Assembly (NCBI RefSeq): GCF_000190375.1
Contig: NZ_AEWG01000105.1
Span: 62,001-126,000 of the forward strand
DNA: 64,000 bases
Direction: 5' to 3'
Source: Rubrivivax benzoatilyticus JA2 = ATCC BAA-35
GTDB lineage: Bacteria; Pseudomonadota; Gammaproteobacteria; Burkholderiales; Burkholderiaceae_C
How positions within the stretch are numbered: the stretch's first letter is position 1; every line of letters begins with the position of its first letter. This document shows positions 1-64,000 of this stretch, piece by piece. The notes under the pieces are model-generated. The model worked only from the letters and a program-made list of their open reading frames with translations. It was not told the origin of the DNA and did no database searches. The translations under genes and the position numbers were made by a program.

Positions 1-1
1 G

Positions 2-391
2 CTGCGCCGCCATGAGCTGGTCGAGAGCACGCGCGGCCCGGGCGGCGGTTATTCGCTGGGCCGTGGCGCCGACGAGATCACCGTCGCCGACATCATCGTC
101 GCCGTCGACGAGCCGATCGACGCCACCGGCTGCGGCGGCAAGGAAAACTGCCACGGCGACGACGGCGGCCGCTGCATGACGCACGACCTCTGGGCGAGCC
201 TGAACAACAAGATGATCGAGTACCTCGACTCGATCTCGCTGAAGAAGCTCGTCGACGAGCAGATCGCCAAGGGCGTCTCGGTCGAGGAAGCGCCGATCAA
301 GCGCGCGATCTCCTCGCAGCCGGTCGTCAAGCCGATCAAGGTCACCGCGCCGAACTCGGTCTTCGCGTTCGGCAGTTCCTTCACCAAGTAA
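2..391 (+). CDS. iscR: Fe-S cluster regulator IscR, 5' part missing
   Basis: Rrf2-family transcription factor that senses Fe-S status and controls the isc operon. The window starts inside the gene; the readable part begins in the winged helix with the [12 protein letters not shown] wing motif typical of Rrf2 proteins. The three cluster-ligating cysteines are visible in TGCGGKENC...GRCMTHDLW. The spacing between the second and third cysteine is 8 residues, whereas E. coli IscR has 6; the two extra residues are glycines. It is the first gene of the operon, with 5 bases to iscS. In the family, IscR represses isc when it carries its cluster; its operator lies outside the window. Confidence 0.95.
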
Positions 392-396
392 GCGAC

Positions 397-1611
397 ATGA
401 CCCCGCATTTCCCGATCTACATGGATTACGGCGCGACGACGCCGGTGGACCCGCGCGTCGTCGACGTGATGATCCCGTGGCTGCGCGAGCACTTCGGCAA
501 CCCGGCGTCTCGCAGTCATGCCTGGGGCTGGGAAGCGGAAGAGGCGGTCGAGAAGGCGCGTGCGCAGGTCGCTTCGCTGATCAAGGCCGATCCGCGCGAG
601 ATCGTCTGGACCTCGGGTGCCACCGAGAGCAACAACCTCGCGATCAAGGGCGCGGCGCACTTCTACGCCTCGCGCGGCAAGCACCTGATCACGGTGAAGA
701 CCGAGCACAAGGCGGTGCTCGACACGATGCGCGAGCTGGAGCGCCAGGGTTTCGAGGTCACCTACCTCGACGTCCAGGAGGATGGCCTGCTCGACCTGGA
801 GCGCTTCAAGGCGGCGCTGCGCCCGGACACGATCCTCGTGTCGGTGATGTTCGTGAACAACGAGATCGGCGTGATCCAGGACATCCCGGAGATCGGCCGC
901 CTCTGCCGCGAGCGCGGCATCATCTTCCACGTCGACGCCGCGCAGGCCACCGGCAAGGTGGCGATCGACCTCGGCACGCTGCCGGTCGACCTGATGAGCC
1001 TGGCCTCGCACAAGAGCTACGGCCCGAAGGGCATCGGCGCGCTGTACGTGCGCCGCAAGCCGCGCGTGCGGCTGGAAGCGCAGATGCACGGCGGCGGCCA
1101 CGAGCGCGGCATGCGCTCGGGCACGCTGCCCACGCACCAGATCGTCGGCATGGGCGAGGCCTTCGCGATCGCCGAGGCCGAGATGGGCACCGAGAGCGAG
1201 CGCATCCGCATGCTGCAGAAGCGCCTGCTCGACGGCATCGCCGACATCGAGCAGGTCTTCATCAACGGCGACCTCGAGCGGCGCGTGCCGCACAACGTCA
1301 ACGCCAGCTTCAACTTCGTCGAGGGCGAGTCGCTGATCATGGGCATCAAGGGCATCGCGGTGTCCTCGGGCTCGGCCTGCACCTCGGCCAGCCTGGAGCC
1401 CAGCTACGTGCTGCGTGCGCTGGGCCGCAGCGACGAGCTGGCGCACTCCAGCCTGCGCATGACGATCGGCCGCTTCACGACCGAAGCGGAGATCGACTAC
1501 GCGGTGGCGACGCTGAAGGACCGCGTCGCCAAGCTGCGCGAGCTGTCGCCCCTCTGGGACATGTACAAGGACGGCGTCGACCTGAGCACGATCCAGTGGT
1601 CTGCGCACTGA
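397..1611 (+). CDS. iscS: Cysteine desulfurase IscS
   Basis: PLP-dependent class V aminotransferase-fold enzyme that takes sulfur from cysteine and passes it to IscU. It is 404 residues, the same length as the E. coli enzyme. The PLP lysine is Lys206 in [10 protein letters not shown] and the persulfide-carrying cysteine is Cys328 in [10 protein letters not shown], both at E. coli positions. The N-terminus [16 protein letters not shown] matches the family start, which supports the ATG chosen although no strong ribosome site is visible. It lies between iscR and iscU in the same direction and is cytosolic. Confidence 0.97.
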
Positions 1612-1635
1612 ACGGATAGAACCAGGAGAACTCAC

Positions 1636-2040
1636 ATGGCCTACAGCGACAAGGTCGTCGACCACTACGAGAACCCGCGCAACGTGGGTGGCTTCGAGAA
1701 GGGTGACGAGACGGTGGGCACCGGCATGGTCGGCGCCCCGGCCTGCGGCGACGTGATGAAGCTGCAGATCAAGGTCGACCCGGACACCGGGCTGATCGAG
1801 GACGCGCGTTTCAAGACCTACGGCTGCGGCTCGGCGATCGCGTCGAGCTCGCTGGTCACCGAATGGGTCAAGGGCAAGACGCTGGACCAGGCGCTGGAGA
1901 TCAAGAACACCGACATCGCCGAGGAACTGGCGCTGCCGCCGGTGAAGATCCACTGCTCGATCCTCGCCGAGGACGCGATCAAGGCCGCGGTCCAGGACTA
2001 CAAGGCCAAACACGGCGAAGCCGTGGCGACGCAGCCGTAA
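1636..2040 (+). CDS. iscU: Fe-S cluster scaffold IscU
   Basis: Scaffold on which IscS and iron build a [2Fe-2S] cluster before HscA/HscB deliver it to client proteins. It is 134 residues. The three ligand cysteines are Cys37 ([10 protein letters not shown]), Cys64 ([10 protein letters not shown]) and Cys107 ([10 protein letters not shown]). The HscA-recognition motif LPPVK is at residues 100-104. An AGGAG ribosome site precedes the ATG. IscA follows after 7 bases, so translation is probably coupled. Confidence 0.97.
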
Positions 2041-2047
2041 GGGGATC

Positions 2048-2371
2048 ATGTCGATCACTCTGACCGAAGCGGCGGCCCGCCACGTCACGCGTTATCTCGG
2101 CCGCCGCGGCAAGGGCGTCGGCGTGCGCCTGGGCGTCAAGACGACAGGCTGCTCGGGCCTGGCCTACAAGCTGGAGTACGCCGACGAGGTGGGCGCCGAG
2201 GACATCGTCTTCGAGGACCACGGCGTCAAGGTGCTCGTCGACCCGAAGAGCCTGCCCTACCTGGACGGCACGCAGCTGGACTTCGTGCGCGAAGGCCTCA
2301 ACGAGGGCTTCAAGTTCCACAACCCTCGCGAACGCGACCGTTGCGGCTGCGGCGAGTCCTTCCGCGTCTGA
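2048..2371 (+). CDS. iscA: A-type Fe-S carrier IscA
   Basis: Small (107 residues) HesB/IscA-family carrier that receives or delivers Fe-S clusters, especially to [4Fe-4S] proteins. The three conserved cysteines are Cys35 (TTGCSGLAY) and Cys99/Cys101 (CGCGESF), as in E. coli IscA. A GGGGA ribosome site precedes the ATG. It is followed, unusually, by an acetyltransferase gene rather than directly by hscB. Confidence 0.97.
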
Positions 2372-2435
2372 CCGACAATACCGGGTTGCCCCGAGTCCGG
2401 CGCGGCCCTCGTGGCCGCGCTTTGCCTTGCACGCG

Positions 2436-2909
2436 ATGCTGACCATCCGCCCCGAACGCCCCGACCAGCCCGAGGTCGCCGCGCTGCTCGAGCAGCTCGA
2501 CGCCTATCTCGCATCGCTGTACCCGCCGGAGGCCAACCACATCCTCGACGTGCAGGCGCTGCTGGCGCCGGACGTGTATTTCCAGGTCGCGCGCCGCGCC
2601 GGCCGGCTGGTCGGCATCGGCGCGTTCCGCCGCATGCCCGGCGAGACCGCCACCGCGGGCGAGCCCTACGGCGAGATCAAGCGCATGTTCGTGCCGCCGG
2701 CCGAACGCGGCCAGCGCATCGCCGAGAAGCTGCTGAACTCGCTGGAAGACCGGCTGCGCACCGAGAGCTACCGCTGGGCGCTGCTGGAGACCGGCGTCGA
2801 CCAGCACGAGGCGATTCGTCTTTACGAGCGCTGCGGCTACGTGCGCCGCGGTGCTTTCGCCGGCTACCCCGACAACGGCCTCTCGGCCTTCTACGCCAAG
2901 GCGCTATGA
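2436..2909 (+). CDS. GNAT-family N-acetyltransferase inside the isc operon
   Basis: About 157 residues with a GNAT (Gcn5-related) fold: the acetyl-CoA loop is seen as EIKRMFVPPAERGQRIAEKLL, a version of the R/Q-x-x-G-x-G/A motif, followed by the ALLETGVDQHEAIRLYERCGY segment common in small-molecule acetyltransferases. The ATG at 2436 (MLTIRPERP) is preferred; an in-frame TTG nine bases upstream is possible. The stop overlaps the hscB start (ATGA), so it is translationally coupled into the Fe-S operon. The substrate is unknown. Its position between iscA and hscB is not part of the classic isc order. Confidence 0.85.
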   Translation: MLTIRPERPDQPEVAALLEQLDAYLASLYPPEANHILDVQALLAPDVYFQVARRAGRLVGIGAFRRMPGETATAGEPYGEIKRMFVPPAERGQRIAEKLLNSLEDRLRTESYRWALLETGVDQHEAIRLYERCGYVRRGAFAGYPDNGLSAFYAKAL

Positions 2910-3430
2910 AGCTCGACGACGACGATTTCACGCTGCTGGGCCTGCCGCGCCGCCATGGCGTCGACCGCGCCGCGCTCGACGCCGCCTGGCGCCGGCTGCA
3001 GGGCGAGGTGCACCCCGACCGCTTTGCCGCCCAGGGCGCCGCCGCGCAGCGCGTGGCGATGCAGTGGGCGGTGCGTGTCAACGAGGCCTACCAGCGCCTG
3101 AAGGACCCGCTGGCGCGCGCCGCCTACCTCTGCGAGCTGCGTGGCGCCGCCGTCGACGCCGAACGCAACACGGCGATGCCGACCTCGTTCCTGATGCAGC
3201 AGATGCAGTGGCGCGAAGCGCTGGAAGAAGCCGCCGACCTGGCCGCCGTCGAGGCGCTGGACGCCGAGGTCGCCGCCGCCGAACGGGCGCTGCTGGCCGA
3301 CGTCGAGCGCCGTCTCGACACCGAGGACGATGCCGCCGCGGCTGCCGCCGACGTGCGTGCGCTGATGTTCGTGAACCGTTTCCGCCAGGACATCGAGCGC
3401 CGTCTCGACGCCCTGGACCCGACCCGCTGA
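2906..3430 (+). CDS. hscB: Fe-S co-chaperone HscB
   Basis: J-domain co-chaperone (174 residues) that brings IscU to HscA and stimulates HscA ATPase. The J-domain signature HPD is at residues 36-38 in EVHPDRF. The C-terminal helical bundle that binds IscU follows, with [21 protein letters not shown] matching the family. The start ATG overlaps the stop of the acetyltransferase gene by four bases. hscA follows after seven bases. Confidence 0.96.
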
Positions 3431-3437
3431 AGAGCCG

Positions 3438-5297
3438 ATGGCGCTGCTGCAGATATCCGAACCGGGCGCGACGCCCGACCCGCACCAGCGGCGCATCGCC
3501 GTCGGCATCGACCTGGGCACGACGCATTCGCTCGTCGCCTCGCTGCGCCACGGCGTGCCCGAGTGCCTGCCCGACGAGCAGGGCCGCGTGCTGCTGCCGT
3601 CGGCGGTGCGTTACCTGGACGGCGGCGGTCGCCGCATCGGCTGGGACGCGCTGGCCGCGGCCGCCGAGGACCCCGAGAACACCGTCGTCTCGGCCAAGCG
3701 CCTGATGGGCCGCCGCCTGGCCGACCTGCAGGGCACGGCGGGCAAGCTGCCGTACCGCTTCGTCGACACGCCGGGCATGGTGGCCATCGCCACGCGTGAC
3801 GGCGAGAAGACGCCGGTCGAGGTCTCGGCCGAGATCCTGGCGGCGCTGCGCCAGCGTGCCGAGGACTCGTTCGACGACGAGATCTTCGGCGCCGTCATCA
3901 CCGTGCCGGCCTATTTCGACGACGCCCAGCGCCAGGCGACCAAGGCTGCGGCGCAACTCGCCGGCTTGAACGTGCTGCGCCTGATCAGCGAGCCGACCGC
4001 CGCTGCCGTCGCCTACGGCCTGGACCAGGGGAGCGAAGGCCTGTACGCCGTCTACGACCTGGGCGGCGGCACCTTCGACCTGTCGCTGCTGCGTCTGAAC
4101 CGCGGTGTCTTCGAGGTCGTCGCCACCGGCGGCGACGCGGCGCTGGGCGGTGACGACGTCGACCACGCGCTGGCCGACTGGGCGCTGGCGCAGGCCGGCG
4201 TCGCGGCGGTGTCGCCGCAGGACAAACGCGCCGCGCTGGTCGCCGCGCGTGCCGCCAAGGAGGCGCTGAGCGCCGCCGAGAGCGCCACCTGGCGCGCCAC
4301 CATCGGCGGCGCCGAACACGCCGTCGAACTGACGCGCGGGCAGCTCGAGACGCTGGCGCGGCCGCTGGTCGAGCGCACCTTGGCGCTGGTGCGCAAGGTG
4401 CTGCGCGACGCCCGCGTCACGCGCGAGGAGGTGCAGGGCGTGGTGATGGTCGGCGGCGCGACGCGCATGCCGCTGGTGCGCACCGCGGTCGGCGAACTCT
4501 TCGGCCGCGAAGTGCTGACCAACCTGAACCCCGACGAGGTCGTCGCGCTGGGCGCGGCGGTGCAGGCCAACGCGCTGGCCGGCAATGCCGGCGACGGCGA
4601 ACTGCTGCTGCTCGACGTGATCGCGCTGTCGCTGGGGCTGGAGACGATGGGCGGCCTGGTCGAGCGCATCGTCGAGCGCAACACGACGATCCCGGTGGCC
4701 AAGGCGCAGGACTTCACGACCTTCAAGGACGGCCAGACGGCGATGGCGATCCACGTCGTCCAGGGCGAACGCGACCTCGTCTCCGAGTGCCGCTCGCTGG
4801 CGCGTTTCGAGCTGCGTGGCATTCCGCCGATGGCTGCCGGCGCGGCGCGCATCCGCGTCACCTTCCAGGTCGACGCCGACGGCCTGCTCAGCGTCTCGGC
4901 GCGCGAGCAGGGCTCGGGCGTCGAGGCCAGCGTCGTCGTCAAGCCCAGCTACGGACTGGACGACGGCCAGATCGCGCGCATGCTGCAGGAAGGTTTCACG
5001 CACGCCGCCGACGACATGGCCGCACGCGCGCTGCGCGAGGCCCAGGTCGAGGCCGAGCGCATGGTGCTGGCCACGCGTGCCGCGCTCGACGCCGACGGCG
5101 CGCTGCTGTCGCCCGAGGAGCGTGCCGCGATCGACACGCTGATCGCCGACACGCTGGCGATCGCCGCCGGCAGCGACGCCGCGGCGATCGAAGCTGCCGT
5201 CAAGGCGCTGGCCGACGGCACCGAAGCCTTCGCCGCAGCGCGCATGAACCAAGGCATCCGGCAGGCGCTGTCCGGCCGCCGTGTCGAGGACGTCTGA
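3438..5297 (+). CDS. hscA: Fe-S assembly Hsp70 chaperone HscA
   Basis: Specialised Hsp70 (619 residues) that uses ATP to release the cluster from IscU. The N-terminal ATPase domain begins with [14 protein letters not shown] (phosphate 1 motif), continues with [13 protein letters not shown] (phosphate 2) and [11 protein letters not shown] (adenosine motif). The C-terminal half is the peptide-binding domain that in the family recognises LPPVK of IscU, and this motif is present in the iscU of this operon. It lies between hscB and fdx with short gaps, consistent with one transcript. Confidence 0.97.
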
Positions 5298-5300
5298 ACC

Positions 5301-5639
5301 ATGCCTGTCATCCGAATCCTTCCCCACCCCGAGTACTGCCCCGAGGGCAAGACCGTCGAGGCGCCGGCCGGCACCTCGATCTGCGAGGCGCTGCTGGACA
5401 ACGGCGTCGAGATCGAGCACGCCTGCGAGATGAGCTGCGCCTGCACCACCTGCCACGTCGTCGTGAAGGAGGGCTTCGCGTCGCTGGGCGAACTCGACGA
5501 GACCGAGGAAGACCTGCTCGACCGCGCCTGGGGGCTGCAGCCGACCTCGCGGCTGAGCTGCCAGGCCATCCTGTCGAACCAGGACGTGACGGTCGAGATC
5601 CCGCGCTACTCGATCAACCACGCGCGCGAGAAGCACTGA
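5301..5639 (+). CDS. fdx: [2Fe-2S] ferredoxin of the isc system
   Basis: Adrenodoxin-type ferredoxin (112 residues) that supplies electrons for cluster assembly on IscU. Cluster ligands are Cys42, Cys48 and Cys51 (HACEMSCACTTCHVVV) and Cys87 (RLSCQAI), with the additional conserved Cys46. It starts three bases after hscA. It is the last gene of the operon: no iscX-like small acidic ORF follows, and the next 200 bases hold hairpins and the sRNA-like unit on the other strand. Confidence 0.97.
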   Translation: MPVIRILPHPEYCPEGKTVEAPAGTSICEALLDNGVEIEHACEMSCACTTCHVVVKEGFASLGELDETEEDLLDRAWGLQPTSRLSCQAILSNQDVTVEIPRYSINHAREKH

Positions 5640-5687
5640 GCCGGAGCACCGCGCCCCGCGTCGGTGCCAGGGTCTTGCCGCCAAACG

Positions 5688-5719
5688 AAAAAAACCTCCC
5701 CGGCGCGAGCCGGAGAGGT
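5688..5719 (-). terminator. Rho-independent terminator of the candidate sRNA
   Basis: On the minus strand an ACCTC-CCGGC stem pairs with GCCGG-GAGGT (one internal mismatch) around a four-base loop, directly followed by seven T residues. On the plus strand the hairpin lacks a T-run, so it is oriented for minus-strand transcription, where no other gene exists nearby. Confidence 0.8.
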
Positions 5720-5780
5720 GGGTATAAAGGGCCTGTTGCCCTGCTGAGGAGATAGACAGACACCCGACGGAGGTGTCGCT
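5688..5780 (-). ncRNA. Candidate sigma-54-dependent small RNA
   Basis: Predicted transcript of about 93 nt on the minus strand between fdx and tsaD. It starts roughly 12 bases after a consensus sigma-54 promoter (5790-5804). Three stem-loops are visible: GACACC/GGTGTC at 5759-5777, AGGGC/GCCCT at 5728-5742, and an 11-bp terminator stem at 5694-5719 ending in seven T residues. The single-stranded linker at 5743-5758 contains CTCCT (5747-5751), complementary to a Shine-Dalgarno sequence. No protein-coding frame with a credible start fits. The promoter, structure and terminator are seen directly; existence and function are inferred. Confidence 0.6.
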
Positions 5781-5789
5781 TCATCTCTC

Positions 5790-5804
5790 GCAAGCACCGT
5801 GCCA
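5790..5804 (-). promoter_or_regulatory. Sigma-54 (RpoN) -24/-12 promoter
   Basis: Minus-strand sequence TGGCACGGTGCTTGC matches the consensus TGGCACG-N4-TTGC exactly, with the GG and GC dinucleotides 12 bases apart. It points into the stem-loop unit at 5688-5780, away from tsaD. RpoN promoters need an enhancer-binding activator (for example NtrC); no activator site was identified by eye. Confidence 0.7.
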
Positions 5805-5846
5805 GCACTTCGGGAGGCGCGCACCAGCGCCTCGACACTGCCCGCC

Positions 5847-6893
5847 ATGATCGTTCTCGGATTCGAGTCTTCCTGCGACGAGACCGGCGTCGCGCTGGTC
5901 GAGACCCGGCCCGGCGCCGCACCGCGCCTGCTCGGCGAGGCGCTGCACAGCCAGGCCGAGATGCACGCCGAATACGGCGGCGTCGTGCCCGAACTGGCCT
6001 CGCGTGACCACATCCGCCGCGTGCTGCCGCTGGCGCGCCAGGTGCTCGCCGAATCGGGGCGCACGCTGGCCGAGGTCGACCTCGTCGCCTACACGCGCGG
6101 CCCGGGGCTGGCCGGCGCGCTGCTGGTCGGCGCCGGCGTCGCCGTCGCGCTCGGCGCCGCGCTCGGCCGGCCGACCTTCGGCGTGCACCATCTCGAAGGC
6201 CACCTGCTGTCGCCTTTCCTCGCCGACCCGGCGCCCGAGTTCCCCTTCGTCGCGCTGCTCGTGTCGGGTGGCCACACGCAGCTGATGCGCGTCGACGCCG
6301 TCGGCTCGTACGAGCTGCTCGGCGAGACGATCGACGACGCCGCCGGCGAAGCCTTCGACAAGAGCGCCAAGCTGCTCGGCCTGGGCTACCCGGGCGGGCC
6401 GGCGCTGTCGCGGCTGGCCGAGTTCGGCGACGCCACGGCTTTCGCGCTGCCGCGGCCGCTGCTGCACAGCGGCGACCTCGACTTCTCGTTCGCCGGCCTC
6501 AAGACCGCGGTGATGACGCAGCAGCGCAAGCTGGGCCCTAACGTCTGCGAGCAGTCGCGCGCCGATCTGGCGGCGTCGACGCAGGCGGCGATCGTCGACG
6601 TGCTGTCGGCCAAGGCGCTGCGCGCGCTGAAGGCCAGCGGCACGAAGCGCCTGGTCGTCGCCGGCGGCGTCGGCGCCAACCGCCGGCTGCGCGAGACGCT
6701 GGACGCCGGCGCGAAGAAGCTCGGCGCGCGTGTCTTCTACCCGCCGCTGGCGCTGTGCACCGACAACGGCGCGATGATCGCGATGGCCGCGGCGATGCGG
6801 CTGGAGCGCGGTCTGGCTCAGGGCAGCACCGACGGCGCCTTCGACGTGCGGCCGCGCTGGCCGCTGGACGAGGTCTCGGCAGCGGCCTCCTAG
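5847..6893 (+). CDS. tsaD: tRNA N6-threonylcarbamoyladenosine transferase TsaD
   Basis: Catalytic subunit that attaches the threonylcarbamoyl group to A37 of ANN-decoding tRNAs, acting with TsaB and TsaE. It has 348 residues and the canonical start [17 protein letters not shown]. The metal-binding HHLEGH motif and the ASKH-fold segment [11 protein letters not shown] are visible, as is [13 protein letters not shown]. The ATG at 5847 is chosen because the family begins with this motif; an in-frame GTG 48 bases upstream would add a non-homologous tail and overlaps the sigma-54 promoter of the opposite strand. Confidence 0.96.
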
Positions 6894-6939
6894 AATCCCG
6901 CTTCCGCCCCGGCGCGCCGCCCGCGCGCGACGGTCTCCG

Positions 6940-6960
6940 GGCGGGCGCGCCGCGCCCGCC
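6940..6960 (+). terminator. GC-rich hairpin after tsaD
   Basis: Perfect 9-bp stem GGCGGGCGC / GCGCCCGCC with a three-base loop, in the 87-base gap between tsaD and the next gene. It lacks a T-run, so it may be a weak or Rho-assisted terminator or an mRNA-stabilising hairpin. Confidence 0.4.
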
Positions 6961-6980
6961 GCCAGCCGAACGTCTCCGCG

Positions 6981-8267
6981 ATGAACCCCTCCTCCCTGAC
7001 GCGCCGCGCCTGGCTCGCGCTCGCCGCCGCCGGCCTGGCCGCCCCGCTGCACGCGCAACCCCAGGCCGCGCCGATCAAGATCGCGCTGATCGAGGGCCTC
7101 TCGGGCGCTTTCGCCAACGCCGGTGACGCCGTCGCACGCAACATCCAGTGGGCCGTCGAACGTGTCAACGCACGGGGCGGCGTGCGCCTGCCCGGCGGCG
7201 CGCGGCCGCTGGAGCTGGTGCGCCTGGACAGCAAGGGTTCGACCGAGGAGGCGCTGTCGCTGCTGCGCGCGGCGCTGGACCAGCGCATTGCCTTCGTGCT
7301 GCAGGGCAACAGCTCGGCCACCGCGGCGGCGCTGATCGACGCGCTGGACAAGCACAACGCGCGCGAGCCCGACCGGCGCGCGATCTTCCTCAACTACTCG
7401 GCCGTCGACCCGGCGCTGACCAACGAACGCTGCAGCTTCTGGCACTTCCGCTTCGACGCCCACGCCGACATGCGGCTGGCGGCACTGACCGACGTGCTGC
7501 AGGGCGACCGCGCCGTGAAGAAGGTCTACCTGATCGGCCAGGACTACAGCTTCGGCCAGCACGTCAACCGCAAGGCGCGCGAGATGATCGCCGCCAAGCG
7601 CCCCGACATCGAGATCGTCGGCGACGAGCTGCACCCGATGGGCCGGGTGAAGGACTTCATCCCCTACGCCACGAAGATCAAGACCAGCGGCGCCCAGGCG
7701 GTGCTGACCGGCAACTGGGGCAACGACCTGACGCTGCTGGTGCGCGCGCTGCGCGAGGTCGGCAGCGACGCCAAGCTCTACACCTTCTACGGCAACGCGC
7801 TCGGCGCGCCGGCCGCGGTGGGCGACGCCGGCATCGGCTCGGTGCTGGCGGTGGCCGAGTGGCACCCCAACGTCGGCGGCGCGCCGGCCGAGGCCTTCTA
7901 CGCCGCGTTCCGCAAACGTTTCCCGGACCCGCGCGAGGACTACGTGCACGCGCGCATGCAGGTGCTGGTCGAGATGCTGGCCGCGGCGATCGAACGTGCG
8001 CGCGGCACCGAAGCCGCCGCGGTGGCGCACGCGCTCGAAGGCCTGAGCTATGACGGCGCCACGCTCGGCGGCCTGCACCGCGCGACGATGCGCGCCGAGG
8101 ACCACCAGTTGCAGCAGCCGCTGGTCGTCAGCGTGATGGAACGTGCCGGCACCCGCGAGGTGCCGCACGACGTCGAAGGCTCGGGCTACGGCTTCAAGAC
8201 GCTGCGCCGCCTGGACGCAGCCGCCGTCGCCCAGCCCAGCACCTGCCGCATGATCCGCCCCCGCTGA
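6981..8267 (+). CDS. Branched-chain amino acid-type ABC transporter substrate-binding protein
   Basis: Periplasmic binding protein (428 residues) of the LivK/type I fold family. The N-terminus carries twin arginine residues and a hydrophobic stretch (TRRAWLALAAAGLAAPLHAQP) ending in a signal-peptidase AxA-type site, so it is exported. The mature part starts IKIALIEGLSGAFANAGDA, typical of the family. Later segments KKVYLIGQDYSFGQ and VLTGNWGNDLTLLVRAL match the ligand-cleft region. No permease or ATPase genes are adjacent, so it is an orphan here; the ligand cannot be predicted. Confidence 0.85.
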   Translation: MNPSSLTRRAWLALAAAGLAAPLHAQPQAAPIKIALIEGLSGAFANAGDAVARNIQWAVERVNARGGVRLPGGARPLELVRLDSKGSTEEALSLLRAALDQRIAFVLQGNSSATAAALIDALDKHNAREPDRRAIFLNYSAVDPALTNERCSFWHFRFDAHADMRLAALTDVLQGDRAVKKVYLIGQDYSFGQHVNRKAREMIAAKRPDIEIVGDELHPMGRVKDFIPYATKIKTSGAQAVLTGNWGNDLTLLVRALREVGSDAKLYTFYGNALGAPAAVGDAGIGSVLAVAEWHPNVGGAPAEAFYAAFRKRFPDPREDYVHARMQVLVEMLAAAIERARGTEAAAVAHALEGLSYDGATLGGLHRATMRAEDHQLQQPLVVSVMERAGTREVPHDVEGSGYGFKTLRRLDAAAVAQPSTCRMIRPR

Positions 8268-8280
8268 CGCCGAGACCCCG

Positions 8281-9432
8281 ATGCGCGACACCATCCAGAC
8301 CCTGCCGGCTTCCAAGATCCGCGAAGTCGCCAACGCCGGCCTCGGCCGCGACGATGTGCTCGCCTTCTGGTTCGGCGAAAGCGACGAGGTCACGCCCGAA
8401 CCGGTGCGGCGGGCCGCGGCACGCTCGCTCGAAGCCGGCGAGACCTTCTATTCGCACAACCTCGGCCTGCCCGAGCTGCGCGAGGCGATCGCCGCCTACG
8501 CCAGCGCGCTGCACGGCCCGGTCGACGCCGGCCGCATCGCCGTCACGTCCTCGGGCGTCAACGCGCTGATGCTGGCGATGCAGCTGCTGGTCGGTGCCGG
8601 CGACGAGGTCGTCGCCGTCGTGCCGGTCTGGCCCAACCTGACGGCGCAGCCGGAGATCCTGGGCGCCACCGTCACCCGCGTGCCGCTGCGGCCGCAGGGC
8701 GGGCGCTGGGCGCTGGACCTGGACGAGCTGCTGGCGCGTGTCACCGAGCGCAGCCGCGTGCTGCTGGTCAACGCGCCGAACAACCCGACCGGCTGGACGC
8801 TAACACGCGCCGAGCAGCAGGCGATCCTGGAGCACTGCCGCAGGACCGGCACCTGGATCGTCGCCGACGAGGTCTACGAGCGCCTGGTCTTCGACGGCGG
8901 CGCCCGGGCGGCGCCGAGCTTCCTGGACATCGCCAGCGACGACGACCGGCTGGTCGTCGTGCACAGCTTCAGCAAGAGCTTCCTGATGACCGGCTGGCGG
9001 CTGGGCTGGCTGGTGCTGCCGGCCGGCCACCACGACGGCATCGGCAAGCTGCTGGAGTTCAACAGCTCCTGCGCCCCGGTCTTCGTGCAGCGCGGCGGCC
9101 TGGCGGCGCTGGGCATCGCCGACGAGTTCGTGCCCGGCCTCGTCGCGCGCCTGCGCGGCTGCCGCGACCGGCTGGTCGCCGGGCTGCAGGCGCTGCCCGG
9201 CGTCACCGTGGCTTCGCCGCCGGGCGGCATGTACGCCTTCTTCCGCGTCGAGGGCCGCGACGACTCGCTGGCCTTCGCCAAGACACTGGTGCGCGACCAC
9301 GGGCTGGGCCTGGCGCCGGGTGCGGCCTTCGGCCCGGAAGGCGAGGGCTGGTTGCGCTGGTGCTTCGCGTCCAAGGACCCGGCACGGCTGGATGCGGGTC
9401 TGGAACGGCTGGCGGCCGCGATCCGTCTATAA
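8281..9432 (+). CDS. Class I/II PLP-dependent aminotransferase
   Basis: Fold-type I aminotransferase of 383 residues. The NNPTGWTL segment (substrate and PLP contacts), VADEVYERLVFDG and the PLP lysine motif SFSKSFLMTGWRLGW are all present, so the protein is probably active. The exact amino acid substrate is not evident; related enzymes are annotated as aspartate or aromatic aminotransferases. It starts 13 bases after the binding-protein gene, so the two may be co-transcribed. A perfect -10 box for rpsO overlaps its stop codon. Confidence 0.88.
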   Translation: MRDTIQTLPASKIREVANAGLGRDDVLAFWFGESDEVTPEPVRRAAARSLEAGETFYSHNLGLPELREAIAAYASALHGPVDAGRIAVTSSGVNALMLAMQLLVGAGDEVVAVVPVWPNLTAQPEILGATVTRVPLRPQGGRWALDLDELLARVTERSRVLLVNAPNNPTGWTLTRAEQQAILEHCRRTGTWIVADEVYERLVFDGGARAAPSFLDIASDDDRLVVVHSFSKSFLMTGWRLGWLVLPAGHHDGIGKLLEFNSSCAPVFVQRGGLAALGIADEFVPGLVARLRGCRDRLVAGLQALPGVTVASPPGGMYAFFRVEGRDDSLAFAKTLVRDHGLGLAPGAAFGPEGEGWLRWCFASKDPARLDAGLERLAAAIRL

Positions 9433-9433
9433 T
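9428..9433 (+). promoter_or_regulatory. Probable -10 box of the rpsO-pnp promoter
   Basis: A perfect TATAAT overlaps the TAA stop of the aminotransferase gene, about 140 bases before rpsO. No good TTGACA-like -35 box is found at the right distance, so strength depends on the -10 or on other factors. Confidence 0.5.
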
Positions 9434-9457
9434 CGCGTGTTCCGCTGGTTTCGGCCG

Positions 9458-9501
9458 GCGGGATCCACGCACGGCACCGGTCGGTTTCACTGGTGATCCG
9501 C
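9458..9501 (+). promoter_or_regulatory. Structured rpsO leader
   Basis: The 5' leader of rpsO can form a nested hairpin: GGATCCAC pairs with GTGATCC (one bulged base) and encloses ACCGG pairing with CTGGT. S15 represses its own mRNA through leader structures in several bacterial groups, and the structures differ between phyla; a regulatory role here is inferred from position only. Confidence 0.35.
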
Positions 9502-9573
9502 AAGTCCGCAACACGGAAACCGCAGCCAGCGCCAACGGCCTGGGCGGTCTCCACTCGTCAAGAGGAAACGCCC

Positions 9574-9843
9574 ATGTCCCTCGATATCGCGAAGAAGGCC
9601 GAGATCGTCGCGGCCAACGCCCGTGGCGCCAACGACACCGGCTCCCCCGAAGTCCAGGTCGCGCTGCTGACCGCTCGCATCAACGAGCTGACCCCGCACT
9701 TCAAGCAGCACCTGAAGGACCACCACGGCCGCCGCGGCCTGCTGAAGATGGTCAACCAGCGCAAGCGCCTGCTGGCCTACCTGAAGGACCGTGCGCCCGA
9801 TCGCTACACCGCGCTGATCGCCAAGCTGGGCCTTCGCAAGTAA
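9574..9843 (+). CDS. rpsO: 30S ribosomal protein S15
   Basis: 89-residue primary 16S rRNA-binding protein. The sequence [11 protein letters not shown]...[17 protein letters not shown]...[24 protein letters not shown] is diagnostic. The ATG at 9574 follows an AGAGGA ribosome site and gives the standard N-terminus. It sits directly upstream of pnp, the arrangement conserved across proteobacteria. Confidence 0.98.
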
Positions 9844-9854
9844 GAATCGGATCG

Positions 9855-9878
9855 GGGGCGCCGCGCCGCGGCGGCCCC
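9855..9878 (+). terminator. rpsO-pnp intercistronic hairpin
   Basis: GGGGCGCCGC pairs with GCGGCGGCCCC (one bulged G) around a three-base loop, followed by GTCTT. In E. coli the rpsO-pnp gap holds an attenuating terminator and an RNase III site; this hairpin is in the same place. A partial terminator or stability element is likely. Confidence 0.5.
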
Positions 9879-9920
9879 GTCTTCCCAGGTTTCTCCAACC
9901 GGGCACGGACGCAGCCGTGT

Positions 9921-9958
9921 CATTCCAACGACGCCTCGAACAGGGTTTCACTGGAATG
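9921..9958 (+). promoter_or_regulatory. pnp leader inverted repeat
   Basis: CATTCCA at 9921-9927 and TGGAATG at 9952-9958 can form a stem just upstream of pnp. In E. coli a pnp leader stem is cut by RNase III and mediates PNPase autoregulation; the equivalent role here is an inference from position. Confidence 0.4.
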
Positions 9959-9993
9959 GCATCGCGCCGGCCCAACACCGAAAGGCAATGCCC

Positions 9994-12303
9994 ATGAGCA
10001 TGTTCAACAAGGTCACGAAGAGCTTCCAATGGGGCTCGCACCAGGTCACGATGGAAACGGGCGAGATCGCCCGCCAGTCCACCGGCGCCGTCGTCGTCAG
10101 CGTCGACGACACCGTCGTGCTGGCCACCGTGGTCGCCAAGTCCGACGCCAAGGCCGGCCAGGACTTCTTCCCGCTGACCGTCGACTACATCGAGAAGACC
10201 TACGCCGCCGGCAAGATCCCCGGCAGCTTCTTCAAGCGTGAAGGCCGTCCGAGCGAGCTCGAGACGCTGACCTCGCGCCTGATCGACCGCCCGATCCGTC
10301 CGCTGTTCCCCGAAGGCTTCTACAACGAGGTCCAGGTCGTCATCCACGTGCTGAGCCTGAACCCCGAGGTCCAGGCCGACATCCCGGCGATGATCGCGAC
10401 CAGCGCCGCGCTGTCGATCAGCGGCATCCCGTTCAATGGCCCGATCGGCGCCGCGCGCGTCGGCTACGTCAACGGCGAGTACGTGCTCAACCCGAGCGCC
10501 GCCCAGCTGGCCGACAGCCAGATGGACCTCGTCGTCGCCGGCACCGAAGCCGCCGTGCTGATGGTCGAGTCCGAGGCCACCGGCCTGTCCGAGGAAGTGA
10601 TGCTCGGCGCCGTCGTCTTCGGCCACGACCAGGGCAAGATCGCGATCGCCGCGATCAACGAGCTGGTGCGTGAAGCCGGCAAGCCGGCCTGGGACTGGCA
10701 GCCGCCGGCCAAGGACGAGGCCTTCATCGCCAAGGTCACCGCGTTGGCCGAGGAGCCGCTGCGCGCCGCCTACCAGATCCGCAGCAAGCAGGCCCGCACC
10801 CAGGCCACGCGTGCCGTCGGCGCCAGCGTGCAGGCCGCGCTGAAGGAAGAGGGCGTCGCCTTCGACCCGGTCGCCGTCGACAACCTGCTGTTCGAGATCG
10901 AGGCGCGCATCGTGCGCGGCCAGATCCTGGCCGGCGAGCCGCGCATCGACGGCCGCGACACGCGTACCGTGCGCCCGATCGAGATCCGCTCCAGCGTGCT
11001 GCCGCGCACCCACGGCTCGGCGCTGTTCACGCGCGGCGAGACGCAGGCCCTGGTCGCCGCGACGCTGGGCACCGAACGCGACGCGCAGCGCATCGACGCG
11101 CTGGCCGGCGAGTTCGAGGACCGCTTCATGCTGCACTACAACATGCCCCCGTTCGCCACCGGCGAGACGGGCCGCGTGGGCAGCCCCAAGCGCCGCGAGA
11201 TCGGCCACGGCCGCCTGGCCAAGCGGGCGCTGGTCGCCGTGCTGCCGAACAAGGACGAGTTCCCGTACACGATGCGCGTGGTCTCGGAGATCACCGAGTC
11301 CAACGGTTCGTCGTCGATGGCCTCGGTCTGCGGCGGCTGCCTGTCGCTGCTGGACGCCGGCGTGCCGCTGAAGGCGCACGTCGCCGGCATCGCGATGGGC
11401 CTGATCAAGGAAGGCAACCGCTTTGCCGTGCTGACCGACATCCTCGGTGACGAGGATCACCTCGGCGACATGGACTTCAAGGTGGCCGGCACCGCCAGCG
11501 GCATCACGGCGCTGCAGATGGACATCAAGATCCAGGGCATCACCAAGGAGATCATGCAGGTCGCCCTGGCGCAGGCCAAGGAAGCGCGTCTGCACATCCT
11601 GGGCAAGATGGTCGAGGCCGTCGGCGGCGCCAAGGCCGAGGTGAGCCAGTTCGCCCCGCGCCTGTACACGATGAAGATCAACCCGGAGAAGATCCGCGAC
11701 GTCATCGGCAAGGGTGGCGCGACGATCCGGGCGCTGACCGACGAGACCGGCTGCACGATCGACATCGGCGAAGACGGCACGATCACGATCGCCAGCACCG
11801 ACGCCGACAAGGCCGCCTTCGCGCAGAAGCGCATCGAGGAGATCACGGCCGAGGCCGAGATCGGCAAGGTCTACGAAGGCCCGATCACCAAGATCCTGGA
11901 CTTCGGCGCCCTGGTCAACATCCTGCCGGGCAAGGACGGCCTGCTGCACATCAGCCAGATCGCCCACCAGCGTGTCGAGAAGGTCACCGACTTCCTCGAA
12001 GAAGGCCAGGTCATCAAGGTCAAGGTGCTCGAGACCGACGAGAAGGGCCGCATCAAGCTCAGCATGAAGGCGCTGCTCGACAAGCCGGAAGGCTACGTCG
12101 AGGAAGAGCGTCCGCGCCGCGAGCGCAGCGAGCGGGGTGACCGTGGCGATCGCGGCGATCGTGGTCCGCGCCGCGAGCGTGAACCCCGCGAGCCGCGTGA
12201 ACCGCGCGAGCCGCGGGCCGAGGCGGCTCCGGCCGCCGACGCGCCGGCCGCCGAGGCGCCGGCTCCGGAGCAGGGCGCCGAGCGCGCGCCCGGCCAGGAG
12301 TAA
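9994..12303 (+). CDS. pnp: Polyribonucleotide nucleotidyltransferase (PNPase)
   Basis: Phosphate-dependent 3'-5' exoribonuclease and degradosome component, about 769 residues. It has two RNase PH domains, a KH domain ([23 protein letters not shown]) and an S1 domain ([31 protein letters not shown]). The ATG at 9994 has an AAAGG ribosome site eight bases upstream; ATGs six bases on either side are in frame. The C-terminal 65 residues form a low-complexity tail with repeated GDR and EPR units then an Ala/Pro-rich end, longer than in E. coli and possibly an RNA- or protein-binding extension. Confidence 0.97.
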
Positions 12304-12312
12304 GCCGCAGCG

Positions 12313-13299
12313 ATGCGTGCTGTCGAGATCAGCCGTTTCGGCCGGCCCGAGGTGCTGCAGATCGTGCAGCGCCCGGCGCCGGTGCCGGCGGCCGGCGAGC
12401 TGCTGATTGCGGTGCAGGCTTCGGGCGTCAACCGCCCGGACGTGCTGCAGCGCCGCGGCCACTACCCGCCGCCGCCGGGCGCTTCCGACCTTCCCGGTCT
12501 GGAGGTCGCCGGGACGGTGCTCGACGGTGCGCCCGAGGATCTCGCGGCCGCGGGGCTGGCGATCGGCGACGCGGTCTGTGCGCTGGTTGCCGGCGGCGGT
12601 TATGCCGAGCAGTGCGCCGCTCCGGCGGCGCAGTGCCTGCCGGTGCCGCGCGGGCTGACGATGGTCGAGGCGGCGAGCCTGCCCGAGACCTTCTTCACCG
12701 TCTGGCAGAACGTGTTCGCCCTGTCGCGCCTGGCGCGTGGCGAGACGCTGCTGGTGCAAGGCGGCACGAGCGGCATCGGCGTCACCGCGATCCAGCTCGC
12801 CAAGGCCTTCGGCGCGCAGGTGATCGTCACCGCCGGCAGCGACGACAAGTGCGCCGCCGCGCGGGCGATCGGTGCCGACCACGCGATCAACTACCGCACG
12901 CAGGACTTCGCCGCCGAAGCCAATCGCCTGACCGATGGCCGCGGCGTCGACGTCGTGCTCGACATGGTCGCCGGCGACTACGTCGCGCGCGAGGTCGAGT
13001 GCCTGGCGGTCGACGGCCGCCTGGCGATCATCGCGGTCCAGGGCGGCACGGCCAGCGCTTTCGACGCCGGCCAGGTGCTGCGCAAGCGCATCACGATCAC
13101 CGGCTCGACGCTGCGTGCGCGCAGCGTCGGCTACAAGGCCGGCCTGGCCCGTGCGCTGCACGAGCAGGTCTGGCCCTTGCTGGAGACCGGCGCCGTCAAG
13201 CCGGTCGTGCACCGCGTGTTCCCGGCGGCCGAGGCGGCCGCGGCGCACGCGCTGATGGAATCCGGTTCGCACGTCGGCAAGATCGTGCTGAGCTGGTGA
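12313..13299 (+). CDS. NAD(P)H quinone oxidoreductase, PIG3 type
   Basis: Zinc-independent medium-chain dehydrogenase/reductase (328 residues) related to the human TP53I3/PIG3 quinone reductases. The signature [20 protein letters not shown] is clear, as is the nucleotide-binding loop [21 protein letters not shown]. It is expected to reduce quinones with NADPH in the cytosol. It sits between pnp and tpiA, 9 bases after pnp and 23 bases before tpiA, so it may be co-transcribed with both. Confidence 0.9.
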
Positions 13300-13322
13300 A
13301 CCCCTTCTCGAGGACTCCCAAG

Positions 13323-14063
13323 ATGCGACGCAAGCTCGTGGTGGGCAACTGGAAGATGCACGGCAGCCGCCCGGCGAACGCCGAGCTGCTGGCCGCGCTG
13401 ATGGCCGGCCGCCCTTACGCCGCTGACGTGGCGGTCTGCGTGCCCCACGTGTTCCTGTCCGAAACCGCGGCGACGCTGGCCGGCACGGACCTGCGCTGGG
13501 GTGCGCAGGACGTCTCCGAGCACGAGCAGGGCGCCTACACCGGCGAGGTGTCGGCGGCGATGCTGGCCGAATGCGGCTGCCGCTATGCCATCGTCGGCCA
13601 CTCCGAACGCCGCGCCTACCACGCCGAGAGCGACGCCGTCGTCGCGCGCAAGGCGCAGGCGGCGCTGGCGCGTGGCGTGACGCCGATCGTCTGCGTCGGC
13701 GAGACGCTGGAGCAGCGTGACGCCGGCGAGACCGAGGCTGTCGTCAAGCGCCAGCTGTCGGCGGTGATCCACCAGCTGACGCACTGCGCCAGCGAGATCG
13801 TCGTCGCCTACGAGCCCGTCTGGGCCATCGGCACCGGCCGCACCGCGACACCCGAGCAGGCGCAGGCGGTGCACGCGGTGCTGCGTGCGCAGCTGCAGGC
13901 CGCCACCGGCCGCGGCCAGACGATGCGCATCCTCTACGGCGGCAGCGTCAAGGCGGACAACGCCGCGACGCTGTTCGCGCAACCCGACATCGACGGCGGG
14001 CTGATCGGCGGTGCCTCGCTGAAGGCCGCCGACTTCATCGCGATCTGCCGCGCCGCGGCCTGA
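13323..14063 (+). CDS. tpiA: Triosephosphate isomerase
   Basis: Glycolytic and gluconeogenic enzyme interconverting dihydroxyacetone phosphate and glyceraldehyde 3-phosphate, 246 residues. Active-site residues are Lys11 (VGNWKMHG), His93 (VGHSERR) and Glu164 ([12 protein letters not shown]). The phosphate-binding YGGSV and GGLIGGASL loops are intact. The order tpiA-secG-tRNA-Leu-nuo is the usual one in Burkholderiales. Confidence 0.98.
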
Positions 14064-14083
14064 GTATTTCCCGGAGTTTTCCC

Positions 14084-14467
14084 ATGCACATCTGGATGAA
14101 CCTCATCCTCGTCCTGCAGATCCTGTCGGCCCTGGCGATGATCGGCCTCGTGCTGATCCAGCACGGCAAGGGCGCCGACATGGGCGCCTCGTTCGGCGGC
14201 GGCTCCTCGGGCAGCCTGTTCGGTGCCACCGGCAGCGCGAACTTCCTGTCGCGCTCGACGGCGGCCTGCGCGACGCTCTTCTTCTGCTGCACGCTGGCGC
14301 TGGCCTTCATGTCCAACAGCGTGCGAGGCCCGTCCCAGGAGCGCGGCAGCGTTCTCGACCGCGCGGCGCCCACGGCCCCGGCCGAACCCAGCGCGCCGGC
14401 CACCGGTGCGATTCCGGGTGCGCTGACCCCGGCGGCGCCGGCCTCCGGCGCGACCGGTGCGAATTGA
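14084..14467 (+). CDS. secG: Preprotein translocase subunit SecG
   Basis: Small inner-membrane subunit (127 residues) of the SecYEG channel. Two hydrophobic helices (about residues 2-24 and 58-78) flank the conserved GADMGASFGGGSSGSLFG loop. The last 45 residues are Ala/Pro-rich and variable, as in other betaproteobacteria. It is followed by a leader hairpin and the tRNA-Leu gene. Confidence 0.95.
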   Translation: MHIWMNLILVLQILSALAMIGLVLIQHGKGADMGASFGGGSSGSLFGATGSANFLSRSTAACATLFFCCTLALAFMSNSVRGPSQERGSVLDRAAPTAPAEPSAPATGAIPGALTPAAPASGATGAN

Positions 14468-14517
14468 GCGCGACTGAATCGTCTGTAAGGCTTTACGAGA
14501 AAGAAACCGCGAATCGA

Positions 14518-14565
14518 TATAGAATGCGTCTTTGTCTGGTGAGCGACCCTCATGCCAACCAGACA
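14518..14565 (+). promoter_or_regulatory. tRNA-Leu upstream region: -10-like box and inverted repeat
   Basis: TATAGAAT at 14518-14525 is a candidate -10 box with only a weak -35 (TTTACG at 14492, spacing longer than ideal). It is followed by TGTCTGGT at 14533-14540 and ACCAGACA at 14558-14565, an 8-bp inverted repeat with a 17-base loop, in what would be the tRNA 5' leader. Confidence 0.4.
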
Positions 14566-14589
14566 GTAAGCGCCAGAGTTTGACGTCTT

Positions 14590-14674
14590 GCCGACGTGGT
14601 GAAATTGGTAGACACGCTATCTTGAGGGGGTAGTGGCGAAAGCTGTGCGAGTTCGAGTCTCGCCGTCGGCACCA
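14590..14674 (+). tRNA. tRNA-Leu (anticodon GAG)
   Basis: Full cloverleaf: acceptor GCCGACG pairs with CGTCGGC, the D-loop contains AATTGGTAGA, the anticodon stem CTATC/GGTAG encloses TTGAGGG (anticodon GAG), there is a long class II variable arm, and the T-arm is GCGAG-TTCGAGT-CTCGC. The CCA end is encoded. It decodes CUC/CUU leucine codons. It lies between secG and nuoA. Confidence 0.97.
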
Positions 14675-14847
14675 AAGACCGAGTGACGTGTTGTCCGGAG
14701 GTGGTCCAAGCATCCGGCAATGCCGCCCCGAGGAGCAATCCGAACGGGCGAGAAGCGCGCCCGTCGGGCAGTCGTGTAGGCTGTTCGAGGCGCGTTTTTT
14801 TTCGACCTGACAGAACCTGACGGGACTCTGACTAGGATCAAAGAAAC

Positions 14848-15207
14848 ATGGACATCCAGGCCTACCTCCCCGTCATCCTGTTCGTGCTCGTCGGCCTTGC
14901 CGTCGGCGTCGCGCCACAGGTCCTCGGCTTCATCTTCGGCCCCAATCGGCCGGACGTCGAGAAGAACAGCCCGTACGAATGCGGGTTCGAGGCCTTCGAG
15001 GACGCGCGCATGAAGTTCGACGTGCGCTACTACCTCGTCGCCATCCTCTTCATCCTCTTCGATCTCGAGATCGCTTTCCTCTTCCCCTGGGCCGTCGCCC
15101 TGCACGACATCGGCGCGACCGGGTTCTGGGCGATGATGCTGTTCCTCGGCATCCTCGTCGTCGGCTTCGTCTACGAGTGGAAGAAAGGCGCGCTGGACTG
15201 GGACTGA
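14848..15207 (+). CDS. nuoA: NADH-quinone oxidoreductase subunit A
   Basis: 119-residue membrane subunit of complex I. Three hydrophobic helices are visible, with the conserved loop [20 protein letters not shown] between the first two; the Cys in this loop marks the region that senses the active/deactive state in other species. It is the first gene of an unbroken nuoA-N operon. The 173 bases before it, after the tRNA, hold an ACGGGCG/CGCCCGT hairpin and an eight-T run but no clear promoter. Confidence 0.97.
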
Positions 15208-15231
15208 ACCCGGCCGGCTGGGAGACACGCT

Positions 15232-15708
15232 ATGGGAATCGAAGGCGTCATCAAGGAAGGCTTCGTCACCACCTCGGTGGACAAGCTGATCAACTGGTCC
15301 AAGACCGGATCGCTGTGGCCGATGACCTTCGGCCTCGCCTGCTGTGCCATCGAGATGATGCATGCCGGCGCCGCGCGCTACGACATGGACCGCTTCGGCA
15401 TGCTGTTCCGGCCCAGTCCGCGCCAGAGCGACCTGATGATCGTCGCCGGCACGCTGTGCAACAAGATGGCGCCGGCGCTGCGCAAGGTCTACGACCAGAT
15501 GGCCGAACCGCGCTGGGTGCTGAGCATGGGCTCCTGCGCCAACGGCGGCGGCTACTACCACTACAGCTACTCCGTCGTGCGCGGCTGCGACCGCATCGTT
15601 CCGGTGGATGTCTACGTGCCGGGCTGCCCGCCGACGGCCGAGGCGCTGCTGTACGGGATCATGCAGCTGCAGAGCAAGATCCGACGCGAAAACACCATCG
15701 CGCGCTGA
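15232..15708 (+). CDS. nuoB: NADH-quinone oxidoreductase subunit B
   Basis: 158-residue peripheral-arm subunit (PSST homologue) holding cluster N2, the last Fe-S centre before quinone. The tandem cysteine ligand motif [10 protein letters not shown], then [10 protein letters not shown] and [12 protein letters not shown] supply the ligands. It contacts the quinone site together with NuoD. It starts 24 bases after nuoA. Confidence 0.97.
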
Positions 15709-15724
15709 CCGCGCGATCCGCACG

Positions 15725-16324
15725 ATGAGCATCCGACTCGACCTCCTGCAGAGCGCCCTCGAAAGCGCGCTGGCCGGCAAGATCCGCACGTCCGTGCGCG
15801 CGCTCGGCGAGATCACCATCACCGTCGGCGCCGCCGACTACCTGGACGTCGCGCGCACGCTGCGCGACACGCCCGAACTGCGCTTCGAGCAGCTCGTCGA
15901 CCTCTGCGGCGTCGACTACTCGGACTATCGCAACCAGCCCTGGGACGGCCCGCGCTTCTGCGTCGTCTCGCACCTGCTGTCGGTGACGCACAACTGGCGC
16001 CTGCGCCTGAAGGTCTTCTGCCCCGACGACGACCTGCCGGTGGTGGCCTCGGTCAACGACATCTGGGGCTCGGCCAACTGGTTCGAGCGCGAGGCCTTCG
16101 ACCTCTACGGCATCGTCTTCGAGGGCCACCTCGACCTGCGCCGCATCCTCACCGACTACGGCTTCATCGGTCACCCGATGCGCAAGGACTTCCCGACCAC
16201 CGGCAACGTCGAGATGCGCTACGACCCCGAGAAGAAGCGCGTGATCTACCAGCCGGTGACGATCGAGCCGCGCGAGATCATTCCGCGCGTCGTGCGCGAG
16301 GACAACTACGGCGGGCTGCACTGA
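15725..16324 (+). CDS. nuoC: NADH-quinone oxidoreductase subunit C
   Basis: 199-residue 30-kDa-type subunit of the peripheral arm. The motif [39 protein letters not shown] (in parts) is diagnostic. The ATG at 15725 gives the expected N-terminus. NuoC and NuoD are separate proteins here, unlike the fused NuoCD of E. coli. The stop overlaps the nuoD start. Confidence 0.96.
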
Positions 16325-17577
16325 TGGCCGAGATCAAGAACTACACGCTGAACTTCGGCCCGCAGCACCCGGCCGCGCACGGGGTGCTGCGCCTCGTGCT
16401 CGAGCTCGACGGCGAGGTCATCCAGCGCGCCGACCCGCACATCGGCCTGCTGCACCGCGCCACCGAGAAGCTCGCCGAGACCAAGACCTACCTGCAGAAC
16501 CTGCCGTACATGGACCGTCTCGACTACGTGTCGATGATGGTCAACGAGCAGGCCTACTGCCTGGCGGTCGAGAAGCTGCTGGGCATCGAGGTGCCGCTGC
16601 GCGCCAAGTACATCCGCACGATGTACGCCGAACTCACGCGCCTGCTCAACCACCTGCTGTGGCTGGGCACGCACGCCATGGACTGCGGCGCGATGAACGT
16701 CTTCCTCTACGCCTTCCGCGAGCGCGAGGACATCTTCGACATGTACGAGGCGGTGTCGGGCGCACGCATGCACGCGGCCTACTTCCGTCCGGGCGGCGTC
16801 TACCGCGACCTGCCGGACGCGATGCCGCAGTACACGTTCAGCAAGATCCGCAACGAGCGCGCGCTCAAGGAGCTCAACGCCAACCGCCAGGGCTCGCTGC
16901 TCGACTTCATCGAGGACTTCGTCAAGCGTTTCCCCAGCCGCGTCGACGACTACGAGACGCTGCTCACCGACAACCGCATCTGGAAGCAGCGCACCGTCGG
17001 CATCGGGGTCGTCACCCCCGAGCGCGCGCTGAACCTGGGCTTCTCCGGCCCGATGCTGCGCGGCTCGGGCATCGCCTGGGACCTGCGCAAGCAGCAGCCC
17101 TACGACGCCTACGACCGCGTCGACTTCGACATCCCGGTCGGCGTGAAGGGCGACACCTACGACCGCTATCTCGTCCGCATGGAGGAGATGCGCCAGTCCA
17201 ACCGCATCGTGCAGCAGTGCGTGGACTGGCTGCGCGCGAACCCCGGCCCGGTCATCACCGACAACCACAAGGTCGCGCCGCCGGCCCGCGTGGACATGAA
17301 GGCCAACATGGAAGAGCTGATCCACCACTTCAAGCTCTTCAGCGAAGGCATGCACGTCCCCGAGGGCGAGGCCTATGCCACCGTCGAGCACCCCAAGGGC
17401 GAGTTCGGCATCTACCTGATCAGCGACGGGGCGAACAAGCCCTACCGCATGAAGATCCGTCCGCCGGGTTTCGTGCATCTGGCCGCGCTCGACGAGCTCG
17501 CGCGTGGCCACATGCTCGCCGACGCGGTCGCGATCATCGGCACCATGGACATCGTGTTCGGCGAGGTCGATCGATGA
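16324..17577 (+). CDS. nuoD: NADH-quinone oxidoreductase subunit D
   Basis: 417-residue 49-kDa-type subunit, related to the large subunit of NiFe hydrogenases, forming the quinone cavity with NuoB. The start [20 protein letters not shown] and the end [29 protein letters not shown] are typical. It overlaps nuoC (TGATG) and nuoE (ATGA), so the three are translationally coupled. Confidence 0.97.
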
Positions 17578-18055
17578 ATTTCTCCGAAGCCACGCTGGCG
17601 CGCTTCGCGCGCGAAGTGGCCAAGTTCCCCGCCGACCAGAAGCAGTCGGCCGTGATGGCCTGTCTGGCGATCGTCCAGCACGAGCAGGGCCACGTGTCGC
17701 AGGAAGCCGAGGAGGCGATCGCCGCCTACCTGGGCATGCCGGCGATCGCGGTCCACGAGGTCACGACCTTCTACAACATGTACAACCAGCGGCGCGTGGG
17801 CAAGTACAAGCTCAACGTCTGCACCAACCTGCCGTGCCAGCTGCGCCACGGCGAGCATGCGCTGGACCACGTCTGCAAGAAGCTCGGCGTCGAGCCCTAC
17901 GGCACGACCGAGGATGGCCTGTTCACCGTCCAGCCCAGCGAGTGCCTGGGCGCCTGCGCCGACGCGCCGGTGATGCTCGTCAACGACCGCGAGATGCTGA
18001 GCTTCATGAGCGACGAGCGCCTCGACGAGCTGATCGAGACGCTGCGCAAGGAAGG

Positions 18056-18059
<4 letters not shown>
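17574..18059 (+). CDS. nuoE: NADH-quinone oxidoreductase subunit E
   Basis: 161-residue 24-kDa-type subunit of the NADH-oxidising module, carrying [2Fe-2S] cluster N1a. The ligands are in CTNLPC and [10 protein letters not shown]. The ATG at 17574 overlaps the nuoD stop by four bases and gives [19 protein letters not shown]. It works with NuoF and NuoG in electron input. Confidence 0.96.
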
Positions 18060-19402
<1,343 letters not shown>

Positions 19403-19409
19403 GGCTCGC

Positions 19410-21734
19410 ATGATCGAACTCGAACTCGACGGGAAAAAGGTCCAGGTCGCCGAAGGCAGCATGGTCATGCATGCCGCCGACGCGGCCGGCACCTACGTTC
19501 CCCACTTCTGCTACCACAAGAAGCTCTCGATCGCGGCCAACTGCCGCATGTGCCTGGTCGAGATCGAGAAGGCCCCGAAGCCGATGCCGGCCTGCGCGAC
19601 CCCGGTCACGCAGGGCATGGTGGTGCGCACCAACAGCGAGAAGGCCGTGCGCGCCCAGAAGGGCGTGATGGAGTTCCTGCTGATCAACCACCCGCTGGAC
19701 TGCCCGATCTGCGACCAGGGCGGCGAGTGCCAGCTGCAGGACCTGTCGATGGGCTACGGCGGCTTCGCCTCGCGCTACAGCGAGGAGAAGCGCGTCGTCT
19801 TCCACAAGGACGTCGGCCCGCTGCTGTCGATGGAGGAGATGTCGCGCTGCATCCACTGCACGCGCTGCGTGCGCTTCGGCCAGGAGATCGCCGGGGTCAT
19901 GGAGCTCGGCATGGTCCACCGCGGCGAGCACAGCGAGATCACGACGATGCTGGGCAACACCGTCGACAGCGAGCTCTCGGGCAACATGATCGACCTCTGC
20001 CCGGTCGGCGCGATCACCAGCAAGCCCTTCCGCTACCAGGCCCGGACCTGGGAGCTGTCGCGCCGCAAGAGCGTCAGCCCGCACGACAGCACCGGCGCCA
20101 ACCTGATCGTCCAGGTCAAGGCCAACAAGGTGCTGCGCGTCGTCCCGTTCGAGAACGAGGACGTCAACGAGTGCTGGATCGCCGACCGTGACCGCTTCAG
20201 CTACGACGCGCTGAACAGCCCGTCGCGCCTGACCCGGCCGATGATCAAGCAGGGCGGCCAGTGGCAGGCCGTGGACTGGAACACCGCGCTGGGCTACGTC
20301 GCCGACGGCCTGAAGCGCGTCATCGCCGAGTTCGGCCCGCAAGGCGTCGGCGCGCTCGGCAGCGCGCACTCCACCGTCGAGGAACTGCACCTGCTGGCCA
20401 AGCTCGTGCGCGGCCTGGGCAGCCAGAGCGTCGACTTCCGCACTCGCCACGCCGACTTCGCCAACGTCGCGCCGGCCGGCCACGCGCGCTGGCTGGGCCT
20501 GCCGATCGCCGCGCTGACGACGCTGGACACGGTGTTCGTCGTCGGCTCCTTCCTGCGCAAGGACCACCCGCTGTTCGCGCAGCGCATCCGCCAGGCGGCG
20601 CGCCACGGGGCACGCGTCCATTCGCTGTCGGCGTCGCGCGAAGACTGGGCGATGCCGCTGGCCGGCCACCTGGCGGCGCTGCCGTCGGGCTGGCATGGCG
20701 CGCTGGCCGAAGTCGCTGCCGCGGTCGCCGCCGCCAAGGGCGTCGCCTCGCCGGTCGAGGCCCAGCCGGGCGAAGCCGCGCAGGCTGTCGCCGCCGCGCT
20801 CGTCGCCGGCGAACACAAGGCCGTGCTGCTGGGCAACGCCGCCGCGCAACACCCGCAGGCCTCGGCGCTGCTGGCGCTGGCGCAGTGGATCGGCCAGCAC
20901 ACCGGCGCCGCCGTCGGCTACCTCGGCGAGGCGGCCAACACCGTCGGCGCCCAGCTCGTCGGCGCGCTGCCGGGCGAAGGCGGGTTCAACGCCGGCCAGA
21001 TGCTGTCGCAGCCGATGAAGGCGCTGATCGCGCTGAACCTCGAGCCGGTGCTTGACGCCGCCGACGCCGCCGCCGCGCGTGCCGCGCTGGGTGGCTCGGG
21101 GCTCGTCGTCTCGCTGTCGCCGTTCGAGGACGCGATGGCCGACGTCGCCGACGTCATGCTGCCGATCGCGCCGTTCACCGAGACCGCCGGCAGCTTCGTC
21201 AACGCCGAAGGCCGGCTGCAGAGCTTCCAGGGCGTCGTGCGCCCGCTGGGCGACACGCGTCCGGCCTGGAAGGTGCTGCGCGTGCTCGGCAACCTGCTCG
21301 GACTGCCGGGCTTCGATCACGACAGCGCCGAGGCCGTGCGCGCCGAGGCGCTGGGCGACCCGGCCACGATCGCCGCGCGTCTGGACAACACGCCGGCCGC
21401 CGCCACCGGCTCGCCGGTCGCGCGCGACGGCGCGCTCGAGCGTGTCGCCGACGTGCCGATCTACGCCACCGACTCGCTGGTGCGCCGCTCGGCGCCGCTG
21501 CAGCGCAGCGCCGACGCGCGTGTGCCGCCGGTCGGCCTGCCGTCGTCGCTGTGGCGCCAGCTCGCTCTCGCCAAGGGCGACAAGGTGCTGGTCGCGCAGG
21601 GGCAGGGCGCTGCCGTGCTCGCCGCGCGTGAGGAGCCCTGGCTGGCCGACGGCGCCGTGCGCGTGGCCGCCGGCCACCCGGACACCGTCGCGCTGGGCGC
21701 GATGTTCGGCCCGATCACGGTGGAGAAGGCCTGA
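19410..21734 (+). CDS. nuoG: NADH-quinone oxidoreductase subunit G
   Basis: 774-residue 75-kDa-type subunit. The N-terminal part has a [2Fe-2S] ferredoxin domain ([15 protein letters not shown]) and [4Fe-4S] motifs ([14 protein letters not shown], then [11 protein letters not shown]). The remainder is a degenerate molybdopterin-oxidoreductase-like domain, rich in Ala and divergent, as usual for betaproteobacteria. It transfers electrons from NuoF to NuoI. Confidence 0.96.
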
Positions 21735-21736
21735 CC

Positions 21737-22798
21737 ATGCTGGACTCGCTGAACCAATACGGCACCGCCGCGCTCGGCCCCGGCGGCTGGCTGGTGGTCT
21801 GGACGCTGCTGAAGATCGTCGTCCTGGTGCTGCCGCTGATGGGCTGCGTCGCCTACCTGACGCTGTGGGAGCGCAAGGGCATCGGCTTCACGCAGATCCG
21901 CCTCGGCCCCAACCGCGTCGGCCCGGGCGGCCTGCTGCAGCCGATCGCCGACGCGGTCAAGCTGATCTTCAAGGAGATCATCCGTCCGTCCGCGGCGAGC
22001 AAGGGCCTGTTCTTCCTCGGCCCGATCATGACGATCACGCCGGCGCTGGCGGCCTGGGCGGTGATCCCGTTCGGCCCGGAGACGGTGCTGGCCAACGTCA
22101 ACGCCGGCCTGCTGCTGCTGCTGGCGATCACCTCGATCGAGGTCTACGGCGTCATCATCGCCGGCTGGGCGTCGAACTCGAAGTACGCCTTCCTCGGCGC
22201 GCTGCGCGCGTCGGCGCAGATGGTCAGCTACGAGATCGCGATGGGCTTCGCGCTCGTCGTCGTGGTGATGGTCTCGGGCACGCTGAACCTCGGCGAGATC
22301 GTCGCCGCGCAGGGCCGCGGCCTGGGCGTGGACAACGGTGCCAACCTGCTGTCGTGGAACTGGCTGCCGCTGCTGCCGATCTTCTTCGTCTTCTTCATCG
22401 CCGGCCTGGCCGAGACCAACCGCGCGCCGTTCGACGTCGTCGAGGGCGAGTCCGAGATCGTCGCCGGCCACATGATCGAGTACTCGGGGATGTCGTTCGC
22501 GATGTTCTTCCTGGCCGAGTACGCGAACATGATCCTGGTGAGCACGATGACCGTCGTGCTGTTCCTCGGCGGCTGGCTGCCCCCGTTCGCCTTCCTCGAC
22601 TTCCTCCCCGGCTGGTTCTGGCTGGTCGCCAAGGTCTTCGTCGTCGTGACGATGTTCCTGTGGGTGCGCGCGACGCTGCCGCGCTTCCGCTACGACCAGA
22701 TCATGCGCCTGGGCTGGAAGGTCTTCATTCCGGTGACCCTGGTCTGGCTGGTCGTGATCGGCCTGTGGATCCAGTCGCCGTTCAACATCTGGAAGTGA
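21737..22798 (+). CDS. nuoH: NADH-quinone oxidoreductase subunit H
   Basis: 353-residue membrane subunit linking the quinone site to the proton-pumping arm. About eight hydrophobic helices are visible. Conserved elements are [37 protein letters not shown] (in parts) and the charged loop [22 protein letters not shown]. It begins two bases after nuoG. Confidence 0.97.
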
Positions 22799-22806
22799 GG
22801 TCGACG

Positions 22807-23304
22807 ATGCCCAACGCCTCCGCCATCAAGGACGTGCTGTCGAGCTTCATGCTCGCCGAGATCTTCAAGGGCATGGCGCTGACCGGCAGGCACTTCCTGT
22901 CCAAGGCGATCACGATCCAGTATCCCGAGGAGAAGACTCCGCTGTCGCCGCGCTTTCGCGGCCTGCATGCGCTGCGCCGCTACGAGAACGGCGAGGAGCG
23001 CTGCATCGCCTGCAAGCTCTGCGAGGCGGTGTGCCCGGCGATGGCGATCACGATCGAGAGCGACGTGCGCGCCGACGGCACGCGCCGCACGACGCGCTAC
23101 GACATCGACCTGACGAAGTGCATCTTCTGCGGCTTCTGCGAGGAGAGCTGCCCGGTCGACTCGATCGTCGAGACGCACATCTTCGAGTACCACGGCGAAA
23201 AGCGCGGCGACCTGTACTTCACGAAGGACATGCTGCTGGCCGTCGGTGACCGCTACGAGAAGGAAGTCGCGGCCAACCGCGAGGCGGACGCTCCCTACCG
23301 CTGA
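22807..23304 (+). CDS. nuoI: NADH-quinone oxidoreductase subunit I
   Basis: 165-residue TYKY-type subunit with two [4Fe-4S] clusters (N6a, N6b): [16 protein letters not shown] and [16 protein letters not shown]. The N-terminal amphipathic segment anchors it near the membrane. It passes electrons from NuoG to NuoB. The ATG at 22807 follows a GAGGTCG ribosome site. Confidence 0.97.
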
Positions 23305-23308
23305 GAAC

Positions 23309-23941
23309 ATGAACACGACCACGGCGCTCTTCTATCTCTTCTCCGCGGTGCTGCTGTTCGCCGCGCTGCGCGTGATCACCGCACGCAGCACGGTGCACGG
23401 CGTGCTCTACCTCGTGCTCGCCTTCTTCAACGCGGCCTGCATCTGGATGCTGCTGCAGGCCGAGTTCCTGGCCATCGTGCTGGTGCTGGTCTACGTCGGC
23501 GCGGTGATGGTGCTGTTCCTGTTCGTCGTCATGATGCTGGACATCAACAGCGAATCGGTGCGCACCGGCTTCTGGAAGCACTTCCCGCTGGCCGGCATGG
23601 TCGGCGCGGTCATCGCGCTGGAGATGTCGCTGGTGCTGCTGCGCGGCTTCCAGCCGGCGCAGGCGCCCGAACTGACGGCGCAGGCGCTGGAGATGGGCAA
23701 CACCCGGCTGCTGGGCATCGAGCTCTACACGCACTACCTGTACCCGCTGCAGCTGGCGGCCGTGCTGCTGCTGGTGGCCATCGTCGCCGCGATCGCGCTG
23801 ACGCTGCGCCACCGCAAGGACAGCCGCCGCGTCGACCCGGCCATGGCGGTGCGCGTCAAGCGCGCCGACCGCGTGCGCCTGGTCAAGGTGCCCACGGTCA
23901 AGGCCGACGCCGCGACCGACAACAAGGAAGGCCAAGCATGA
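23309..23941 (+). CDS. nuoJ: NADH-quinone oxidoreductase subunit J
   Basis: 210-residue membrane subunit (ND6 homologue) with five hydrophobic helices. The conserved [19 protein letters not shown] helix contains the pi-bulge region that couples quinone chemistry to pumping in the family. The last 45 residues are a charged Arg/Lys-rich tail, longer than in E. coli. Its stop overlaps the nuoK start. Confidence 0.95.
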
Positions 23942-24255
23942 GCCTCGGACCGATCACGCTCGGCCACTACCTGTCGCTGGGCGCCATCCTGTTCGCGCTG
24001 TCGGTCATCGGCATCTTCATGAACCGGCGCAACCTGATCGTGCTGCTGATGGCCATCGAGCTGATGCTGCTGGCCGTCAACCTGAACTTCGTCGCCTTCT
24101 CGCACTACCTGGGCGACATGGCGGGCCAGATCTTCGTGTTCTTCATCCTGACCGTCGCCGCCGCCGAGTCGGCGATCGGCCTGGCGATCCTCGTCGTGCT
24201 GTTCCGCAACCGCGCGTCGATCAACGTCGAGGAACTCGACGAACTGAAGGGTTGA
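23938..24255 (+). CDS. nuoK: NADH-quinone oxidoreductase subunit K
   Basis: 105-residue ND4L homologue with three transmembrane helices. The two conserved membrane glutamates used in proton transfer are present in [17 protein letters not shown] and in [22 protein letters not shown] overlap with nuoJ indicates coupled translation. Confidence 0.97.
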
Positions 24256-24263
24256 CGACAGAC

Positions 24264-26294
<2,031 letters not shown>

Positions 26295-26323
26295 CTCGCG
26301 ACCGCAATAGAAGAGAGCAAAGA

Positions 26324-27799
26324 ATGGGTCTTCTGAGTCTCGCGATCTGGATGCCGATCGCCTTCGGGATCTTGCTGCTGGCCGTCGGCCGCGACAGCAA
26401 TCCCCACCTCGCGCGCTGGATCGCTCTCGTCGGCGCGGTCGCCAGCTTCCTGGTGACGATCCCGCTGATCACCGGCTTCGACGCCGGCACGGCGGCGCTG
26501 CAGTACCAGGAGCTCGTGCCCTGGATCGAGCGCTTCAACGTCAACTACCACCTCGGTGTCGACGGGCTGTCGGTGTGGTTCGTGCCGCTGACGGCCTTCA
26601 TCACCGTCATCGTCGTCATCGCCGGCTGGCAGGTCATCACCGACCGCGTGCCGCTGTACCTGGGCGCGTTCCTGGTCCTGTCGGGCCTGATGGTCGGCGT
26701 GTTCTCGGCTGCCGACGGCCTGCTGTTCTACGTCTTCTTCGAGGCCACCCTGATCCCGATGTACATCATCATCGGCGTCTGGGGCGGCGCACGCCGGGTC
26801 TATGCGGCGTTCAAGTTCTTCCTCTACACGCTGCTGGGCTCGCTGCTGATGCTCGTCGCGGTGGTCTACCTGTACTACCAGTCGGGTGGCAGCTTCGAGA
26901 TCCAGGACTGGCACAAGCTGCCGCTGACGCTGACCGCGCAGACGCTGCTGTTCGTCGCCTTCTTCGCCGCGTTCTCGGTGAAGGTGCCGATGTGGCCGGT
27001 GCACACCTGGCTGCCCGACGCCCACGTCGAGGCGCCGACCGGCGGCTCGGTGGTGCTGGCGGCGATCATGCTGAAGCTGGGCGCCTACGGCTTCCTGCGC
27101 TTCTCGCTGCCGATCGCGCCCGACGCGGCGCGCGAGTACGCCTGGGTGATCATCACGCTGTCGCTGATCGCCGTGGTCTACATCGGCCTCGTCGCGCTGG
27201 TGCAGCGCGACATGAAGAAGCTGGTGGCCTACTCGTCGATCGCCCACATGGGCTTCGTGACGCTGGGCTTCTTCATCTTCAACGAGCTCGGCGTCACCGG
27301 CGCGATCGTGCAGATGATCTCGCACGGTTTCGTCTCCGGCGCGATGTTCCTGTGCATCGGCGTGCTCTACGACCGCGTGCACAGCCGCGAGATCTCGGCC
27401 TATGGCGGCGTCGTCAACACGATGCCCAAGTTCGCGGCCTTCGCGGTGCTGTTCGCGATGGCCAACTGCGGCCTGCCGGGCACCGCCGGCTTCGTCGGCG
27501 AGTGGATGGTCATCCTCGGCGCCGTGAAGCACAACTTCTGGGTCGCCGGCCTGGCCGCCACGACGCTGATCTTCGGCGCCGCGTACACGCTGTGGATGGT
27601 CAAGCGCGTCTACTTCGGCCCGGTGGCCAACGACCACGTCAAGGAACTGCAGGACATCGACGCCCGCGAGTTCCTGATGCTGGCCCTGCTGGCCGCCGCG
27701 GTGCTGTGGATGGGCCTGTATCCCAAGCCCTTCACCGAGGTGATGGACGTGTCGGTGAGCGAACTGCTCAAGCACGTTGCCGTCTCGAAGCTGCCCTGA
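26324..27799 (+). CDS. nuoM: NADH-quinone oxidoreductase subunit M
   Basis: 491-residue antiporter-like proton-pumping subunit (ND4 homologue). Typical motifs are FFEATLIPMYIIIGVWGG (key Glu in helix 5), VKVPMWPVHTWLPDAHVEAP (in parts) and YSSIAHMGFVTLG. About 14 helices. An AAGAGAG ribosome site precedes the ATG at 26324. Confidence 0.97.
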   Translation: MGLLSLAIWMPIAFGILLLAVGRDSNPHLARWIALVGAVASFLVTIPLITGFDAGTAALQYQELVPWIERFNVNYHLGVDGLSVWFVPLTAFITVIVVIAGWQVITDRVPLYLGAFLVLSGLMVGVFSAADGLLFYVFFEATLIPMYIIIGVWGGARRVYAAFKFFLYTLLGSLLMLVAVVYLYYQSGGSFEIQDWHKLPLTLTAQTLLFVAFFAAFSVKVPMWPVHTWLPDAHVEAPTGGSVVLAAIMLKLGAYGFLRFSLPIAPDAAREYAWVIITLSLIAVVYIGLVALVQRDMKKLVAYSSIAHMGFVTLGFFIFNELGVTGAIVQMISHGFVSGAMFLCIGVLYDRVHSREISAYGGVVNTMPKFAAFAVLFAMANCGLPGTAGFVGEWMVILGAVKHNFWVAGLAATTLIFGAAYTLWMVKRVYFGPVANDHVKELQDIDAREFLMLALLAAAVLWMGLYPKPFTEVMDVSVSELLKHVAVSKLP

Positions 27800-27812
27800 C
27801 CCGAGCCACGCG

Positions 27813-29306
27813 ATGCAGAACCTGAACCCGATGAACTGGCTCGCCCTCCAGCCCGAGATCTGGCTGCTGGCGGCGATCTGCGTGATCGCGATCGCCGATC
27901 TCTTCATCACCGACCCCGAGCGCCGGCCGACCTTCTGGCTGACCCAGCTCGCGGTGCTGGTGTTCTCCGGCATGCACTTCGCGGCCTTCAACGGCGGCGA
28001 GACCACCTACGCGATGGGCGGCCAGGTCGTCACCGACCCGATGGGCCACCTGCTGGCCTTCTTCGCCGGCATCGCGATGCTCGCCACCGTGGCCTACGCG
28101 CGGCCGACGCTGGCCTCGCGCGACATGCTCAAGGGCGAGTTCTACGTGCTCGCGCTGATGGTGCTGCTGGGCATCTCGGTGATGACCTCGGCCAACAGCT
28201 TCCTCGTCGTCTACCTCGGCCTGGAGCTGATGAGCCTGTCGCTGTACGCGCTGGCCGCGCTGCGCCGCGACCACGCCGTCGCCACCGAGGCGGCGATGAA
28301 GTACTTCGTGCTCGGCGCGCTGGCCAGCGGCTTCCTGCTCTACGGCCTGTCGATGATGTACGGCGCCACCGGCTCGCTGGAGATCCCGCGCGTCTTCGAG
28401 CAGATCGCGACCAACCCGAACATCAACCGCGAGGTGCTGGTCTTCGGTGTCGTGTTCGTCGTCGCCGGCGTCGCCTTCAAGCTCGGCGCAGCACCGTTCC
28501 ACATGTGGGTGCCCGACGTCTACCAGGGCGCGCCGACCTCGGTGACGCTGCTGATCGGCGGCGCGCCGAAGTTCGCCGCCTTCGCGATCACGATCCGCCT
28601 GCTCGTCGAGGGCATGCTGGGTCTGGCGGTCGACTGGCAGCAGATGTTCATCGTGCTGGCTGTGGCCTCGCTGGTCGTCGGCAACGTCGTCGCCATCGCG
28701 CAGACCAACCTCAAGCGCATGCTGGCGTACTCGACGATCGCGCAGATGGGCTTCATCCTGCTCGGCATGTCGGCCGGCGTCGTCAGCGGCAACACGCTGT
28801 CGGCCGGCAACGCCTACAGCTCGTCGATGTTCTACGTCGTCGCCTACGTGCTGACGACGCTGGGCACCTTCGGCCTGATCATGGTGCTGTCGCGCCAGGG
28901 CTTCGAGAGCGAGCAGATCGAGGACCTCGCCGGCCTCGGCCGCCGCAGCCCGTGGATCGCCGGCGTGATGAGCATCTTCATGTTCTCGCTGGCCGGTCTG
29001 CCGCCGATGGTCGGCTTCTACGCCAAGCTCGCGGTGCTGCAGGCGATGGTGTCGACCAACGTCGAGGCCTACGTCTGGCTGGCGGTGTTCGCGGTGATGA
29101 TGTCGCTGATCGGCGCGTTCTACTACCTGCGTGTCGTGAAGGTCATGTACTTCGACGAGCCCAAGCTCGCCGGCCCGGTGGGCCAGAGCACCGGCGTCAA
29201 CGCGCTGCTCGCCGTCAACGGCCTGGCGGTGCTGGTCTTCGGTCTGCTGCCCGGTGGCCTGATGGCGATGTGCCGCGACGCGATCGTGAAGGCGCTGTCC
29301 AGCTGA
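27813..29306 (+). CDS. nuoN: NADH-quinone oxidoreductase subunit N
   Basis: 497-residue antiporter-like subunit (ND2 homologue), last of the operon. Motifs include VYLGLELMSLSLYALAAL (key Glu), KLGAAPFHMWVPDVYQGAP and YSTIAQMGFILLG. The ATG at 27813 is used; a second ATG six codons later is possible. The Nudix gene follows after ten bases with no terminator visible, so readthrough is likely. Confidence 0.96.
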   Translation: MQNLNPMNWLALQPEIWLLAAICVIAIADLFITDPERRPTFWLTQLAVLVFSGMHFAAFNGGETTYAMGGQVVTDPMGHLLAFFAGIAMLATVAYARPTLASRDMLKGEFYVLALMVLLGISVMTSANSFLVVYLGLELMSLSLYALAALRRDHAVATEAAMKYFVLGALASGFLLYGLSMMYGATGSLEIPRVFEQIATNPNINREVLVFGVVFVVAGVAFKLGAAPFHMWVPDVYQGAPTSVTLLIGGAPKFAAFAITIRLLVEGMLGLAVDWQQMFIVLAVASLVVGNVVAIAQTNLKRMLAYSTIAQMGFILLGMSAGVVSGNTLSAGNAYSSSMFYVVAYVLTTLGTFGLIMVLSRQGFESEQIEDLAGLGRRSPWIAGVMSIFMFSLAGLPPMVGFYAKLAVLQAMVSTNVEAYVWLAVFAVMMSLIGAFYYLRVVKVMYFDEPKLAGPVGQSTGVNALLAVNGLAVLVFGLLPGGLMAMCRDAIVKALSS

Positions 29307-29316
29307 GCCTCTCCCG

Positions 29317-29922
29317 ATGAGCGACGAGACCGACGACGTCCACCTGCGCGAACGCCGCACCGGCGGGCGCACGCTGCTCGAAGGCGGTTTCCTCGAGGTG
29401 CATCGCGACGAGGTCGTGCTGCCCGACGGCAGCGCGGCCACGCGCGAGTACATCCGCCACCCGGGCGCGGTGGCCGTCGTGCCGCTGCTCGACGACGGCC
29501 GCGTCGTGCTGGTGCGCCAGTACCGCTACCCGATCGCCCGCTCGATCGTCGAGTTCCCGGCGGGCAAACGTGATGCCGGCGAGGACACGCTCGAATGCGC
29601 CCGCCGCGAGCTGCTCGAGGAAACGGGCTACCGCGCCCGCGAGTGGGCCTTCGCCTGCGAGATCCACAACGCCGCCGCCTATTCCAGCGAGAGCATCTGG
29701 ATCTACTTCGCGCGCGGTCTGGTCGCCGGCGAGCAGCAGCTCGACGACGGCGAGTTCGTCGAGGTGATGAAGCTCACCGAAGCCGAGCTCGACGCGCTGG
29801 CGATGGGCGACGGCCTGCCCGACGTGAAGACCCGCGTCGGCCTGCACTGGCTGCAGCGCTGGCGCGCCGGCGCCTGGCCGCTGGCCTGGACCCCCGACCC
29901 GGAGCACGGCCCCAGCGCCTGA
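29317..29922 (+). CDS. Nudix hydrolase, ADP-ribose pyrophosphatase type
   Basis: 201-residue Nudix protein. The Nudix box GKRDAGEDTLECARRELLEE followed by TGY fits G-x5-E-x7-RE-U-x-EE-x-G-U perfectly. The upstream VRQYRYPIARSIVEFPAGK is characteristic of ADP-ribose/ADP-sugar pyrophosphatases. It likely cleaves ADP-ribose in the cytosol. It is regularly found behind nuoN in Burkholderiales together with a DUF1178 gene. Confidence 0.9.
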   Translation: MSDETDDVHLRERRTGGRTLLEGGFLEVHRDEVVLPDGSAATREYIRHPGAVAVVPLLDDGRVVLVRQYRYPIARSIVEFPAGKRDAGEDTLECARRELLEETGYRAREWAFACEIHNAAAYSSESIWIYFARGLVAGEQQLDDGEFVEVMKLTEAELDALAMGDGLPDVKTRVGLHWLQRWRAGAWPLAWTPDPEHGPSA

Positions 29923-29932
29923 GCCCGCGACG

Positions 29933-30373
29933 ATGAAGGTGCTCGACCTGCGCTGCGCGAACGGCCACCGCTTCGAGGGCTGGTTCGCCTCCGACGACGA
30001 GTTCATGGACCAGAACGGCCGTGGCCTCGTCGAGTGCCCGATCTGCGGCGACCACGTCGTCACGCGGCTGCCGAGCGCGCCGCGCTTGAACCTGTCGGGT
30101 GCCAAGGAGCCGCCGCCCGAGCCGCCCAAGGCCCCGGCCACCGACGCCGACCTGCAGGCCGCCTGGCTGGGCGCCGTGCGCCAGCTGCTCGCCGACACCG
30201 AGGACGTCGGCGAGCGTTTCGCCGAGGAGGCGCGGCGCATCCACTACGGCGAGAGCGAGAACCGCGGCATCCGCGGCCAGACCACGCCCGAGGAACGCCA
30301 GGCGCTGAACGAGGAGGGCATCGAGGTGCTCTCGCTGCCGCTGCCGGCGGCGCTGAAGGGGCCGCTGCAATAG
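29933..30373 (+). CDS. DUF1178 family protein
   Basis: 146-residue conserved protein of unknown function. It begins MKVLDLRCANGHRFEGWFASDDEF and has a CPICG pair; with the early Cys and His this suggests a small zinc ribbon (C-x-x-G-H ... C-x-x-C). The C-terminal half is helical with RGIRGQTTPEERQALNEEGIEV, the conserved DUF1178 end. It converges with the FAD oxidase; a short CCGCG/CGCGG hairpin lies in the 18-base gap. Confidence 0.88.
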   Translation: MKVLDLRCANGHRFEGWFASDDEFMDQNGRGLVECPICGDHVVTRLPSAPRLNLSGAKEPPPEPPKAPATDADLQAAWLGAVRQLLADTEDVGERFAEEARRIHYGESENRGIRGQTTPEERQALNEEGIEVLSLPLPAALKGPLQ

Positions 30374-30391
30374 ACCGCGCCCGGCGCGGCG

Positions 30392-31798
30392 TCAGAGCAC
30401 GCGGCCGGGGTTCAGCAGGTTCTGCGGGTCCAGCGCGCCCTTGATCGCGCGCATCATCGCCAGCGCCACCGGCGACTTGCGTTCGGCGAGCTCCTCGCGC
30501 TTCAGCTGCCCGATGCCGTGTTCGGCCGAGATCGAGCCGCCGCAGACCGTCACCGCGTCGTAGACGATGCGGTTGACCGCCGGCTCCTGCTCGGCCAGGA
30601 AACGCTTGGCGTCGCCGCCTTCGGGCGCCTGCACGTTGTAGTGCAGGTTGCCGTCGCCGAGGTGGCCGAAACACACCAGCCGCACGCCCGGGATCGCCGC
30701 GGCCAGCGCGGCGTCGGTGGCGGCGCAGAAGCCGGGAATGGCCGACACCGGCAGCGCGATGTCGTGCTTGATGTTCAGCCCTTCCTCGGCCTGGGCCAGC
30801 GGGATCGACTCGCGCAAGTGCCACATCGCATGCGACTGCGCCAGGTTGGCGGCCACCGCGGCGTCGCCGACGATGCCGTCTTCCAGCGCCGCGCCCAGCA
30901 GGGCCTCGAAACGCTCCTGCGCGGCGGCCTCGCCGTCGGTGTCGCTCTGCTCCAGCAGCACCGTCCACGGCGCACCGGGCAGCGGCCGCGGCAGCGCCGG
31001 GAAGTGCTTGGCCACCAGTTCCAGCGCGAAGCGGCCCATGACCTCGAAGCCGGTCAGCCCGGCGCCCAGCCGCGTGCGCGCCAGGTTCAGCAGCGCGACA
31101 CAGTCGTCCAGGCTGTCGCAGGCGGCGAGTGCGGTCGTCACCGCTGCCGGCTGCGGGAACAGCTTCAGCGTCGCCGCGGTGATGATGCCCAGCGTGCCTT
31201 CGCTGCCGACGAAGAGGTCGCGCAGGTCGTAGCCGGTGTTGTCCTTGCGCAGGCCCGACAGCCCGTCCCAGACCTCGCCGGCCGCGGTGACGACCTCGAG
31301 CCCCAGGCACAGCTCGCGCGCGTTGCCGAAGCGCAGCACCTGGGTGCCGCCGGCATTGGCCGCGAGGTTGCCGCCGATCGTGCAGCTGCCTTCGGCCGCC
31401 AGGCTCAGCGGGAACAGCAGGCCCTGCGCGGCGGCCGCCTCCTGCACCGCCTGCAGCACGCAGCCGGCTTCGGCGGTCAGCGTCAGGTTGGCGGCGTCGA
31501 TCGTGCGGATGCGGTTCAGCCGCTGCAGGTTGAGCAGCACCTGCGTGCCGCTGGCGTCGGGCACGCCGCCGCCGACCAGGCCGGTGTTGCCACCCTGCGG
31601 CACGATGGCCACGCCGGCCGCGGCGCAGGCGCGCACGACGGCCGCCACCTCGGCGGTGCTGCCCGGGCGCACGACGGCCAGCGCGCGGCCGCGCCAGCGG
31701 CGGCGCCAGTCGAGTTCATAGGCCGTCAGGTCGCCGTCGGTCAGCACCTGGGCCGCGCCGACCACGTCGCGCAGCGTCTGCAGCAGCCCCGCATTCAT
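30392..31798 (-). CDS. FAD-linked oxidase, D-lactate/2-hydroxyacid dehydrogenase type
   Basis: 468-residue GlcD/Dld2-like flavoprotein. The N-terminal FAD-binding type 4 domain contains PQGGNTGLVGGGVPD and SCTIGGNLAANAGG; the C-terminal domain has the HLGDGNLHYNV and SAEHGIGQLKREEL motifs with conserved metal-binding His. It likely oxidises a D-2-hydroxyacid (D-lactate, glycolate or 2-hydroxyglutarate) and passes electrons to a carrier; the substrate is not certain. The ATG overlaps the stop of the DUF2069 gene, so it is the second gene of a two-gene operon. Confidence 0.9.
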   Translation of the reverse strand: MNAGLLQTLRDVVGAAQVLTDGDLTAYELDWRRRWRGRALAVVRPGSTAEVAAVVRACAAAGVAIVPQGGNTGLVGGGVPDASGTQVLLNLQRLNRIRTIDAANLTLTAEAGCVLQAVQEAAAAQGLLFPLSLAAEGSCTIGGNLAANAGGTQVLRFGNARELCLGLEVVTAAGEVWDGLSGLRKDNTGYDLRDLFVGSEGTLGIITAATLKLFPQPAAVTTALAACDSLDDCVALLNLARTRLGAGLTGFEVMGRFALELVAKHFPALPRPLPGAPWTVLLEQSDTDGEAAAQERFEALLGAALEDGIVGDAAVAANLAQSHAMWHLRESIPLAQAEEGLNIKHDIALPVSAIPGFCAATDAALAAAIPGVRLVCFGHLGDGNLHYNVQAPEGGDAKRFLAEQEPAVNRIVYDAVTVCGGSISAEHGIGQLKREELAERKSPVALAMMRAIKGALDPQNLLNPGRVL

Positions 31799-32187
31799 GC
31801 CGCCGCCTTCACGCCGCGCAGCCGGCGGCGCACGTACAGCGAGCAGAAGACGAAGAGCACGATGCACAGCACCAGCTCGACGACGGCCATCGCCTGGCCG
31901 GCGCCGTGTTCGCTGGTCGAGCGCACCAGCGCCTCGGTGACGTAGAGCCACAGCGCCATGCTGACCCAGCGGAAGGTGTAGAGCCGGTGGCGCAGCATGC
32001 CGGGGATGGCGGCCACCAGCGGCAGCACCTTCAGCGCCAGCGTGCCGCTGCCGGTGGGCGCGATCCACAGCTCCCAGGCCAGGCCCTGCACGATCAGGGC
32101 GATCAGCGAGGCCAGGGCCAGCGCGCGGGTCTGCCGCACGGCGGCATCGGGAACGGCGGGGACGTCGGGGACGGCGGGGGAAACCAT
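31795..32187 (-). CDS. DUF2069 family membrane protein
   Basis: 130-residue inner-membrane protein with about four hydrophobic helices; LAWELWIAPTGSGTLALKVLPL and RLYTFRWVSMALWLYVTEALVR are typical of DUF2069. Function unknown. Its ATG lies 18 bases from the divergent YihY start, and the two start codons form the outer parts of one inverted repeat, so promoters must lie inside the neighbouring genes. Confidence 0.85.
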   Translation of the reverse strand: MVSPAVPDVPAVPDAAVRQTRALALASLIALIVQGLAWELWIAPTGSGTLALKVLPLVAAIPGMLRHRLYTFRWVSMALWLYVTEALVRSTSEHGAGQAMAVVELVLCIVLFVFCSLYVRRRLRGVKAAA

Positions 32188-32208
32188 GCTGGCATCATAT
32201 CCAGCATG
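32185..32208. repeat. Inverted repeat spanning two divergent start codons
   Basis: CATGCTGG at 32185-32192 and CCAGCATG at 32201-32208 are a perfect 8-bp inverted repeat separated by CATCATAT. Each arm contains the ATG of one of the divergent genes (DUF2069 and YihY). It could be an operator shared by both or a fold of both 5' mRNA ends. Confidence 0.75.
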
Positions 32209-33444
32209 AATCGTCTCTCGGCCGCAGCGATCGGCCGCCGTTTGCGTGCCCGCTGGCACGAGGCCGCCGCCGCGCTGCGCCAGTGGCCCTGGCTGGACAC
32301 GCTGCGCACGCTGCGCCAGCGTTTCCGCGAAGACCGCCTCGGCCTCACCGCCAGCAGCCTGACCTTCACGACGCTGATCGCGCTGGTGCCGCTGGTCACG
32401 GTGATGCTGGCCGTGTTCACCGCCTTCCCGATCTTCGCCAAGTTCCAGATCGCGCTGGAGAAGTACTTCCTGCAGTCGCTGGTGCCCGACACGATCGCGC
32501 GGCCGGTGATGCGTGCGCTGACGCAGTTCGCGTCGCAGGCCAACCGCGCCGGCTCGGTGGGCCTGCTGTTCCTTGGCGCCACCGCGCTGGCGCTGATGCT
32601 GACGATCGACCGCACGCTCAACGCCATCTGGCGCGTGCGCCAGCCGCGGCCGATCGCCCAGCGGGTGCTGGTCTACTGGGCGGCGCTGACGCTCGGGCCG
32701 CTGGTCGTCGGCGTCAGCCTGTCGATGACGTCCTACGCGCTGTCGGCCTCGCGCGGGCTGGTCGGCGTGCTGCCCGGCGGCGTCAGCGCGGCGCTCAACG
32801 TCGCCGAGTTCGCGCTGCTGGCCGCGGCGCTGGCGGGGCTGTTCCGCTACGTGCCCAACACGACGGTGCGCTGGCAGCACGCCTGGGCCGGCGCGCTGTT
32901 CGTCGCCGTGGCCTTCGAGTTCGCCAAGGAAGGGCTGGCCTGGTACGTCGACAAGGTGCCGATGTACTCCTCGGTCTACGGCGCCTTCGCGTCGCTGCCG
33001 ATCCTGCTGCTGTGGATCTACCTCAGCTGGGTCATCGTGCTGCTCGGCGCGGTCATCGCGGCCTACGCACCCAGCCTGCAGATGCGTGTCGTGCGCCGGC
33101 CGCCGACGGCGGGCCACCGCTTCGAGCTGGCCCTCGTCGTGCTGGGCGAGCTGGCCGCCGCGCGCCGCGGGGCCGGCCACGGGCTGTCGCTGCCGGCGCT
33201 GTCCGAGCGCCTGCGTGCCGACCCGCTGGAGCTCGAGCCGGTGCTGGAGCTGCTGGCCGGCCTGGACTGGGTCGCGCGGCTCGACGAAGGCGGCACCGCG
33301 CGCCACGTGCTGCTCTGCGACCCCGACACCACCGCGGCCCTGCCGCTGCTCGACGCGCTGCTGGTCGCCCCGGCCGCCGCCACCGCGCCGTTCCGCCGCC
33401 GCGCGCGGCTGGAGGCGCTGACGCTGGCCGAACTGCTCGGGTGA
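32206..33444 (+). CDS. YihY/RNase BN-like membrane protein
   Basis: 412-residue protein of the YihY/UPF0761 family, formerly called RNase BN. About six transmembrane helices occupy residues 40-290 with LTASSLTFTTLIALVPLVTVMLAVF and YSSVYGAFASLPILLLWIYLSW as family signatures. The C-terminal 120 residues are soluble and look like a small winged-helix-type domain. Function unknown; ribonuclease activity is not supported for the family. A divergent DUF2069 partner is common in Burkholderiales. Confidence 0.87.
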   Translation: MNRLSAAAIGRRLRARWHEAAAALRQWPWLDTLRTLRQRFREDRLGLTASSLTFTTLIALVPLVTVMLAVFTAFPIFAKFQIALEKYFLQSLVPDTIARPVMRALTQFASQANRAGSVGLLFLGATALALMLTIDRTLNAIWRVRQPRPIAQRVLVYWAALTLGPLVVGVSLSMTSYALSASRGLVGVLPGGVSAALNVAEFALLAAALAGLFRYVPNTTVRWQHAWAGALFVAVAFEFAKEGLAWYVDKVPMYSSVYGAFASLPILLLWIYLSWVIVLLGAVIAAYAPSLQMRVVRRPPTAGHRFELALVVLGELAAARRGAGHGLSLPALSERLRADPLELEPVLELLAGLDWVARLDEGGTARHVLLCDPDTTAALPLLDALLVAPAAATAPFRRRARLEALTLAELLG

Positions 33445-33462
33445 GCCGTGCCGTCGGAACAC

Positions 33463-33496
33463 CGGGGTCAGGTCCTGCGGGACCTGACCCCGTCTT
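33463..33496 (+). terminator. REP-like palindrome, probable terminator of yihY
   Basis: Perfect 13-bp stem CGGGGTCAGGTCC / GGACCTGACCCCG with a four-base loop and a short T-rich tail (TCTTT). The half-site GGGGTCAGGTC is a widely dispersed REP-type sequence in proteobacterial genomes and recurs at 35077. Confidence 0.65.
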
Positions 33497-33547
33497 TCGC
33501 GGCCCTCTCCCGACTCCACCGTTTCAAGTTCCGAACCCCGGCCCCTG

Positions 33548-35062
33548 ATGAATCCCGACACCCTGCTGGCGCTCAGCGCCGTCGAGCAACGCGCACTGAT
33601 CGGGCTCGGCGAGCTCTCTCCCGTCGAGTTGCTGGACGCCAGCATCGCGCGCATCGAAGCGCTGAACCCCGGCGTCAACGCCATCTGCGCCACCGACTTC
33701 GCGCGTGCCCGCGCCGCCGCCCGCGCCGCCGAGGCCGCGGGGGCGCGCGGCGAGCCGCTGCCGCTGCTGCACGGCCTGCCGCTGGGCGTGAAGGACCTGC
33801 TCGACACCGCCGGCCTGCTGACGACCTGCGGCAACACCGCGATGCGCGGCTACGTCCCGCGCGAGGACCACGCGCTGGTCGCCCGGCTGCGCGCGGCCGG
33901 CGCCATCGTCGTCTGCAAGACCAACACGCCGGACCTCGGCGCCGGCGCGAACACGCGCAACGCCGTCTGGGGCGCGACCGGCAACCCCTTCGACCCGGCG
34001 TGCAGCGCCGGCGGCTCGTCGGGCGGCAGCGCCGTCGCGCTGGCCACCGGCATGGTGTCGCTGGCCACCGGCTCGGACACCGGCGGCTCGCTGCGCATCC
34101 CCGCCGCGTGGAGCGGCGTCGTCGGCATGCGGCCCAGCCCTGGCCTGGTCGCCGACCCGGCGCGCACGCTGGGCTGGTCGCCGCTGCCGGTGCTCGGGCC
34201 GATGGGGCGCTGCGTCGCCGACACCGCGCTGATGCTGTCGGCGATGGTCGGGCTGGACCGGCGCGACCCGCTGTCCGTCGAGGTCTCGCCGTCGGCCTTC
34301 TGGCCGCTGCCCGAGTGCGACCCGTCGACGCTGCGCGTGGGCTTCTGCGAGGACTTCGGCGGCCTGCCGCTGGACCCGGCGATCCGCCGCGTGCTGCGCG
34401 CACGCGTGGCGGCGCTGGCGCCGCAGGTCGCCCGTGTGGAGCCGGTCGAACTGGACCTGGCCGACGCCGACCTGGCCTTCGACGTCGCGCGGGCCGAGGC
34501 CTTCGCCGCCGCGTTCGACGGTGTCGAGCCCGATCAGCTGGGCCCCAACCTGCGTGCCAACCTCGAGCTGGCGGGAGGCTGCACGCTCGCCGACCGGGCG
34601 CGTGCGCAGCGCGCGCAGACCCGCATCGCCCGGTCCTTCGCCGCGGCGCTGGAACGCCTGGACCTGATCGTCGCCCCGGTGCTGCCGGTGTCGCCGCCGC
34701 CGTGGACGCAGCTCTACGTCGAGCGCGTCGACGGCCGCCGGCTCGACACCTACTACCGCTGGCTGGCCTGCTGCTACGGCGTGACGCTGGCCGCCCACCC
34801 GGCGCTGGCGCTGCCCGCCGGGCGCGACGAAGCCGGCATGCCGTTCGCGCTGCAGCTCGTCGGCCGTCGCCACGGCGACGCCACGCTGCTCGCCCAGGCC
34901 GCGGCGCTCGAACGCATGCTCGCCGCCGACCCCGCCACCGCGCGCCCGCGCCCCGATCTTGCGCCGCTGGCCCGGCCGCGGCCCGAGCTGAAGGCCCTCG
35001 TCACCCACCCGCCGGTGCCCGAGGGCCTGCCCGGCAGCCCGGTTTTCGCGCCACCGGTCTGA
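33548..35062 (+). CDS. Amidase signature enzyme
   Basis: 504-residue amidase-signature hydrolase (GatA-like fold, stand-alone). The catalytic triad is Lys82 (GVKDLLD), Ser157 (AGGSSGGSA) and Ser181 (GSDTGGSLRIP), with GatA-like spacing. Substrate unknown; no gatB or gatC neighbours, so it is not the tRNA amidotransferase. It is framed by two REP-like GGGGTCAGGTC elements and no strong ribosome site precedes the ATG. Confidence 0.88.
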   Translation: MNPDTLLALSAVEQRALIGLGELSPVELLDASIARIEALNPGVNAICATDFARARAAARAAEAAGARGEPLPLLHGLPLGVKDLLDTAGLLTTCGNTAMRGYVPREDHALVARLRAAGAIVVCKTNTPDLGAGANTRNAVWGATGNPFDPACSAGGSSGGSAVALATGMVSLATGSDTGGSLRIPAAWSGVVGMRPSPGLVADPARTLGWSPLPVLGPMGRCVADTALMLSAMVGLDRRDPLSVEVSPSAFWPLPECDPSTLRVGFCEDFGGLPLDPAIRRVLRARVAALAPQVARVEPVELDLADADLAFDVARAEAFAAAFDGVEPDQLGPNLRANLELAGGCTLADRARAQRAQTRIARSFAAALERLDLIVAPVLPVSPPPWTQLYVERVDGRRLDTYYRWLACCYGVTLAAHPALALPAGRDEAGMPFALQLVGRRHGDATLLAQAAALERMLAADPATARPRPDLAPLARPRPELKALVTHPPVPEGLPGSPVFAPPV

Positions 35063-35076
35063 GCGCCGCTTTCGAC

Positions 35077-35129
35077 GGGGTCAGGTCTCGCTTTTGAACC
35101 CCCTCCCCGAAGGGACGCGCACTTCGGGG
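35077..35129 (+). repeat. Second REP-like element plus hairpin
   Basis: GGGGTCAGGTC recurs at 35077-35087, 15 bases after the amidase stop, with no complete inverted partner. A separate perfect stem CCCCGAAG / CTTCGGGG (35105-35112 with 35122-35129) follows and may terminate the amidase transcript. The rest of the gap to the next gene (35130-35216) holds no recognisable feature except an AGGAGG-type ribosome site. Confidence 0.5.
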
Positions 35130-35216
35130 GGATGGCGCGGCGGCGGCAGGCCGCGTCACGGACGCTTCACGACGCCTGGATAGCGTGCCGCCCCATCACC
35201 TGAGGAGGGGCGTGAT

Positions 35217-38012
<2,796 letters not shown>

Positions 38013-38026
38013 ACCTGGAGACCTGG

Positions 38027-38557
38027 ATGACCCGCCAACTCTTGTCGGCCGCGGCGCTGGCCGCCACGCTGTTCGCCGGCCTGGCCGCCCCCGCGCAGGC
38101 CGCGCTCTATCGCATCGACGGCGCCGTCGACTACGGCCCGCTGGACGGCAGCACGATCAGCGGCAGCGTCGGCTTCGAGGACCCGGCGGCCGGTTACGAC
38201 GGCAGCCTCGAACTGAACAGCTTCACGCTGGACTTCGCCGGCCACCGCTACACGCTGGACATGGCCGATGCCGACATCCTGCCGCTGGCCTGGTTCTCGG
38301 CCGGCAGCCTGCTCGGTGTGGACCTGTCGTTCGTCACCGGCGACCCGTTCGTGCAGCCGCTGCTGCAGCTCGTCGCCGGCTTCGGTTCGGCCAGCGAAGC
38401 CCGGTTGGCTTACGACACCACCGGCGCCGGCACCGAAGGCTTCGGCAGCCTCGTGTTCACGGAGGTGACGCAGGACGTGCCCGAGCCGGCCGGTCCGGCG
38501 CTGGTGATGGCCGCGCTGGCCGCGGCGGCGCTGGCGCGCCGCCGTCGGCCTGCCTGA
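38027..38557 (+). CDS. PEP-CTERM sorting-domain protein
   Basis: 176-residue exported protein. It has an N-terminal signal peptide (LLSAAALAATLFAGLAAPAQA) and a C-terminal VPEP motif, one hydrophobic helix and an Arg cluster (ALARRRRPA): the PEP-CTERM tripartite signal handled by exosortase. The middle is a beta-rich region without recognised domain. The exosortase itself is not in the window. Probably co-transcribed with the nuclease gene. A surface or exopolysaccharide-associated role is inferred from the sorting signal. Confidence 0.82.
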   Translation: MTRQLLSAAALAATLFAGLAAPAQAALYRIDGAVDYGPLDGSTISGSVGFEDPAAGYDGSLELNSFTLDFAGHRYTLDMADADILPLAWFSAGSLLGVDLSFVTGDPFVQPLLQLVAGFGSASEARLAYDTTGAGTEGFGSLVFTEVTQDVPEPAGPALVMAALAAAALARRRRPA

Positions 38558-38564
38558 GCGGCGT

Positions 38565-39602
38565 TTACTTGCGCGCCGCGATCGCCTTCTCGGCGGCGTC
38601 GACCAGGTCGCTGCCGATCTGCTTCTTCCACTTGTCGTAGACCGGGCGCGTGGCCTTCACGAAGGCCTCGCGTTCGGCCGGCGTCAGCTTGGTCACCGTG
38701 ACGCCGAGCGCGCCGATCTCCTTGAGCAGCGGCTGGTCGGCCTCGACGACGCCCTTGCGCGCGATCGCGATCTGCTGCTTGCCGGCGTCGATGGCGGCCT
38801 GGCGCACGATGGCCTGGTCGGCCGGCGTCCAGCTCTTCCAGACGTCCTTGTTGACGACGAAGATCAGCGGGTCGGCGACGTAGCCCCAGAGCGTCAGATG
38901 CTTCTGGCCGACGGTGTGCAGCTTGGCCGCGGTGAAGATCGACAGCGGGTTCTCCTGGCCGTCGACGGCGCCCGAGGCCAGTGCCGGCTGGGCGTCGGCC
39001 CAGCTCATCTGCGTCGGGTTGGCGCCCAGCGCGGTGAAGGTGTCCAGGAACAGCGGCGAGCCGACGACGCGGATCTTCATGCCCTTCAGGTCGGCCGGCG
39101 TGTGGATCGGCTTCTTGCTGTTGCTGATCTCGCGCGTGCCGTTCTCGCCCCAGGCCAGCGGCAGCGCGCCGGCGCGGTCGATGGCCTGGAAGATCTGCTG
39201 GCCGACCGCGCCTTGCGTCAGCGCGTCCAGCGCCGCGTGGTCGGGCATCAGGAAGGGCATCGAGAACAGGTTCAGCTGCTTGACCTGCGGCGACCAGTTG
39301 ATCGTCGAGCCGACCGCGAGGTCGATGACGCCCTGGCGGATCGCCGGGAACTCGCGCGTCTGGTCGCCGGCCACCAGCGAGGTGCCCGGATACAGCTTGA
39401 TGTTGATGCGGCCCTGCGTGCGCTCGCGCACGAGATTCGCCCAGATCTCGCCGCCCTTGCCCCAGGGGAAGGCGGTGCCGAGCACCAGGCTCATGCGGTA
39501 CTCGGCCTTGTAGCCGGGCGGCAGCGCGGTCTGGGCGCTGGCGACACCGGCGGCGGCCAGCGCGCAGGCGGCCAGCGTGAACTTCAGGAACGTTCGTTTC
39601 AT
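38565..39602 (-). CDS. dctP: TRAP transporter substrate-binding protein DctP
   Basis: 345-residue periplasmic binding protein of a TRAP (DctPQM) importer. A signal peptide (FTLAACALAAAGVASAQ) is followed by the DctP fold, with DLKGMKIRVVGSPLFLDTFTALGANPTQM and SWADAQPALASGAVDGQENPL carrying the conserved Arg that binds the carboxylate of the ligand. Substrate likely an organic acid. It is third in the operon dctQ-dctM-dctP. Confidence 0.92.
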   Translation of the reverse strand: MKRTFLKFTLAACALAAAGVASAQTALPPGYKAEYRMSLVLGTAFPWGKGGEIWANLVRERTQGRINIKLYPGTSLVAGDQTREFPAIRQGVIDLAVGSTINWSPQVKQLNLFSMPFLMPDHAALDALTQGAVGQQIFQAIDRAGALPLAWGENGTREISNSKKPIHTPADLKGMKIRVVGSPLFLDTFTALGANPTQMSWADAQPALASGAVDGQENPLSIFTAAKLHTVGQKHLTLWGYVADPLIFVVNKDVWKSWTPADQAIVRQAAIDAGKQQIAIARKGVVEADQPLLKEIGALGVTVTKLTPAEREAFVKATRPVYDKWKKQIGSDLVDAAEKAIAARK

Positions 39603-39627
39603 CGTCGTCTTCTCCTCGGGACAGGGA

Positions 39628-40926
39628 TCAATAACCCAGCTGCGCCGGCAGCCACAGCGCGAGCTGGGGCCACACGATCACCGCGACCATCACCATGAAC
39701 ATCGCCAGCAGCATCCAGCCGACCCAGCGCACGGTCTCCTCCATGCGCACGCCGGCGATGCGGCAGGACACCATCAGGTTCACCGCCAGCGGCGGCGTGA
39801 ACTGGCCCAGCGCCACCTTCAGCGTCAGCAGCACGCCGAACCACACCGGATCCCACTGGTAGTGGGTCATGATGGGCTGCAGCAGCGGCACGAAGATCAG
39901 GAAGATCGAGACCCCGTCGAGGAACATCCCGACGACGATCAACATCAGGATCAGCAGCGACAGCACGCCGTACTCGCCGAGCCCGGAGTTGACGATCGCG
40001 TTCGTCAGCGGGTCGATGACGCCCATCGTCGACAGCGAGTAGGCGAAGATGCCCGCCAGCGCGACGACGAACAGGATCACCGCCGACAGCTCGCCGGACT
40101 CGCGCAGGATCGGCGCCAGGTCGCGCAGCGCGATCGTGCGGTGGATGAAGACGCCGACGAACAGGCCGTAGAACACCGCGACGACGGCGGCCTCGGTCGG
40201 CGTGAACCAGCCGGCGCGCATGCCGCCGAGGATCAGCACCGGCGCGAACAGGCCCCAGCTCGCCTCGCGCAGGCTGGCCCAGAACGGCGGGCGCGGCAGC
40301 GTGGCCTCGGCGGCGCCCATGCCGTGTTTGCGCGCCAGCCACACCGCCGGCAGGATCAGCGCGATGCCGGCCAGGATGCCGGGCACCATGCCGGCGGCGA
40401 ACAGCGCCGGCACCGACGCGCCCGAGACCAGCACCGAGTAGACGATGAAGGCGACGCTGGGCGGGATCAGGATGTCGGTGGCCGCCGCGGCGCCGACGAC
40501 GCTGGCCGAGAACGACGCCGGGTAGCCGGCGCGCGCCATCGCCGCGATCATCACGCCGCCGACGGCCGCGGCGTTGGCCGGGCCCGAACCCGAGATGCCG
40601 CCGAGGAACATCGCGACGACGATCGCCACCAGCGGCAGCATGCCGGGGCCGCGGCCGACGATCGCGATGGCGAAGTTCACCAGCCGCAGCGCGACGCCGG
40701 AGCGGTCGAAGATCGAGCCGACGAGCACGAACATCGGGATCGCCAGCAGCGGGTACTTGCCCAGCCCGGCAAAGAAGTTCTGCGGCACCGCCAGCAGCCC
40801 GAACCACTGCGTGTCCAGGTTGGCCAGCGCGATCGCCGCGGTGCCGGCCAGCCCGAGCGCGACGCCGATCGGCACGCCGAGGAACATCAGCGCCAGGAAG
40901 CCGACGAAGAGCAGCGTCGGGATCAT
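39628..40926 (-). CDS. dctM: TRAP transporter large permease DctM
   Basis: 432-residue inner-membrane protein with about 12 helices, the ion-coupled translocation subunit. Signatures include FVLVGSIFDRSGVALRLVNF, GGISGSGPANAAAVGGVMI and GMFLDGVSIFLIFVPLLQPI. Its start overlaps the dctQ stop by four bases. Confidence 0.93.
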   Translation of the reverse strand: MIPTLLFVGFLALMFLGVPIGVALGLAGTAAIALANLDTQWFGLLAVPQNFFAGLGKYPLLAIPMFVLVGSIFDRSGVALRLVNFAIAIVGRGPGMLPLVAIVVAMFLGGISGSGPANAAAVGGVMIAAMARAGYPASFSASVVGAAAATDILIPPSVAFIVYSVLVSGASVPALFAAGMVPGILAGIALILPAVWLARKHGMGAAEATLPRPPFWASLREASWGLFAPVLILGGMRAGWFTPTEAAVVAVFYGLFVGVFIHRTIALRDLAPILRESGELSAVILFVVALAGIFAYSLSTMGVIDPLTNAIVNSGLGEYGVLSLLILMLIVVGMFLDGVSIFLIFVPLLQPIMTHYQWDPVWFGVLLTLKVALGQFTPPLAVNLMVSCRIAGVRMEETVRWVGWMLLAMFMVMVAVIVWPQLALWLPAQLGY

Positions 40927-41456
40927 CGCCCGGCCTCCTCGTCACCGTCACGCTCGCGCCCGCGGCGCACGAACAGCCCCAGCGCACGCCCGGCGATCAC
41001 CACCGAGAGGATGGGCAGCCAGATCGAGTACCACCACTGCGGCACGCCGATGCCCGGCGAGGTCTCCTCCCACTGCACGTGGTCCCAGACGATGCGCGCC
41101 GACAGCACCGCCATGATCGCGAACAGCAGCGCCACCATCAGCGCGCCGAAACGCGCCAGCGCACGCTGGCGCCGCGGCGGCCCGGCGTCGGCGAAGACCT
41201 CGATGCGGATGTGCCGGTTGCGCGCCACCGCCGCCGAGCCGGCGACCAGCGCCAGCACGATCATCAGGAAGACCGAGATCTCCTCGGTCCAGGCGAAGGA
41301 CTGGTCGGTGAAGTAGCGCACCAGCACGTTGGCGAAGGTGATCAGCGCGAGCGCCGCCATGACGGCGACGGTGAGCCAGTCCTCGATCTTCAGCGGCACG
41401 GCCGTCTTTTCATCGGGCGTGGCGGGATCGGGCGGCAGTTCTGAAGGCGAGGACAT
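40923..41456 (-). CDS. dctQ: TRAP transporter small permease DctQ
   Basis: 177-residue inner-membrane protein with four helices, pairing with DctM. FTDQSFAWTEEISVFLMIVLALVAGSAAVARNRHIRIEVF (in parts) is the DctQ signature. It is the first gene of the operon; a long structured leader precedes it. Confidence 0.92.
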   Translation of the reverse strand: MSSPSELPPDPATPDEKTAVPLKIEDWLTVAVMAALALITFANVLVRYFTDQSFAWTEEISVFLMIVLALVAGSAAVARNRHIRIEVFADAGPPRRQRALARFGALMVALLFAIMAVLSARIVWDHVQWEETSPGIGVPQWWYSIWLPILSVVIAGRALGLFVRRGRERDGDEEAGR

Positions 41457-41574
41457 CGGGGGCGACGGCGCAGAAAGCGAAAGCCGGCGCGCGCCGGACG
41501 GCGCCGCCGGGGTGCACCGGGGACGCGAGCGCGGGGGTAGGCTCGCGGCGGCTCGCGGCGAGGGCCGCGGCCGT

Positions 41575-41633
41575 AGCGAAGACGGCGGGCCTGGTGCGGC
41601 CCGCGTGCGCCGCGGTGTCGCGGCGTCTTCGCT
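41575..41633 (-). promoter_or_regulatory. Structured leader of the TRAP operon (three-way junction)
   Basis: The 200-base region upstream of dctQ contains a perfect 10-bp outer inverted repeat, AGCGAAGACG (41575-41584) and CGTCTTCGCT (41624-41633). Inside are two further hairpins: GCGGGCC/GGCCCGC (41585-41604) and CCGCG/CGCGG around GTGT. Together they form a three-way junction. This is directly visible; a regulatory role is inferred. Confidence 0.5.
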
Positions 41634-41664
41634 CCCGGTTCATCCGTCGTGGGGACGAGGCGCC

Positions 41665-41670
41665 ATTGTA
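41665..41670 (-). promoter_or_regulatory. -10-like box upstream of the TRAP operon
   Basis: TACAAT on the minus strand, about 210 bases before dctQ, ahead of the structured leader. No convincing -35 box is visible, since the sequence before it is GC-rich hairpin (41681-41697) at the end of the hydrolase gene. Confidence 0.35.
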
Positions 41671-41703
41671 GGAGCCTGGGGCCGGCGCGCCGCCGGCGCC
41701 GGC

Positions 41704-42510
41704 TCAATCGAGCAGCGCGCGCAGTGCCGCGAGCACGCCGTCGGGCGCCTCGGCCATCAGCGAATGGCCGGCCGGCAGCGTCGTCACCGTCGCGCGCAGC
41801 GCCTCGCCGAGTTCACGCGCCGCACGCGGCGGTGTCATCGAGTCGCGCCGGCCCAGCACCAGCGCCGCCGGGCAGCGCACGGCCGCCGCGGCCTGCAGGC
41901 CGCCGGCATAGGCGTCGCAGATCGCGAAGTCGTGCGCGAAGAGGTTCAGCCCGCCGGCTTCGGCCTGGCCCTGCATCCGGCGCATCAGCGCGCGCTGGCC
42001 GCCGTGCAGCCAGGCGCCGGGTGCCGGGAACGAAGGTTTGGCGGCGATCGTCGACAGCGAGAAGGTGTTGACCAGGTCGATCGCCGCTTGCGGCGTCTCG
42101 CGTGCGGTCGCCAGCAGCGCCGGGCTGACCTTCATCGGGAACGCGGTGCCGATCAGGCCCAGCTGCGTGATGCGCTCGGGGGCGCGTGCCGCGGCCTCCA
42201 GCGCGATCAGCGAGCCCAGGCTGTGGCCGACGATGGCCGCGCGCTCGACGCCGGCGGCGTCGAGCAGCGCCAGCAGGCCGTCGGCGGCGGCTTCGACGCT
42301 GGCCGGCGGCGGCCCCTCGCTGCGGCCGTGGCCGGGCAGGTCGACGGCCAGCACCGAGCGGCCGTGGTGCGCGAACCAGCGCGCCAGCAGCGTCCAGACG
42401 CTGTGGTCGTTGAGCGCGCCGTGCACGAAGACGACGCAGGGCAGGGCGGGGTCGAACTCGACGCCGCCGGTGTAGGCGTACAGCGTGTGGCCGTTGACGA
42501 CGAGCTTCAT
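41704..42510 (-). CDS. Alpha/beta hydrolase
   Basis: 268-residue alpha/beta-fold hydrolase. The oxyanion motif FVHGALNDHS, nucleophile elbow GHSLGS and late acid/His region (VLGRRDSMTPP, AGHSLMAEAPD) are intact, so it is probably catalytic. Substrate unknown. The start codon overlaps the stop of metY by four bases, so both are in one operon, which might hint at a thioester or lactone side activity, though this is not shown. Confidence 0.85.
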   Translation of the reverse strand: MKLVVNGHTLYAYTGGVEFDPALPCVVFVHGALNDHSVWTLLARWFAHHGRSVLAVDLPGHGRSEGPPPASVEAAADGLLALLDAAGVERAAIVGHSLGSLIALEAAARAPERITQLGLIGTAFPMKVSPALLATARETPQAAIDLVNTFSLSTIAAKPSFPAPGAWLHGGQRALMRRMQGQAEAGGLNLFAHDFAICDAYAGGLQAAAAVRCPAALVLGRRDSMTPPRAARELGEALRATVTTLPAGHSLMAEAPDGVLAALRALLD

Positions 42511-43805
42511 GCCGCACGCTCCGCGGCCTTCAGCGCCCGCTTCAGGTCCTCGATCAGGTCGGCCGGGTCTTCGAGCCCGATCGACAGCCGCACCGTGCCC
42601 GGCCCGATGCCGGCGGCGGCCAGCGCCGCGTCGTCCATGCGGAAGTGCGTCGTCGACGCCGGGTGGATGACGAGCGAGCGGCAGTCGCCGACGTTGGCCA
42701 GGTGGGAGAAGATCTGCAGCGCCTCGATGAAGGCCTGGCCCTGGCGGCGGCTGCCGCGCAGGTCGACGCTGAACACCGAGCCGCAGCCGCGCGGCAGCAG
42801 GCGCTTCGCCAGTTCGTGGCTCGGGTGCCCCGGCAGATCGGGGTGTCGAACCCGTTCGACGAAGGGCTGGCCGGCCAGGAACTCGGCGACGCGGCGTGCG
42901 TTGTCGACGTGGCGCGCCATGCGCAGCGGCAGCGTCTCCAGCCCCTGCAGCACCAGCCACGCGGTGTGCGGGCTCATGCAGGCGCCGAAGTCGCGCAGGC
43001 CTTCGCGGCGCGCGCGCAGCAGGAAGGCGGCGACCGTGCTCTCCTCGCTGAAGACCATGCCGTGAAAGCCCGCGTAGGGCTCGGTCAGCTCGGGGAAACG
43101 CCCCGAGGCCTCCCAGTCGAAGCTGCCGCCGTCGACCAGCACGCCGCCGACGACGGTGCCGTGGCCGGACAGGAACTTGGTCGCCGAGTGGAAGACGAGG
43201 TCGGCACCGTGATCGAAGGGCCGGATCAGCCAGGGCGTGGTGAAGGTCGAGTCGACGAGCAGCGGCAGCCCGGCGTCGTGCGCGACGGCGGCCACCGCCG
43301 GGATGTCGAGCACGTCGAGCCCCGGGTTGCCGAGTGTCTCGCCGAACAGCAGCCGGGTGTTCGGCCGGATCGCTGCGCGCCAGGCGGCTACGTCGCCGGG
43401 ATCGACGAAGCTCGTCTCGATGCCGAAACGCGGCAGCGTGTAAGCCAGCAGGTTGTGCGAGCCGCCATACAGCGCGCGCGAGGCGACGACATGGCTGCCG
43501 GCACCGGCAATCGTCGTGATCGCCAGGTGAAGCGCGGCCTGGCCGCTGGCCGTGGCGATCGCGCCGACGCCGCCTTCGAGCGCCGCCATGCGCTCCTCGA
43601 AGACCGCCGTCGTCGGGTTGCTGATGCGGCTGTAGACGTGGCCCGAACGTTCCTGGTCGAAGAGCGCGGCGGCACCTTCGGCGCTGTCGAAGACGAAGCT
43701 CGTCGTCAGGTGGATCGGCACCGCGCGGGCGCCGGTGGCGGGGTCGGGTGCGGCGCCGGCATGCAGCGCCAGCGTGTCGAAACCAGGGTCGGCGGGACCG
43801 GCCAT
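42507..43805 (-). CDS. O-acetylhomoserine/O-succinylhomoserine sulfhydrylase
   Basis: 432-residue PLP enzyme of the Cys/Met metabolism family. It uses sulfide and an activated homoserine to make homocysteine for methionine synthesis. The PLP lysine is Lys210 in SATKFLSGHGTVVGG; SRISNPTTAVFEERMAALEG and PGNP-like GETLGNPGLDVLDI are typical. The length and the sequence favour the MetY/MetZ group; the acetyl- versus succinyl-homoserine choice cannot be made from sequence by eye. Confidence 0.88.
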   Translation of the reverse strand: MAGPADPGFDTLALHAGAAPDPATGARAVPIHLTTSFVFDSAEGAAALFDQERSGHVYSRISNPTTAVFEERMAALEGGVGAIATASGQAALHLAITTIAGAGSHVVASRALYGGSHNLLAYTLPRFGIETSFVDPGDVAAWRAAIRPNTRLLFGETLGNPGLDVLDIPAVAAVAHDAGLPLLVDSTFTTPWLIRPFDHGADLVFHSATKFLSGHGTVVGGVLVDGGSFDWEASGRFPELTEPYAGFHGMVFSEESTVAAFLLRARREGLRDFGACMSPHTAWLVLQGLETLPLRMARHVDNARRVAEFLAGQPFVERVRHPDLPGHPSHELAKRLLPRGCGSVFSVDLRGSRRQGQAFIEALQIFSHLANVGDCRSLVIHPASTTHFRMDDAALAAAGIGPGTVRLSIGLEDPADLIEDLKRALKAAERAA

Positions 43806-43845
43806 GACGGACCTTCCACAGGGGGGATGGCGCCGGATTGTGGGC

Positions 43846-43851
43846 TATATT
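43846..43851 (+). promoter_or_regulatory. -10 box giving a probable leaderless CBS mRNA
   Basis: TATATT ends seven bases before the ATG at 43858, so transcription would begin at or near the A of the start codon. No Shine-Dalgarno sequence is present between them. No good -35 box is seen. Confidence 0.45.
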
Positions 43852-43857
43852 GCCCGC

Positions 43858-44319
43858 ATGAAAGTCACCGACATCCTGCGCGTCAAGGGCAACACGACGT
43901 ACACGGTTTCGCCGGACCAGCTGCTCGCCGAGGCGATGAAATCGATGTCCGAATTCGACGTCGGCTCGCTGGTCGTGATGGAGCACGGCGACCTCGTCGG
44001 CATGCTGACCTTCCGCGAGGTGATCTCGGCGGTCGTCGAATGCCACGGCAACGTCGGCACGCGCCACGTTCGCTCGGTGATGGACGACGCGCCGCTGACC
44101 TGCACGCCCGAGACCAACATCGACGAGGTGCGCCGCATGATGCTGCTGCGCCACGCGCGCTACATGCCGGTGCTCGACCACGGCACGCTGATGGGCGTGA
44201 TCTCGTTCTACGACGTCGCCAAGTCGGTGGTCGACGCGCAGGACTTCGAGAACCGCATGCTGAAGGCCTACATCAAGGACTGGCCCGAGGAAGACACGCC
44301 GGCGCAGCCGGCGGCCTGA
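43858..44319 (+). CDS. Tandem CBS-domain protein
   Basis: 153-residue protein made of two CBS domains (about residues 8-62 and 73-130), forming a Bateman module that binds adenine nucleotides. FDVGSLVVMEHGDLVGMLTFRE and YMPVLDHGTLMGVISFYDVAK are the core repeats. No enzyme or channel domain is attached. Usually a regulator or energy sensor; partner unknown. The start is the only ATG compatible with CBS alignment. Confidence 0.9.
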   Translation: MKVTDILRVKGNTTYTVSPDQLLAEAMKSMSEFDVGSLVVMEHGDLVGMLTFREVISAVVECHGNVGTRHVRSVMDDAPLTCTPETNIDEVRRMMLLRHARYMPVLDHGTLMGVISFYDVAKSVVDAQDFENRMLKAYIKDWPEEDTPAQPAA

Positions 44320-44342
44320 GCGGCCGGCCGGGGGCCCCCGCA

Positions 44343-44348
44343 TAGAAT
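44343..44348 (+). promoter_or_regulatory. -10 box upstream of aroC
   Basis: TAGAAT, 25 bases before the aroC start; a transcript would begin near 44355, giving a 5' leader of about 20 bases. The CGGCCGGGGGCCCCCGC segment before it is GC-rich and offers no clear -35. Confidence 0.4.
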
Positions 44349-44373
44349 CCGCTGCCCCCAACGCAGCGTTCCC

Positions 44374-45483
44374 ATGTCCGGCAGCACCCTCGGCGAACTC
44401 TTTCGCGTCACCAACTTCGGCGAGAGCCACGGCCCGGCGATCGGCTGCGTCATCGACGGCTGCCCGCCCGGCCTGGAACTGTCGGAAGCCGACATCCAGC
44501 CCGAGCTCGACCGCCGCCGCCCGGGCACCAGCCGCCACGTCACGCAGCGCCAGGAAGCCGACCGGGTGCAGATCCTGTCGGGCGTCTACGAAGGCCGCAC
44601 CACCGGCACGCCGATCGCGCTGCTGATCCCCAACACCGACCAGCGCAGCAAGGACTACGGCAACCTGCTGGACACCTTCCGCCCCGGGCACGCCGACTAC
44701 GCCTATTGGCGCAAGTACGGCCTGCGCGACCCGCGCGGCGGCGGCCGCTCGTCGGCACGCACGACGGCGTCGACGGTGGCCGCCGGCGCCGTCGCGCGCA
44801 AGTGGCTGAAGGAACGCCACGGCTGCACGTTCACCGGCTGGATGAGCGCGCTCGGCGAGATCGAGATCCCGTTCGAGGACGAGCGCCACATCGGCGCCAA
44901 CGACTTCTTCGCCGCCAACACCCGCGACATCCCGCGCCTGGAGGCCTACATGGACGCGCTGCGCAAGGCCGGCGACTCCTGCGGCGCGCGCATCGAGGTC
45001 CGTGCGCGCGGCGTGCCGGCCGGCCTGGGCGAGCCGCTCTATGACCGCCTGGACGCCGACATCGCGCACGCGATGATGGGCCTCAACGCCGTCAAGGGCG
45101 TCGAGATCGGCGCCGGCTTCGCCTGCGTCGCCCAGCGCGGCAGCGAACACGGCGACGAGCTGACGCCCGAAGGTTTCGCCAGCAACCACGCCGGCGGCGT
45201 GCTCGGCGGCATCTCGACCGGGCAGGAGATCGTCGTGCGCCTGGCGATCAAGCCGACGAGCTCGATCCGCATCGCACGCGCCTCGATCGACCGTGCCGGC
45301 CAGCCGACGACGGTCGAGACCCACGGCCGCCACGACCCCTGCGTCGGCATCCGCGCGACGCCGATCGCCGAGGCGCTGCTGGCGCTGGTGGTGATGGACC
45401 ACGTGCTGCGCCAGCGTGCGCAGTGCGGCGACGTCGAGCTGCCGATCCCGCCGATCCCCGCGGCCCGGCCGGCCGGCGCTTGA
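44374..45483 (+). CDS. aroC: Chorismate synthase
   Basis: Last shikimate-pathway enzyme, converting EPSP to chorismate with reduced FMN, 369 residues. Start [32 protein letters not shown] (in parts) and [34 protein letters not shown] and [27 protein letters not shown] (in parts) are diagnostic. The stop overlaps the TTG start of the MFS gene. Confidence 0.97.
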
Positions 45484-46685
45484 ACCCCGCGCCCACCGGG
45501 CTGCGCGCCTTCGGCGCGGTCTGGTTCGTCTATTTCGCCGGCATCGCGCTGTTCAACCCCTACGCGCCGCTGTGGTTCAAGGAGCTGGGCTTCTCGACGC
45601 TGCTGATCGGCGCCGTGGCCTCGCTGCAGAGCTGGACACGCGTCGTCGCGCCCTACGGCTGGGGCTGGTGGGCCGACCACGGCGCCTCGCGCGTGCGGCT
45701 GATCCGCCTGGCGGCGGCTGCGGCGCTGGTGGCCGCCAGCGGCTTTCTCTTCGTGCGTGGCGAATGGGCGGTGGCGGCCTGCACCGCGCTGCTGTTCCTG
45801 GCCAACGGCGCCATCGTGCCGCTGTCCGAGTCGGCGCTGGCCTCGCGGCTCAGCGCCACCGGCGGCTTCGACGCGCGGCGCTACGGCCGCGTGCGCGTCT
45901 GGGGCTCGATCGGCTTCGTGGTCTCGGTCGTCGCCGCCGGCGCGCTGCTGCAGCGTGCCGGCATCTCGCTGTTCCCGGTGCTGCTGTGCCTGCTGTACGC
46001 GCTGCTGCTGGCGGTCGCGATGCGCCTGCCCGAGCCCGGGGCCAAGGCCGCCGGCGCAGCGCTGCCGCCGCCGGTGCTGCCGGTGCTGCGCCGGCCCGCG
46101 GTGGCCTGGTTCTTCGCCTCGGTGGCGTTGACGGTGCTGGGGCACACCGCGCTCTACGCCTTCTTCTCGCTGCTGCTGGACGCGCGCGGCTACCCGAAGT
46201 CGGCGGTCGGCGCGCTGTGGGCGGTGTCGGTGGCTGTCGAGATCGTCTTCTTCTGGTTCCAGGGCCAGGCGCTGGCGCGTTTCGACGCCTACCGCTGGCT
46301 GCAGTGGGCCGGGCTGGCGTCGGCGGCGCGTTTCGCGATGACGGCCGCGGCCGAGGGCTCGACGGCGCTGCTGGTGGCCGCGCAGCTGCTGCACGCGCTG
46401 ACCTTCGCTGCCCACCACGCCGCCAGCATCGTGCTGGTGAGCCGTCACTTCCCCGGCGCGCTGCGCACCCGCGGCCAGGCGCTGTACTCGGTGCTGGGCT
46501 ACGGCGTGCCGGGCGTCTGCGGTGGCCTGGCCGGCGGCTGGGTCGCCGAGCACCACGGCCTGCCGGCGGTGTTCTGGCTGGCCGCCGTCGCCGGCCTGGG
46601 CGGTGCGGCCGCCGCGGCGCGTGCCGCGCGCCACGACCGCGTGGTGCACGAAACCGCTTCAGCCGGCGCACCCAACGGCCGATAA
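45480..46685 (+). CDS. MFS transporter, phenylpropionate-transporter-like
   Basis: About 401 residues with 12 predicted helices, MFS_1-like/HcaT-type: [42 protein letters not shown] (in parts) and [24 protein letters not shown] are typical. The start is a TTG at 45480 overlapping the aroC stop (TTGA); no ATG fits before the first helix. Substrate unknown. Confidence 0.82.
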
Positions 46686-46737
46686 ACGCCGTGGCGCAGT
46701 CCGCGCCGGCCGCGACTTTCCCTCCCCCCCGCCCCTG

Positions 46738-49146
46738 ATGGACACCAGCCCGTCGACGACGCCTGGCAGCGTTGACCGAGCGCACCGCCGCATCCGCTAT
46801 GCGTTGTGGTTCACTTTCGCGACGCTGGTGGCGCTGGCCGGCTTCCAGTCCTGGTACAACGGCCGGCTCGAGCGCGTGCGTGCGCTGGATGCCGAGCTGA
46901 TCGGCCTGGCCGGCGCGCAGCGCGGCTTCTGCCAGCAGGTCGGCCGCCTGGCGGCGATGGTCGCCGGCGGCGGCATGACGGGGACCGTGGACACGGCGCT
47001 GCTGTCCGAGGCGATCGACCGGTCGCGCAGCACCGAGTTGCGCATCGAGGCGCTGCTGGCGGCGCAGCAGACGCTCTCATGGCACGACGAGGACGAGGTC
47101 GCCACCGCGCTGGCGCGCTGGCACGTGGTGCGAGAGCGCCTCTGGTATCGCGCCGACACGCTGGACTGGCACCTCGCGCGCCGTGATGCGGACAACGCGA
47201 CCCGGGTCGCCGAGACCCTGCAGGAGGAGGTGGAGCCTGCGCTCGCCGGCGCCGACCTGCTGTACCGCCGCCTGCACGAGGCCTCGCTGGAGCGCAGCGC
47301 GCGCCAGTCCAGCGTGCTGCAGTGGGGCGTGGGCATGACGCTGCTGGTGCTGGCGGCCGTCGTGCTGCTGGTCGCGGCGCCGACGATGCGCGCGCTGCGC
47401 GAGCAGTTGCAGCGCCTGGCGGTGCAGACACGCGAGCTCAAGCGCCTGGCGCTGGTGGTCTCGCGCACCGACAACGTGGTCGTCGTCACCGACCCCGGCG
47501 GCCGCATCGAGTGGGTCAACGATGCCTTCACGCGCATCACCGGCTGGTCGGCCGACGAGGTGCGCGGCCGGGCCGTCGACGGCGCGCTGCACAGCCCGCG
47601 CAACGCCTCGGCCGACGTGGCGCCGTTCCACGAGGCGCTGCGCAGCCAGCGCCCGGCGCGCTTCGAGGTGCTGACGCGCCGCAAACACGGCGGCGAGGTC
47701 TGGTTCGCCATCGACATGCAGCCGCTGTTCGACGAGGACAGCAGCCACCGCGGTTTCGTCTCGCTGGCCACCGACGTCACCGCGCGGCGCGAGCTCGGCG
47801 AGCGGCTGCGCCTGGCCGCCAGCACCGACGCGCTGACCGGCCTGCCCAACCGCGCCGCCGCGATCCAGCGCCTGGAGCGGGCGATCGACCATGCGCGGCG
47901 CAACCCGGGCTACGGCTTCGCGCTGCTGTTCATGGATTTCGACCGCTTCAAGCAGATCAACGACACGCTGGGCCACAGCGAAGGCGACGAGCTGCTCAAG
48001 CAGATGGCGCGGCGCATCGAGCTGGCGCTGCGCCCGGGCGACGCGGTTGCGCGGGCCGGCGGCGAGCACACCGCGGCGCGCCTGGGCGGCGACGAGTTCA
48101 TCGTCGTGCTCGACGGCGTCTGCCGTGTCGAGGACGCGCGGGCGATCACCGACCGCCTGCTGCGCGACCTGGCCGAGCCGTACACGATCAACGGCCGCTG
48201 GGTGCAGTCCAGCGTCAGCATCGGCGTCGTCGTTGCCGCGGCGGGTGCCGAGTCGCGCACGCCCGACGACCTGCTGCGCGACGCCGACACCGCGATGTAC
48301 GAGGCCAAGCGCGCCGGACGCGACTGCTGCATGGTCTTCGACCCGGCGATGCACGAGCGTGTCAGCCAGCAGCTGCAGATCGAGAACGACCTGCGCCGCG
48401 CGCTGCCCGAGGGCGAGCTCTTCGTCGTCTACCAGCCCATCGTCGCGCTGCCCGGTGGCCGCGCCACCGGCGTCGAGGCGCTGGTGCGCTGGCGCCACCC
48501 GACACGCGGCGTGCTGACGCCGGGCGGCTTCATCGGCGTCGCCGAGGAGGTGGGGCTGATCGACGCCATCGGCGAGCACGTGCTGCGCGAGAGCTGCGCC
48601 TGCTTCGCCGACTGGCGCGCGCGCCTGGGCTCGCGCGCGCCGCGCCAGCTCAACGTCAACCTGTCGCGCGCCCAGCTGCGCTCGCCGGCGCTGCCCGAGC
48701 TCGTCGGCGCGATCCTGGCCGAGCACGGCCTGCCGCCGCAGGTGCTGCAGCTGGAGGTCACCGAGTCGCTGGCGGCGCAGGACGAGGTCGTGCAGGCGAC
48801 GCTGCGCCAGCTCAAGCAGCTCGGCGTGCGGCTGGCGCTCGACGACTTCGGCACCGGCTACTCCTCGCTGGCCTGCCTGCATCTGCTGCCGGTGGACACG
48901 GTGAAGATCGACCGCAGCTTCATCGCCCACGCCGAGACCATCGAGTACCACCGCGTGCTGATCGAGGCGACGATCCGCGTCGCCCAGTCGCTGGACATGG
49001 CGACCGTCGCCGAGGGCATCGAGACCGCCGGCCAGGCGGCGCTGATGACACGCCTGCGCTGCGACTACGGCCAGGGCTGGCTGTACGGCCGGCCGCTGGA
49101 GGCCGCCGCGCTCGAGCGCCGCATCGCCGAGACCCACGCCGCCTGA
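46738..49146 (+). CDS. Membrane-bound PAS-GGDEF-EAL protein (c-di-GMP turnover)
   Basis: 802-residue bifunctional signalling protein. Two transmembrane helices (about residues 19-38 and 199-222) enclose a periplasmic helical sensor region. A PAS domain (about 235-355, DPGGRIEWVNDAFTRITGWSADEV) follows, then a GGDEF domain with intact GGDEF near residue 450 and an EAL domain with EAL at 580-582 and DDFGTGYSS. Both active-site motifs look intact, so it may make or break c-di-GMP. It starts with ATG at 46738 after a C-rich stretch; no ribosome site is strong. Confidence 0.92.
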   Translation: MDTSPSTTPGSVDRAHRRIRYALWFTFATLVALAGFQSWYNGRLERVRALDAELIGLAGAQRGFCQQVGRLAAMVAGGGMTGTVDTALLSEAIDRSRSTELRIEALLAAQQTLSWHDEDEVATALARWHVVRERLWYRADTLDWHLARRDADNATRVAETLQEEVEPALAGADLLYRRLHEASLERSARQSSVLQWGVGMTLLVLAAVVLLVAAPTMRALREQLQRLAVQTRELKRLALVVSRTDNVVVVTDPGGRIEWVNDAFTRITGWSADEVRGRAVDGALHSPRNASADVAPFHEALRSQRPARFEVLTRRKHGGEVWFAIDMQPLFDEDSSHRGFVSLATDVTARRELGERLRLAASTDALTGLPNRAAAIQRLERAIDHARRNPGYGFALLFMDFDRFKQINDTLGHSEGDELLKQMARRIELALRPGDAVARAGGEHTAARLGGDEFIVVLDGVCRVEDARAITDRLLRDLAEPYTINGRWVQSSVSIGVVVAAAGAESRTPDDLLRDADTAMYEAKRAGRDCCMVFDPAMHERVSQQLQIENDLRRALPEGELFVVYQPIVALPGGRATGVEALVRWRHPTRGVLTPGGFIGVAEEVGLIDAIGEHVLRESCACFADWRARLGSRAPRQLNVNLSRAQLRSPALPELVGAILAEHGLPPQVLQLEVTESLAAQDEVVQATLRQLKQLGVRLALDDFGTGYSSLACLHLLPVDTVKIDRSFIAHAETIEYHRVLIEATIRVAQSLDMATVAEGIETAGQAALMTRLRCDYGQGWLYGRPLEAAALERRIAETHAA

Positions 49147-49189
49147 GCGCTGCCGTCTGTCGCCGTGTCCGGCAGCTGATGCCGCCGCC

Positions 49190-49207
49190 GCTGCGCTTCG
49201 TCGCAGC
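49190..49207 (+). terminator. Hairpin between the GGDEF-EAL gene and the RND operon
   Basis: GCTGCG/CGCAGC stem with a six-base loop in the 132-base gap. No T-run. A -10-like TACACT (about 49235) lies between it and the efflux gene, and an AGGAGG ribosome site precedes that gene. Confidence 0.4.
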
Positions 49208-49278
49208 GCCGCCAGGGTGATCGGCGGTCTTTCTACACTGCAGGCCCCCGTCTCCCGAGGACGGCCAGGAGGCATTCG

Positions 49279-50448
49279 ATGAGAACGAGAACCTGGGTGT
49301 CGGCCGCCGTCGTGCTGGCACTCGCCGGTGGCGCTGCCGCCGTCTGGATGAAGGGCGCCGGCAACGGCGCCGCCAAGGAGGCGCCTGCCGGCCCGCCGCC
49401 GCTGAAGTTCGTCGCCCGCGAGGTCACGCTGCCGCAGCGCACGACGATGCCCGAGCGCGTGGAGTTTTCCGGCCCGCTGGTCGCGCCTCAGACGGCCATC
49501 GTGCGCGCCAAGGCCGCCGGCACGCTGCTGGCGCTGGACGTCGCCGAAGGCAGCCGCGTCAAGGCCGGCCAGGTGCTGGGCCGCATGGACCTGTCCGAGC
49601 TGGCCAGCCGCGTCGCCGAGCGCGACGCCCAGCTCGCCGCCGCCAAGGCCACGCTGGTGCAGGCCGAGCGCACGCACGAGTCCAACGAACGGCTGGCGCA
49701 GCAGAAGTTCATCTCGCCGATCGCGCTGGAGAACTCGCGTGCCGCGCTGGAGACGGCTCGCGGCGCCTACGACGCCGCCGCCGCGGCCCGCGACACGGTG
49801 CGCACGACGATGCGCGAGGCGGCGCTGGTGGCGCCGATCGCGGGCATCGTCGCCAAGCGCCATGCGGTGCCGGGCGAGAAGCTGGCCGAGGAGCAGCAGC
49901 TGCTGACGATCGTCGACATCCGCGAGCTCGAGCTCGCCGGCAGCGTCGGCACGCACGAGGTCGGCAAGCTGACGCCCGGCATGACGGCCGAAGTGCGCGT
50001 CGAGGGCCTGGCCGAGCCGTTCCGCGGCCGCCTGGCGCGCATCGCCCCGGCGGCCGAGTCCGGCACGCGTTCGATCGGCGTGACGATCGCGCTGGACAAC
50101 CCCGGCGAGCGCCTGCGCGCCGGCCAGTACGCCGTCGCCGCGGTGACGCTGAAGGACGCCGGCGAACGGCTGACGCTGCCGGTCGACGCGGTCTCGCGTG
50201 TCGGCGGCCAGGACCACGTCTGGGTCATCGAGGACGGCGTGCTGGCGCGCCGCGCGGTCAAGCTCGGCCGCCGCGACGACGCGGCCGGCCGTGTCGAGCT
50301 GCTGTCGGGCGTGCCCGAGAAGGCCACCGTGCTGGCGCTGCGCTTCGACAACCTGCGCGAGGGCGCCAAGGCGCAGGTCGCGCCGGCCGGCAGCGCCGGG
50401 TCGGTGGCGTCCGCGGCGTCGGCGGCCTCGTCACCGCGCGTGGAGTGA
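49279..50448 (+). CDS. RND efflux periplasmic adaptor (HlyD/MFP family)
   Basis: 389-residue adaptor that links an RND pump to an outer-membrane channel. A signal-anchor helix (AAVVLALAGGAAAVWM) is followed by a lipoyl/barrel-sandwich domain (AKAAGTLLALDVAEGSRVKAGQVLGRMD) and a helical hairpin. Residue pattern resembles MexA/AcrA group. The end is an Ala/Ser-rich tail. It starts after AGGAGG and lies three bases before the pump gene. Confidence 0.92.
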   Translation: MRTRTWVSAAVVLALAGGAAAVWMKGAGNGAAKEAPAGPPPLKFVAREVTLPQRTTMPERVEFSGPLVAPQTAIVRAKAAGTLLALDVAEGSRVKAGQVLGRMDLSELASRVAERDAQLAAAKATLVQAERTHESNERLAQQKFISPIALENSRAALETARGAYDAAAAARDTVRTTMREAALVAPIAGIVAKRHAVPGEKLAEEQQLLTIVDIRELELAGSVGTHEVGKLTPGMTAEVRVEGLAEPFRGRLARIAPAAESGTRSIGVTIALDNPGERLRAGQYAVAAVTLKDAGERLTLPVDAVSRVGGQDHVWVIEDGVLARRAVKLGRRDDAAGRVELLSGVPEKATVLALRFDNLREGAKAQVAPAGSAGSVASAASAASSPRVE

Positions 50449-50451
50449 AGC

Positions 50452-53400
50452 ATGTGGATCACCCGCGTCTCGATCCGCAACCCCGTCTTCGCGACCATGG
50501 TCATGGTCGCGCTGTGCGTGCTGGGCGTCTTTTCCTACATGCGGCTGGGTGTCGAGCAGATGCCCGACATCGCGCTGCCCGGGGCCTACGTCGAGGTGTC
50601 GTACCCGGGCGCTTCGCCCGAGGCCGTCGAGCGTGAGATCACCAAGCCGCTGGAGGAGTCGGTCAACGGCATCGCCGGCGTCAAGCGCCTGACCTCGCGC
50701 AGCTTCGAGGGCCGCAGCCAGACCAGCATCGAGTTCACGCTGGACACCGACATGGGCCGCGCGATGCAGGACGTGCGCGACCGCGTCGCCGCGGCGCAGG
50801 CACGTTTCCCCGACGACGCCAAGCCGCCGCTGATCAACCGCTTCGACAACGAGAACTCGCAGCCGGTCGTCGCGCTGGCGCTGCTGTCGGACACGCGCAG
50901 CCAGCGCGAGCTGTCGATCATCGCCGACCAGGTGGTGAGCCGCCGGCTGCAGCGTGTCGACGGTGTCGCCCGCGTCGACGTCAGCGGCCTGGCGCTGCGC
51001 GAGGTGCGCATCGACCTCGACCCCGAACGCCTGCGCGCCTACGCGGTGACGCCGGCCGAGGTGGCCAAGGCGCTGGACGAGGCCAATGCAGACGAGCCGG
51101 TGGGCCTGCTCAGCAACGAGCGCGCCGACGCCATCCTGCGGGTCGAGGGCCGCGTGCGCGACCCGCGCGAGTTCGAGAACACCATCGTCGCGCACCGCAA
51201 CGGCCTGCCGCTGCGCCTGGGTGACCTGGGCCGGCTGGTCGAGCGCGAGCGCGAGCCCGACTCGTTCGCCCGGCTCAACGGCCGCACGGCGATCAACTTC
51301 AACGTCTTCAAGCAGCAGGACGCGAACATCGTCGCCACTGGCGAGAAGGTCAAGGAGGCGATGGACGAACTCGGCCGCACGCTGCCGCCGGACACCCAGA
51401 TCGAGCTCGTCTACGCCGCCAGCGACTGGGTCAAGGGCTCGCTCGTCGGCCTGCGCCACACGCTGATCGAAGGCGCGCTGCTGACGGTGGCCATCGTCTT
51501 CCTGTTCCTGCACTCGTGGCGCAGCACGGTCATCACCGGGCTGACGCTGCCGATCGCGGTGATCTCCAGCTTCATCGCCGTGCACGCCTTCGGCTTCACG
51601 CTGAACTTCATGACGATGATGGCCTTGTCGCTGTGCATCGGCCTGCTGATCGACGACGCGATCGTCGTGCGCGAGAACATCGTGCGCCACGTGCACATGG
51701 GCAAGGACCACTACACCGCCGCCGACGAAGGCACGCGCGAGATCGGCCTGGCGGTGATGGCGACGACCTTCGCGATCTGCGCGGTGTTCGTGCCGGTGGC
51801 CTTCATGGGCGGGATCATCGGCAAGTTCTTCTACCCGTTCGGCATCACCGTCGTCGTCGCGGTGCTGGTCAGCCTGTTCGTCAGCTTCACGCTCGACCCG
51901 ATGCTGTCCAGCGTCTGGCGCGACCCGCCGTCGGCGCGCCTGGCGCGGCTGCCGGTCATCGGCGCGATGCTGCGCGGCGTCGACCGCGGCATGGACGGGC
52001 TGCACACGGTCTACGAGCGCCTGATCCGCTGGGCCTTCGGCCCCAAGCGCTGGCGCCTGTTCGGCGTGCCGGCCTTCGCCCGGCCTTTCGGCGCCGACGG
52101 CCGGCGCGACCGCAGCCAGCGCCGCTGCTGGCGCTGGGCGACGCTGACGCCGCGCGGCGTCGTGATGGCCACCGGCGGCGCGAGCTTCGTCGCCGCGCTG
52201 ATGCTGGCGCCGCTGGTCGGCTCGGAGTTCGTGCCGCAGACCGACCAGGGCTTCACGCAGCTGTCGATCCGCATGCCGGTGGGCTCCAGCCTGGAGCGCA
52301 GCGACGCCAAGGTGCGCCAGGTCGAGGAGATCGTCGCCTCGTTCCCCGAGGTCAAGAACGTCGCCACCAGCGTCGGCGGCCAGGGGGCCGGGCTTTCGAC
52401 CGGGCGCAACCAGGCGGTGCTGAACATCGGCCTCGTCGACCGCCGCGAACGTGACCGCACGCAGAAGCAGGTCGAGGACGCGATCCGCGAGCGCATCGCG
52501 GCGATCCCGGGCATCGAGACCTCGGTCGGCTTCGACCGCCCGATCTACGTCGCCATCCTCGGCAGCGACCCCGAAGGCCTGGCGCGTGTGGCCAGCGACT
52601 TCGCCGAGAAGGTGAAGAAGATCCCCGGCATCGCCGACGTCGAGCTGTCGGTCAAGCCCGGCGTGCCGGCCTATGCGGTGCGGCTGCTGCCGGCGGCGGT
52701 GCGCGAGCTCGGCCTGACCGCGCCGCAGCTGGCGTCGAGCCTGCGCGCCTACGTCAACGGCGAGGTCGCGACCTACTGGACGACGCCCGACGGCGAGCAG
52801 GTCGAGGTGCTGCTGCGCCTGCCGCAGGACGCGCGCCAGGAGCTCGAACAGATGCGCAAGCTGCCGGTGGCCTTCGCCAAGGACGGCACGCCGATCCCGC
52901 TGGACGCGGTGGCCTCGATCGAGTCGGTGGTCAACCCGGAAGTCATCCGGCGCCAGAACCTGCAGCGCCGCGAGGCGATCTTCGCCGGGGTGCAGGGGCG
53001 CCCGGCCGGCGACGTCGGCGCCGACGTGCAGAAGCTGATCGCCGAGACCTCGCTGCCGCCGGGTTTCACCTTCGACGTCGGCGGCCAGACCAAGGACCAG
53101 AACGAGGCCTTCACGGCGATGCTCGGCGCGATGGCGCTGGCGGTGATCTTCATCTACATCGTGCTGGCCAGCCAGTTCGGCAGCTTCGTGCAGCCGGTGG
53201 CGATCATGGCCTCGCTGCCGCTGTCGCTGATCGGCGTGATGATCGCGCTGCTGGTCTCGGGCTCGACGCTCAACGTCTTCTCGATGATCGGCCTGGTGAT
53301 GCTGATGGGCCTGGTGACGAAGAACGCGATCCTGCTCGTCGATTTCGCCAACCACGCCCGGCGCGACGGCGCCAGCGTGCCCGAGGCGCTGCTGCAGGCC

Positions 53401-53673
53401 GGGCTGACGCGCATGCGGCCGATCGTCATGACGACCGCGGCGATGGTCTTCGGCATGCTGCCGCTGGCGATGGCGCTCAACGACGGCGGCGAGATCCAGG
53501 CGCCGATGGGCCGGGCGATCATCGGCGGCGTCATCACCTCGACGCTGCTGACGCTCGTCGTCGTGCCGGTGCTCTACAGCTACCTGGTGCGTGATCGCAA
53601 GCCGAAACCGGCGCCGGCGGCCGAGCCCGGCGGCGGGGTGCTGCCGGCCGGGGCGAGTGCCGACCGCGACTGA
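50452..53673 (+). CDS. RND multidrug-type efflux permease
   Basis: 1073-residue inner-membrane transporter of the AcrB/MexF superfamily (12 helices, two large periplasmic loops). Start [20 protein letters not shown] and motifs [35 protein letters not shown] (proton-relay Asp pair) and [15 protein letters not shown] are intact. The central cytoplasmic linker (about residues 480-570) is longer than usual and Arg-rich. No outer-membrane factor gene is adjacent, so the channel must be encoded elsewhere. A strong terminator follows. Confidence 0.94.
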
Positions 53674-53690
53674 CGCGGGAGCGTTGAACG

Positions 53691-53720
53691 AGAAGGCCGC
53701 CTGAGGGCGGCCTTCTTCTT
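53691..53720 (+). terminator. Terminator of the RND operon
   Basis: Perfect 11-bp stem AGAAGGCCGCC / GGCGGCCTTCT with a four-base loop, then TTCTT. The left end of the accessory element begins seven bases later. Without the element this hairpin would lie about 50 bases beyond the stop of the convergent ABC gene and could serve both operons. Confidence 0.85.
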
Positions 53721-53725
53721 GGAGG
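53719..53725. repeat. Left direct repeat TTGGAGG (possible target duplication)
   Basis: TTGGAGG at 53719-53725 and again at 62588-62594, immediately outside the two terminal inverted repeats. The left copy is followed by one additional T before the inverted repeat. This is the pattern expected of a 7- or 8-bp target-site duplication. Confidence 0.6.
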
Positions 53726-53726
53726 T

Positions 53727-53748
53727 GGGTGTTATCACGCAGATGGCC
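53727..53748 (+). repeat. Left terminal inverted repeat
   Basis: GGG-TGTTATCACGCAGATGGCC (22 bp). It matches the reverse complement of 62566-62587 at 20 of 22 positions; both mismatches are A/T exchanges. It defines the left end of the accessory element. Confidence 0.8.
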
Positions 53749-53871
53749 AATGTCATGCTAAATCAAGGGCTTAGGTCATTCTGAGACCCGGTCCGCGACG
53801 CAATTAGGGGCCCGTGCGGGCGCGCTACGACCTGGGTCGGGTCAGGCACTCGTGGGCATGACGCCCCCGCC

Positions 53872-54375
53872 ATGCCGATCACCTCACCGCGCCGCCACCT
53901 CCTGCCGCTCGCGCTCGCCGCGGCTCTCGCCGGCTGCAGCACGGTCCCGCAGGACGCTGGCGCTCCCCTCCCGACCCGGTCGGCGCCCTTGCGAGCCCTG
54001 AACCCGGATGTCCGCCCTGAAACCAACCAGCAGACCATCTGCGTGCCGGGCTACACGGTCTCCATCCGTCCTTAGACGAGCTTCACCAACGGCGTCAAGC
54101 TGAAGCTGATGTGGGGCGCGAACCTCCCAGCGGACCGCGCCGCCGACTTCAAGCATGACCACCGCGTTGCCCTAGCTCTGGGCAGGCGCCCTCGGGCGCT
54201 GGAGAACCTGACACACCAGCCCTGGGAAGGCGAGGCCGGCGCCAAGCGCAAGGACAGGCTCGAGCGCCGGCTGCAGCAACTGGTCTGCTCGGGCAAAGTG
54301 GCTCTCGACCGGGCGTAAGGCGCCCCCTACTTCGATTGGGAGACCGCGTACGGCGAGTTTGTCGGCAGCCGATAG
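53872..54375 (+). pseudogene. Decayed HNH-like exported lipoprotein gene
   Basis: A single frame of 168 codons with two internal stop codons (TAG at 54073, TAA at 54316) before the final TAG at 54373. The first 67 codons encode a lipoprotein signal (LALAAALAGCSTVPQ). The rest of the same frame reads CVPGYTVSIRP, ADFKHDHRVALALG, RALENLTHQPWEGE and YFDWETAYGEFVG, a pattern like small HNH-type proteins where a D/H-R-x-P-L-x-L-G motif precedes an N-L...Q-P segment. The continuous homology-like reading on both sides of each stop shows a broken gene rather than several small genes. Confidence 0.6.
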
Positions 54376-54563
54376 CCGCGTGGACTTTAGATAGGCGCAC
54401 AAGCCGCGCGAATCCAACACCGCATGCCGCCCGATGCACTTAGCGGCTGCAACACCTTCCGTGCCGTCACGAAGGGCTTCCTAAACCGTGTCGAGGAGTG
54501 GACACCTTGCTTCCGCGCGCTGAGGCTATCGAGCTGGTTCAGTCGCTCTCCCGGCCGACGCGC
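54376..54563. other. Intergenic stretch without recognised gene
   Basis: 188 bases between the pseudogene and the end of the nuclease gene. Short reading frames are present but none shows a start, ribosome site or protein-like pattern. No terminator with a T-run is visible. Confidence 0.5.
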
Positions 54564-56015
54564 TCAGGCCTTCGACCCCGAGGTCTTGTTGTCGCGCCCT
54601 GCGTCGATGAGCACGATGTCCTCCCGACCCTGGAGCTTAAGGTCGCGGAGGATGTTGGTCACCTTATCGAGCTCGGCCTCTGAGAAGTACAGGATGACCT
54701 TGACCGCCTTCTCAGTCTGGCTGGCCTTGGCATAGACCTCGACCTGCTTCTCAAGATTGCGTCGAAGGCTTGAGTTGCTCGCCAGCTTGAACTCCACAAG
54801 GCTGGCGTTTTTCTTCCCCTTCGAAACCTTGTAGTCCACCGGCCCGCGGCCGTTGTTGACCTCAGCGTTGACGTCGTAAGCGGTGGCGTACCAGGTCAGC
54901 CGGTACATGATGTGAAGGTCGCTCTCGCGCTTCACCGGCTGACCGTCAACGTAGAAGACCCGGTACCCGTCGTTGTCCTCAATGACGTGTTTCAGGTATT
55001 TCACGCGCTGCAGGGCCTCCTCGTACGAGTCACCGCGCTCGTAGAACTCGGTACCGGCTAGGTGCTTCAGCACTAGCTCGCGGATGTTCTCGACGAACTG
55101 GCGGTGTGTCTCCTGCACCTTCTGGCTGCTGACGGCGTGGGCTTCGTCAGCGTGCTCTTCCTTCCACTTGATGTAGTGGTCAATCAGCTCAGTGAACTGC
55201 TCGATAGTCCGCAAGGCTGCCTTCTTGCGCTCGTCCTGCGTTGACCTGTCCGTGATTTGCCGAAGGAAGTGGTCGTTGACCTGCGCGCGCAGGTGTTCGT
55301 CCGGCAGCGAAGTTCGCAGCTGGAAGAACTGGCTGAGCATGTCGCCTTGGTTAATCCAGGCCTCGTCGCGCGTCAGGATTTCGCACGGGGTAAGGATGAC
55401 GTAGTCGTTGTCATGCCAGGGCAGCGTGAAGTGCCCAGACTGCCACCGACGGGTCTCGTAGTTGAACTGAACTCGGTCGACATGCACGCGCCGTAGCCGT
55501 TCAGGCGCGATGTGCCTCGTGGCGAAGTCCTCTGTGTACTTCAGCAGCCAGCCCTTGATGAGGTTCGTCGTGAAGTCGCTGAGGTGGTCGCGGCCAACGC
55601 CGCCGCTCAAAAGTCCCAGTTTCTCCAGATGGGAGCTCCGGGTCATGGTCTCTTCGCCGAAGTTGCGGAACACGCGCTTGAAGTTCCGGGTCAGCGCGTC
55701 GGCGAAGTGCCGTCCTAAGCCCGTGCCACTGTTCCCTTGCTGGCTGAATCCAAGCCAGTTCTGCTTGACCTCGCGGAAGAACAACCACTGAGAGATGGCG
55801 CCCTCGGTCAGCTCGTCGGCCTGTGCGCGGTCTCGGACGAAGACCAAGTACTTGATGATGCCGTCGTGCAGCTCACGCAGCTCGGGTCGCTCGCTGTCGA
55901 ACAGCAAAAAGGGGTCGACGAACAAGGGCAGGTCGTTGACCAGCGCGATGTTGAAGGCGCCATGCGCCTCGAGAATATCCTGCTCGACGCCGAACACATC
56001 GGAGAAGTAAATCAT
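54564..56015 (-). CDS. Unknown protein with C-terminal PD-(D/E)xK nuclease-like domain
   Basis: 483 residues. I do not recognise the whole family. The N-terminus (YFSDVFGVEQDILEAHGAFNIAL, LFVDPFLLFDS) is a conserved-looking domain without signal peptide. The C-terminal part carries a PD-(D/E)xK-type arrangement: Asp394 in GPVDYKVS and Glu408-Phe-Lys410 in LVEFKLAS, 14 residues apart, followed by a helix with a conserved-looking Q (EKQVEVYAKA). This is the signature of restriction and DNA-repair nucleases. An AAGGAGG ribosome site nine bases upstream supports the start. The neighbourhood of nuclease genes suggests a defence role; this is inference. Confidence 0.7.
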   Translation of the reverse strand: MIYFSDVFGVEQDILEAHGAFNIALVNDLPLFVDPFLLFDSERPELRELHDGIIKYLVFVRDRAQADELTEGAISQWLFFREVKQNWLGFSQQGNSGTGLGRHFADALTRNFKRVFRNFGEETMTRSSHLEKLGLLSGGVGRDHLSDFTTNLIKGWLLKYTEDFATRHIAPERLRRVHVDRVQFNYETRRWQSGHFTLPWHDNDYVILTPCEILTRDEAWINQGDMLSQFFQLRTSLPDEHLRAQVNDHFLRQITDRSTQDERKKAALRTIEQFTELIDHYIKWKEEHADEAHAVSSQKVQETHRQFVENIRELVLKHLAGTEFYERGDSYEEALQRVKYLKHVIEDNDGYRVFYVDGQPVKRESDLHIMYRLTWYATAYDVNAEVNNGRGPVDYKVSKGKKNASLVEFKLASNSSLRRNLEKQVEVYAKASQTEKAVKVILYFSEAELDKVTNILRDLKLQGREDIVLIDAGRDNKTSGSKA

Positions 56016-56147
56016 CCGTTCCCGCCTCCTTAAAGTCTTCGGGCATGTGCCAAGGCTTTAGCTCTTTCGGCCCGAACGGATTGTCGCCGAGCATCAAGAG
56101 CGGCTCATGCTAACCCGACGTCGGGCCGCTGACAGGGAGGCGGCGAC

Positions 56148-56990
56148 TTAGACGGTCCAGCCCAATCCCAACGCGTCCGATACTCTTTCGAGCATGCGCT
56201 TCTTGTTTGGCGTTTTGCAGTGCGTCATGACGAACTGGCCACCCGCTGGTTTGGATCCAAATGGGTACTTGGTCGATTTCGTCTTGGAGACAAGAGGTTC
56301 GCCTGCGAAGACGTAGCCGAGACCTGCGACTTTGGTCAGGTCCGCGGCAACAAGTGCGGCGACGAACGTGCCTGCTGCCGTGACTTCTGCGATGACTGTT
56401 CCGACCGGTGTCAGCACGCGCAGGAAAGTGGACGTCGCGCTCGGAATTGGAGACGGAGGTGGTGGAAGCACAGGCGGCGGTGGCGGCGGAGTCGCGGGGC
56501 GGGTCAGCCCGAGCGCCACGCTGTAGCTGAGGAACTGCTTGACGAGGCCATCGGCCATGGCGACGTGCTCGGCGTCCATGCTTTCCAACCGAAGCCGTTT
56601 GACCTCGAGAGAGCTTGACAACGGCGACTGTTCAAGTCGGTAGTCGAGCGCGCTGAGCGTGTCGTACAGCTTTGCTTCGCCGTAGTCGAGATACCGGGAG
56701 AGGCCCTGGTACCGCATCATCAGCATGACTCGCCGCTGTCCAATCTTTTCGTTGGTCTTGTGGTTGCGCAGCCGCACCGAAAGGTCGACAGACTTCCCGA
56801 CGTAGACCGTCGAGTCCTCGGCCTGAAGGATGTAGAGGCCCGGCGAGCCACCGGCGCTTTCCAGCAGCCGCTTGAACTGGTCTTTGGACGCAACGAGTAC
56901 GACCAGCGAGGTGTGCTGGTCAGTGGATTTGAAGAAGAAGTTTCCGAAGTCCGGGGGTGAGCTGTCGAGGACGAGTTCGGCGATGGGCAT
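56148..56990 (-). CDS. GIY-YIG domain protein with polyproline hinge
   Basis: 280 residues. The GIY-YIG nuclease core is clear: Gly51-Leu-Tyr53 (GLYILQAEDS), Tyr63-Val-Gly65 (VYVGKSVDLSVRLRNH) with Arg73 and His77, and a candidate catalytic Glu105 (DYGEAKLYD). A proline-rich hinge (residues 165-183) then links to a C-terminal domain of about 95 residues (LRVLTPVGTVIAEVTAAG, PAGGQFVMTHCKTPNKKRM) not recognised. It is cytosolic. No ribosome site is obvious. It is 132 bases upstream of the nuclease-like gene in the same direction and could be co-transcribed. Confidence 0.8.
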   Translation of the reverse strand: MPIAELVLDSSPPDFGNFFFKSTDQHTSLVVLVASKDQFKRLLESAGGSPGLYILQAEDSTVYVGKSVDLSVRLRNHKTNEKIGQRRVMLMMRYQGLSRYLDYGEAKLYDTLSALDYRLEQSPLSSSLEVKRLRLESMDAEHVAMADGLVKQFLSYSVALGLTRPATPPPPPPVLPPPPSPIPSATSTFLRVLTPVGTVIAEVTAAGTFVAALVAADLTKVAGLGYVFAGEPLVSKTKSTKYPFGSKPAGGQFVMTHCKTPNKKRMLERVSDALGLGWTV

Positions 56991-57214
56991 GGCGGTTTCA
57001 GCAAGGGGCTGCCTCGTCTAGGCACGCCTGCCCAGCCGGGCTGTCCCGTCGTCGTACCCCCGCAGGGCCGGGATGCCTTACCATTGGCGTCAAGGCGTCT
57101 GAGCCGAACCTGTTCCCGGGTTAAAGCAGACACAGCACTTCGCGCCACCGAACGGACTTCAATCCGGGTCGATGCGTAATCGGGAAACGTCGACCACGCA
57201 GATTGGAGTGCCGT
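56991..57214. other. Divergent intergenic region
   Basis: 224 bases between the GIY-YIG gene and the rightward gene. It must contain both promoters, but no convincing -35/-10 pair was found by eye. A GGAG ribosome site precedes the right gene. Confidence 0.5.
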
Positions 57215-57961
57215 ATGGCCGCCACACCACTGTGCGAGGCACCGCTCGCCGCCCTGAAGAAGTCGCTCCGCGACGAGTTCCCCCACGTCAAGTCGTCGCA
57301 CCTGAGCGAGGCGCTGGCCCACAGCCTGGGCTTCCGGACCTATGCCGCGATGCAGGCAGCGATGGTCGGGCCTGAGCAAGACCGCCCCTTCGCCCTGCTG
57401 CAGACGCAGCGGTTCGTGGAGCGCCTGAAACAGCTCGGCTACGAGGTCGACCCGGAGTTCGACTTCGAGATGACCATCCTCACGCCCGTGCCGGGTGTCG
57501 TCTCGACGGTGCCGGACTCTGCCTACGACATTGAATACAAGACGACCCGGCAGAAGGCCTGGCGCAACCTGTTGGTCTGCGCCGTGAACGCCGCCCTGGA
57601 GCAGAAGCTGTTCACCCTCCGGCCTGGCGACAACCGCTTCCCGGACAAGATGCGCCGAGGCGAGGTCTTCGACTTCGTACTGCCCAACGGTCTGCCGGCC
57701 CGTGGGTCGGTCTCAGATGCTGGCTTCAACGAGCTGTCTGTGCACGCCGCGGTGAATCCCAAGGGCGACATGGTCCGCGCCTTCAACGGCGGCTTCGACG
57801 CCGGTGACGCCTTCGGCACTACCTGGGTGGAGCGCGAGCGCGGCGCGTGGATGCAGTCGTCAGACAGCTCGTTCAACTGCCGGAAGGGCCTGCTGGACCA
57901 TCTTGCCGCGCTGCAGGTCGAGCCGATGGGCTACGGCGACCGCGGGCGGGTCATTATGTGA
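57215..57961 (+). CDS. Hypothetical protein, helical N-terminus LGFRTYAAM-type
   Basis: 248 residues, not recognised as a whole. The N-terminal 45 residues (ALKKSLRDEFPHVKSSHLSEALAHSLGF then RTYAAMQAAM) resemble the short helical module found at the N-terminus of several accessory-genome proteins, which pairs a Lys/Arg-rich helix with a GF-x-[TS]-[YW/H] turn. The rest is mixed alpha/beta (LPNGLPARGSVSDAGFNEL, AFGTTWVERERGAWMQSSDSSFNCRKGLLDHL). No signal or membrane segment. The ATG at 57215 has a GGAG site; an in-frame TTG at 57203 is less likely. A perfect hairpin follows. Confidence 0.6.
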   Translation: MAATPLCEAPLAALKKSLRDEFPHVKSSHLSEALAHSLGFRTYAAMQAAMVGPEQDRPFALLQTQRFVERLKQLGYEVDPEFDFEMTILTPVPGVVSTVPDSAYDIEYKTTRQKAWRNLLVCAVNAALEQKLFTLRPGDNRFPDKMRRGEVFDFVLPNGLPARGSVSDAGFNELSVHAAVNPKGDMVRAFNGGFDAGDAFGTTWVERERGAWMQSSDSSFNCRKGLLDHLAALQVEPMGYGDRGRVIM

Positions 57962-57967
57962 GGCGTA

Positions 57968-57999
57968 GCGGGCCCGTTTTCACGTCGCGACGGGCCCGC
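57968..57999 (+). terminator. Hairpin after the hypothetical gene
   Basis: Perfect 10-bp stem GCGGGCCCGT / ACGGGCCCGC with a 12-base loop, seven bases after the stop. No T-run follows, so termination is possible but not certain. It separates this gene from the large gene downstream. Confidence 0.55.
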
Positions 58000-58050
58000 G
58001 CACCAGAGCACATCTGGCGCTAACGAGAACAACAACTTCAGGAGGCCTGC

Positions 58051-61000
58051 TTGCACGCGATTCCCTTCGAAATCCCGCCGCCCAAAAACGAGGCGGACTT
58101 CGAACGCATGTGCGCACACGTGTACGGCGTCGTCTTCGATGACCGGATGCCCAAGATGAACGGCCGTCGTGGCCAAGTTCAGGGCGGTGTTGACGTCTTC
58201 GTGAAGGAAGCTGGCGTCGGGCGGGTCGGTATCCAGTGCAAGAAGTACACGATGAAGCCTGTCAAGTGGGACGACGTCGTGGACGAGGTCGGAAAGGCCG
58301 ACAAGCACGGCACGCCCATCAAAAAGCTCATTCTGGCTACCACCGCGCCGAACGACGCGGCCTTGCTGAAGAAGGTTCAGGAACTCTCCGACGCGCGCGA
58401 AGCCAAGGGGCTGTTCCCAGTTGAGGTGGAGTTCTGGGAAGACATCTGCAATCACATTGACCGGTTCCCGGTCCTTCAAGACAGCTACGCACCGAACAGC
58501 CCTGGCGCCGCCTACCACCGACAGGACGCGGCTCTCAGCAACTTGCAGACCCTTGTCCTGGAGCAGCGCGACACGCTGCTCGGCATGTCTGCGCTTCCAA
58601 CTGCCCGGCTCGACTCCGTCGACCGGCTCATCTCGGACCAGCTAGACCGAACCAACGAACTCCTGAAGGCGGGTCGATACCGCGACGCGCTCGACCACCT
58701 GGCCGTCGTCGGCAAAGACCTTGGGCCCTTCGATGCCCACCAGAAGGCTCGCTGGTACCTGCAGAAGGGCCTCAGCCTATGGTTCATGCGTGTCGATGAC
58801 GGGGAGTCAGCCCAGTTGTTCCTGAAGGCGTACGAGCTCTACCCGGACGACGAACGCATGGCTGCTGCTCAGGTCCGCGGGCTCATGCTTGAGAAGAAGT
58901 TGCCCGAGGCTCGTTCTGCGGGAGAGGCTGCGCTCGAGCGGTTCCCCGATTCCCAGCAAGTCTGGTTCGCGCTGGCCAACGCCCGCCTCGTTCAGGGCGA
59001 GCTGGTTCGGATGTCTGACGTGCCTGAGGCGTTAAAACAAGAGCCCGATACGTTGCAGTTCGTGGCGCAGGCTGAGCTCAAAGCTGGGAACCTGGACGCA
59101 GCCATCAAGTTCAGCCAGGAGGCGGCCAACCATCCCGCAGCTGCGTTCTTCATCCGGGCCAACGCGCTTCGCATCGCCGCCGAGTGCGGCTCGAGGTTCC
59201 CGGTAGGTGCGATGGCGGGCGCGCTGCCGGTGCGTGAGACCAAGGCACTCGAGTTCGCGGTCGCTCAGTTCAACCCGTGGCATGAGCGCCTGTGGCAGGT
59301 TCAGTCCGAGTCAGTGACGGAGACTGTCGCCCACCTCGGCTACGCGTTGTTGATGCTGCACCGCTTCGGCGACGCACTGGCTCTTGCCAAGGACGCTGAG
59401 GCGCACGGACATCGCTCCGCCGAGATTCTCCGCACCCAGGTGACCGCTCTCTTTGAGCTGGACCGTGAAACTGAGCTTCTCGCTCTTGCGACGGGGCGTC
59501 TGGCCGATATGAACGACGCCAGCTTGACTGTCGTGGGTCAAATCGCCGCTAAGAACGGAAATCTGGCGCTGTTGAAGCAGACGCTGGACGCAGCGCTGGC
59601 GCGAGACCCCGTCGACAGCGAGACGGCTGAGCTGCTTGCTGCCCTCCGCTGGGACGCGTTGACCCGAGCCGACCAGCAGGACGCTGCCGTCAGCGAGGTG
59701 ATTGCAGCCAAAGTCGCTGAGACCGGCGGTCTCATTACTGCCTGCGTCGCGGCGCGCGTCCTCAACCGGGCAGGCCGCGCGTTGGAGGCCGACGCCATCG
59801 TGCAACGCGCCAAGTCCTTGGTCACCGAGGAGAGCAACGACGGCCAACGGCTGATGCTGGCGGAATTGCTGTTCTCCATGGGGCGATTCTCCAAGGCCGC
59901 GGCCCTTTTCGAGCGGCTGGTGACGCCCGGTCGCCTTTCCGACCTGCACAACAGGCTGCTCGCGTGCTACGTGCGGTCTCACAACCGGCGCAAGGCCAAG
60001 GAGCTGCTCGAAGGTCTGCCCGCAGAGTGGGTTGACAACGACGAAACCCGCAGCCTCGCCATCGAGCTAGGGCAGCAAGCGGCCGACTGGGCCTTCGTGC
60101 GCCCGTTGATGGACGCCCAGTTGAAGAAGCATCCGATCGCGGCTGGAAGCTGGGTCTTCAAGATGGGCGTGAGCCTGCACTCATCGACGCCGCCTGAGTT
60201 TCAGAACGACCTTCGCAGTGTCCCGGAGCTGCTTGAGGGCCGCATTCGGCCGATGGCGCAGCTGGCTACGCTTGAACTCCGCTACGGAGAGGCGGAGCGA
60301 GGTATGCGCCGGCTCTATCGAATGCTCCGCAGCAATCTGGATGAGCCGGAGGCGCTGTCGGCGTACTTCATTTCGGTCGTCGCCGCACCCGGCGCGTTGC
60401 CGCTCATGGACGAGAAACTCCCGGCGGTCGTCCCCGGCAGCTGCGTCACGCTGGTTGACGAGTTCGGACAGGCTACGCAGCTGGTCATCGACCCGTCGGA
60501 CGTTGGCGAGTTGCCGAAGCGCGCCGGCTACGCGGACCAAGCCGCGCCCGAGGCGGCGGCGATGCTTGGTGCTGTCGTCGGGCAACAGGTCAGCCTTCCA
60601 GCCCTCGCGTTTGGCGACACGAAGGCCTATACGGTGACCGCCATCCAGTCTGCGTACCGACACATGCTGAAGGTCGTGCAGGAGCGGGCCAGTGCACTGG
60701 GCGGACTGCCGCACATGAAGATGGTCCCTGTCGGCATGACCGGCGACGGGGAGCGCGACCTCGCGCACATGAAGGCCGAAGTCATGCGCTCTTCGGCCAT
60801 GGTGCGGCAGCTCTTCGACGTTTACGCCACGGGGCACATGACGCTCTCCGGCTTCGCCGAACGTCAGGGTCGCAGCACCGTTGAAGCCGTCTTGGGCTGG
60901 CCATCTGAAGGACCGCCGCTCTTTGTCGGTACGGGCATCGAGGCAGAGCGCGTTGCCGCGCTTCAGCTGCTCGCACGACCCGACGCGGTCTACGTCATCG

Positions 61001-62175
61001 ACGCCATGACCATCGCCGAACTCGTCAATCTTGGGGTTCAAGAGGCGCTCGGTCACCTCCCAAAGGTGCTCGTGTCGTCAGTGACCAAGACGATGCTGGA
61101 AGGGTTCGTGCGCGAGGCCGAAGAAGACCGAAGTGTCGCGACCAGCACGGAAGTCGAAGGGCAGCTTGCCCTCATCGAGCACGACGCCCGGTACCACGCG
61201 CGCCGCATCGAGTTCTTCAAGGCGCTGCTTGTTGCAGTCGAGCAGTACTGCGAAGTGCAGCCGGCCTACGGCGAGCTTCCGAACGAAGGCGAAGTGCCGC
61301 GCCTGGCCGAAGTACTCCAGGACGAAGAACTGGATGTCCTGCTATTGGCCAAGTCGGCGGGGGCTACGGTCTTGACGCTGGATGGTCGGTTCCGCTCTGT
61401 CCTGGAAGTGGTAGCCAAGGTTCCCGGCGTCTGGCCCCAAGCTCTGCTGATGCACTGCGCAACCAAAGATTTGGTCGACCCGATGAAGCTGGCGGCGGCA
61501 ACCATTCGCCAGTTTCTGTCCAACCGTAGCTTCGTTTCGCTGGGCTCCGGAGACCTCACGTGGATGGTCTTGCAAGGCGGTGCGTACCTGCAGCAAGGCA
61601 TGCGCCGCTTCAAGGGCTACCTCTCGTCGCCCGATACCGAGTTCGCTTCGACGGTGAGCGTCGCGTTCGAGTTCTTGTCGCGAATCGCGACTCTGAACAT
61701 CCATCTCGGCGCCTTCGGGGAATTGTTCGAGCACGTCGTCGAGGCGGCCATGCGGCACAAGCAATGCCCCGCCGACTTCCACCTTGCCGTTTCGAACTTC
61801 GTCGAGGAGCTTACGGATTCGCTCAGTGGCAGGGAGCACCTGTACGGGGCTGTCAATGTCCAACGAGGCCGGCGCGTCTACCTGCAACGGCAGTTCTTGG
61901 CGCAGCGCTTTGTTCGCGCCCGTGACCGTCTGAAGGAGGCGCCGGACAATCGTCCAGTCGCTGTGCGCGCAGTCTTCTGCAGCCCCATTCCTTGGTTGGT
62001 CGCCGACAAGTCGAACACCGCCCCTGATGCCGCGGCGGAGTTACAGCAGCCGGCACCAGGTGAGGGGCAGCCTTCGGGAGAGGCTGCCGCCACTGCCGAG
62101 ACGGCTACGAAGGCGAGTCACCCTGGCAAGGCCTTCCTGGTTGCTGCGCTCAAACCGAGGTTCGGTCGGGGCTGA
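58051..62175 (+). CDS. 1374-residue Mrr-like nuclease, helical repeats, GreA/B-C-like and PIN-like fusion
   Basis: Domain order: (1) residues 1-150, restriction-endonuclease-like (Mrr type) with Asp48 in GGVDVFV and Gln62-Cys-Lys64 in GIQCKKY; (2) about 200-720, a long array of helical TPR-like repeats; (3) about 795-885, a GreA/GreB C-terminal-like beta domain ending MLGAVVGQQVSLPALAFG then TKAYTVTAI; (4) about 975-1120, a PIN-like ribonuclease domain with Asp984 (YVIDAMTIAEL), Asp1095 (ELDVLLLAKSAGA) and Asp1111 (VLTLDGRF); (5) a helical C-terminal region and an Ala/Pro-rich tail. Start is TTG at 58051 with an AGGAGG five bases upstream. TPR, GreA/B-C and PIN combinations have been reported as bacterial conflict proteins; the added Mrr-like domain is notable. 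Domain calls are by eye. Confidence 0.7.
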   Translation: MHAIPFEIPPPKNEADFERMCAHVYGVVFDDRMPKMNGRRGQVQGGVDVFVKEAGVGRVGIQCKKYTMKPVKWDDVVDEVGKADKHGTPIKKLILATTAPNDAALLKKVQELSDAREAKGLFPVEVEFWEDICNHIDRFPVLQDSYAPNSPGAAYHRQDAALSNLQTLVLEQRDTLLGMSALPTARLDSVDRLISDQLDRTNELLKAGRYRDALDHLAVVGKDLGPFDAHQKARWYLQKGLSLWFMRVDDGESAQLFLKAYELYPDDERMAAAQVRGLMLEKKLPEARSAGEAALERFPDSQQVWFALANARLVQGELVRMSDVPEALKQEPDTLQFVAQAELKAGNLDAAIKFSQEAANHPAAAFFIRANALRIAAECGSRFPVGAMAGALPVRETKALEFAVAQFNPWHERLWQVQSESVTETVAHLGYALLMLHRFGDALALAKDAEAHGHRSAEILRTQVTALFELDRETELLALATGRLADMNDASLTVVGQIAAKNGNLALLKQTLDAALARDPVDSETAELLAALRWDALTRADQQDAAVSEVIAAKVAETGGLITACVAARVLNRAGRALEADAIVQRAKSLVTEESNDGQRLMLAELLFSMGRFSKAAALFERLVTPGRLSDLHNRLLACYVRSHNRRKAKELLEGLPAEWVDNDETRSLAIELGQQAADWAFVRPLMDAQLKKHPIAAGSWVFKMGVSLHSSTPPEFQNDLRSVPELLEGRIRPMAQLATLELRYGEAERGMRRLYRMLRSNLDEPEALSAYFISVVAAPGALPLMDEKLPAVVPGSCVTLVDEFGQATQLVIDPSDVGELPKRAGYADQAAPEAAAMLGAVVGQQVSLPALAFGDTKAYTVTAIQSAYRHMLKVVQERASALGGLPHMKMVPVGMTGDGERDLAHMKAEVMRSSAMVRQLFDVYATGHMTLSGFAERQGRSTVEAVLGWPSEGPPLFVGTGIEAERVAALQLLARPDAVYVIDAMTIAELVNLGVQEALGHLPKVLVSSVTKTMLEGFVREAEEDRSVATSTEVEGQLALIEHDARYHARRIEFFKALLVAVEQYCEVQPAYGELPNEGEVPRLAEVLQDEELDVLLLAKSAGATVLTLDGRFRSVLEVVAKVPGVWPQALLMHCATKDLVDPMKLAAATIRQFLSNRSFVSLGSGDLTWMVLQGGAYLQQGMRRFKGYLSSPDTEFASTVSVAFEFLSRIATLNIHLGAFGELFEHVVEAAMRHKQCPADFHLAVSNFVEELTDSLSGREHLYGAVNVQRGRRVYLQRQFLAQRFVRARDRLKEAPDNRPVAVRAVFCSPIPWLVADKSNTAPDAAAELQQPAPGEGQPSGEAAATAETATKASHPGKAFLVAALKPRFGRG

Positions 62176-62277
62176 CCGGGTTGCCCGCTCCCTATGGCGG
62201 GCCGTCCCTATGATGTGGTGATGCGTGCCTCCCACGCACCCCACCGTTGCAAGCCAAGACGTGTGCTGCACCCGGAC

Positions 62278-62400
62278 GATGTCCAGCCGCTCGCGGGAGC
62301 GCTCTTGGGCCCCGGCCAGGGCGGCACGCTCGTTGAGGAGCCACTTGAGGTCGGGTGGCGTTCGCTGAGACGCCGTCAGTTGCCGCGGCTGGGTCGGTCG
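62278..62400 (-). pseudogene. Possible recombinase-associated gene fragment
   Basis: A minus-strand frame reads QRTPPDLKWLLNERAALAGA then QERSRERLD, which looks like real coding sequence from the start region of a gene found with site-specific recombinases in other islands (recalled, not checked). The frame upstream of it (SSSPSQSSLTSLQAQPQAEPT) is in a different phase, and no complete gene follows: downstream it runs antisense into the large gene. So it would be a frameshifted remnant. Confidence 0.3.
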
Positions 62401-62565
62401 GCTCCGCCTGGGGCTGGGCTTGCAGCGAGGTTAGCGAAGACTGGCTGGGAGACGAGGACTGGGGCATGGAGGTAGCGCATGAGGGCACACTACCTCTGTG
62501 AAGGGACGCGTTCAGTTAAGGTGGACGCGCCCGGAGACCTGGAAACAGGTTTTCTAGTCCCCTTG

Positions 62566-62587
62566 GGCCATCAGCGAGATAACACCC
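62566..62587 (-). repeat. Right terminal inverted repeat
   Basis: On the minus strand it reads GGG-TGTTATCTCGCTGATGGCC, matching the left repeat (53727-53748) at 20 of 22 positions in inverted orientation. Further inward the two ends diverge, with only scattered similarity. Confidence 0.8.
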
Positions 62588-62594
62588 TTGGAGG
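62588..62594. repeat. Right direct repeat TTGGAGG
   Basis: Same seven bases as at 53719-53725, directly abutting the right inverted repeat and 12 bases before the stop codon of the convergent ABC ATPase gene. Confidence 0.6.
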
Positions 62595-62606
62595 CGCGTC
62601 GCGCGC

Positions 62607-63671
<1,065 letters not shown>

Positions 63672-63674
63672 GGT

Positions 63675-64000
63675 TCAGCCTTTCACCGCGCCGGCCGTCA
63701 GGCCGCGCACGAAGTACTTGCCGGCGACGACGTAGACGAAGAGGGTGGGGAGCGCCGCGATCAGTGCCGCGGCCATGTCGACGTTGTATTCCTTCACGCT
63801 GCTGGAGGTGTTGGCGAGGTTGTTGAGACCGACGGTCACGGGTTTGCTGTCGGCGCCGGAGAAGACGACGCCGTAGAGGAAGTCGTTCCAGATGTTGGTG
63901 AACTGCCAGATCAGCGTCACGACGAGGATCGGCGTGGACAGCGGCAGGATGATGCGCGTGAAGATCTTCCAGAAGCCGGCGCCGTCGAGCATCGCGGCCT
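63675..64000 (-). CDS. Carbohydrate ABC transporter permease, cut by window end
   Basis: C-terminal 108 residues of a MalG/UgpE-type permease. The cytoplasmic EAA-type loop is seen at the window edge (AAMLDGAGFWKIFTRIILPLS), where it contacts the ATPase. Two hydrophobic helices follow, and the end RGLTAGAVKG is typical of MalG-like proteins. The start is outside the window. Confidence 0.9.
   Translation of the reverse strand, partial: AAMLDGAGFWKIFTRIILPLSTPILVVTLIWQFTNIWNDFLYGVVFSGADSKPVTVGLNNLANTSSSVKEYNVDMAAALIAALPTLFVYVVAGKYFVRGLTAGAVKG

What the first reader, a model, noticed from the sequence alone, without database searches (positions are those of the whole stretch)
53727..62587. An 8.9-kb defence-like cargo element with terminal inverted repeats and no transposase
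The segment has matching ends, TGTTATC[A/T]CGC[A/T]GATGGCC in inverted orientation (20 of 22 bp match), and TTGGAGG directly repeated just outside. It sits exactly between two convergent operons, a typical neutral target. Inside are several nuclease-type genes and no intact mobility gene. A cargo element mobilised in trans, or a decayed transposon, would explain this. The ends may mark a family of elements carrying other cargo elsewhere.
Basis: partly seen in the sequence, partly recalled or inferred. Interest (0 to 1): 0.85.

Follow-up and report, generated by a model that had tools for sequence, protein, structure and literature searches.

The report
Transposase-less defence transposon at gene terminator
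The segment is a real mobile element that has lost its transposase, and its relatives form a family of transposons that often carry anti-virus genes and insert at a nearly fixed distance behind the "stop" hairpins of bacterial genes.

Summary
Confirmed and extended. The 8.86-kb segment (53727-62587) has 22-bp inverted ends matching 20 of 22. A 96%-identical relative has the exact empty site with one TTGGAGGC: an 8-bp target duplication, one base changed. The ends mark a family. Of 11 elements with both ends on one contig, 8 have perfect 8-bp duplications and 3 have 7, 7 and 6 of 8; two more are paired across contigs by identical duplications. Relatives encode an IS1595-family DDE transposase, most with a LexA-like repressor, an unknown ~245-aa protein and end-proximal coiled-coil proteins. 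The window element lacks a transposase but keeps a short remnant of the coiled-coil gene. Some relatives carry CBASS, QatD, HaeIII restriction-modification or helicase-nuclease genes. Unexpectedly, 21 of 22 elements have one end just behind a terminator-like hairpin; in 19 its axis is 22.5-24.5 nt from the end (background 0.5-0.7%). Verdict: a non-autonomous member of a terminator-targeting IS1595-type transposon family. The kind is known; the combination of target rule, accessory genes and cargo was not seen in the paper searches run.

The parts
53691..53716 (+). Terminator hairpin of the upstream RND gene = target; dyad axis 23 nt before the element
   Evidence: 11-bp perfect stem, 4-nt loop, 23.0; RNA fold of 45 nt, -26.3 kcal/mol, z -4.5. 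The consensus terminator scan found none here, probably because the stem runs into the T-rich tail
53719..53726 (.). left copy of the 8-bp target duplication (TTGGAGGT)
53727..53748 (+). left terminal inverted repeat
53760..53776 (+). conserved subterminal motif AAATCAAGGGCTTAGGT of the left end
   Evidence: alignment A1; part of model R1
53872..54400 (+). decayed gene: lipoprotein-like start and HNH-like end (both likenesses recalled, no profile hit) in one frame with in-frame stops
   Evidence: no Pfam match for its two ORFs
54564..56015 (-). 483-aa predicted nuclease (PADLOC candidate PDC-M36A; weak PDDEXK_9 below cut-off)
   Evidence: 18 plasmid records hold relatives, the 8 listed 44-53% identical
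56148..56990 (-). 280-aa GIY-YIG domain protein
   Evidence: PF01541, E 1e-4, 23.0 bits against a cut-off of 22.6
57203..57961 (+). 252-aa protein, no significant family match
58051..62175 (+). 1374-aa TPR protein with PIN domain of the TPR-GreAB-C-PIN system; Mrr-like N-terminus by motif only
   Evidence: PF20698 E 3e-15, TPR_14 E 9e-7; the Mrr-like motif is recalled, not a profile hit; no PADLOC match
62302..62427 (-). remnant of the family's end-proximal coiled-coil accessory gene
   Evidence: in a search of the last 450 bp alone, four of five accessory proteins match (E 2e-4 to 2e-3, 37-62% identity over 21-38 aa); in the wider search of the same call at E 1e-3 the window did not appear
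62566..62587 (-). right terminal inverted repeat
62588..62595 (.). right copy of the 8-bp target duplication (TTGGAGGC)

Best explanation
The segment is a non-autonomous (transposase-less) DDE transposon of an IS1595-type family. Shown by sequence: inverted ends, target duplication, precise empty site, relatives with the same kind of ends that encode an IS1595 transposase with accessory genes, and a short remnant of one accessory gene in the window. Also shown: nearly all family members found have one end just behind a terminator-like hairpin whose axis is about 23 nt from that end. Inferred: an IS1595-type transposase supplied by another element cut at the two ends and joined them to a staggered 8-bp cut behind the RND gene's terminator; the ~245-aa protein, or the transposase itself, recognises the hairpin or T-tract; the LexA-like protein represses transposition until stress. 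The cargo is most likely anti-phage or anti-plasmid, as in several relatives. The insertion leaves both neighbouring genes and the terminator intact.
For: Empty site with one 8-bp copy. Of 11 elements with both ends on one contig, 8 have 8/8 duplications, 2 have 7/8 (the window is one) and 1 has 6/8; G010 and G357 are paired over two contigs because their duplications agree. G357, whose ends resemble the window's, holds an IS1595 transposase beside its right end (PF12762 E 8e-25, PF12760 E 7e-7). The transposase lies between both ends in G140, G100 and G067. All five aligned transposases keep D185, D304 and E340 (that these are the DDE triad is recalled). Accessory-gene remnant in the window. 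Terminator rule: 13 of 13 two-ended and 8 of 9 one-ended elements have a terminator-like hairpin beside one end; 19 of 22 fall in the 22.5-24.5-nt bin with a perfect stem of at least 6 bp. Background: 602 of 119330 sampled positions and 154 of 21577 positions behind ORFs. 0 of 11 opposite flanks tested qualify. The patterns and the model that found the ends cover the inside of the element only, not the flanks.
Against: The window's own duplication is 7 of 8. Its genome has no PF12762 match, so no present helper is seen, though the assembly is a 164-contig draft. The accessory remnant is short and was significant only in a search of the last 450 bp. G173 shows no terminator at its one visible end; G057 (25.0 nt) and G349 (12-nt loop) miss the strict bin. 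Several one-ended cases (G295a, G152, G158) have no second end and no transposase found near them. Orientation is not absolute: in G393 the accessory-gene end faces the terminator, opposite to G100 and G067. Defence function of the window's cargo rests on family names alone, and 6 of 10 cargo proteins of relatives had no PADLOC match. Control IS1595 elements are few and were judged by eye.
Confidence: 0.88

Rival explanations
1. Genomic island integrated by a tyrosine or serine recombinase between short att repeats.
For: Defence-like cargo beside a gene end, a short direct repeat at both junctions.
Against: No recombinase domain in the six ORFs tested. Junction repeats are 8 bp and differ in sequence from element to element, as in a DDE target duplication and unlike an att core. 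Relatives between such ends carry an IS1595 DDE transposase.
Confidence: 0.03
2. A mobile insertion cassette with no wider rule: a transposase-less IS1595 derivative that landed behind a terminator only because that is harmless DNA.
For: Intergenic insertion is tolerated; three other IS1595 elements with fairly clear ends (L069, L072, L196) show no such hairpin in their flanks (by eye), and in L197 annotated Ldh genes lie on both sides, as if the element sat inside one gene.
Against: Positions 25-140 nt behind ORFs have the hairpin at that distance in 154 of 21577 cases, against 19 of 22 elements. T stands at -13 in 18 of 19 flanks and at -14 in 18 of 19.
Confidence: 0.06
3. Terminator placement reflects transcription-coupled insertion: RNA polymerase paused or terminating at the T-tract exposes DNA, and no protein recognises the hairpin itself. 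(A variant of the best explanation's targeting step, not of its identity.)
For: Stem sequences differ widely while axis distance and T-tract position are kept; the T-tract lies on the element's side of the stem in the flanks listed.
Against: Nothing here separates it from direct hairpin recognition.
Confidence: 0.3

Closest known systems
IS1595-family insertion sequences and transposons (Siguier, Gagnevin and Chandler 2009; recalled, seen only as a reference in PMC3942029)
   Same: Transposase domains PF12762 and PF12760 in relatives; ends starting GG, 8-bp target duplication and occasional passenger genes (these three as family traits are recalled)
   Different: Relatives here carry LexA-like, HAD-like, ~245-aa and coiled-coil genes and lie behind terminators; the window copy has no transposase
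Mobile insertion cassettes (search listing; details recalled)
   Same: Inverted ends flank cargo, no transposase, presumed mobilisation in trans
   Different: IS1595-type ends, defence-like cargo, terminator target
IS1272 / TnSha1 of staphylococci (PMC4923244, passages read)
   Same: Insertion at hairpins, several of them transcription terminators, without primary sequence specificity
   Different: That element inserts into the hairpin stem, deletes part of the target, is described as making blunt cuts without duplication, and inserts in both orientations; here the hairpin stays whole and the 8-bp duplication lies 15-23 nt beyond its axis
Group IIC introns (PMC7923331, passages read)
   Different: Retroelements acting through intron RNA; here a DDE transposon with inverted ends
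Mutator-type DDE elements of the ISKra4 group that insert upstream of promoters (PMC3942029, passages read)
   Same: DDE elements aimed at a transcription signal
   Different: Promoters, not terminators; another transposase family

Membership tests
IS1595-type transposon | DDE transposase PF12762 (with zinc ribbon PF12760) | tested here: not met
   Absent from the window element's tested ORFs and from the genome; present in relatives with the same kind of ends. Hence filed as a transposase-less derivative, not as an autonomous member
IS1595-type transposon | 8-bp target duplication (family trait recalled) | tested here: met
   Empty site; 7/8 in the window, 8/8 in 8 of 11 elements with both ends on one contig
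IS1595-type transposon | Inverted ends matching those of an element that carries the transposase | tested here: met
   G357 ends against window ends
Mobile insertion cassette | Inverted ends, cargo, no transposase | tested here: met
Mobile insertion cassette | Mobilised in trans | not testable with these tools
   Only inferred from small members with 8-bp duplications
IS1272/TnSha1 | Inserts into the hairpin stem with target deletion and no duplication | tested here: not met
   Hairpin intact, 8-bp duplication
Tn7-like | 5-bp duplication and TnsABC genes (recalled) | tested here: not met
   8-bp duplication; no Tns family among the ORFs tested
Group IIC intron | Reverse transcriptase and no inverted ends | tested here: not met
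   No reverse transcriptase among the ORFs tested; inverted ends present
TPR-GreAB-C-PIN protein (58051-62175) | PIN domain PF20698 with TPR repeats | tested here: met
TPR-GreAB-C-PIN protein (58051-62175) | GreAB-C domain | tested here: inconclusive
   No separate GreAB-C family in the list

The most novel reading that the evidence does not exclude
A family of IS1595-type defence transposons uses a dedicated target-selection protein (the ~245-aa protein, found in 5 of 270 family genomes, all of which also have the transposase) to read terminator hairpins as DNA cruciforms or through stalled RNA polymerase. A LexA-like repressor switches it on under DNA damage. This gives safe chromosomal landing sites for swappable defence cargo, with transposase-less cassettes such as the window's riding along.
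Probability: 0.4. Interest if true: 0.85.

Novelty: new variant of a known kind. Interest (0 to 1): 0.7.

Why it matters
Terminators occur throughout a bacterial genome, and an insertion just behind one spares the neighbouring genes. A DDE transposon that finds them at near-fixed spacing would be a new way of choosing a safe site and a possible tool for clean insertion. It would also help explain how different defence systems (CBASS, restriction-modification, Qat-type, helicase-nuclease) move between chromosomes of these bacteria. The rule gives an easy way to look for more defence cargo: read what lies between such ends.

Tried and rejected
Plasmids: the whole element matched 3 records over 1% of its length only; the left-end sequence, a coiled-coil protein and the ~245-aa protein gave no match; the transposase matched 106 records, all below 60% identity. 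Viral contigs: neither the ~245-aa protein nor the transposase found relatives (single-protein queries reach close relatives only). Order-wide scan with the end model: 399 genomes, nothing I accept outside the window genome (best other match 25.8 bits and partial). Genome contigs pattern scan: 4 loci only, the pattern was strict. Genus scans around G295 (1 of 7 genomes) and G357 (1 of 18) found no new element. PDB: no useful relative of the ~245-aa protein; mainly coiled coils for the accessory protein. The consensus terminator scan did not call the window's terminator.

Rows dropped before counts: of 24 rows, 10 that start inside the model (position 9 or later, 24-26 bits) were treated as partial or chance, leaving 14 places in 13 genomes. 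Of the 61 places, I kept those with a second end, a model hit or a convincing core; G278, G082, G116, G345, G113 and G331 were fetched and not counted. G393 and G158 were fetched afterwards, flanks unseen, because their cores looked real; both have the hairpin, at 23.0 and 23.5 nt, and the three chance-like ones fetched with them have none that I can see in the printed flanks. G393 holds the transposition genes, but its second end was not found; G158 has neither second end nor family gene found. G380 has a weak second end (17/22, 5/8 duplication) and is counted as one-ended. G349 is complex: an end of another type lies about 25 kb in. Controls with other IS1595 elements: likely ends with 7-8 of 8 duplications in L069, L072, L196 and L073; the first three show no hairpin by eye, and L073 sits in a T-run beside a GC-rich stem. 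I accept no ends for L071, L076, L185-L187, L194, L195 or L197; L070, L074 and L075 were not examined for ends.

Considered and rejected: recombinase island, Tn7-like, IS1272-like, group II intron (see membership rows).
Full report
1. Reading 53400-63000 gives left end GGGTGTTATCACGCAGATGGCC at 53727 and right end GATAACACCC at 62578-62587; the 22-bp ends match 20 of 22. The core is unique in the window (0 of 100 shuffles with two matches); in the genome it has two exact matches, both these, and 25 with 2-3 mismatches. The element is 63% G+C against 73% in the left flank and 69% in the right.

2. Empty site. Of 81 genomes of the genus, own included, 18 have a strong match to the right flank. 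In one, G418, the left and right flanks of the window align to one stretch with an overlap of 8 bases, and the site reads ...GGGCGGCCTTCTTCTTGGAGGCGCG.... Two other close relatives differ there: G417 shows no left-flank match in the 1.5 kb held, and G419 has about 850 bp of other DNA between terminator and ABC gene. So the window gained the element by a precise insertion with an 8-bp duplication, one copy now differing at its last base. The left-end model finds an end in 1 of 81 genomes of the genus, the window's own (stricter filters).

3. The ends mark a family. A pattern scan of 399 genomes of the bacterial family found, besides many chance-like single matches, an inverted pair 1.16 kb apart in G267. 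Aligned ends gave a 61-bp left-end model, which finds 14 convincing places in 13 of 399 genomes and none that I accept outside the window genome in 399 genomes drawn from the order. Second ends and duplications: window 7/8; G267, G238, G136, G295b, G213, G140, G100 and G067 8/8; G208 7/8; G072 6/8. That is 11 elements of 0.63 to 12.2 kb with both ends on one contig. G010 and G357 have their two ends on different contigs; I pair them because their 8-bp flanks agree (GTGTCTGG, TTTTCCGG), so those two 8/8 values are not independent. Total: 13 two-ended elements.

4. The transposase. In G357 the contig with the right end carries a 418-aa protein with DDE_Tnp_IS1595 (E 8e-25) and the IS1595 zinc ribbon (E 7e-7). 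A search of 299 family genomes with it at E up to 1e-40 found 8 places in 7 genomes. Five of the places (G140, G100, G067, G173, G057) lie beside ends of this kind, both ends being found in G140, G100 and G067; the other three (two in G164, one in G238) show no such ends. Accessory genes found with them: LexA/S24-like repressor in G067, G100, G173, G357 and G140, not found in the G057 piece, which ends at the contig edge; ~245-aa protein without family match in all six; HAD-like protein in G173 and G357 (and, by eye, G100); one or two coiled-coil proteins near one end in G067, G100, G173, G357 and G140. G349 holds LexA-like, ~245-aa and part of the transposase in the stretch first fetched, and G393 holds LexA-like, ~245-aa, transposase and two coiled-coil genes. 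The ~245-aa protein was found in 5 of 270 genomes, all five with the transposase.

5. What the window element is. No transposase was found in its tested ORFs, and its genome has no match to the family (0 in G000; 7 of 21 genus genomes have some IS1595 domain; 0 in G000). At its right end (62302-62427, minus strand) four of five accessory proteins match a 21-38-aa stretch with the KWLLNE motif (E 2e-4 to 2e-3 in a search of the last 450 bp; the window did not appear in the wider search at E 1e-3). G072 has a similar 37-aa remnant (E 3e-4), and G295b still has two copies while no transposase of this kind matched in it. So the window element is probably a derivative of a full transposon that lost its transposition genes while keeping both ends.

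6. Cargo. Window: a 483-aa PDC-M36A/PDDEXK-like protein, a GIY-YIG protein, a 252-aa unknown and a 1374-aa TPR-PIN protein, plus a decayed gene at the left. Relatives of the 483-aa protein are in 18 plasmid records (8 listed, rhizobial and other, 44-53% identity), those of the 1374-aa protein in 22 (8 listed, mostly Burkholderia, 30-35%). Ten cargo proteins of relatives against PADLOC: 4 of 10 matched, a CBASS cyclase (E 1e-99) and E2 (E 3e-47) in G380, QatD (E 4e-74) in G267 and a PDC-S37/Hhe/Mokosh-like helicase-nuclease (E 9e-69) in G072; 6 did not match. Pfam adds a C5 methylase with a HaeIII endonuclease and a T5orf172 protein in G057, an N6/N4 methylase in G173 and a Fic protein in G100. 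Other members carry a 2H phosphoesterase (G208), a YgjP-like peptidase (G295b) or proteins without a family match. So defence cargo is frequent, not universal.

7. Terminators. In the list of outer flanks the left flanks look like textbook terminators (for example AAAAACCGCCTTCGGGCGGTTTTTTTGTTTTGCGC| in G295b). With a perfect stem of at least 6 bp and a 3-5-nt loop, the dyad axis lies 22.5-24.5 nt before the element in 17 of the 21 ends first tabulated. Two of the four misses, G173 and the G357 end on contig C5, are ends next to the coiled-coil gene; G357's other end is among the 17. The remaining two are G057 (25.0) and G349 (stem with a 12-nt loop, by eye). Two further ends fetched as a test fit at 23.0 and 23.5. 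Counting each element once: 22 elements (13 two-ended, 9 one-ended), 21 with a terminator-like stem at one end, 19 in the bin. None of 11 opposite flanks qualifies. Background is 602 of 119330 sampled positions in the fetched loci and 154 of 21577 positions 25-140 nt behind ORFs. In 19 flanks T stands at -13 in 18 and at -14 in 18, and stem sequences differ, so structure or T-tract seems to matter more than stem sequence. The window's own target has an 11-bp perfect stem at 23.0 and folds at -26.3 kcal/mol, though a consensus scan did not call it. Orientation: in the window and most members found by the left-end model, the end with the AAATCAAnnACTTAGGT-like motif faces the terminator, and in G100 and G067 the coiled-coil genes lie at the far end; in G393 the coiled-coil end faces the terminator. 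So orientation is a bias, not a rule. Controls are few: L069, L072 and L196 show no hairpin by eye, L073 lies in a T-run by a GC-rich stem.

8. What is known. Passenger genes in IS1595-type elements are known in general (recalled). Hairpin or terminator targets are known for IS1272/TnSha1, with deletion and no duplication (PMC4923244, passages), and for group IIC introns (PMC7923331, passages). Promoter-directed DDE elements are known (PMC3942029, passages). Passages of PMC6382973 and PMC7371123 gave nothing on such targeting. Searches for IS1595 with passenger genes, terminators, target sites or defence, and for transposons at terminators, were read as listings: 14 of 14; 15 of 903; 0 papers; 4 of 4; 12 of 139; 1 of 1; 2 of 2. 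No listed title or abstract describes this family or rule; listed papers other than those named were not opened. The library lacks most subscription papers, and ISfinder was not available.

9. Verdict. Ordinary in kind (a transposase-less transposon with cargo), unusual in its family's target rule and accessory genes. How the terminator is recognised, and whether the window copy can still move, are inferences.

Noticed in passing
L090 (G419), about 850 bp between the RND terminator and the ABC gene: At the same intergenic site a close relative has other DNA directly behind the same terminator; it may be another insertion at this site.
   Followed up: no
L073 979-2064: A 1086-bp IS1595 element of another end type (GGCTCAGTTCGCG...) in the same genus has the duplication AAAGAAAA, that is a T-run beside a GC-rich stem; terminator preference may be wider in IS1595 elements.
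   Followed up: partly
L166 7535-9878 and L171 1981-4027 (G295): Both elements of this genome hold what looks like the same IS21-type gene pair (named by recall, likeness by eye), so they have been invaded by other elements.
   Followed up: no
L060 3902-5788 and L108 1570-3324 (G357 and Paracidovorax wautersii): A ~600-aa protein, alike by eye in two genera, lies near the left end of both elements; the G357 copy has no PADLOC or Pfam match. Candidate new defence gene.
   Followed up: partly
L170 990-1652 and L167 15886-16449 (G072, G349): Two elements share, by eye, a small gene (187-220 aa) beside large system genes, pointing to a shared multi-gene system.
   Followed up: no
window 53872-54400: One decayed reading frame with a lipoprotein-like start and an HNH-like end (likeness recalled), broken by in-frame stops.
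   Followed up: partly
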